DNA of 33,121 bases from Pseudomonadota bacterium (GTDB taxonomy: Bacteria; Pseudomonadota; Alphaproteobacteria; Rhizobiales; Xanthobacteraceae): contig JACQAE010000290.1 of assembly GCA_016195095.1 (NCBI GenBank), positions 1 to 33,121 of the forward strand. The letters are read 5' to 3'. The notes below the pieces were generated by a model, which saw only the letters and a list, made by a program, of their open reading frames with translations, made no database searches and was not told where the DNA came from. Below, one piece after another: positions 1-33,121 of this stretch. The position numbers and the translations under genes were made by a program. The first letter of the stretch is position 1, and each line of letters begins with the position of its first letter.

Positions 1-322
1 GCGGCACCACGACATATTCGGCCGCGGTGCCGAAGGGCCGTTTCCATTGGCCATTCCACAGCCAGACCCGCTCGCCAATGCGTCCGGGCGGCACCCCATA
101 TCCTACGAGGTCGATGGCGCCGGCGCCGTCGCTGTGTGGAATGACGCGTGGAAATGCGATCTTGCGCGTGCGCCCCGCCCGACTCTTGACGTCGGATGGG
201 TTGACCCCGGAGGTTACCAGCTTGACGCGCACCTCGCCGGCGCTGGGACGTGGCGTGTCGACCTCGCCAATCGTCAACACGTCCGCCGCCGCGCCATTGC
301 GTTCATAATAGGCAGCGCGCAT
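1..322 (-). CDS. Quinone oxidoreductase / zinc-type alcohol dehydrogenase family (MDR), N-terminal part
   Basis: Minus-strand gene that runs off the left edge; only the first 107 residues are visible. It starts at an ATG (320-322) preceded by AAGGAA at a good distance. The protein opens MRAAYYERNG, then has a GEVDTPRPSAGEVRVKL segment, GVNPSDVKSRAG, an IPHSDGAG segment and GERVWLWNGQW. This is the N-terminal GroES-like substrate-binding fold of NADPH:quinone oxidoreductases in the medium-chain dehydrogenase/reductase superfamily. Members reduce quinones or enones with NADPH and are usually cytoplasmic and zinc-free. The conserved Asn-Pro-Ser/Asp-Val-Lys segment near residue 42 supports the quinone reductase branch. 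The Rossmann domain lies outside the window, so cofactor choice and completeness cannot be judged. Confidence 0.85.
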   Translation of the reverse strand, partial: MRAAYYERNGAAADVLTIGEVDTPRPSAGEVRVKLVTSGVNPSDVKSRAGRTRKIAFPRVIPHSDGAGAIDLVGYGVPPGRIGERVWLWNGQWKRPFGTAAEYVVVP

Positions 323-401
323 GGTGATTCCTTACGGTTTGTCGCGTTTGGGCGGGGCGCGGCGACAAATATACCGGTGAACCGCGGCGACATGCCAGCG
401 G

Positions 402-758
402 TCATGTGATGCGCTCATGGCGCGTTTCCAAATAGGCAGCGATTGAGTGTGCGGCCGTATTTTCCGCCGTGGCGTGATTTCCGATCGGAAAACGGCGTCT
501 ATCGCACCATGCGCCGCCGCAGGCTGGAGCCGGGCGGCGTTGGCAGACCCGCGTCGACAGCGCCGGGGGGCCTATTGGCGCTGCGCCCCACTGGGCTTGC
601 GCGCTGTTCGCGGCAATCCGCGCGCTTTGCGCGACGACATCCCAGTTGACCATTGGCTTGACCGCGGCTCCCGCGGAATCAGCGTTCATGCGGTCGTAGG
701 TATAGGCGCCACCAACGGTAACCGCCGCGCCGAGCAAAAAAGCGAAAATCGAACGCAT
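402..758 (-). CDS. Small N-terminally anchored hypothetical protein, C-terminus doubtful
   Basis: I chose the ATG at 756-758, with CGGAG about 9 bases upstream, over an in-frame start 60 bases earlier, because a membrane anchor begins right there: MRSIFAFLLGAAVTVGGAYTYDR. This single hydrophobic segment followed by a V-N-W-D-V-V motif (residues 37-42) resembles small uncharacterised membrane proteins common in Bradyrhizobium-like genomes, which usually end soon after a second Trp. Here the frame continues about 60 residues past Trp57 with a Cys/Arg-rich, non-family-like tail up to position 402. If the CCCC run at 586-589 (GGGG on the coding strand) were one base shorter, the frame would stop at 572-574 after about 61 residues. 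The N-terminal half is credible; the tail may be a frameshift artefact. Function unknown. Confidence 0.55.
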   Translation of the reverse strand: MRSIFAFLLGAAVTVGGAYTYDRMNADSAGAAVKPMVNWDVVAQSARIAANSAQAQWGAAPIGPPALSTRVCQRRPAPACGGAWCDRRRFPIGNHATAENTAAHSIAAYLETRHERIT

Positions 759-932
759 ATTGACCACTCCGGTGGATCGATCCATCTGACATATCATGCG
801 CGATTGCGGCAAGACCACGGTTGTGTTGTGGCCTGACGCGCGGCGTTATAGTCTCGTCATCCCGAATATTCGCAAGTTGGCAGCCGGGCGGGGTCGCTCA
901 AGGCAACGACGGCGAATGCAGCCCGGATCCAA

Positions 933-1634
933 ATGATGCCGAATGAATATCAATCCGCGTTGATTGTTGGGGCCGGATCAGGTCTGAGTGCGGCGCTGGC
1001 GCGACGGTTTGCCGGCGAGGGAATGGCCGTTGCGCTGGCGGCGCGCTCGACGGGCGATCTCGACGCGCTGGCGAAGGAGACCAAGGCCAGTATTTTTCAG
1101 TGCGATGCGTCGCGTCGCGGCGACGTCGACCATCTATTCGCGCAGATCGTGGCCGGCGGCCGCGAACCGGATGTCGTCGTCTATAACGCCAGCGCGCGGG
1201 CGCGTGGGCCGCTGATATCGCTTGATCCCGACGACGTCGAACGTGCGATCCGCGTTTCGGCCTTTGGCGGATTTCTCGTGGCGCAGGCGGCCGCGCGCTT
1301 GATGCTGCCGCGCCGCCGCGGCGCAATCTTCTTCACCGGCGCCTCGGCCAGCATCAAGGGCTATGCGCAATCCGCACCGTTCGCCATGGGCAAGTTTGCA
1401 TTGCGCGGCCTGGCGCAAAGCATGGCGCGTGAGCTTTGCCCACTTGGCATTCACGTCGCCCATTTCGTGATAGATGGCGGCATTCGCAGCGACAGCCGCG
1501 TCGAACCGGAAGATAGGCCGGACAGCTTTCTCGACCCCAACGCCATCGCGGAAACCTATCTTGCGGTCCTCAAGCAGCCGCGCAATGCCTGGGCATGGGA
1601 GATCGAGTTGCGGCCATGGGTCGAGAAATTCTAG
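933..1634 (+). CDS. Short-chain dehydrogenase/reductase (SDR) with Phe in place of the catalytic Tyr
   Basis: A 233-residue Rossmann-fold protein of the SDR superfamily. The nucleotide-binding glycine motif is V-G-A-G-S-G-L-S (residues 12-19), the Asp of the adenine pocket is in Q-C-D-A (about 58), and VYNAS (83-87) takes the place of the usual NNAG. FTGASAS (134-140) supplies serines near the active site. The expected YxxxK is F-A-M-G-K (150-154), so Lys154 is kept but the proton-donating Tyr is Phe. The second half (LAQSMAREL, HVAHFVIDGGI) is full length and well conserved, so this is not decay. It may be an SDR subgroup with altered chemistry or a non-catalytic role. The start is the ATG at 933; another ATG follows a few codons later. 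It lies 59 bases before the GYD-domain gene and could share a transcript with it. Confidence 0.85.
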   Translation: MMPNEYQSALIVGAGSGLSAALARRFAGEGMAVALAARSTGDLDALAKETKASIFQCDASRRGDVDHLFAQIVAGGREPDVVVYNASARARGPLISLDPDDVERAIRVSAFGGFLVAQAAARLMLPRRRGAIFFTGASASIKGYAQSAPFAMGKFALRGLAQSMARELCPLGIHVAHFVIDGGIRSDSRVEPEDRPDSFLDPNAIAETYLAVLKQPRNAWAWEIELRPWVEKF

Positions 1635-1693
1635 AGCCGCTATCGCGACATGGGCGCGGCGCGGTGATCGGCGCATAGCGAAGGAGATTGGAC

Positions 1694-2032
1694 ATGCCGG
1701 TTTTCATCACCCAAGGCCGCTATTCGCGCGAAGCAATCAAAGGCATGATCGCGCGCCCCGAGGACCGCGCGGACGCCATGTCACGACTGCTGTCCAAGGC
1801 TGGCGGCCGCCTGATCGGTCACTACCTTACATTTGGCGAATTCGACTTCCTCGTCATCGCTGAGGCGCCCGGAGAATTGCAGATGGCGGCGGCCGTGCTG
1901 GCGGCCGCGAGCGCTGGCGGCATCACCGATCTGCGCACGACCATTGCCATGACGTCGGTCGAAGCCAAGGGTGCCTTCGCGGCGGCCGGCGATCTTGTCG
2001 CGGCATTTCGCGCGCCTGGAGGCGCCGGCTGA
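1694..2032 (+). CDS. GYD domain-containing protein
   Basis: A 112-residue cytoplasmic protein. It begins MPVFITQGRYSREAIKGM, continues with R-P-E-D-R-A-D-A, a GGRLIGHYLTFGEFDFLVI segment, then EAPGE and TTIAMTSVEA. The G-x-Y-D/F-x-L-V-I core after a predicted beta-alpha-beta unit is typical of the GYD family, small ferredoxin-like alpha/beta proteins of unknown biochemical role that resemble dimeric alpha-beta barrel proteins. I chose the ATG at 1694 because AAGGAG lies 7 bases upstream (1681-1686); an in-frame TTG at 1688 falls too close to it. The neighbour upstream is an SDR oxidoreductase on the same strand, 59 bases away, so the two may be co-transcribed. Confidence 0.85.
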   Translation: MPVFITQGRYSREAIKGMIARPEDRADAMSRLLSKAGGRLIGHYLTFGEFDFLVIAEAPGELQMAAAVLAAASAGGITDLRTTIAMTSVEAKGAFAAAGDLVAAFRAPGGAG

Positions 2033-2154
2033 CGCCACGTCGATGGCCTGGGGTTCCGGGGCCGGTCCTGGCGCTCGAACGGGAGATGCCTCGCGGATCG
2101 TGGAACCTGCGGCGTTTTAGCCGGCGTCCCTGGTGTTCCGGCGCACACGCTCGC

Positions 2155-2183
2155 TTGCCGCCTGCTATGGCGGAAGTTATAAG
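2155..2183 (+). promoter_or_regulatory. Candidate housekeeping promoter for ndk
   Basis: TTGCCG (2155-2160) and TATAAG (2178-2183) are separated by exactly 17 bases and lie about 56 bases upstream of the ndk start. Both hexamers are close to the sigma-70 consensus and the spacing is optimal. This is prediction from sequence only. Confidence 0.5.
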
Positions 2184-2239
2184 CCGGCGCGTCCTTCATC
2201 ACGCCGCATGCCACAGCCCGCAATACAGGATCAGAGACA

Positions 2240-2662
2240 ATGGCGACCGAGCGCACGTTTTCGATCATCAAGCCCGATGCGACGGCCCGTAACCTCACCG
2301 GCGCCGTCAATTCCATGATCGAACAATCTGGCCTGCGCATTGTAGCGCAGCGCCGGGTCCGCATTACGCGCGAACAGGCGGAAACGTTTTATTCCGTGCA
2401 TCGGGAACGGCCATTCTTCGGCGAACTCGTGCAGTTCATGACCTCCGGTCCCGTGGTCGTTCAGGTTCTCCAGGGCGATGGGGCGATTACGAAATATCGG
2501 GAAATCATGGGCGCGACCGACCCGGCGAAGGCCGCCAATGGCACCATTCGCAAGACCTTCGCCCGGTCCATGGGGGAGAATTCCGTGCATGGCTCGGATT
2601 CGGCGGAGAATGCTGCGGCGGAGATCGCCCAATTCTTTTCCGGCAACGACATTGTCGGCTGA
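2240..2662 (+). CDS. ndk: Nucleoside diphosphate kinase
   Basis: A 140-residue enzyme that transfers the gamma-phosphate of ATP to nucleoside diphosphates through a phosphohistidine, balancing cytoplasmic NTP and dNTP pools. The sequence shows [11 protein letters not shown] near the N-terminus (Lys11), RERPFF in the middle (residues 55-60), and the active-site signature N-S-V-H-G-S-D-S with catalytic His117. Length and motif order match bacterial Ndk exactly. The start ATG at 2240 gives the standard [14 protein letters not shown]-terminus. It has its own candidate promoter upstream and is followed after 149 bases by a TerC-family gene on the same strand. Confidence 0.97.
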
Positions 2663-2811
2663 TTTTCACCGCTTGACCGATCGGTCGGAGGCTGGCGGAA
2701 TTCGCGAACGGTGAATATCCGATGTTTGGCACCGATCTGGCATCGACGCGTTGATTTTGGGTGCCGCGCCGAGGGCGACGGCAATAATGGTCACGTCGGG
2801 AGGGGTCGCCG

Positions 2812-3564
2812 GTGGGAATTCTTTGGGACGACATTTTGCAGGCGCAGTTTTGGATCGCGGCCGGGCAGATCATTGGCATCAACGTCATCCTCTCCGGCGA
2901 CAACGCGGTCGTCATCGCGCTCGCGTGCCGCATGCTGCCGCCGCGCCAGCGGCTTTGGGGCATGATTCTCGGCGCCGGCGTTGCCGTCCTGTTGCGCGTT
3001 CTGTTCACGCTTGTCGTGGCACAGGCAATGTCGTGGCCCTACCTCAAGCTGGTCGGCGGCGTGCTGTTGCTATGGGTCGCGGTCAAGCTCGTCGTGCCCG
3101 AGCATGGTGACGGCGACGGCAAGGTTGAAGCCGCCGATAACCTGTGGCGCGCGGTGCGGATCGTCGCCATTGCCGACATCGTCATGAGTCTCGACAATGT
3201 TATCGCCATCGCGGCGGCGGCCGAGAGTGCCGCCGTGCGCGTTGATCCGGGCCACGCAATCGCGATCAAGACCGCGCTTATCGTCTTTGGGTTGGCCACC
3301 AGCGTTCCATTGATTATCGCCGGCAGTGCCGTGCTGATGTCGCTGCTCGACCGGTTTCCGGTCCTGGTTTGGGCGGGCGCCGGTCTTCTCGGATGGGTTG
3401 CCGGCGATATCATGATCAAGGACGTGGCGCTGCTCGGCATAGCGTCGGCGGGCACGTTGGAAGGCCTGTATATTTGGGCGGCGGTGGCTGGCGCCATCTT
3501 TGTTGTCGGCATCGGGTATGCGCTGCGCCGCAGGGCTGCCGCGGGGAAGATGACCGAAGTCTAG
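2812..3564 (+). CDS. TerC family integral membrane protein (YjbE-like)
   Basis: A 250-residue polytopic inner-membrane protein with about seven hydrophobic segments. The two TerC hallmarks are present as an internal repeat: L-S-G-D-N-A (Ser28-Asp30-Asn31) in the first half and M-S-L-D-N-V (Ser126-Asp128-Asn129) in the second, both inside membrane segments. In related proteins these acidic pairs are linked to metal ion handling, notably manganese export; here the substrate is inference only. A charged cytoplasmic loop rich in Asp and Glu (about 96-110) separates the halves. The start is a GTG at 2812 with GGGAGGGG (2798-2805) just upstream. I saw no clear manganese-riboswitch fold in the short leader. 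The molybdopterin oxidoreductase gene follows on the same strand after 113 bases. Confidence 0.9.
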   Translation: MGILWDDILQAQFWIAAGQIIGINVILSGDNAVVIALACRMLPPRQRLWGMILGAGVAVLLRVLFTLVVAQAMSWPYLKLVGGVLLLWVAVKLVVPEHGDGDGKVEAADNLWRAVRIVAIADIVMSLDNVIAIAAAAESAAVRVDPGHAIAIKTALIVFGLATSVPLIIAGSAVLMSLLDRFPVLVWAGAGLLGWVAGDIMIKDVALLGIASAGTLEGLYIWAAVAGAIFVVGIGYALRRRAAAGKMTEV

Positions 3565-3677
3565 CGAGCAGACACCCGCGACGGTGCCCAGTTCCGAGCG
3601 GCAACCGTGGTATATGTCGGCAGTCCTGCGGGCGTTGCGATTGCAGCAAAGTGGCGGCCACCCGAACCGGAGCAAAA

Positions 3678-5792
3678 ATGATGAACCGGATGCTGCGCGC
3701 GGATGTTCGAGCCAGCGCCTGTCCGCACGACTGCCCTTCCACCTGCGCGCTCGAAGTCGAGGTCTTGGACGACCGCACGATCGGCCGTATCCGCGGCGCC
3801 GAGGACAATGGTTACACGCTTGGCGTGATCTGCGCCAAGGTTGCCCGATATGCCGAGCGTGCGCACCATCCCGACCGGCTGCGCGTTCCGCTGCGACGCA
3901 AGGGCGCCAAGGGTACGGGCAATTTTGTTCCGATAAGCTGGGACGATGCGCTTGACGCCGTTGCTGAAAATCTGCTGCGCGCCGAAGAGCGGCATGGCGC
4001 GGAAGCGGTGTGGCCCTATTATTACGCTGGCACCATGGGCCTGGTGATGCGCGACGGCATCAATCGGCTCCGCCACGTCAAGAAATATTCAGGCTTTCAC
4101 GGGACGATCTGCGTGACGACCGCCTATACGGGATTCGCCGCTGGCACCGGACGCATAGCCGGTCCCGATCCGCGCGAGATGGCGAAATCCGATCTTGTCG
4201 TGATCTGGGGGACCAACGCGGTCAATACCCAGGTCAATGTGATGACGCATGCCGTCAAGGCGCGCCGCACGCGTGGCGCCAAGATCGCCGCGGTCGACGT
4301 CTATATGAACGCAACCATGGCGCAGGCCGACTTGGCAGTTCTCATCAGACCTGGAACGGACGGCGCTCTCGCCTGTGCGGTCATGCATTGCCTGTTTCGT
4401 GACGACCGTGCCGATTGGCCCTATCTTGACCGCTATACGGATCGGCCACGCGATCTTGCCGCGCACGTGGCGGACCGGTCGCCGCAATGGGCGTCCGCCA
4501 TTACCGGCTGCGATGTAGAGACAATCGAGGCTTTCGCGCGCCTCATTGGCGAGCGCCGGCGGGCCTATTTTCGCCTGGGCTACGGGTTCGCGCGTTCGCG
4601 AAATGGCGCGGTGAACATGCACGCGGCGTGCTCGATCCCCGCTGTGACCGGGGCGTGGCAATATGAGGGCGGCGGCGCCTTCCACAACAATGCCGACATC
4701 TATCACTGGGACAAGACGTTGATCGAGGGCCTTGATGCGCGCGACCCTACCGTGCGTATGCTCGACCAATCAAGAATCGGCGCCGTGTTATGCGGCGACG
4801 GTGACGCGCTCGCCGGCGGGCCGCCGGTCACCGCGCTTCTGATCCAGAATACCAATCCGCTGTCCGTCGCGCCCGACCAGGAACGCGTTAAGCGTGGTTT
4901 CGCGCGCGACGATCTCTTCGTCGCCGTGCACGAGCAGTTCATGACCGAGACGGCGCGCATGGCCGACATCGTGCTGCCGGCCACGATGTTCGTCGAGCAC
5001 GATGATATCTATCAAGGCGGCGGGCACCAATACATCATCCTGGGACCCAAGCTGATCGCGCCTGGGGCCGAATGCCGGTCAAATCATGAGGTCATTTCGG
5101 CGTTGGCGGAACGACTGGGCGCGCGTCATCCCGGCTTTGATATGGCACCCAGAGAGCTGATCGATTGGACGCTGCGACATTCCGGCTGGGGAACGCTCGC
5201 CGAGCTTGAGGAAAAGCGCTTTATCGATTGCCAGCCCGATTTTTCGACGGCGCATTACCTTGACGGATTTGCGTGGCCCGACGGCAAGTTCCGCTTTTGC
5301 CCGGATTGGCCGAACGTTCCCTTTCGCAGTCCCGTCCACGCCGGACCCGTTGCGTCCATGCCGACGCTGCCGGACCATTGGGCGTCGATTGAACAGGCCG
5401 ATGCGGACCACCCGTTTCGGCTGACAACGTCGCCGGCGCGTAATTTTCTCAATTCAACGTTCAACGAGACGCCGACATCGATCGCCAAGGAGGGCCAGCC
5501 GAGCGTGCTCATCCATCCCGATGACGCGGCCGGCCTGGCGATTGCGGACGGCGATGAGGTTGAACTCGGCAACGCGCGTGGCCGCGTGCGACTCGCCGCC
5601 AGGCACTTTCCCGGCGTGCGGCGCGGCGTCGTGATCGCGGAATCGATCTGGCCCAATCGCGCATTCGCCGACGGGCGCGGAATTAATACGCTGACCGGCG
5701 CCGACGCAGTCGCGCCCTATGGCGGAGCCGCGTTCCACGACAATAAGATTTGGATCAGACGCGTCGAGGCGCCGCTGGCGAAAAGCGCGTGA
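3678..5792 (+). CDS. Molybdopterin oxidoreductase, DMSO reductase superfamily, [4Fe-4S]-containing
   Basis: A 704-residue catalytic subunit of the bis-molybdopterin-guanine-dinucleotide family. The N-terminal cysteines A-C-P-H-D-C-P-S-T-C (Cys15, Cys19, Cys23) and a later I-C-A-K (Cys52) form a ferredoxin-like [4Fe-4S] site. W-D-D-A-L-D-A-V follows, then the central molybdopterin domains (WGTNAVNTQ, NTNPLSV, MADIVLPA) and a C-terminal dinucleotide-binding domain (NFLNSTF, VLIHPDDAAGLAIADGDEV). Cys145 in H-G-T-I-C is the best candidate molybdenum ligand, by position only. No Tat signal is visible, so it is probably cytoplasmic. No small iron-sulfur or membrane subunit gene is adjacent. The frame is open for 309 bases upstream, but that part overlies the terC gene; ATG-ATG at 3678/3681 with GGAG at 3669-3672 is the start. 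The substrate is unknown. Confidence 0.9.
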   Translation: MMNRMLRADVRASACPHDCPSTCALEVEVLDDRTIGRIRGAEDNGYTLGVICAKVARYAERAHHPDRLRVPLRRKGAKGTGNFVPISWDDALDAVAENLLRAEERHGAEAVWPYYYAGTMGLVMRDGINRLRHVKKYSGFHGTICVTTAYTGFAAGTGRIAGPDPREMAKSDLVVIWGTNAVNTQVNVMTHAVKARRTRGAKIAAVDVYMNATMAQADLAVLIRPGTDGALACAVMHCLFRDDRADWPYLDRYTDRPRDLAAHVADRSPQWASAITGCDVETIEAFARLIGERRRAYFRLGYGFARSRNGAVNMHAACSIPAVTGAWQYEGGGAFHNNADIYHWDKTLIEGLDARDPTVRMLDQSRIGAVLCGDGDALAGGPPVTALLIQNTNPLSVAPDQERVKRGFARDDLFVAVHEQFMTETARMADIVLPATMFVEHDDIYQGGGHQYIILGPKLIAPGAECRSNHEVISALAERLGARHPGFDMAPRELIDWTLRHSGWGTLAELEEKRFIDCQPDFSTAHYLDGFAWPDGKFRFCPDWPNVPFRSPVHAGPVASMPTLPDHWASIEQADADHPFRLTTSPARNFLNSTFNETPTSIAKEGQPSVLIHPDDAAGLAIADGDEVELGNARGRVRLAARHFPGVRRGVVIAESIWPNRAFADGRGINTLTGADAVAPYGGAAFHDNKIWIRRVEAPLAKSA

Positions 5793-5895
5793 GTGTCGCG
5801 CATGCGGCGACGCGAGGCCATTACACCCGCCAAAGTGTCAAGTGCGATCCACTCGGCAAGCCGGCTTCCACCGGTCGTGATCATGATTTTCCCGT

Positions 5896-5945
5896 GAGCA
5901 TGATTTTGCCCGAAAAATGGTTCCCAATTTTCGCGATCATGCTTT
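5896..5945. repeat. Palindromic intergenic repeat, family 1, copy A
   Basis: Imperfect palindrome with outer arms GCATGAT (5898-5904) and ATCATGC (5936-5942) and an internal CCCGAAAA / TTTTCG pair. It reaches the TAA stop of the convergent GST gene (5944-5946). It resembles the elements at 14699-14802, 22375-22425 and 29686-29784 in arm sequence and size. A partial second GATCATGATTTT lies just upstream at about 5878-5890. It could act as a transcript-end hairpin between the two convergent genes. Confidence 0.7.
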
Positions 5946-6675
5946 AGGATAAAGCCTTGCATCCCGCGATCTCATCGAGCTGCGGATAATATCGCGCGGT
6001 CATGCGTCCCACATAGCGTTTGAGATTGTCGTGGCGCTGTGCGGCGGTGCGTATCGGTGAATCAAACACCGGGCAAAGGGCATGTGCGACAAACGCAAAC
6101 ACGGTTGCGTCGACGCCGCAGACACTCGGCCCCATGAAATATGGCTTCGTACCGAGAAATTCGGCGATCGCGTCAATTGAGCGAATGCCCAGACGATGAG
6201 CGTCTTCTGCGCTATGTCGGCCCAATCCCTGAGCCTTGATTGATTGGCGCACCTGGCGGCGCACAACCCTGGTGATCACCGGCCGCAACGGCATTGGGAC
6301 GCGCTTGAAAAAGTTGGCCGGTCCTTTCGCGAAATTGGCGTCGTTTGTCCAGCGGTCGCCGAGGATCACCCAATAGAGGTTGTCCTCGATCATCTTTTCG
6401 AATGCCCAGGCGACGGCGCGCTCCGCTGGCGCGATGGCGGCATCCAGATCGAGCGCGTATTTTCTCTCCAGGTGCCAACGGATGATCGTCGAGTCGGCGA
6501 CGATTTCGCCGGCGTCCTCGATATAGGGCAGCTTGCCTTTCGGCGCCTTGTTGAAGCCGTTGGGATCGGTTTTGTATGGCAGGCCGGCGATTTTGAGCAG
6601 CACCTCGGCTTTCATGACAAACGGGCTTGGGTCGGGCATGCCGAATGCGCTGCCGAATACGTACAAACTGATCAT
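5944..6675 (-). CDS. Glutathione S-transferase family protein, Fax/metaxin-like
   Basis: A 243-residue protein with a thioredoxin-like N-terminal domain and an all-helical C-terminal domain. The N-terminus (SLYVFGSAFGMPDPSPFVMK, then KAEVLLKIAGLPYK) has the D-P-S-P-F-V-M-K pattern of the Fax ('failed axon connections')/metaxin group rather than the usual catalytic Ser or Cys of classical GSTs. KGKLPYIEDAGEIVADST (about 47-64) is the glutathione-pocket segment with the cis-Pro and the D-S motif. The C-terminal V-D-A-T-V-F-A-F-V motif (about 189-197) is the conserved helix cap of this group. Function in bacteria is unproven; glutathione-dependent detoxification is a guess. The ATG at 6673-6675 has GGAG about 10 bases upstream. 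It is convergent with the molybdopterin oxidoreductase. Confidence 0.88.
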   Translation of the reverse strand: MISLYVFGSAFGMPDPSPFVMKAEVLLKIAGLPYKTDPNGFNKAPKGKLPYIEDAGEIVADSTIIRWHLERKYALDLDAAIAPAERAVAWAFEKMIEDNLYWVILGDRWTNDANFAKGPANFFKRVPMPLRPVITRVVRRQVRQSIKAQGLGRHSAEDAHRLGIRSIDAIAEFLGTKPYFMGPSVCGVDATVFAFVAHALCPVFDSPIRTAAQRHDNLKRYVGRMTARYYPQLDEIAGCKALS

Positions 6676-6725
6676 GGTGGAATGTCTCCGGCGATCGGGC
6701 GGCGTCCTGCCGTTATGCGCGCAAC

Positions 6726-7379
6726 TCAGGACGCGGGTGAAACGAGCATTCTATCTGAATTCGATTCCGCATCGATTACCTCGTCCGCGCCGCTCACACA
6801 GTTTTGTCCCGACGCGAACCGTCGCAGCGCCGTCGGGTAGATGCGATGCTCGACGGCCAATACGCGCCGCGCCAGCGTCTCGGCGCTATCGTTCGGTAGG
6901 ACGGGGAGCGCGCCCTGCGCGATGATCGGTCCGCCATCCATGTCGACGCTAACGAGGTGCACGGTGGCGCCGTGGATCTTGACTCCGGCCGCGAGCGCGC
7001 GCGCATGCGTATCGAGGCCCTTGAAGGATGGCAGCAGCGAGGGATGGATATTGAGCATGCGACCTTCCCAACGCGCGACAAACCATGGCGTCAACAAGCG
7101 CATGAATCCGGCGAGGCACACAAGGTCGATCCGTCGTTCGATGAGCCGCGCGTCGATTGCCCGCTCGAAGGCTTCGCGATCGTTTCCGAACGCGGCATGG
7201 TCGATGACGGCGGTCGTGAGGCCCGCATTTTGGGCGACGGCGAGCCCGCCGGCCGCCGGCCGATTGGACAATACCAATGCGATCTCCGCCGGATAGGCGG
7301 GATCGGCGGCCGCCTTGATCAGGGCGGCCATGTTCGAGCCGCGCCCGGAAATCAAGATCGCCGTGCGCGTTCTGGCCAT
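6726..7379 (-). CDS. purN: Phosphoribosylglycinamide formyltransferase
   Basis: A 217-residue cytoplasmic enzyme that transfers the formyl group of 10-formyltetrahydrofolate to GAR, the third step of purine synthesis. Visible motifs are the phosphate-binding S-G-R-G-S-N (11-16), the catalytic N-I-H-P-S-L-L-P-S-F-K-G (Asn110, His112) and V-D-M-D-G-G-P-I (Asp148), corresponding to Asn106, His108 and Asp144 of the E. coli enzyme. I start it at the ATG 7377-7379, five bases after the purM stop; in-frame GTG codons at 7391 and 7388 would instead overlap purM. The tight coupling indicates a purM-purN operon on the minus strand. The C-terminal 25 residues after the folded domain look variable. Confidence 0.95.
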   Translation of the reverse strand: MARTRTAILISGRGSNMAALIKAAADPAYPAEIALVLSNRPAAGGLAVAQNAGLTTAVIDHAAFGNDREAFERAIDARLIERRIDLVCLAGFMRLLTPWFVARWEGRMLNIHPSLLPSFKGLDTHARALAAGVKIHGATVHLVSVDMDGGPIIAQGALPVLPNDSAETLARRVLAVEHRIYPTALRRFASGQNCVSGADEVIDAESNSDRMLVSPAS

Positions 7380-7384
7380 GGCGT

Positions 7385-8464
7385 TCACCACTCGAGGTCG
7401 AGGCAGCCGTGGAAGGTCACGCGCTCGGCGCGCCCGCCGGCGTCGACCAGTTCACCAAGACGCAGGACCGTCTCACCGCCGCGCGTGAGCGCGCCTTCGA
7501 CCGTACCGGCGGCGCCGGGCTCCACGACGACGATCATGCCGATGCCGCAATTAAACGTGCGCAGCATTTCGCCGGCTGCGATGCCGCCGACGGCGGCGAT
7601 CCAGCGGAACACCGGCAGTACCGCGACCCTGCCCAGATCGATTGCGACCGCGAGCCCGTTGGGTAGAACGCGGGGAATATTGTCGGGAAACCCGCCGCCA
7701 GTGATATGGGCGAGGGCCTTGATCGCCCCGGTCTGGCGAATCGCCGCCAGGCACGCGCGCACATAGATGCGTGTCGGCGTGAGCAGCGCCTCGCCGAGCG
7801 CCGTGCCAGGCGCGAATGGGGCTGGATCGCTCCACTTCAGGGCGGATTTTTCGACCACCCGACGTGCGAGCGAATACCCGTTCGAATGGATGCCCGACGA
7901 AGCCAGTCCGAGCACGATGTCGCCGATTGCCAGGTCCTTGCGCGGTAGCAACGCGCCGCGTTCGGCCGCGCCGACCGCGAAGCCCGCGAGGTCATAGTCG
8001 GCGGCCGCATAAAGTCCGGGCATTTCCGCCGTTTCGCCACCGATCAGGGCGCAGTTCGCGGCCCGGCATCCTGCGGCGATGCCGGCGACGACCGCGGCGC
8101 CGATCGCCGGGTCGAGCCGGCCACAGGCGAAATAGTCGAGAAAGAACAGCGGTTCGGCACCTTGCACGATCACGTCGTTGACCGACATGGCAACGAGGTC
8201 GATGCCGATCGTATCGTGGCGGGAGGTTTCGATGGCGAGCTTGACCTTGGTGCCGACGCCGTCTGTCGCCGCCACCAGCACTGGGTCAATAAATCCGGCG
8301 CGTTTAAGATCGAACAAGCCGCCAAATCCCCCGATTTCGGCATCCGCACCGCGGCGCGCTGTCGCCCGCACCAGTGGCTTGATCATCTCGACCATTCGGT
8401 TGCCGGCATCGATATCGACGCCGGCCTGGCGGTATGTTAGGCCCGATCGTGTTTCGTCTTGCAT
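7385..8464 (-). CDS. purM: Phosphoribosylformylglycinamidine cyclo-ligase (AIR synthetase)
   Basis: A 359-residue ATP-dependent enzyme closing the imidazole ring of AIR, the fifth step of purine synthesis. The N-terminus [17 protein letters not shown], the segments GGFGGLFDL and [13 protein letters not shown], the signature [10 protein letters not shown] (about 145-154) and the C-terminal [16 protein letters not shown] and FNCGIGM are all present. I chose the ATG at 8462-8464 because related proteins start about eight residues before the LTY motif; a GTG 12 bases upstream (8476) is an alternative. Ribosome binding signals are weak for both. purN follows immediately, so the two successive purine genes are probably co-expressed. 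The gene is divergent from the phosphatidyltransferase gene. Confidence 0.96.
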
Positions 8465-8516
8465 CGGTGGTTCCACATGTTCGCGGGCCTCGTACGGCTA
8501 ATTCCGACGCGGCGCA

Positions 8517-9122
8517 ATGGCTTCGAGCTTTCCGGCGCGCGGCCTTGACGCTAATCTGGGGCCGGGCACGTCGAGCCGGGGCAATGTTTTGAATCTTCCC
8601 AATCTCGTTACGATCGCCCGCATTCTGCTCGTGCCGGTCGTCACCTGGGCGATCGCGGCGGGCGAGATGCGGCTGGCTTTCCTATTGTTTCTCGCCGCCG
8701 GGGTGAGCGACGCCGTGGACGGTTTTCTTGCCAAGCGGCTGGGGATGACCAGTGAGATTGGCGCCTATCTGGATCCGCTCGCGGACAAGGCGCTGATCAT
8801 GTCGATCTATGTGACGCTCGGCATCGCGGAAGCGATTCCGCGCTGGCTAGTGATTCTGGTCGTATCGCGCGATATCATGATCATCGCCGCGGTCATGCTG
8901 TCGTGGCTCGTCGGCAAGCCCGTGGCGGTGCGGCCGCACCCGGTATCAAAGCTCAACACCGTGGCGCAGATCCTGTTTGCCGGCCTCGTGCTTGCCTCGC
9001 TTGGTTTCCAGTTCGATATATCCCAATGGAGTCAGGCCGCTATGCTCCTGGTCGCGGCACTGACGTTAATGTCGGTATTATTTTACCTCATTGGCTGGGT
9101 TCGTCATGTCAACGCGGGTTGA
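8517..9122 (+). CDS. CDP-alcohol phosphatidyltransferase family protein
   Basis: A 201-residue inner-membrane enzyme with about five membrane segments, making phospholipids by displacing CMP from a CDP-alcohol such as CDP-diacylglycerol. The signature D-A-V-D-G-F-L-A-K-R followed by G-A-Y-L-D-P-L-A-D-K (about 65-91) fits DxxDGxxAR-x8-GxxxDxxxD with Lys in place of Arg. It resembles PgsA/cardiolipin synthase-like members placed before an AI-2E permease in rhizobia. The acceptor cannot be told from sequence. Start uncertain: the ATG at 8517 has no ribosome site and adds a non-conserved 24-residue tail, whereas a TTG at 8589 (LNLPNLVTIARI) with GGGG upstream matches the typical family N-terminus. 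The gene is divergent from purM. Confidence 0.9.
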   Translation: MASSFPARGLDANLGPGTSSRGNVLNLPNLVTIARILLVPVVTWAIAAGEMRLAFLLFLAAGVSDAVDGFLAKRLGMTSEIGAYLDPLADKALIMSIYVTLGIAEAIPRWLVILVVSRDIMIIAAVMLSWLVGKPVAVRPHPVSKLNTVAQILFAGLVLASLGFQFDISQWSQAAMLLVAALTLMSVLFYLIGWVRHVNAG

Positions 9123-9183
9123 CGGCGCGGGCGCGCCGGCGTGGCGTAAATATCCTGTCGCGACGTAATTCGAGGATGCGGTA

Positions 9184-10245
9184 ATGACGTTCGGACGCCA
9201 AATAACGTTCTGGGTCGCGGCGCTCGGCGTGCTCCTCGCCCTGATCTGGCTGCTGCACGAAATCCTCCTGCCGTTTGTCGCGGGGATGGTGCTTGCGTAT
9301 CTGCTCGATCCCGTCGCTAGCCGAATTGAACGCATTGGCATCAACAGATTTTTCGCGACACTGACGATCGTTGGTCTGTTCATTTTTGCCTTTGTCGTGC
9401 TGGTCATCCTGGTTGCGCCGATCGTGATCAGCCAATTGCTGGAATTGATCGACAGGCTGCCCGGATATGTTGCGCGGCTGCAGGAATTAATCGCCGATTC
9501 GAATCGCCCCTGGCTCACCAAAATCGTCGGCGACAGCATCGGTAGCGTCGAACTGACGACAATGATGAAACAGGGTACGGGCGGGCTCACGATTTTCCTG
9601 CGCTCGCTATGGTCGGGCGGGCAGGCGCTGGCGTCGATATTCTCGCTGCTGGTGATTACTCCGGTTGTCGCGTTTTACCTCCTGAACGACTGGCACCGCC
9701 TTGTCGCCACGATCGACAATTGGCTGCCGCGCGATCACGCCGACGCCATCCGCCGCTTGGCGAGCGACATCAACACAGCCATAGCCGGATTCGTGCGCGG
9801 CCAATCGGCAGTGTGCCTGATCCTCGGCTTGTTCTATGCCCTCGGTTTAACCATCATTGGTTTGAAATTCGGGTTCGTTATCGGCCTCATCGCCGGCCTG
9901 ATCAGTTTCGTTCCCTATGTCGGCACACTCACCGCCTTCGTGGTTTCCGTCGGGGTGGCGATTGCCCAGGCATGGCCGGACTGGACGCTCCTGGCCGCCG
10001 CGGTTGGCGTGAACTTGGTCGGCCAGGTGCTCGAAGGCTACATTCTTGCTCCCTATCTGGTTGGGCAAAGCGTTGGGTTGCACCCGGTCTGGCTCATGTT
10101 TGCCTTGCTGGCGTTTGGTTATCTGTTTGGGTTCGTCGGCTTGCTAGTGGCCATTCCGTTGGCGGCCGCGGTTGCCGTGGTGGTGCGGTTTGCGCTGCGC
10201 AAGTATCTTTCAAGCCCATTCTATACTGGGAAACATCCGCATTGA
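9184..10245 (+). CDS. AI-2E family transporter (PerM/YdgG-like permease)
   Basis: A 353-residue polytopic inner-membrane protein with about eight hydrophobic segments, two near the N-terminus, one around 55-80, a soluble stretch with amphipathic helices (about 85-150), then a C-terminal bundle. Conserved pieces include PFVAGMVLAYLLDP (about 30-43), PVVAFYLLNDW, GLIAGLISFVPYVG and the C-terminal hydrophobic block LFGFVGLLVAIPLAA. The family is named for autoinducer-2 export in E. coli, but members also include sodium/proton antiporters, so the substrate is open. The ATG at 9184 has GAGG about 8 bases upstream. hdaA begins within 15 bases of its stop, so the two are very likely in one operon. 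Confidence 0.92.
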   Translation: MTFGRQITFWVAALGVLLALIWLLHEILLPFVAGMVLAYLLDPVASRIERIGINRFFATLTIVGLFIFAFVVLVILVAPIVISQLLELIDRLPGYVARLQELIADSNRPWLTKIVGDSIGSVELTTMMKQGTGGLTIFLRSLWSGGQALASIFSLLVITPVVAFYLLNDWHRLVATIDNWLPRDHADAIRRLASDINTAIAGFVRGQSAVCLILGLFYALGLTIIGLKFGFVIGLIAGLISFVPYVGTLTAFVVSVGVAIAQAWPDWTLLAAAVGVNLVGQVLEGYILAPYLVGQSVGLHPVWLMFALLAFGYLFGFVGLLVAIPLAAAVAVVVRFALRKYLSSPFYTGKHPH

Positions 10246-10259
10246 TCGTGAGTTCGTCC

Positions 10260-10934
10260 ATGTTGCCGGCACCGCGTCAGCTCGCGCTTTCCTTGCCTCA
10301 TGCCGAACGGTTCGCACGCGAGGATTTTCTGTCCGGGCCGAGCAACATCGCCGCGCTCTCGCTCATTGAGCGATGGCCGGATTGGCCTGACCGAACAGTG
10401 GCGCTTATTGGCCCCGCGGGCGCCGGCAAGAGTCACCTTGCGGCGGTCTGGGCGTCTGGCGCTGGCGCGCGCGCCATCGCAAGCCGCGCGCTCGTTGGCG
10501 CCGATCTGCCAACCGCGCTGGCGACTGGCGCGCTGGTCGTGGAGGATATAACGCCTGACGCCATCGACGAGCGCGCGCTCTTTCACCTGCTCAATTTTGC
10601 GCGCGAGGAGCGCGCGTTTGTGCTGCTCACGGCACGCACCGCGCCCGGACTTTGGCGCGTCGGCTTGCCGGACCTTTTGTCGCGCCTGCGCGCGCTGCCG
10701 GTCGTGACGCTCGCGCCGCCAGGTGATGCGCTGCTGCGGGCGGTGCTGGTCAAGCAGTTCAGTGACCGCCAGGTCGCCGTCGACGAGGCCGTTGTGTCGT
10801 TCGTTGCCACCCGCATCGAGCGTTCGTTTGCCGCGGTGCGCTCGATTGTGCGCGAGCTCGATCGCGCGGCGCTGCAACAACAACGTCCGATAAGCCGAGT
10901 GCTTGCGGCGGAGGTTTTGGAAAGCCGAACTTGA
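10260..10934 (+). CDS. hdaA: DnaA-related AAA+ regulator of replication initiation (HdaA/Hda family)
   Basis: A 224-residue protein related to the AAA+ domain of DnaA but without the DNA-binding domain IV. It begins with LPAPRQLALSLPHAERFARE, a QLxL/F-type clamp-binding peptide (Q-L-A-L-S-L) that in Hda proteins docks on the DnaN sliding clamp. G-P-A-G-A-G-K-S (51-58) is the Walker A loop, and V-V-E-D-I (about 95) the Walker B strand. The family stimulates ATP hydrolysis by DnaA after initiation, preventing re-replication. The frame is open far upstream, but that portion overlies the AI-2E gene; ATG 10260 or GTG 10248 is the start. It is placed between an AI-2E permease and ppk, as in other Hyphomicrobiales. 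Confidence 0.9.
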   Translation: MLPAPRQLALSLPHAERFAREDFLSGPSNIAALSLIERWPDWPDRTVALIGPAGAGKSHLAAVWASGAGARAIASRALVGADLPTALATGALVVEDITPDAIDERALFHLLNFAREERAFVLLTARTAPGLWRVGLPDLLSRLRALPVVTLAPPGDALLRAVLVKQFSDRQVAVDEAVVSFVATRIERSFAAVRSIVRELDRAALQQQRPISRVLAAEVLESRT

Positions 10935-11063
10935 CCACGGCGAGAACGTTCTGACGAGCACCGCATTTGCATTCTAACTCATTGATTTTAAGTAACTTCT
11001 TACCAAAACTTCTTGCCCCATTTTGGTTCCACGTCGGCGGCCGGAGCGGCCGGCGTCATCCAA

Positions 11064-11092
11064 ACGACATCTTAATCGGATCGTCTTATACT
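11064..11092 (+). promoter_or_regulatory. Candidate promoter for ppk
   Basis: ACGACA (11064-11069, four of six matches to TTGACA) and TATACT (11087-11092, five of six matches to TATAAT) are separated by 17 bases and lie 38 bases upstream of the ppk start. The 195-base gap from hdaA also holds an A/T-rich stretch at 10975-11020. A separate promoter for ppk would explain why it is not tightly joined to hdaA. Prediction only. Confidence 0.4.
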
Positions 11093-11129
11093 GAACCACC
11101 CCCGAAACATTCAAACACGATGGCGTGTC

Positions 11130-13198
11130 ATGAGTGGCCGCAGCCAAGATGTTGTTCAGGCAAAAGGATTTGAGCCAAGCGCGGGATCGGCGCCGGCGGG
11201 CGCCGGCGTGGATATCGCGGCAAGCCCTGAGCGGTTCGTAAACCGCGAGCTATCCTGGCTGCATTTCAATCGCCGCGTATTGGCGGAGGCTGAGAATGCC
11301 GGCCATCCATTGCTCGAACGCGTGCGGTTTTTGTCGATTTCGGCCAACAATCTCGACGAATTCTTCATGGTCCGCGTCGCCGGCCTCAGGGGCCAGGTGC
11401 GCGCCGGCATTACCAGCCGTAGCCCCGACGGCCTGACCGCGGCCGAACAGCTCGTACGCATCGCGGAGGCCGTATCCTCGCTCGCGGGCGACCAGCAGGC
11501 CCGCTGGCGCGCCTTGCGTGAGCATCTTGCGAGCGAAAAGATTATCCTGGTCGAGGCGGACGACCTCAAGAAGGCCGATCGTGCGTGGCTGGAAGAATAT
11601 TTCCTGCAGAATATCTTTCCGGTCCTCACCCCGCTCGCTATCGATCCGGCTCACCCGTTTCCCTTCATCCCCAATCTCGGGTTTTCGATCGCGTTGCAGC
11701 TCGCGCGGGCGAGCGATGGCAAGGCGATGAATGCGCTCATTCGCGTGCCGCAGAAGATCGAGCGCTTTATCCGCCTGCCGGCCGCCGCGGACGCGGAGGG
11801 CACGCGGCTCGTTTCGCTCGAGCAGGTCACGACGCTGTTCATACCGTTGCTGTTCCCCGGATATGCCGTAAAAGGCCAGGGTGCCTTTCGCGTTATTCGC
11901 GATTCCGATCTCGAAATCGAAGAAGAGGCCGAGGATCTGGTGCGATTGTTTGAGTCCGTGCTCAAACGCCGACGCCGCGGATCGGTCATCAGGCTCGAGA
12001 TGACCGAACCCACGCCGGTCGAATTGCGCCGGTTCGTGCAACGCGCGTTGGCCGTCGCCGACGAAGAATTGGTCCTGGTCGACGGCATGCTGGCGATGGC
12101 CGACCTGTCGCAACTCACCCAGATCGTTGGCGCGGATCGCGCCGACCTGGAATTTGTACCCTTCAATCCACGTTTTCCCGAACGCATCCGCGATCACGCC
12201 GGCGACTGCTTCGCGGCGATTCGCCAGAAGGATCTGATCGTCCACCATCCCTACGAGTCCTTCGACGTCGTGGTGCAATTCCTGCAACAAGCGGCGCGCG
12301 ACCCGGACGTGATCGCCATCAAGCAGACGCTGTACCGCACGTCCAAGGATAGCCCCATCGTGCGCGCATTGATCGAGGCCGCGGAAGCCGGGAAGTCGGT
12401 GACGGCGGTCGTCGAACTCAAGGCGCGTTTTGACGAAGAGGCCAATACGACCTGTCGTTTTTCTCCGCTGGCCCGGTCATTGCCCGCGACGTCGCGCGCA
12501 TTTTCAATTTCATCACCGGATATGCCGAGCCGGCCGAGCTCGAACGCATGGCGGTCTCCCCATTTCGCCTCAAATCGAAAATTCTCGACCATATCGCCAA
12601 GGAAGTGGCGCATGCCCGCGCCGGGCGACCGGCTTGCATCTGGATGAAGATGAATTCGCTGGTCGATCCCGATATCATCGACGCGCTTTACGCGGCCTCG
12701 AGAGCCGGCGTTGCGATCGAACTCGTGGTGCGGGGCATCTGCTGCCTGCGACCGGGAGTGCCAGGCCTCTCCGAAACCATCAAGGTCAGATCGATTGTCG
12801 GCCGTTTCCTCGAACACGGCCGAATCTACTGCTTTGGCGTGGGCAACGGGCTGCCGCATCCCAAGGCCGCGGTCTATATTTCCTCCGCCGACATGATGCC
12901 GCGCAATCTGGATCGGCGGGTCGAAACGCTGTGCCCGATCATCAATCCAACGGTGCACGAGCAGGTGCTCGAGCAAATCATGGTCGCCAACCTCAAGGAC
13001 AATCAGCAAAGCTGGAACCTCTTGCCCGATGGCACCTCGAATCGGATAAAGCCTTCTCCTGGCGAGGAACCGTTCAATGCTCACCAATACTTCATGACCA
13101 ATCCGAGCCTGTCGGGCCGTGGCAAATCGCTCAAGGAATCATCCCCCCGCAGTCTTGTCGGCGCGCGCGCGCGCGCCGCGGCGAGCGACCAGCGCTGA
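11130..13198 (+). pseudogene. ppk: Polyphosphate kinase 1, disrupted by an internal deletion and frameshift
   Basis: Ppk1 polymerises the gamma-phosphate of ATP into polyphosphate through a phosphohistidine. The first reading frame (11130 to about 12447) holds the N-terminal and head domains ([41 protein letters not shown]) and the start of the catalytic domain with I-K-Q-T-L-Y-R and [11 protein letters not shown], which carry the Mg-binding arginines. Homology then jumps to [19 protein letters not shown] in the +2 frame and continues to [15 protein letters not shown] and the stop at 13198. About 58 family-consensus residues between these points are absent, including the T-H-A-K motif with the phosphorylated His (His435 in E. 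coli) and the C-H-I-G-T-G-N-Y segment. The second active-site His in F-L-E-H-G-R-I is kept. As written, translation ends at 12647 as a 505-residue truncated product. Either a true null allele or an assembly error. Confidence 0.9.
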
Positions 13199-13199
13199 C

Positions 13200-14702
13200 G
13201 TGGAGGCGCAAGGCCGCCTCGACCTTGGTCCGCCCATCGCTATCATTGACATCGGATCGAATTCCGTCCGCCTCGTCGTTTACGAGGGCCTGACCCGTAG
13301 CCCCACGCCGATATTCAACGAAAAGGTACTTGCGGGCCTCGGACGCGAGGTTCAGTCGACCGGATTGCTGGCGTCCGACGCGGTTGCGACAGCGCTTAAT
13401 GCGCTCGGCCGCTTCCGCGCGCTGTGCGACGTTCATGGCGTGCGCCGGCTGTGGGTCGTTGCGACCGCCGCCTGTCGCGAGGCGCGCAACGGACCCGCTT
13501 TCATCGCCGCGGCGGAGCGCGTCTGTGGCGCACGAATCGACGTCCTGTCGGGGCGGCGCGAGGCGCAACTGTCCGCGATGGGGATCGTTTCGGGAATTTA
13601 TCGGCCCGACGGTATTGTCGGCGATCTTGGCGGCGGATCGCTCGAACTGGTCGATGTCCGAGGCCACCGACTGCGCCACGCGGTGACATTGCCGCTCGGC
13701 GGATTGGCCTTACGCGACCTGTCGGCCAAGTCGCTCAAGAAGGCCGAGAAGATCGTCAGGCGTGAATTGGCCGGCGTCGCGGCGATTCGTGACGGTTCGG
13801 GACGCCCGTTTTATGCCGTCGGCGGTACATGGCGCGCGCTTGCCCGCCTACACATCTGGCAAACCGGCTATCCGCTGCACGTGATGCATAATTACTGCAT
13901 TTCGGCCCGCGAAGCGCTGGAATTTTCGCGCCTCGTGCGCCGGGTCGATCCCGAGACGCTGTCGCGCATCGAGGTGGTCGCGGACGCGCGGCGTCCGTTG
14001 CTGGCTTACGCCGCGCTGGTGCTTGAACATCTGGTGCGCGCGATCCGACCGAAAAAAGTGGTCATTTCCGCGCTCGGCGTGCGTGAGGGGCTGTTGTATT
14101 CGCTGCTCGATGCGCGGGAACGCAGGAAAGACCCGTTGCTCGCGGCGGCGCGCGAGCTCAACCTGTTGCGCTCGCGTTCGCCCGCGCATGGCGAGGAGCT
14201 GGTCAATTGGTCCGACCGGTTCATGGCCTCATCGGGAATTGAGGAAACGGCCTACGAGCAGCGGTTGCGGCAGGCCGCCTGCCTGTTGGCTGATATCGGC
14301 TGGCGCGCGCATCCCGACTATCGCGGCGAACAGTCGCTCAATATCATCGCAAATGCGGCTTTCGTCGGCGTCGATCATCCGGGCCGGGCGTTCATCGCGG
14401 GTTCGGTCTTCTTTCGCCATATCGGTCTTGTTGACGACGACCTTTCGCCGCAGGTGCGCGAGCTTCTGTCGGCACGCCTTCTCGACCATGCCCGTATCCT
14501 CGGCGCCGCGATGCGCGTGGCCTATCTTGTGTCCGCGGCGATGCCCGGCGTCCTGCCGCACACGCCGATGCGGGTCGAACGCGGGCGGCTCGTGCTTCGA
14601 CTAGAACGCGAATTTGGCGCGCTGGCGAGCGAACGGGTATTGAGCCGGCTGCGCCAGCTTGCGCGCCTGATCGGCCGTGAGGCGAAAATGACGATCGCCT
14701 AG
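13200..14702 (+). CDS. ppx: Exopolyphosphatase / pppGpp phosphohydrolase family protein
   Basis: A 500-residue enzyme of the Ppx/GppA group in the actin/Hsp70 ATPase fold; it releases phosphate from polyphosphate ends and some members hydrolyse pppGpp. The phosphate-1 loop A-I-I-D-I-G-S-N-S-V-R-L, the catalytic region TAACREARNG with R-R-E-A-Q-L-S-A, the phosphate-2 loop G-D-L-G-G-G-S-L-E-L and YAVGGTWRALAR are all intact, followed by the helical C-terminal domain of longer Ppx proteins. The frame opens further upstream inside ppk (first ATG 13119); I prefer the GTG at 13200, two bases after the ppk stop, which leaves about 14 residues before the first beta strand, but this is a weak choice. 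Its stop codon lies inside the arm of a repeat element. The partner gene ppk is broken. Confidence 0.92.
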   Translation: MEAQGRLDLGPPIAIIDIGSNSVRLVVYEGLTRSPTPIFNEKVLAGLGREVQSTGLLASDAVATALNALGRFRALCDVHGVRRLWVVATAACREARNGPAFIAAAERVCGARIDVLSGRREAQLSAMGIVSGIYRPDGIVGDLGGGSLELVDVRGHRLRHAVTLPLGGLALRDLSAKSLKKAEKIVRRELAGVAAIRDGSGRPFYAVGGTWRALARLHIWQTGYPLHVMHNYCISAREALEFSRLVRRVDPETLSRIEVVADARRPLLAYAALVLEHLVRAIRPKKVVISALGVREGLLYSLLDARERRKDPLLAAARELNLLRSRSPAHGEELVNWSDRFMASSGIEETAYEQRLRQAACLLADIGWRAHPDYRGEQSLNIIANAAFVGVDHPGRAFIAGSVFFRHIGLVDDDLSPQVRELLSARLLDHARILGAAMRVAYLVSAAMPGVLPHTPMRVERGRLVLRLEREFGALASERVLSRLRQLARLIGREAKMTIA

Positions 14703-14802
14703 AGCATGATCCCGAAAAGGGGCAACCGCATTTCGGAAAAGATCATGCACGAACAAGGGTTAGGGCCGTCGCACGATTCAACCTGAAGCGATAAGGCTCT
14801 AG
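14699..14802. repeat. 104-bp palindromic element, family 1, copy B, with CTAGAGC/GCTCTAG ends
   Basis: Bounded by perfect 7-bp inverted ends CTAGAGC (14699-14705) and GCTCTAG (14796-14802). The left half is a hairpin with arms GCATGATC (14704-14711) and GATCATGC (14741-14748) and an inner CCGAAA/TTTCGG pair. The right half ends ACGATTCAAC...AAGCGATAAGGCTCTAG. The ppx stop codon TAG (14700-14702) is inside the left end. A near copy of the whole unit lies at 29686-29784. It sits between the convergent genes ppx and rnd and may help end both transcripts. Confidence 0.8.
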
Positions 14803-14870
14803 TGCATTTTGCGGCGAAGCGGGAACCGGTTCGCCGCAGAAAACGCTGCGAACGATTTATGCAGCGCGTC
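14803..14870. repeat. Palindromic element, family 2, copy C
   Basis: Directly adjoins the family 1 element. Its core has 8-bp arms GCGGCGAA (14811-14818) and TTCGCCGC (14830-14837) around GCGGGAACCGG. The 26-base core at 14812-14837 is identical to the one at 25233-25258, and an inverted, slightly diverged copy lies at 28756-28796. No coding potential. Together with the preceding element it fills most of the 211 bases between ppx and rnd. Confidence 0.75.
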
Positions 14871-14913
14871 TGGAATCGACGGCATTTAGCGGTGCGGCCG
14901 CGGAAAAGTCCTG

Positions 14914-16068
14914 CTATCCCGCGCGTTCGATCGCGATGACGCGCCCCTTCTCAATTGCTAGCGCCAGCCTGCCATGCTTGAGGGCGATGGCGCTTTCGCC
15001 AAACATCGCCCGCCGCCAGCCCTTGAGCGCGGGAATGTCGGCATCGTCGTCGCCCGCGATGCGCTCGAGATCTTCGACAGTGGCGATGACCTTGGCGGCG
15101 ACGCCGTGGCGCTCCGCCGTCATGCGCAACAAGACCTTGAGCAGTTCAACGATCGCCATCCCGGTCGTCAGCGGCTTTGATCGCTCGATCTGCGGCAGCG
15201 TTTCAGGATCGCGTTCGAGGCCGCGCCGCACGGCGTCAACGATCTCCTGGCCCCATTTCGAGCGCTCATAGCCGCGCGGCAACGAGCGCAGGGCCGCCAG
15301 TTTCTCGGTCGAAGCGGGAGCATGCATCGCGATATCGGCGATGGCGTCATCCTTGAGGACGCGCCCGCGGGGCACGTCGCGCGCCTGCGCTTCGCGTTCG
15401 CGCCATGCGGCGACCTCGATGAGCACGGCGAATTCGCGTGGCTTGCGCACCCTGGTCTTGAGACGCTCCCACGCTCTATCGGGATCGACCCGGTAGGTGT
15501 CGGCGGAGGTGAGGATTTTCATCTCCTCCTGCACCCATTCCGCGCGGCCGCGGCGCTTTAGATCGTGCGATAGCGACGAGTAGATGTCGCGTAGGTGCGT
15601 CACGTCCGAAACCGCGTAGGTCAGTTGGGCGGCGGAAAGCGGGCGCCGCGACCAGTCGGTGAAGCGGTGCGACTTGTCGATGGCGCCACCGGAAATGCGC
15701 TGCACGAGCTGGTCGTACGAAACCGAATCGCCATAGCCCAGCACCATGGCCGCCACCTGCGTGTCGAATATGGGGTAGGGAACGAGGTTGGCCTTATGCC
15801 AGACAATTTCAATGTCCTGGCGCGCCGCGTGAAATACCTTGAGCACGGACTCGTTGGCCATGAGCGCGAGGAATGGCCGCAGGTCGAGGCCTTCCGCCAG
15901 GGCATCGATAACGACGGCCTCCTCGGTGCTCGCCATCTGGATGACGCAAAGTAACGGATAGAACGTCGTTTCCCGCAGAAATTCGGTGTCGACGGTGACG
16001 TAAGGGTGGCGCGCCAGCCGTTCGCAGGCCAGGGCGAGTTGGTCCGAGGTGGTGATTGGCTCCATCAT
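14914..16068 (-). CDS. rnd: Ribonuclease D
   Basis: A 384-residue 3'-5' exoribonuclease that trims tRNA and other small RNA precursors. All DEDDy exonuclease residues are visible: Asp27 and Glu29 in V-D-T-E-F, Asp85 in A-A-R-Q-D-I-E, and Tyr151 and Asp155 in L-T-Y-A-V-S-D-V. After about residue 210 comes an HRDC domain ([32 protein letters not shown] is its core) and a second, less conserved helical domain. Length and layout match bacterial RNase D. The start is one of two adjacent ATGs (16068 or 16065), with GAGAG a few bases upstream. It is convergent with ppx across the repeat pair and lies 226 bases downstream of the ThDP enzyme on the same strand. Confidence 0.95.
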
Positions 16069-16294
16069 GCGCTCTCATAACGCAACGGCCTGACGGAGTC
16101 CTTGCCAGATTCGCCGGGTCCGCGCCGGGGAAACATGGCGGATGAATTGCCACCGGCGACCAATGGAGGGGTCGCGCAAGCCAGGGTAATGGCGCAGTCG
16201 GGTCCAAGCGCTGGCGGCGCAATGGCCAATGCCAGCCGTCGCTGGTTGCCGCGTATTGCACTGCGAAGCGATATTCGCTTCGCCGGATAATACA

Positions 16295-17923
16295 TCACCC
16301 CCCGCGCACCTTGGCCATCAAAATGAATTCCCACGGAGACGGCATCGGTCCAACCGGGACTTCGATCACGGTTGGCGAGTCGCGGCGCGTGAACGCACGC
16401 CGGATCGCCATGCGCAACTCCTCGGGTCCGCGCACGCGCTCCGCCGCGGCGCCGAAACTCTCTGCCATGCGAACGAAATCTGGGTTGATCAAGTCCGACG
16501 CAATGAGCCGATTGCCGTAATGCTCCTGCTGGATGCGCCGCACGTTGCCGAAGGCGCCATCCGCGAACACGATCGCCACGAGCGGAATGCGGTGCCGCAT
16601 GGCTGTTGCCAGCTCGTTGGCGGTATAGAGGAAGCCGCCATCCCCGCTGATCGAGATCATTGGAACGTCGGGCCGCGCATGTTGCGCGCCGAGCGCGGTC
16701 GCAAACCCCCAGCCGAGATTGTCTTGATACCCTGGCGAGAGAAAGGTGCGTGGCCGGTAGACGGGGAACATCAGCCGGGCGGCAAATCCAAGCTGCGTCA
16801 CTTCGTCGACAAGGATCCCCTCCTCCGGGAGCTCGGCGCGGATCGCTTCGAGAAACGCCATCTGCGGCGCCAGCACGGAGAGCCTTTTCTTCCAGTGGTC
16901 CTGGCGTTCGATCATCTCCGCGTAGCGCGAAGGCCGCTTGCGATTATGCGCGGGCAATTCGCGCAGAAGCTGCGCTAGGACCGGCTTCGCCTCGCCGACC
17001 AGCGCAATCGTTGGGGGCGCGAGCCGCGCCGGTTCCTGCGGGTCGGCATCGACGCGCACGATCGACAGTTCATCGTCAACGCCCCATTGCCGCTGCTGAA
17101 TGAGCAAGCGCGTGCCGACGGCGAGGACGACGTCGGTCTGCCGCCACAGGTCATGTCCGAGCGGCAACGTGACGCTGAGCGGATCGTGACTGCTCAGCAC
17201 GCCACGGCCACGGCGATACCCCAGAACCGGCGCTTGCAACATTTCCGACAGCGCCGTGACCTCGACCGCCGCACCCTGGGCGCCGCCGCCGCAGACAATC
17301 ATCGGGTTTCTCGCTTCGCCAAGCCGGCGAGCCGCGTCGCGAACCATGTCGGCGTCGATGGCGGGGGACAACGGTGGCAGGACGGTCGGCGACGTCGCCG
17401 CGCTCCGGCGTCCCCAAACGTCGATCGAGCACGCGAGCGCGGCTGGACCTGGCCTGCCGGCGCCCATCGCATGAATCGCCGTGGCGACCATGGCGGATGC
17501 GTCCTGCGGCCGGCGGATACGCGCCGAGTGATCGACCAATCGTGAAAGGATGCCGTCCTGGTCGCGAATCTCATGCAGGTGTCCGAGATGGCGGCCGATA
17601 TCGGCGTCGGGAATTTCTCCGACAAGCGCGAGAACCGGCGCGTTCATCGAAAATGCAGTCAGGAGGCCGGCGCTTGCGTTGAGCAACCCCGGTCCCGGAA
17701 CCACGGCGAATGCTTGCGGCCTGCCGGTCGCGAGCGCCGCGCCGAGCGCCATGTAGGCGGCAGCCTGTTCGTGGCGCACATGCACGGTTTGCAGCCGTTC
17801 AGCGGCCTTGAACAGCGCGTCGAACAGGTGGTCGTTCTGTGCGCCGGGCAGCGCATAGATCTGGCGCAAACCATGCGCCAGCAGCGCGGCGACAATTGCC
17901 TCCGCCGTCGTCATCGTCTCCAT
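16295..17923 (-). CDS. Thiamine diphosphate-dependent enzyme, acetolactate synthase-like
   Basis: A 542-residue protein of the ThDP-binding decarboxylase/carboligase group with the three-domain plan: N-terminal PYR domain (about 1-170), central FAD/nucleotide-like domain (about 190-330) and C-terminal PP domain (about 365-530). The coenzyme-activating glutamate is Glu52 in H-V-R-H-E-Q-A-A. The Mg/diphosphate motif begins at G-D-G-G (427-430) and ends near F-A-D-G-A-F-G-N (454-461), with A-D where acetolactate synthases have N-N, so the second metal ligand is probably Asp. No regulatory subunit gene (ilvN) is adjacent, which argues against biosynthetic acetolactate synthase. The substrate is unknown. 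Start: ATG 17923 or 17914; the latter has GGAG just upstream. It is divergent from aspS. Confidence 0.9.
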
Positions 17924-18150
17924 TGCTGGCCAATCCCGTCCGGGCGCGCGCGCGCGACCCAATGTGCCGATCGTGCGAATGCCGACCAGCGTTCAACCAT
18001 GCGGGGGTGAATACGGTCAACCATCCGGTCAGGCGGATGCGATGCCGGTCCCTTGACAAGCGGCGAGCGGGCATGTGCTTGTTCGCCGACAATAGTATTG
18101 CACGGGCGACGATTCCCATTGCCGCCTGGCGCTTGCGGGCGGAATTTCCG

Positions 18151-19947
18151 ATGCATCGTTATCGCACTCACACCTGCGGGGCTCTGCGCGCAAACGATAT
18201 CGGCGCGGCCGTGCGGCTGTCCGGCTGGTGCCACCGCGTGCGCGATCATGGCGGCGTGCTGTTTATCGATCTGCGCGACCATTACGGGTTGACCCAGATT
18301 GTCGCCGACCCCGACAGCCCGGCATTCAAGGACGCGGAGAAGCTGCGCTCCGAATGGGTCATCCGGATCGACGGCAAGGTCCGAGTGCGTCCGGCGGGTA
18401 CGGAAAATCCCGATCTGCCGACCGGGGCAATTGAGGTGTATATCACCGAGATTGAGGTTCTCGGGGCTGCCGTTGAACTGCCGATGCCGGTGTTCGGGGA
18501 CCAGGAATATCCCGAGGAAACGCGCCTCAAGTACCGGTTCCTGGACCTGCGCCGCGACCGACTGCACGCCAACATCATGACGCGCGGCGCGATCATCGAT
18601 TCGATCAGGCGGCGAATGAAGGCGCAGGGCTTCTTTGAATTCCAGACGCCGATCCTCACGGCGTCGAGCCCGGAAGGCGCGCGCGATTATCTCGTCCCCT
18701 CGCGCATTCATCCAGGCAAGTTCTATGCGCTGCCGCAGGCCCCGCAGCAGTTCAAGCAGTTGATCATGGTGGCGGGCTTTGACCGGTACTTCCAGATCGC
18801 CGCCTGTTTTCGCGACGAGGACGCGCGCGCCGATCGCTCGCCCGGAGAATTCTACCAACTCGACGTGGAAATGAGTTTCGTCACCCAGGACGATGTCTTT
18901 GCCGCCGTCGAGCCGGTGCTGCGTGGCGTGTTCGAGGAGTTTGGCGGCGGAAAACCGGTGACGCAGGAATTCCCGCGCATTGCCTATGCCGACGCCATGC
19001 GAAAATATGGCACCGACAAGCCCGACCTGCGCAATCCCATAGAAATGGCCGACGTGAGCGAGGCCTTTCGCGGTTCGGGCTTCAAGGTCTTCGCCAATAT
19101 TCTGGCGGCAGATTCCTCCGCTCGGATATGGGCGATCCCGGCGCCAAAGGGCGGCAACCGCGCCTTCTGCGACCGGCTGAATGATTGGGCGAAGGGCGAG
19201 GGCCAGCCCGGGCTTGGCTATATTTTCTGGCGCGAGAGCGAGGAGGGCGGCGCCGGACCGCTCGCGAAAAACATCGGGCCCGAACGCGCCGGCGGCATCC
19301 GAGCGCAGCTCAAGCTCGGCGTCGGCGACGCGGTATTTTTTCTCGCCGGGCGGCCACGGGACTTCGTCAAGTTCGCCGGGACAGCGCGCAACAAGATTGG
19401 CGAGGAGTTGGGCCTTATCGCCAAGGACCGCTTCGACTTCTGCTGGATCGTCGATTTTCCAATGTATGAATGGAACGAGGAGGAGAAAAAGGTCGATTTC
19501 TCGCATAATCCGTTTTCGATGCCGAATTTTCCGATCGACGCGTTTCTCTCGCTCGATCCCGCCGCAACTGAGCGCATTTTGGAAATTCAGGCATTCCAGT
19601 ACGACATCGTCTGCAATGGCGTGGAACTGTCCTCCGGCGCGATCCGCAATCACCGCCCGGACGTCATGAAAAAGGCCTTCGCGATCGCCGGCTATGGCGA
19701 GGATGTTCTCGAACAGAAATTCGGCGGCATGCTGCGCGCTCTGTCGCTTGGGGCGCCGCCGCATGGCGGTATCGCCCCCGGTATCGATCGCATCGTCATG
19801 CTGCTCTGCGGCGAGGACAATTTGCGCGAGGTGGTGTTGTTCCCCATGAATCAACGTGCCGAGGACCTGCTCATGGGCGCGCCGTCGCAGGTCACGCCAA
19901 AGCAATTGCGCGAATTGCACATTCGCCTGAACTTGCCGCAGGATTGA
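18151..19947 (+). CDS. aspS: Aspartyl-tRNA synthetase
   Basis: A 598-residue class IIb synthetase. The N-terminal OB-fold anticodon domain opens [18 protein letters not shown] and contains [23 protein letters not shown]. The catalytic core shows E-F-Q-T-P-I-L (motif 1 region), [10 protein letters not shown] (motif 2, with the alphaproteobacterial [11 protein letters not shown] wording) and [11 protein letters not shown] (motif 3). A bacterial-type GAD insertion lies between motifs 2 and 3. Alphaproteobacterial enzymes of this type are generally non-discriminating and also charge tRNA-Asn for later transamidation; that is family knowledge, not shown here. The ATG at 18151 is the standard start, though the frame is open over 300 bases earlier, antisense to the ThDP enzyme gene. 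A perfect TTGACA occurs at 18053-18058 but no good -10 follows it. Confidence 0.97.
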
Positions 19948-20075
19948 CGCGGCGGCACGCCGACGCGGTGAACATCGTCTCGTTCTAACAAAATGCGATA
20001 TAAGGGGAACATTGCGACACGTCCCGATTCCAGTGGATTCGGGAGAGGGGATAATTTCGTCGCGAATGGCGCAAA

Positions 20076-20088
20076 GGGGAAAGCGGTG
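20076..20088 (+). promoter_or_regulatory. Ribosome binding site and GTG start deciding the maeB N-terminus
   Basis: GGGG at 20076-20079 followed by six bases and a GTG (20086-20088). The in-frame ATG at 19993 would add 31 residues with no family match, whereas the GTG start gives the short N-terminus before [14 protein letters not shown] seen in relatives. TATAAG at 19999-20004 may be the -10 hexamer, placing the transcript start after the upstream ATG. Confidence 0.6.
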
Positions 20089-22374
20089 GCGAGCAGTCTG
20101 TCTGACGACCTGCGCGCGGGCGCGCTGATCTACCACCGTCTGCCACGGCCCGGAAAGATCGAGATCCAGGCCACCAAGCCGCTCGGCAACCAACGCGATC
20201 TGGCACTGGCCTATACGCCGGGGGTCGCCGCGGCTTGCGAGGCGATCGTGGCCGATCCGGCGCAGGCCGCCGTGCTCACGTCCCGCGCCAACCTCGTGGC
20301 CGTCGTCACCAACGGCAGCGCTGTTCTCGGCCTGGGCAATATTGGTGCGTTAGCCGGCAAGCCGGTTATGGAAGGCAAGGCGGTCCTGTTCAAGAAATTC
20401 GCCGGCGTCGATGTTTTCGATATTGAAATCGATGCCGTCGACGTGGACCGCATTGTCGACGTGGTGGCGGCGCTCGAGCCGACATTCGGCGGGATCAATC
20501 TGGAGGATATCAAGGCACCGGAATGTTTCGAGGTCGAGGCGCGGCTCAAAGCCAGGATGGCGATTCCGGTGTTTCACGACGACCAGCATGGCACCGCGAT
20601 TATTGTCGCGGCGGCGGTCGAGAACGCGCTGCACCTGGCGGGAAAGAATTTGGCCGATGTCAAGATCGTCAGCGCCGGCGCGGGAGCCGCCGGGCTGGCC
20701 TGTCTCGACCTCTTGGTGGCGCTCGGCGCGCGGCGCGCGAACATTTGGGTCACCGACATCGAGGGTGTCGTCTATGCGGGACGTAGCGCGCTGATGGATC
20801 GCTGGAAGGCGCCGTATGCGCAGGCGACGACCAAACGTAAGCTCGCCGAGGTGATCGAGCAGGCGGATGTTTTTCTCGGCGTGTCGGCGGGCGGCGTGCT
20901 GTCGGCCGACATGGTCGCGCGCATGGCGCCGCGCCCGCTGATCATGGCCTTGGCCAACCCAACGCCGGAAATCATGCCTGAGGAGGCGTTGCGCGTGCGC
21001 CCGGACGCCATGATCTGCACCGGACGTTCCGATTTTGCCAATCAGGTCAACAATGTTCTTTGTTTTCCCTATATCTTCCGTGGCGCGCTCGATGTCGGCG
21101 CGACCAGTATCAACGAGGCGATGAAGCGTGCGTCGGTGGCGGCGATCGCGGCGCTGGCGCGTGAACCGCCCTCCGATGTCGCCGCGCGCGCCTATGACGG
21201 CGAGGCGCGCACGTTCGGGCCGAATTCGCTCATTCCCAATCCGTTCGACCCCAGGCTCATCCTGCGCATCGCACCCGCCGTCGCGCAGGCAGCCATGGAC
21301 TCAGGCGTGGCGACCCGCCCGATTGCCGATTTCGATCAGTATCGCGCGCGGCTGGACAGCTTCGTGTTTCGGTCGGGCTTCATCATGAAGCCGATATTCG
21401 CCGCGGCCAAGGCGCGGCCGACGCGCATCGTTTACGCGGAGGGCGAGGACGAGCGCATTCTGCGCGCGACGCAGGTCGTGGTCGAGGAGGGATTGGCGCA
21501 ACCGATATTGGTCGGCCGTCCAGGCGTCGTGAATGCCCGGCTGGAGCGTTTTGGCCTGTCGATAAGGCCAGGCCGCGATTTTGCGCTGATCAATCCCGAG
21601 GACGATCCCCGCTATCGGGATTTTGTCGATACCTATATCCGCGTTGCCGGCCGCCACGGTATCACGCCGGACGCGGCGCGCACGCTGGTGCGGACCAACG
21701 CCACGGTCATTGCCGCGCTGGCGGTGAGGCGTGGCGAGGCCGACGGCATGATCTGCGGCGTCGGTGGGCGCTACCTGAGCCATCTCGGGCACATCCGCAA
21801 TATTATCGGCTTCGCGCCGGAGGCGCGCGACTATGCGGCGCTGTCGCTATTGATCACCAGCCGTGGCGCGTATTTCTTGGCCGATACCCAGGTCAATCCC
21901 GATCCGAGCGTCGATGAGATCGTTGACATGGCCGTGCTTGCCGCCGCGCATGTGCGCCGCTTTGGCATCAAGCCCAAGGTCGCGCTGCTCTCGCATTCGG
22001 ATTTTGGCAGTCACGACACCGCGTCGGCACGCAAGATGCGGTTGGCTTCGGAGCGGTTGGCCATGCTGCATCCACAGATCGAGGTGGACGGGGAAATGCA
22101 GGGCGATTGCGCCCTCGATCCCGCGATTCGCGAGCGCGTATTGCCGAACTCGCGGCTCAAGGGCGAAGCCAACGTGCTCATCATGCCGACGCTCGACGCG
22201 GCCAATATCGCTTACGGGATGATCAAGGTGCTGGCCGATGCGCTCCCGGTAGGACCAATTCTCGTCGGCGTCGCGCGCCCAGCGCACATTCTCACACCCG
22301 CCGTGACCGCGCGCGGTATCGTGAATATGACGGCGATCGCCGTGGTCGAGACGCAGGCGTCCGGCGGCGGCTAG
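20086..22374 (+). CDS. maeB: NADP-dependent malic enzyme with C-terminal phosphotransacetylase-like domain
   Basis: A 762-residue MaeB-type enzyme that decarboxylates malate to pyruvate, supplying NADPH and linking the TCA cycle to gluconeogenesis or acetyl-CoA. The malic domain has L-A-Y-T-P-G-V-A (catalytic Tyr), [10 protein letters not shown] (catalytic Lys), metal-binding N-L-E-D-I-K-A-P and [10 protein letters not shown]. The Rossmann domain carries [10 protein letters not shown]. From about residue 400 it continues as a PTA/PTB domain ([46 protein letters not shown]), which in relatives is regulatory and senses acetyl-CoA rather than being a working transacetylase. Full length, no frameshift. 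The stop codon is immediately followed by a repeat hairpin. aspS ends 138 bases upstream. Confidence 0.95.
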
Positions 22375-22425
22375 CGTATGATGCCGAAAAGCGCCAAGCG
22401 GTTTTCGGATGACCTTTCGCTCTAA
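22375..22425. repeat. Palindromic intergenic repeat, family 1, copy E
   Basis: Starts right at the maeB stop codon (CTAG overlapping 22371-22374). Hairpin arms CCGAAAA (22384-22390) and TTTTCGG (22402-22408) enclose an 11-base loop; flanking TATGATG/GATGACC are degraded versions of the family 1 outer arms. It continues CTCTAAGCGACAAG, reminiscent of the AAGCGATAAGGCTCT tail of copy B. Likely folds at the 3' end of the maeB transcript. Confidence 0.6.
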
Positions 22426-22452
22426 GCGACAAGAATCGATCACTTCGGTGAT

Positions 22453-22488
22453 TTTGCATCGAATCGATCTTTTGCATCGAATCGATCT
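22453..22488. repeat. Exact 18-bp tandem duplication
   Basis: TTTGCATCGAATCGATCT occurs twice head to tail without mismatch (22453-22470 and 22471-22488). A related CAAGAATCGATCACTTCGGTGAT precedes it at about 22429-22451. It lies in the 343-base gap between maeB and speD, about 230 bases upstream of speD. The rest of that gap (22489-22717) shows no gene. Confidence 0.8.
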
Positions 22489-22717
22489 AAAGTCATCGTG
22501 ATCTGGTCTCTGATTCGCGGCGGCCGCGCCGTCGTCAGCTGTGCCCGCGCAATGCTCATCGCTTGCGGGAAATCAAAAAATCCACTTGATCGCGATTGGG
22601 CATGCGATTATGTGCTTTTGCCGCTGTCATCAGTCCAATGTGCGGACCGGTGGGCGGCTTTCGTTTTCTGCGGCGCCGGGTTGCCGGCGGGTTCGCTCTC
22701 TGGTTGGGGAAGACGGC

Positions 22718-23206
22718 ATGAGCCAGAACGCCCTTTTGCGATTGGGGAGGAAGCGCTTGACGATCCCAGGTGCCGCCCCCAACGGCGACAGGAACGCCAA
22801 ATTGGCGGTCGCGGCACCGGCGAAGGCCCAGGATAATCTCGATCATTTCGCGCTCCGCAATGGCGTGCGTTGCGCAGGCGTGCATCTCATCGTCGATCTT
22901 TACGATGCTGAACGGCTCAACGACATCGACTTTATTGAGGCGGCATTGCGCCGCTCGATCGACGCGGCGGGCGCCACCTTGCTGCATATCCATCTGCATC
23001 ATTTCACGCCGAATGGCGTCTCCGGCGTTGCCGTCCTGGCGGAAAGCCATATATCGATCCATACTTGGCCCGATTCTGGCTATGCGGCCCTGGATATTTT
23101 CATGTGCGGGAATGCCGACCCCGACAAGTGCGTTCCGGTATTGCGCAAGGCGTTCAGGGCAAAGCAGGTCGCGGTGAGTGAGCAGTTGCGCGGCGTCGGC
23201 CTTTGA
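22718..23206 (+). CDS. speD: S-adenosylmethionine decarboxylase, pyruvoyl-dependent (class 1B type)
   Basis: A 162-residue proenzyme that makes decarboxylated AdoMet, the aminopropyl donor for spermidine. The self-cleavage site is A-E-S-H-I-S-I-H-T-W-P: the chain is expected to split between Glu109 and Ser110, Ser110 becoming the pyruvoyl group. His115 and Cys130, five and twenty residues on, match the spacing of Ser63, His68 and Cys83 in the Thermotoga enzyme. The N-terminus is about 47 residues longer than that short enzyme. I chose the ATG at 22718 with GGGGAAG upstream; the frame is open earlier but without homology. speE follows after 167 bases, giving the usual speD-speE pair. Confidence 0.95.
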   Translation: MSQNALLRLGRKRLTIPGAAPNGDRNAKLAVAAPAKAQDNLDHFALRNGVRCAGVHLIVDLYDAERLNDIDFIEAALRRSIDAAGATLLHIHLHHFTPNGVSGVAVLAESHISIHTWPDSGYAALDIFMCGNADPDKCVPVLRKAFRAKQVAVSEQLRGVGL

Positions 23207-23373
23207 TGGATGGCGCACCAGCGTCGCCGCCGATAAGCGGTCGCGGCCCCTTTTCCTGACTTCGGAAAAAATTGCCTGCATCCCCATATGCGTGCGCGGG
23301 CGTTTGTGCGCATCGGCGTCGCCGTATCCATCGCGCTGACGGCCTTGCGGCGGCACCTTCATCGAGGCGTGAC

Positions 23374-24264
23374 ATGGCGAAAAAGCGCTGGATTTCCGAA
23401 ACGCTGTTCGAGGATCGCGGTTTCCGCATCGCCTTCGAGGCCGAGCGCGTGTTGCACGAGGCACGCACGCCGCATCAGCACCTCGTCCTTTTCCGCCATC
23501 GTTATTTCGGAAAAATCCTGATGCTCGACGGTGCTACGCAGGTCACGACGCGCGACGAATTCATCTACCATGAAATGATGAGCCACGTTGCGCTGTTCGC
23601 CCATGGCAAGGCGCGCGAGGTGCTCGTCGTCGGCGGCGGAGATTGCGGCATCGCCAGGCAGGTCCTTAAGCACAAATCCGTTCGCCGTCTCACGCAGGTC
23701 GAGATCGACCGGTCGGTCGTCGAATTCTCGCGGCGACATTTCGCGGAGTTCACCGGCCCCGTATTCGCGGATGCGCGGTTCGATCTCATCATCGATGACG
23801 GAATGGATTTCGTGACGCGTACCGACCGGCGCTTTGACGTGATCATCGTCGATTCGACCGACCCGCAAGGACCCGGCGCCGTTTTGTTCACGCGCAAATT
23901 CTACGCCGGCTGCAAGCGCTGCCTGGCAAGAGGTGGCGTTCTGGTGACGCAGAACGGCGTGCCGTTCTTTCAGCCGCAAGAACTGACGACAAGCATGCGT
24001 CATTTCCGCAGCCTATTCGACGATGCCGCCTGTTTTGTCGCTGCCATTCCGACCTATGTCGGCGGACACATGGCGATGGGCTGGGCCACGGACCAAGTCC
24101 GACTTCGCCACGTGGACGCGACGACTGTCGCCAGACGCTATCGCGACGCCGGCCGATTCGAGACGCGCTATTGGACGCCGCAGGTACATTGCGCCGCCTT
24201 CGCGCTGCCGCGGTTCATCGCGGACGCGATCGCGCCGCGCCGGCGCCCTGCGCGCCAGTCCTGA
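23374..24264 (+). CDS. speE: Spermidine synthase
   Basis: A 296-residue aminopropyltransferase that makes spermidine from putrescine and decarboxylated AdoMet, the product of SpeD. It has the N-terminal beta-strand domain with QHLVLFRHRYFGKILMLDG and Y-H-E-M-M-S-H. The Rossmann core has V-V-G-G-G-D-C-G (85-92), V-E-I-D (109-112) and the catalytic gate V-D-S-T-D-P-Q-G-P (159-167) with Asp160 and Asp163. The motif IPTYVGGHMAMGWATD closes the substrate site. I chose the ATG at 23374, which has GAGG 7 bases upstream; an earlier in-frame ATG lies in the non-conserved gap after speD. No downstream polyamine gene is adjacent. Confidence 0.95.
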   Translation: MAKKRWISETLFEDRGFRIAFEAERVLHEARTPHQHLVLFRHRYFGKILMLDGATQVTTRDEFIYHEMMSHVALFAHGKAREVLVVGGGDCGIARQVLKHKSVRRLTQVEIDRSVVEFSRRHFAEFTGPVFADARFDLIIDDGMDFVTRTDRRFDVIIVDSTDPQGPGAVLFTRKFYAGCKRCLARGGVLVTQNGVPFFQPQELTTSMRHFRSLFDDAACFVAAIPTYVGGHMAMGWATDQVRLRHVDATTVARRYRDAGRFETRYWTPQVHCAAFALPRFIADAIAPRRRPARQS

Positions 24265-24598
24265 CGTCGATCGCACACGATGCGCAAATGCGCGGAGCCA
24301 CGTTCACGCGATGCCGTGCCGGCGGGGCGTTTGCTTTTCGAACGTCGCCGCATCTTGTGATGCGCGCCACGACTGCCGCCCCACGATCAAAACGTGGCGA
24401 GATTTCCGCCGCCGAGAGCGGCAGCGCAGCTGTGGTGCGCGCATCACAGGCCAGGTCAGGCTCCAAGCTCCAGGCACCACCATTGCTCCGATGACGCCGG
24501 CGAACTCCGCCCGCTGGTCGAGCACGCGAGACGCCATCCCGCGGCTCCGGCGATTTCGGCCGCACCGGCACTCGTTACCGCGCCTTGGGCACCGAAAT
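24265..24598. other. Intergenic stretch after speE with no recognisable gene
   Basis: GC-rich sequence with several open frames on both strands, none with a good ribosome site or a family I recognise. A minus-strand frame (24304-24537) contains a short hydrophobic run but no supporting start context. No repeat of the families seen elsewhere in the window is evident here. Confidence 0.5.
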
Positions 24599-24661
24599 TT
24601 GAGAGACTTTCAATTCCGACGGCATATTACGGTATTATTGTACCATAACCCTTCAATTGAA
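24599..24661 (+). promoter_or_regulatory. A/T-rich candidate promoter region upstream of the small Arg-rich gene
   Basis: A marked drop in GC content. It holds TATTAT (24633-24638) as a possible -10 with TTCAAT (24609-24614) 18 bases upstream, an alternative TTGAGA (24599-24604), and a perfect 10-bp palindrome TTCAATTGAA (24652-24661). The small gene starts 80 bases downstream. Weak match on the -35 side. Confidence 0.35.
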
Positions 24662-24727
24662 CCTGTGTGCCGCCGGCCGCGACCAATTGGCATCAGGTCC
24701 AAATCGTCGACCTGGATCGCTTTTCTC

Positions 24728-24736
24728 AAGGAGGTG
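24728..24736 (+). promoter_or_regulatory. Near-perfect Shine-Dalgarno sequence
   Basis: AAGGAGGTG at 24728-24736; its GGAGG core ends 6 bases before the GTG at 24741. It is the strongest ribosome binding site in the window and is the main evidence that the short frame behind it is translated. Confidence 0.75.
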
Positions 24737-24740
24737 CGCC

Positions 24741-24893
24741 GTGTTGATCATCAGCAACCATCGCCCCCTGCGTCTGCGCCGCCGCCGTCATCTCAAGGCT
24801 GTCGCGCTGGCCCGGCTCGATAACTTCATGCGGCGACAGGCGACCGTCTTGGCCGCGCGTATGCTGCCAGTGGCTATTTCAGCCGCACGCTGA
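24741..24893 (+). CDS. Small Arg-rich basic protein, unrecognised
   Basis: A 50-residue frame starting at GTG 24741 directly behind an AAGGAGGTG ribosome site and ending at the TGA 24891-24893. The product begins MLIISNHRPLRLRRRRHLK, with a short hydrophobic start followed by a cluster of arginines, and ends in an Ala/Val-rich helix (VLAARMLPVAISAAR). About a quarter of the residues are Arg, Lys or His, so it should bind acidic partners such as nucleic acid or membranes; that is inference. It loosely recalls the small Arg-rich DUF1127 proteins in size and charge but lacks their L-D-D-R-x-L-x-D-I-G motif. An upstream in-frame ATG (24657) is less likely because it ignores the ribosome site. It has an A/T-rich promoter-like region upstream. 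Confidence 0.55.
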   Translation: MLIISNHRPLRLRRRRHLKAVALARLDNFMRRQATVLAARMLPVAISAAR

Positions 24894-25219
24894 GGATCCA
24901 AATTTCGAGCATTGCGAACGCCACGCGTTCGCGGGACAATCGCGCCGGCTGCGCACGTGACTACGACCGCGGAATCAAGCTTCAAGGCGCGTTGGCGCTT
25001 GTATTGTTTGGCGTGATCATCGTTTAATTCGTGGTGTTTTGAAAATACCTTGGGGCACGCCGTGGCAGCGCCTGCTTGGCGCGCGCTGAGACCGCACTGC
25101 AATGACGCAAGCTTGCGCTGCCGGTTCTCCACTCGCGCGCGCGATCGCGGAATTCGCACGCGGATTTGGCATGGCGAACGCCGCCGCGCGCCGGTTATTG
25201 ATTAGCCGGTGTCGCCAAG
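24894..25219. other. Intergenic stretch with no recognisable gene
   Basis: Between the small Arg-rich gene and the next repeat. One frame ends at about 25026 with a 17-residue hydrophobic run (LQGALALVLFGVIIV) but has no plausible start or ribosome site. No repeat family member is evident before 25220. Confidence 0.45.
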
Positions 25220-25325
25220 CTCGAGTGTTTTCCGGCGAAGCGGGAACCGGTTCGCCGCGGAAAATGCGACAACGCGAATGAATTTCGAACGCTTTCCGAA
25301 CTAATTGAAACGGGAAGTGCTCTAG
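25220..25325. repeat. Palindromic element, family 2, copy F
   Basis: Core arms CGGCGAA and TTCGCCG flank GCGGGAACCGG (25233-25258), identical over 26 bases to copy C. Outer TTTTCC (25228-25233) and GGAAAA (25259-25264) extend the hairpin. The unit ends with GGGAAGTGCTCTAG (25312-25325), the same GCTCTAG end as copy B. It lies just upstream of the serpin gene (start 25380). Confidence 0.75.
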
Positions 25326-25379
25326 GCGCGCGCATGACGTTGCATCGGCGCCGGCGACGCTGCACCCACGGAGACAGGC

Positions 25380-26627
25380 ATGTCACAATCTCACCTGGCG
25401 TTACTGGCACGGCTTGGCCTTGCCGCGGCAATGCTGTCGCCGGCAGGCGCGCCGGCGCGCGGCGAAGGCTCGGATCCGGTGCCGGCGCTCGTTGCCGCCT
25501 ATAATGCAACGGGCGCGCGACTTTCGTCGAAGCTCGGCGAAAAGGCCGGCAATATCGTGCTCTCACCCTATTCCATCGGCGCGGCGCTCGCCATGGTTCT
25601 GGCCGGCGCGCGCGGAGAAACGGCACGCGAGATGACGGCCGCGCTTGGCCATACGCTGCCGCAAAGTACAATCGAGGCATCGCAGGCAAGATTGCACGCA
25701 ACGCTCGTTGGCGACACAAAGGGCGACGCCGGCGCCGTGGGCCGGGCTACCGGCGTCAAGGCAACCCTCCTCGCCGCCAATGCGCTGTATGTCACCGCGG
25801 GTGCCGGCGGCGTTGCCCCGGATTATGGCGCGTTGATCGCCGACAGGTTTTCCGGCGAGTTGTTCGTCGGCGCCGATCTGGAGAAGATCAACTCCTGGGT
25901 GAAAGGTAAAACCGAGGGACAGATCGACAAGGTCCTCGATCGCCTGGCGGCAAATTCCGTGGCCGTCCTGGTGAACGCGATCTATTTCAAGTCGCGTTGG
26001 GCCGAGTCGTTTGACGTCGAGCAGACGCGCTCGGCGCCGTTCAAGCTGTCCGGCACGCAGACCATCGACGTGCCGACGATGCGGCGGAGCGGTCGCTATG
26101 GCATATTGGCGCTCGACGGGTACCACGCAATTCGCCTGCCATATCAGGATCCCGACCTGGCGATGACGGTTGTCATGCCGGACGACATCGAGGGCGTCGG
26201 ACCGCTTGCCCAACGGCTCACGCCGACGGAAACGGCGAAATTACTTGAGCTCGCCGCCAATCAGCCGCCGGAACACGTGCAACTTCAATTGCCGCGGTTC
26301 AAGGCGCAAGGCGACGCCGACCTCGTTGCGCCGCTCGTGGGGATGGGTGTGAAACTTGCATTCGACCCGGTTAAAGCAGACTTTTCAGGTATAACCGGGC
26401 GAGCGAATTCCGACGGCGATGTGTCCATCAGCCAAATTCGTCACAAGGCTGTTGTCGAGGTCGCCGAGGAGGGCACGCTGGCCGCGGCTGCGACCGCGGT
26501 CGAGGTATTTTCCCGCTCGACGGCGCGCCCAACCGAAATCCGCGTCGATCGTCCGTTTCTGTTCTACATCACCGCCCAATCGACCGGCGCCATCCTATTC
26601 GCCGGCCGCGTGGCGGATCCACGGTGA
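25380..26627 (+). CDS. Serpin family protease inhibitor, probably exported
   Basis: A 415-residue serpin with an N-terminal export signal (LALLARLGLAAAMLSPAGAPA, cleavage likely near residue 26). Serpin landmarks are NIVLSPYSIGAALAMVLAGARGET (about 58-81), INSWVKGKTEGQI, VLVNAIYFKSRW and the C-terminal DRPFLFYI plus ILFAGRV. The reactive-centre hinge is E-E-G-T-L-A-A-A-A-T (363-372), close to the inhibitory consensus, with Leu at P13 where Glu is common. Counting P17 as the first Glu places Arg379 at P1 and Ser380 at P1', predicting a trypsin-like serine protease target. The shutter region is slightly short around residues 150-175. The ATG at 25380 has GGAG about 7 bases upstream. No protease gene is adjacent. 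Serpins are uncommon in proteobacteria. Confidence 0.93.
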   Translation: MSQSHLALLARLGLAAAMLSPAGAPARGEGSDPVPALVAAYNATGARLSSKLGEKAGNIVLSPYSIGAALAMVLAGARGETAREMTAALGHTLPQSTIEASQARLHATLVGDTKGDAGAVGRATGVKATLLAANALYVTAGAGGVAPDYGALIADRFSGELFVGADLEKINSWVKGKTEGQIDKVLDRLAANSVAVLVNAIYFKSRWAESFDVEQTRSAPFKLSGTQTIDVPTMRRSGRYGILALDGYHAIRLPYQDPDLAMTVVMPDDIEGVGPLAQRLTPTETAKLLELAANQPPEHVQLQLPRFKAQGDADLVAPLVGMGVKLAFDPVKADFSGITGRANSDGDVSISQIRHKAVVEVAEEGTLAAAATAVEVFSRSTARPTEIRVDRPFLFYITAQSTGAILFAGRVADPR

Positions 26628-26885
26628 GCGTGGTCTTCACTCCCCGCCGTCGCGTCCATCGGCACTGCCGCCAGAAATAGCCCAGCACAGTGCCGGAGCA
26701 AAATCGACGTTGCGGCGGCGCGTCCGCCGTGGTGCCGCATTTCCCATTGGCTGCGACGCCCGTCACTGAAACGCATTATTCAGCATAGGCTGGTACGCGG
26801 CCTTGACCTTCAATCGTTTGTTCATCTCTTCAAAGCACTCTGCGTGCACGCGTGCGCCCTGTCGCGGAATTGCACAGTGAATGCG

Positions 26886-28013
26886 ATGCAGACAAACGCC
26901 ACGACGACACTGATCGATGATCTCGAATCCGCGCTCGCCTCCGGAGACGCGACGCAGCGCATTAAGACGTTGGAGCGGGTCACGGACCTATTTGTATCCG
27001 GCGCGCCCGGCTTTTCGCCGGAACAAATCGGCGTCTTTGACGACATTTTTCTGAGAATTTCAGAGCGCATCGAGGCGACCGCCCTTGCTCGGCTTTCGCG
27101 GCTGCTCGCGCCGGTGCGGCAGGCGCCGCCGCAAGTCACCCGCGCGCTCGCCTTCAACGACGATATCGTGATTGCCGCGCCGATCTTAAGCCGCAGCGAA
27201 AGCCTCAGCGATGCCGACCTGCAGTCGCTTGCCGCTTCGATGGGACCCGAGCATATGCTCGCCATCTCGCACCGCGTGACGCTGAACGTCTCGGTCACCG
27301 ATATCCTAATCGAACGCGGCAATCGCACCGTCGTGAATTCGATCGCGGCCAATCGCGGCGCGCGATTTTCTTACGCGGGGCTGCGCACGCTGGTCAATCG
27401 CTCGGCCAATGACGATGAGCTTGCGCTCAACATCGGGCTGCGACCGGACCTGCCGGTCCACCACATGGTCATGCTGACGGAACGGGCCTCGGCCGCGGTG
27501 CGCGAGAAGCTCGTCAAGGCCAACCCTGCCGCCGCGATCGTCGTTCAAGAGGTTCTTGCGAACGTCGTGAACGGCCTGCGATCGCAGCTCCGCGACGCGT
27601 CCGTGAAATATCGCGAGGCGCTTGCGAAAGTTGCTGAATTACAGCGTGCCGGACAACTTACCGAGGCGGCGCTTTATGGGTTTGCGCGCGAGCGCAAATT
27701 CGAGGAAACCGCCGCCACGTTAGCGTTGATGTGCCGGGTGCCGATCGACGTGGTCGAGCGCGCGCTCGTTGATCACGGCGCGGAAGGCGTCCTCATTCTG
27801 GGAAAAGTTGCCGGGCTTTCTTGGACGAGCGTTAAGGCAGTCCTGCTCATTCAGGCCGCGAACCGTGGAATTTCCGCGCAAGATCTCGAGACCGCAATGA
27901 ATAGCTATACGCGCCTTCAGGAAAATTCCGCGCGACGGGTTCTTGGCTTCTATCACGCCCGTTATGGCCCCTCCAAGAAGTCAGAGTCTAGGGCGGACGT
28001 TGCCGCCGGCTGA
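26886..28013 (+). CDS. DUF2336 domain-containing protein
   Basis: A 375-residue, largely helical soluble protein. The N-terminus TTLIDDLESALASGDATQRIKTLERVTDLFV and the motif GFSPEQIGVFDDIFLRI followed by R-I-E are typical of DUF2336, a family almost limited to alphaproteobacteria. Repeated helix pairs (LSDADLQSLA, DELALNIGLRPDLPVHHMVML) give a HEAT-like solenoid. The C-terminal half (ALYGFARERKFEETAATLALMC, VERALVDHG) is also conserved in relatives. Function unknown; the solenoid suggests protein binding. I chose the ATG at 26886 because it matches relatives; the frame is open to an ATG at 26844. It is convergent with the DoxX gene, 14 bases away. Confidence 0.88.
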   Translation: MQTNATTTLIDDLESALASGDATQRIKTLERVTDLFVSGAPGFSPEQIGVFDDIFLRISERIEATALARLSRLLAPVRQAPPQVTRALAFNDDIVIAAPILSRSESLSDADLQSLAASMGPEHMLAISHRVTLNVSVTDILIERGNRTVVNSIAANRGARFSYAGLRTLVNRSANDDELALNIGLRPDLPVHHMVMLTERASAAVREKLVKANPAAAIVVQEVLANVVNGLRSQLRDASVKYREALAKVAELQRAGQLTEAALYGFARERKFEETAATLALMCRVPIDVVERALVDHGAEGVLILGKVAGLSWTSVKAVLLIQAANRGISAQDLETAMNSYTRLQENSARRVLGFYHARYGPSKKSESRADVAAG

Positions 28014-28027
28014 TCGGCGCGGTGCGA

Positions 28028-28501
28028 TCAATTTCGCGCGGATGTCGCGTCTTCGTCGTTACTCGTGCGGGCGTCGGAATGATCGAGCGAATATCGCCCC
28101 GATCCCATGACCGCAACCATCAGCAATGCGCCCATGATCGAGAGGTTTTTCAACGCCTGCGTGCGTTGCGCCGCGATCTGCGCCGGGTCGGCGATATTCC
28201 AGAAATCGTGAAAGTAATAGATTGTCAGCCCGGTAAAGATAAACAGCGCGATCGCTGCCCAACGTGCCTTCCAGCCGAGCAGGATCATGATCCCGCCAAA
28301 GAACTCGAGTGCCGCCACGCCATAACCAAGAAGCTCGTATTTCGGCAGCCCGATATAGGCGTCGAACGCGAACGGAATGGGAATATTCTTGTCCGCGAGT
28401 TGCCGTGCGGCAGCCGCGACATTGGTAAGCTTGCCCCAACCGGAAATGATAAAAGTTATTGGAACAAGAATTCTCGCGACCGTATAGGCCAACTGAGACA
28501 T
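28028..28501 (-). CDS. DoxX family membrane protein
   Basis: A 157-residue protein with four predicted membrane helices: residues about 5-22 (ARILVPITFIISGWGKL), 55-75 (LLGYGVAALEFFGGIMILLG), 79-97 (RWAAIALFIFTGLTIYYF) and 117-133 (LSIMGALLMVAVMG). The opening R-I-x-x-x-x-x-I-x-x-G-x-x-K-L, the G-x-x-E-x-x-G-G-x-x-L-x-L-G motif and F-H-D-F-W mark the DoxX/DoxD-like group. The exact role is not known; relatives are linked to redox chemistry at the membrane. The C-terminus is hydrophilic. The ATG at 28499-28501 has AAAGG about 9 bases upstream. A 13-bp inverted repeat lies in its leader. Confidence 0.9.
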   Translation of the reverse strand: MSQLAYTVARILVPITFIISGWGKLTNVAAAARQLADKNIPIPFAFDAYIGLPKYELLGYGVAALEFFGGIMILLGWKARWAAIALFIFTGLTIYYFHDFWNIADPAQIAAQRTQALKNLSIMGALLMVAVMGSGRYSLDHSDARTSNDEDATSARN

Positions 28502-28530
28502 CGACGTCGCCTTTTGCGTCCTAGGTGCGA

Positions 28531-28587
28531 TGGTTGCGAAGTTTTCCCGAACCTAGCCGCTCGTTCACCAAGAGAACTTCGCAACCA
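28531..28587. repeat. 13-bp perfect inverted repeat upstream of the DoxX gene
   Basis: TGGTTGCGAAGTT (28531-28543) and AACTTCGCAACCA (28575-28587) pair perfectly with a 31-base spacer. A second pair, CTAGGT (28521-28526) with ACCTAG (28551-28556), overlaps it in a way that the two stems cannot form together in a simple fold. The site is 30-86 bases upstream of the DoxX start on its strand. It could be an operator or a leader RNA switch. Confidence 0.65.
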
Positions 28588-28683
28588 AAACCACACGAGA
28601 ATCATAGTTTTCCAGTGTCCTTGCTATACCGAACTTCGCTCAAGAGGCGCGGCCAAGGTAAAGCGAAATTCGGATAAGGGACA

Positions 28684-28796
28684 CTAGAGCGCGTTTCATA
28701 TCATGTGAATCGGGAAGCGCCCGATTTACATCGGATTCGTCGTTTTCGAATTATCGCATTTTCCGCGGCGAACCGGTTCCCACTTGGCCGGAAAAC
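28684..28796. repeat. Palindromic element, family 2, copy G (inverted)
   Basis: Begins with CTAGAGC (28684-28690), the reverse complement of the GCTCTAG end of copies B and F. The core GCATTTTCCGCGGCGAACC (from 28756) with GGTTCCCACTT and GGCCGGAAAA (to about 28795) is the reverse complement of copy F with a few changes. The middle contains ATCGGGAAGCGCCCGAT, a small hairpin. Intergenic, between the DoxX and glycine-zipper genes, which are both on the minus strand. 28797-28969 shows no gene. Confidence 0.75.
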
Positions 28797-28969
28797 ATCC
28801 CGATGCGACCCGCCGCATTCGCGGTACATAAATCTCCATTCGCCCATCGACATTCGCGCCGGTCACGAAACGACGGCAACGGCGCGCGTATTTTCACGCC
28901 GCAACCGCGCGGCTTCGCGCGCCGTGCGCATGGCGGCCCGCCAACAAGCGCCGGCGGGCGCCGGTCTCG

Positions 28970-29272
28970 TCAACGGCAGTAGCGCCGCGAAACGCGGTAG
29001 AACGTGCCGCCGCCGTCACGGAAATAGCAACCGCCTTGGTACCAATAGTAACCACCACGGCGGCGCTCGGCGTCCGCGGCGATTGCGGCACCGGTCGCCG
29101 CGCCGATCGCGGCACCGACTGCGACACCCGCGCCGCGACCCGTCGCCGCGCCACCGATAATGGCGCCCGCGGCGCCGCCAAGAAGCGCGCCCGTCAGCGC
29201 ATCCTGCGCGGCAATCGGTTGCGGCGCCAGCACCGCCGACAGAAGCAGGGCGGCAATCATTGTGCGATACAT
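28970..29272 (-). CDS. Exported glycine-zipper protein
   Basis: A 100-residue small protein with an N-terminal signal (MYRTMIAALLLSAVLAPQPIAAQD, cleavage likely after A-A-Q or I-A-A). The next 40 residues are a glycine zipper, with G-A-L-L-G-G-A-A-G-A-I-I-G-G and repeated G-x-x-x-G/A-x-x-x-G spacing, expected to form a membrane-inserting helical hairpin. The C-terminus is aromatic and Cys-containing (YYWYQGGCYFRDGGG, then YCR), with two cysteines that could pair in the periplasm. The start ATG 29270-29272 has GGGAGAA a few bases upstream; an earlier in-frame ATG at 29296 has none. Such proteins occur in the envelope of many alphaproteobacteria; the role is unknown. Confidence 0.85.
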   Translation of the reverse strand: MYRTMIAALLLSAVLAPQPIAAQDALTGALLGGAAGAIIGGAATGRGAGVAVGAAIGAATGAAIAADAERRRGGYYWYQGGCYFRDGGGTFYRVSRRYCR

Positions 29273-29580
29273 TTGCGTTCTCCCTTTTTTGCCCATTCCA
29301 CCCCGGTTTCTTCGGCAGCAAGAACCCGAAAAACGATAACCGATTTTCGGAAACGCCCACGTACAATCATCAAGCAGAGCCAGCCTTTGATTCCTATCAA
29401 ACCGACCGGACTCTAAGGCAAGCGCGCCGGAAATTCAAACCGGCTGCTGTTGGACCGACAGTTATCTGCGACGGATCTGAAGAGATTCTGCAAGATCGAT
29501 GGACCGTTTGCACGAGGATTTAGCGGCACGGAAAGCGCCGCCATGGCGCGACGGAATGACGCGAGTTCTGAATTGATCGC
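29273..29580. other. Intergenic stretch upstream of the glycine-zipper gene
   Basis: No gene recognised. Contains the upstream region of the minus-strand glycine-zipper gene and runs into the repeat block starting at 29581. Apparent short frames here extend into the repeats and have no family match. Confidence 0.5.
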
Positions 29581-29685
29581 CGGAGCGCTTCCCGTTTCAT
29601 TTCAACCGGGAAGCGCGCGAAACTCTTCAGCGCCGACGCATTTTTGCGGTGAGCCGGATCCCACTTCGCCGCAAGATGCGTCGGG
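29581..29685. repeat. Palindromic element, family 2, copy H1
   Basis: Holds a strong hairpin, GCGCTTCCCG (29585-29594) with CGGGAAGCGC (29607-29616) around a 12-base loop. It also holds a longer palindrome with arms GACGCAT (29635-29641) and ATGCGTC (29676-29682). The interior GCGGTGAGCCGGATCCCAC and TTCGCCGC are a diverged form of the core of copy G in the same orientation. It is directly followed by a family 1 unit, as copies C and B adjoin each other. Confidence 0.65.
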
Positions 29686-29784
29686 GCAAGATGTCGAAAA
29701 TGGGAAGCGGTTCCTTGGAAAGATCGTGCTCGAACAAATGGCCAGAGCCGTCGTACGATTCAACTTCAAGCGATAAAGCTCTCG
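29686..29784. repeat. Palindromic element, family 1, copy H2
   Basis: Aligns along its length with copy B: CGAAAA...GGAAAGATCGTGC, then CGAACAA (29731-29737), AGAGCCGTCG, ACGATTCAAC and AAGCGATAAAGCTCT. The left end is degraded and the right end reads GCTCTCG instead of GCTCTAG. It lies downstream of uvrA (which ends at 29870) and may form part of its 3' region. Confidence 0.75.
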
Positions 29785-29869
29785 GACCGGCGTTCACGAT
29801 CACACAATTGGATCGGCGCTCGACCGTGCGCGGCGCCGGCCGTGAAACGCTTCCGCGAAAAATATCCAA

Positions 29870-32839
29870 TCACTCCGCCGCCTGAATTCCCCTCTTGCGC
29901 TTTATCTCGCGACGCCCGAGCACCGGCTTGAGGAACTGCCCTGTATAGCTGCGTTTGGCGCGCGCGATGTCTTCGGGCGGCCCCGCGGCGACGATCTCGC
30001 CGCCACCATCGCCGCCTTCGGGACCAAGATCGATGATCCAATCGGCGGTCTTGATGACTTCCAGGTTGTGCTCGATCACGACGACCGTGTTGCCGCAGGC
30101 TACCAGCTCGTGTAACACCTCGAGGAGCTTCGCCACGTCGTGAAAGTGCAGCCCGGTCGTCGGCTCGTCGAGAATATACAGCGTTCTACCCGTGGCGCGC
30201 TTGGACAGTTCCTTGGCCAGCTTGACGCGTTGCGCCTCGCCGCCCGAGAGCGTCGTCGCCTGCTGGCCAACATGGATATAGCCAAGTCCGACACGTTGCA
30301 GTAGCGCAAGAATGTTGCGCACACGCGGCACGGCGCGGAAGAAATCATGCGCCTCGTCCACCGTCATGTCGAGGACGTCGGCGATCGACTTGCTCCTGAA
30401 CGTCACGTCGAGCGTTTCGCGATTGTAGCGCTTGCCTTTGCAAAGGTCGCAAGTGACGTAGACGTCGGGGAGGAAGTGCATTTCGATCTTGATGACGCCG
30501 TCACCCTGGCAGGCCTCGCAGCGCCCGCCCTTGACGTTGAAGGAGAACCGCCCCGGCTCGTAGCCGCGCGCGCGCGCCTCCGGAAGGCCGGTGAACCATT
30601 CGCGGATCGGTGTGAACGCGCCCGTATAGGTCGCCGGGTTGGAGCGCGGCGTGCGCCCAATCGGCGACTGGTCGATATCGATGACCTTGTCGAGATGCTC
30701 AAGCCCCTCGATGCGCTCATGCGCGGCCGGTGCTTGCGCCGCGCCGTTGAGGCGGCGCGCAACGCCGCGGTAGAGCGTGTCGACGAGCAATGTCGATTTG
30801 CCGCCGCCGGACACGCCGGTGACGCAGGTGAACAGGCCGAGCGGAATTTCCGCCGTGACATTCTTGAGGTTGTTGCCGCGAGCGTTGACAAGACGCAGGA
30901 CGCGGCGCGGATTGGCCGGTCGACGTTCGGGTAGCGGCACGACAAGCTCGCCGGATAGGTACTTTCCGGTCAGTGAGCCTGGTTCCGCGATCAGATCGGC
31001 GACCTTGCCCTGCGCGACAATGCGCCCGCCATGGATGCCGGCGCCGGGCCCGACATCGACGACGTGGTCGGCCGCCCTGATGGAATCCTCGTCGTGCTCG
31101 ACCACGATGACGGTGTTGCCCAAGTCGCGCAGGTGCTTGAGGGTTTCGAGCAGGCGCGCGTTATCGCGCTGGTGCAGGCCGATCGAAGGCTCGTCGAGCA
31201 CATAGAGCACGCCGGTGAGCCCGGAGCCGATCTGCGAGGCCAGCCGGATGCGCTGGCTCTCGCCGCCCGACAGCGTGCCCGAGGCGCGCGCGAGCGTGAG
31301 ATAGTCGAGCCCGACATCGACCAGAAATCGCAGCCGCTCGTTGATTTCTTTGAGCACGCGGGAGGCGATTTCGTTGTGCTTGGCGGACAGGTGGCGCGGC
31401 AATTCGGTGAACCATTCACCTGCCCCGCGCACCGACAAGCCCGCGATCTCGCCGATATGGCGCTCGGCGATCTTGACGCAGAGCGCCTCAGGTTTGAGGC
31501 GATGCCCGGCGCAGGCGGCGCAGGGAGTGTCGGTGAAATATTTTGCCATTTCCTCGCGTGCCCACTCGCTCTCGGTCTCCTTCCAGCGGCGCTCGAGATT
31601 TGTCACGACGCCCTCGAATGGCTTGCGCGTCTCAAAGGAACGCATGCCATCGTCGTAGACGAAACGAACGGCGTCCTCGCCTGAGCCATTGAGCAACACC
31701 TCCTGCACCGCGTGCGGCAGGTCCTTCCACTTGGCGTCGAGCGCGAACTTGTAATGCCTGCCCAACGCGATGAGCGTCTGGAGGTAGTAGGGGCTCGATG
31801 ATTTCGCCCAAGGCGCGATCGCGCCCTGGCGCAGGCTGCGCTCCTTGTCGGGAACGACGAGTTCGGGGTCGATATGCTGCTCAACGCCGAGCCCGCCGCA
31901 TGTCGCGCAGGCGCCGAACGGATTATTGAACGAGAACAGCCGTGGCTCGATTTCCGGAATGGTGAAACCCGACACCGGGCAGGCAAAGCGCTCGGAGAAC
32001 ATGAGCCGCTCGGGACCGCTCTTCTGCTCGTGGATGCGCGCCCCTTTCTTGGCCGTCGCCGGCGCGGAGGTGTCCGAGGCTTCGGCGAATTCGGCTACCG
32101 CCAACCCATCGGCGAGCTTGAGCGCAGTCTCGAAGCTCTCCGCGAGACGTTGCGCGATGTCCGGCCGCACGACGATTCGGTCAACAACGACATCGATGTC
32201 ATGATTGAATTTCTTGTCGAGCGCGGGCGCCTGCGCGATCTCGTGGAAGGTGCCGTCGATCTTCACGCGTTGGAATCCGCGCTTGAGATAGTCGGCCAGT
32301 TCTTTGCGATACTCGCCTTTGCGTCCGCGCGCCACCGGCGCCAGCAGGTAGAGGCGCGTTCCCTCGGGCAGCGCCATCACGCGGTCGACCATCTGCGAGA
32401 CGGTCTGGCTTTCGATCGGCAGGCCGGTCGCGGGCGAATAGGCGATGCCGACGCGCGCCCACAGGAGGCGCATGTAATCGTATATCTCTGTGACGGTGCC
32501 AACGGTCGAGCGCGGATTGCGCGAAGTCGTCTTCTGCTCGATCGATATCGCCGGCGACAACCCGTCGATTTGATCGACGTCCGGCTTCTGCATCATTTCG
32601 AGGAATTGTCGCGCATAGGCGGAGAGGCTCTCGACGTATCGGCGCTGCCCTTCCGCATAAATCGTGTCGAAGGCAAGCGACGACTTGCCTGATCCCGACA
32701 GGCCGGTGAATACGACAAGCCGGTCGCGCGGAATCTCAAGGTCCACGTTCTTGAGATTATGCTCGCGCGCGCCGCGGATCGCGATGACGCGGGTGTCGGC
32801 GCGACGCAGGGGGCGATCATCGTTGGAAGCGTCGTTCAT
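29870..32839 (-). CDS. uvrA: Excinuclease ABC subunit A
   Basis: A 989-residue DNA damage-recognition ATPase of nucleotide excision repair, acting with UvrB. Two ABC ATPase modules are intact: Walker [10 protein letters not shown] (about 46-54) with the first L-S-G-G-E-S-Q-R signature, and G-V-S-G-G-G-K-S-T with L-S-G-G-E-A-Q-R. The C-terminal zinc finger is complete (C-E-A-C and C-D-L-C, 19-20 residues apart). The first zinc module reads A-C-P-V-S-G-F and A-C-A-T-C-G-G, so one of its four cysteines is Ser; I recall the same in rhizobial relatives. The length is a little above the usual 940-970 owing to an insertion near 255-280. The start is the ATG at 32837-32839. No convincing SOS box is visible. 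Confidence 0.97.
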
Positions 32840-32965
32840 GATGCGGTCAACCTAGTCACGGCGCGTCAATTTCGCCAGCGCAATTGAACGATTTCTACCG
32901 CCGAATTGGTGGTGGGAAGGGGTTGCGTCGATGTTGGGGGGAATTGGCTCCACCTTCCGTGGCGC

Positions 32966-33121
32966 TCAGCTCTGCCTTTGGCGCGCAAGCGCCATGCGCG
33001 CGTGCGAGAGCGCGGAAAGAACGAACGCCGACGTAACTTCGGGGCCGCCGACAAGGATTCGCGTCGGGGTCTTCATTTTGTTCCATTCATAGGCTTTGTA
33101 GGGCGCGCCACGGCCGCCCTC
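32966..33121 (-). CDS. C-terminal end of an unidentified protein, cut by the right edge
   Basis: The minus-strand frame is open from the window edge to a TGA at 32966-32968. The visible 51 residues include GRGAPYKAYEWNK, MKTPTRILVGGPEVTSAF and end ALARQRQS. The composition is protein-like and the reading frame is uninterrupted, but I do not recognise the family. A shorter gene starting at the internal ATG (33076, 36 residues) is possible though its ribosome site is poor. 32840-32965, between it and uvrA, shows no gene. Confidence 0.5.
   Translation of the reverse strand, partial: EGGRGAPYKAYEWNKMKTPTRILVGGPEVTSAFVLSALSHARMALARQRQS

Follow-up and report, generated by a model that had tools for sequence, protein, structure and literature searches.

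What does a serpin do in an alphaproteobacterium of the Xanthobacteraceae, and which protease would it be likely to meet there? The question is raised by one gene within a 33,121-nucleotide stretch of contig JACQAE010000290.1 (all of which we refer to as the window), which a preliminary description made from the letters had presented as encoding an exported serpin with an inhibitory hinge and a predictable scissile bond. Here we examine the gene, its reactive loop, its relatives and the proteases that it might inhibit.

A complete serpin gene without a protease neighbour

The open reading frame spans exactly 25380-26627 on the forward strand, begins with an ATG that has a GGAG stretch directly upstream, and encodes a product of 415 amino acids. 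Residues 41-414 of this protein match the serpin family PF00079 far beyond chance (E 3.5e-87; 293.5 bits, the cut-off being 27) and cover positions 3-370 of the 370-position profile, which makes the serpin a full-length one and bears out the earlier identification. It is the sole match to this family in its own genome, a 3.8 Mb assembly that is 96 percent complete. The features discussed below are the following:

25380..26627, + strand: single-copy serpin gene encoding 415 aa (ORF; PF00079)
25380..25463, + strand: probable export leader, residues 1-28 (hydropathy; similar or clearer leaders in relatives)
26466..26492, + strand: hinge P17-P9, residues 363-371, EEGTLAAAA (sequence; consensus ExGTEAAAA, excerpt of PMC8233489)
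26514..26519, + strand: predicted scissile bond P1-P1', Arg379-Ser380 (17-residue rule; structural superposition)

The gene is flanked by a spermidine synthase gene and a gene for a DUF2336 protein, and no trypsin or caspase match was found among the genes of the 33,121-nucleotide window, so that the serpin stands without a protease neighbour. An operon with the adjoining genes was rejected in view of what these neighbours are and of the near absence of shared clusters: when 30 ORFs of the window were compared, none except the serpin and one of SDR type (933-1634) clustered with any other locus in the comparison. Since the GC and GC3 of the serpin gene are similar to those of the genes around it, composition does not mark it as a recent foreign insert, and a viral origin was rejected because tblastn found no relative of the serpin in the viral contigs. 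Promoter and terminator scans returned weak consensus matches only. Elsewhere in the window, polyphosphate kinase 1 is split (11130-13198, + strand): the first ORF corresponds to profile positions 20-429 and the second, in another frame, to positions 520-726 of 730. The DNA separating them is too short, and the gene would be either a pseudogene or the result of an assembly fault.

The N-terminus of the serpin has a hydrophobic stretch at residues 6-19 (12-residue means up to 1.93, by hydropathy only), followed by SPAGAPARGEG. This leader makes the export proposed earlier plausible, although it contains only one basic residue (Arg11), and the signal peptide is best described as a plausible one. 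In the excerpted text of PMC8233489, most prokaryotic serpins are stated to bear N-terminal transport peptides.

The reactive loop predicts an Arg-Ser scissile bond

The hinge, EEGTLAAAAT, starts at Glu363 (P17) and places Thr366 at P14. Inhibitory serpins of prokaryotes are described, in the same excerpt, by the consensus ExGTEAAAA with small residues at P12-P9 (PMC8233489), and the protein agrees with it at P15 (Gly), P14 (Thr) and throughout P12-P9 (all Ala). The single deviation is Leu at P13, where nearly all other rows of our 91-row serpin list have Glu. Save for this residue, the hinge is by its sequence of the inhibitory type, as had been claimed. Counting 17 residues from Glu363 leads to Arg379 as P1 and Ser380 as P1', which is the canonical loop length; as this count already reaches Arg-Ser, a loop shorter than 17 residues, which we also considered, is unneeded for this protein.

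The position of the bond was also approached through structure. An AlphaFold2 model computed from a 38-row serpin alignment (mean pLDDT 88.4, pTM 0.83) has serpins as its best solved matches (VIA-align Z 41.7, rmsd 1.5 over 326 residues). The aligned part of the model ends with residue 379, and this residue pairs with residue 358, which we take to be P1 in both structures, of cleaved antitrypsin (8api) and cleaved antichymotrypsin (2ach). Because the 17-residue count and the superposition agree, the predicted Arg379-Ser380 bond holds by two routes. Residues 365-378 of the model form a strand, and most of the structures that it matches best are cleaved forms with the loop inserted. Being itself loop-inserted, the model says nothing on the exposed reactive loop, and we rejected any reading of loop exposure from it; structure prediction, which the preliminary description had proposed as a check, thus places the bond but shows no exposed loop.

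Serpins are patchy in the family and change P1 rapidly

Serpins are patchy but real in the family of the window genome and common on Rhizobium plasmids. They were found in 11 of 101 genomes (its own and 100 relatives) and in 17 of 397 genomes of the same order, while a query with the clade-2 serpins described below matched 103 plasmid records, 88 of them from Rhizobium. The earlier remark that a serpin with a signal peptide is unusual in this lineage therefore holds less well than its other claims: serpins are thinly spread but present, also in those 88 records, and export is the norm among prokaryotic serpins (PMC8233489, excerpt).

A scan of genome contigs yielded 470 candidates encoding a relative, the best 80 of which were used as named loci. 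The set for the tree had 91 rows, consisting of 84 serpin ORFs from these 80 named loci, minus duplicates, plus 12 added rows; the ORFs of L020, L021, L022, L028 and L038 were dropped because these loci coincide with genomes G008, G021, G041, G051 and G053. The tree places the window protein in an alphaproteobacterial group of 12 rows (SH-aLRT 89), which is nested in a set of 16 (SH-aLRT 99) and has a sister group of 7 rows beside it. The phylogeny with other bacterial serpins that had been suggested as a check therefore groups the protein with alphaproteobacterial serpins.

Over the 91 rows, the P1-P1' pair is Thr-Ser in 20, Arg-Ser in 12, Lys-Ser in 12, Thr-Ala in 11 and another in 36. Arg-Ser occurs in 4 of the 12 rows of the alphaproteobacterial group, namely the window serpin and L023, L030 and L034, which come from Nitratireductor, Salaquimonas and BroJett030 MAGs; these three are uncharacterised proteins about 41-43 percent identical to the window serpin. 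The 7-row sister group, which is the closest and belongs to the same family, has no Arg-Ser and mostly other P1 residues, so that Arg specificity would not be conserved even nearby. The choice of P1 thus appears to change fast in this part of the tree, and fast change of P1 is a general trait of serpin reactive loops.

The nearest relatives are the Xanthobacteraceae-type sister serpins L002 and L004-L007, which are 42-47 percent identical to the window serpin by alignment and differ from it in most of their P1 residues. They also have a Cys-containing insert before strand s2A, whereas the mature part of the window protein contains no Cys. In L002, L004, L005, L006 and L007 the insert carries CPxGxxLxGxxC-like motifs just before s2A, which are absent from the window protein. 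Four sister-group serpins (L099, L101, L102 and L019) have neighbours in common, to which Pfam gives names in L099: a Colicin V production (CvpA-type) protein and a purF-like amidotransferase/phosphoribosyltransferase.

Comparison with chloropin

A profile of 38 serpins had as its best solved match 8gxv, entered as 'Proteinase inhibitor I4 serpin', which is taken here as chloropin. According to the excerpted description of chloropin, this secreted serpin of Chlorobium limicola has a crystal structure, an Arg-Ser P1-P1' pair, a canonical hinge and a signal peptide, and it inhibits thrombin and KLK7 with acceleration by heparin and DNA, whose cofactor site comprises K126/K127 and K268/K269; in the same text the authors call the natural targets of prokaryotic serpins elusive (PMC10090351). 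The window serpin shares with it the Arg-Ser pair, an ExGTEAAAA-type hinge and the serpin fold. Whereas chloropin has a signal peptide, the leader of the window serpin is plausible by hydropathy only. The window protein also differs in that its sequence, on inspection, shows no clear KK pair following helix D, and its mature pI is 5.84, so that activation by a cofactor is not indicated. Chloropin has been characterised biochemically, while the window serpin is known here from its sequence and a model; it is an ordinary addition to the known bacterial serpin family.

Which protease might be inhibited

Taken together, we consider it likely that the gene encodes a single inhibitory serpin akin to chloropin, which is probably exported by Sec. 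The folded protein would display its reactive loop either in the periplasm or extracellularly, and we infer that it would encounter its target there, beyond the cytoplasm. A protease preferring Arg at P1 would attack Arg379-Ser380, upon which the loop would insert into beta-sheet A and the protease would be trapped as a covalent complex. Against this explanation stand the Leu at P13, unlike the Glu of most relatives, the single basic residue of the leader, the different P1 residues in most of the sister group, and the fact that inhibitor and substrate are indistinguishable by sequence. Non-inhibitory serpins exist, and the departure of P13 from the bacterial hinge consensus would suit a protein that is non-inhibitory or a pure substrate, with a storage, chaperone or carrier-like role; we regard this as improbable, however, given that P15 Gly, P14 Thr and P12-P9 Ala fit the inhibitory consensus (PMC8233489, excerpt) and that the loop has the canonical length.

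The preliminary description had suggested host, predator or own periplasmic proteases as possible targets. For an inhibitor of the chloropin kind, foreign trypsin-like proteases are the most likely class of target. None of the four PF00089 matches in the genome carries Asp at the sixth position ahead of the active Ser, a position that we take to be Asp189 in chymotrypsin numbering, and a trypsin of the cell's own was rejected as the target on this ground. With no Asp189 S1 protease seen in the genome, the target is more likely to come from outside the cell than to be an own trypsin. The genome also encodes one subtilase. Strong trypsin matches (>100 bits) showed no association with serpins among the 101 genomes, being present in 2 of 11 serpin genomes and 16 of 90 others. 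Protection of the cell from trypsin-like enzymes that hosts, predators or competitors produce fits Arg at P1 with Ser at P1', as well as the absence of an own Asp189 trypsin, and the authors of the chloropin study propose protection against endogenous or environmental proteases (PMC10090351, excerpt). We give this role slightly less than an even chance.

The cell's own caspase-domain (C14) proteases offer another kind of target. Metacaspases as a class cut after Arg or Lys, and the 3.8 Mb genome encodes 16 PF00656 proteins on contigs C210, C96, C283, C268 and others, with three of them lying within about 4.5 kb on C210. All 10 of the 16 that were inspected retain GHG and DACR[ND]NP, and 7 of these have a hydrophobic leader by eye. 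In plants, AtSerpin1 inhibits the metacaspases AtMC9 and AtMC1 (PMC10609998, excerpt), and clade-2 serpins of the same order adjoin caspase genes in several loci. The window serpin might accordingly be a brake within an endogenous protease-control circuit, restraining caspase homologues that would be exported and cut after Arg or Lys, while clade-2 serpins would restrain the proteases adjacent to them; if true, bacterial serpins of this order would regulate cascades, as their animal counterparts do, and not serve as shields against foreign enzymes. Yet the window serpin has no protease gene next to it, the number of C14 matches is not clearly higher in the 11 serpin genomes than in the 90 others (means of 5.45 and 3.98; one-sided Mann-Whitney p 0.32), and 3 of the 11 have no C14 match at all. 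We think such a circuit unlikely.

Many serpins of a second clade lie beside trypsin-like and caspase-like proteases

The clade-2 serpins of the order form one side of a branch (25 rows, SH-aLRT 92). The window serpin lies on the other side of the tree and has no adjacent trypsin-family gene. The clade-2 proteins, including that of Rhizobium johnstonii 3841 pRL11, belong to the same superfamily and order as the window serpin and have Arg-Ser or a similar pair in most loops. Most of these loops are shorter than 17 residues if Arg is P1, while that of the window serpin has 17. The loops of the Rhizobium plasmid serpins contain TERSIDP with Arg as the 16th residue, which would make them one residue shorter than canonical if this Arg is P1.

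The two sides differ also in their surroundings, as many clade-2 serpins adjoin trypsin and caspase genes and the window serpin adjoins none. In the fetched stretches, a trypsin-family gene is present at 9 of 19 clade-2 loci from whole genomes. Seven of the nine have it within about 2 kb and on the same strand as the serpin (G083, G334, G440, G164, G129, G197 and G345), and the other two at greater distances of about 8 and 10 kb (G306 and G057). No such gene was found in the stretches of the remaining ten loci (the second copy of G057, G052, G015, G367, G145, G256, G179, G208, G109 and G402), nor in those of 8 window-side loci or of the 80 named loci (the best 80 of 470), several of which have short flanks. 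The motif DxCxGDSGGP, of the Asp189 type, occurs in all nine trypsin genes of the genome loci and in all six from Rhizobium plasmids.

These six belong to seven plasmid regions that were chosen for inspection from the plasmid matches. All six Rhizobium regions hold a clade-2 serpin and have the same gene order: a DUF4384 or membrane protein, a caspase, a trypsin-like protease, the serpin and a serine/threonine kinase. The six records are closely related and do not represent six independent cases; in the cluster of Rhizobium CB782, the trypsin-like gene is annotated as peptidase C14. The seventh region, on a Sphingobium plasmid, has a serpin outside clade 2 and no protease gene shown. The cluster of the named strain is located as follows:

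2457-12202: cluster of Rhizobium johnstonii 3841 pRL11 (L168), with the serpin RL_RS32720 and the trypsin-like RL_RS32725

The arrangement resembles a protease cascade that includes a serpin of its own, which would restrain the neighbouring protease. Among the open-licence PMC papers listed by our searches, we saw no description of a trypsin-caspase-serpin cluster. The window gene adds one serpin of predicted Arg specificity to a family whose natural targets are described as elusive, whereas its clade-2 relatives have likely targets encoded next door, and in R. johnstonii 3841 pRL11 a named and tractable strain, which makes the question of targets directly testable. By associating such inhibitors with trypsin-like and caspase-like proteases, the clade-2 operons suggest what they are for, and they deserve more attention than the window gene itself. 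The proteases beside clade-2 serpins are secreted and trypsin-like, often accompanied by caspase-domain proteins and a serine/threonine kinase, and the same placing of a trypsin-like protease beside a clade-2 serpin is seen at L169 and L171-L174, and at L106, L158, L161-L163, L166 and L167.
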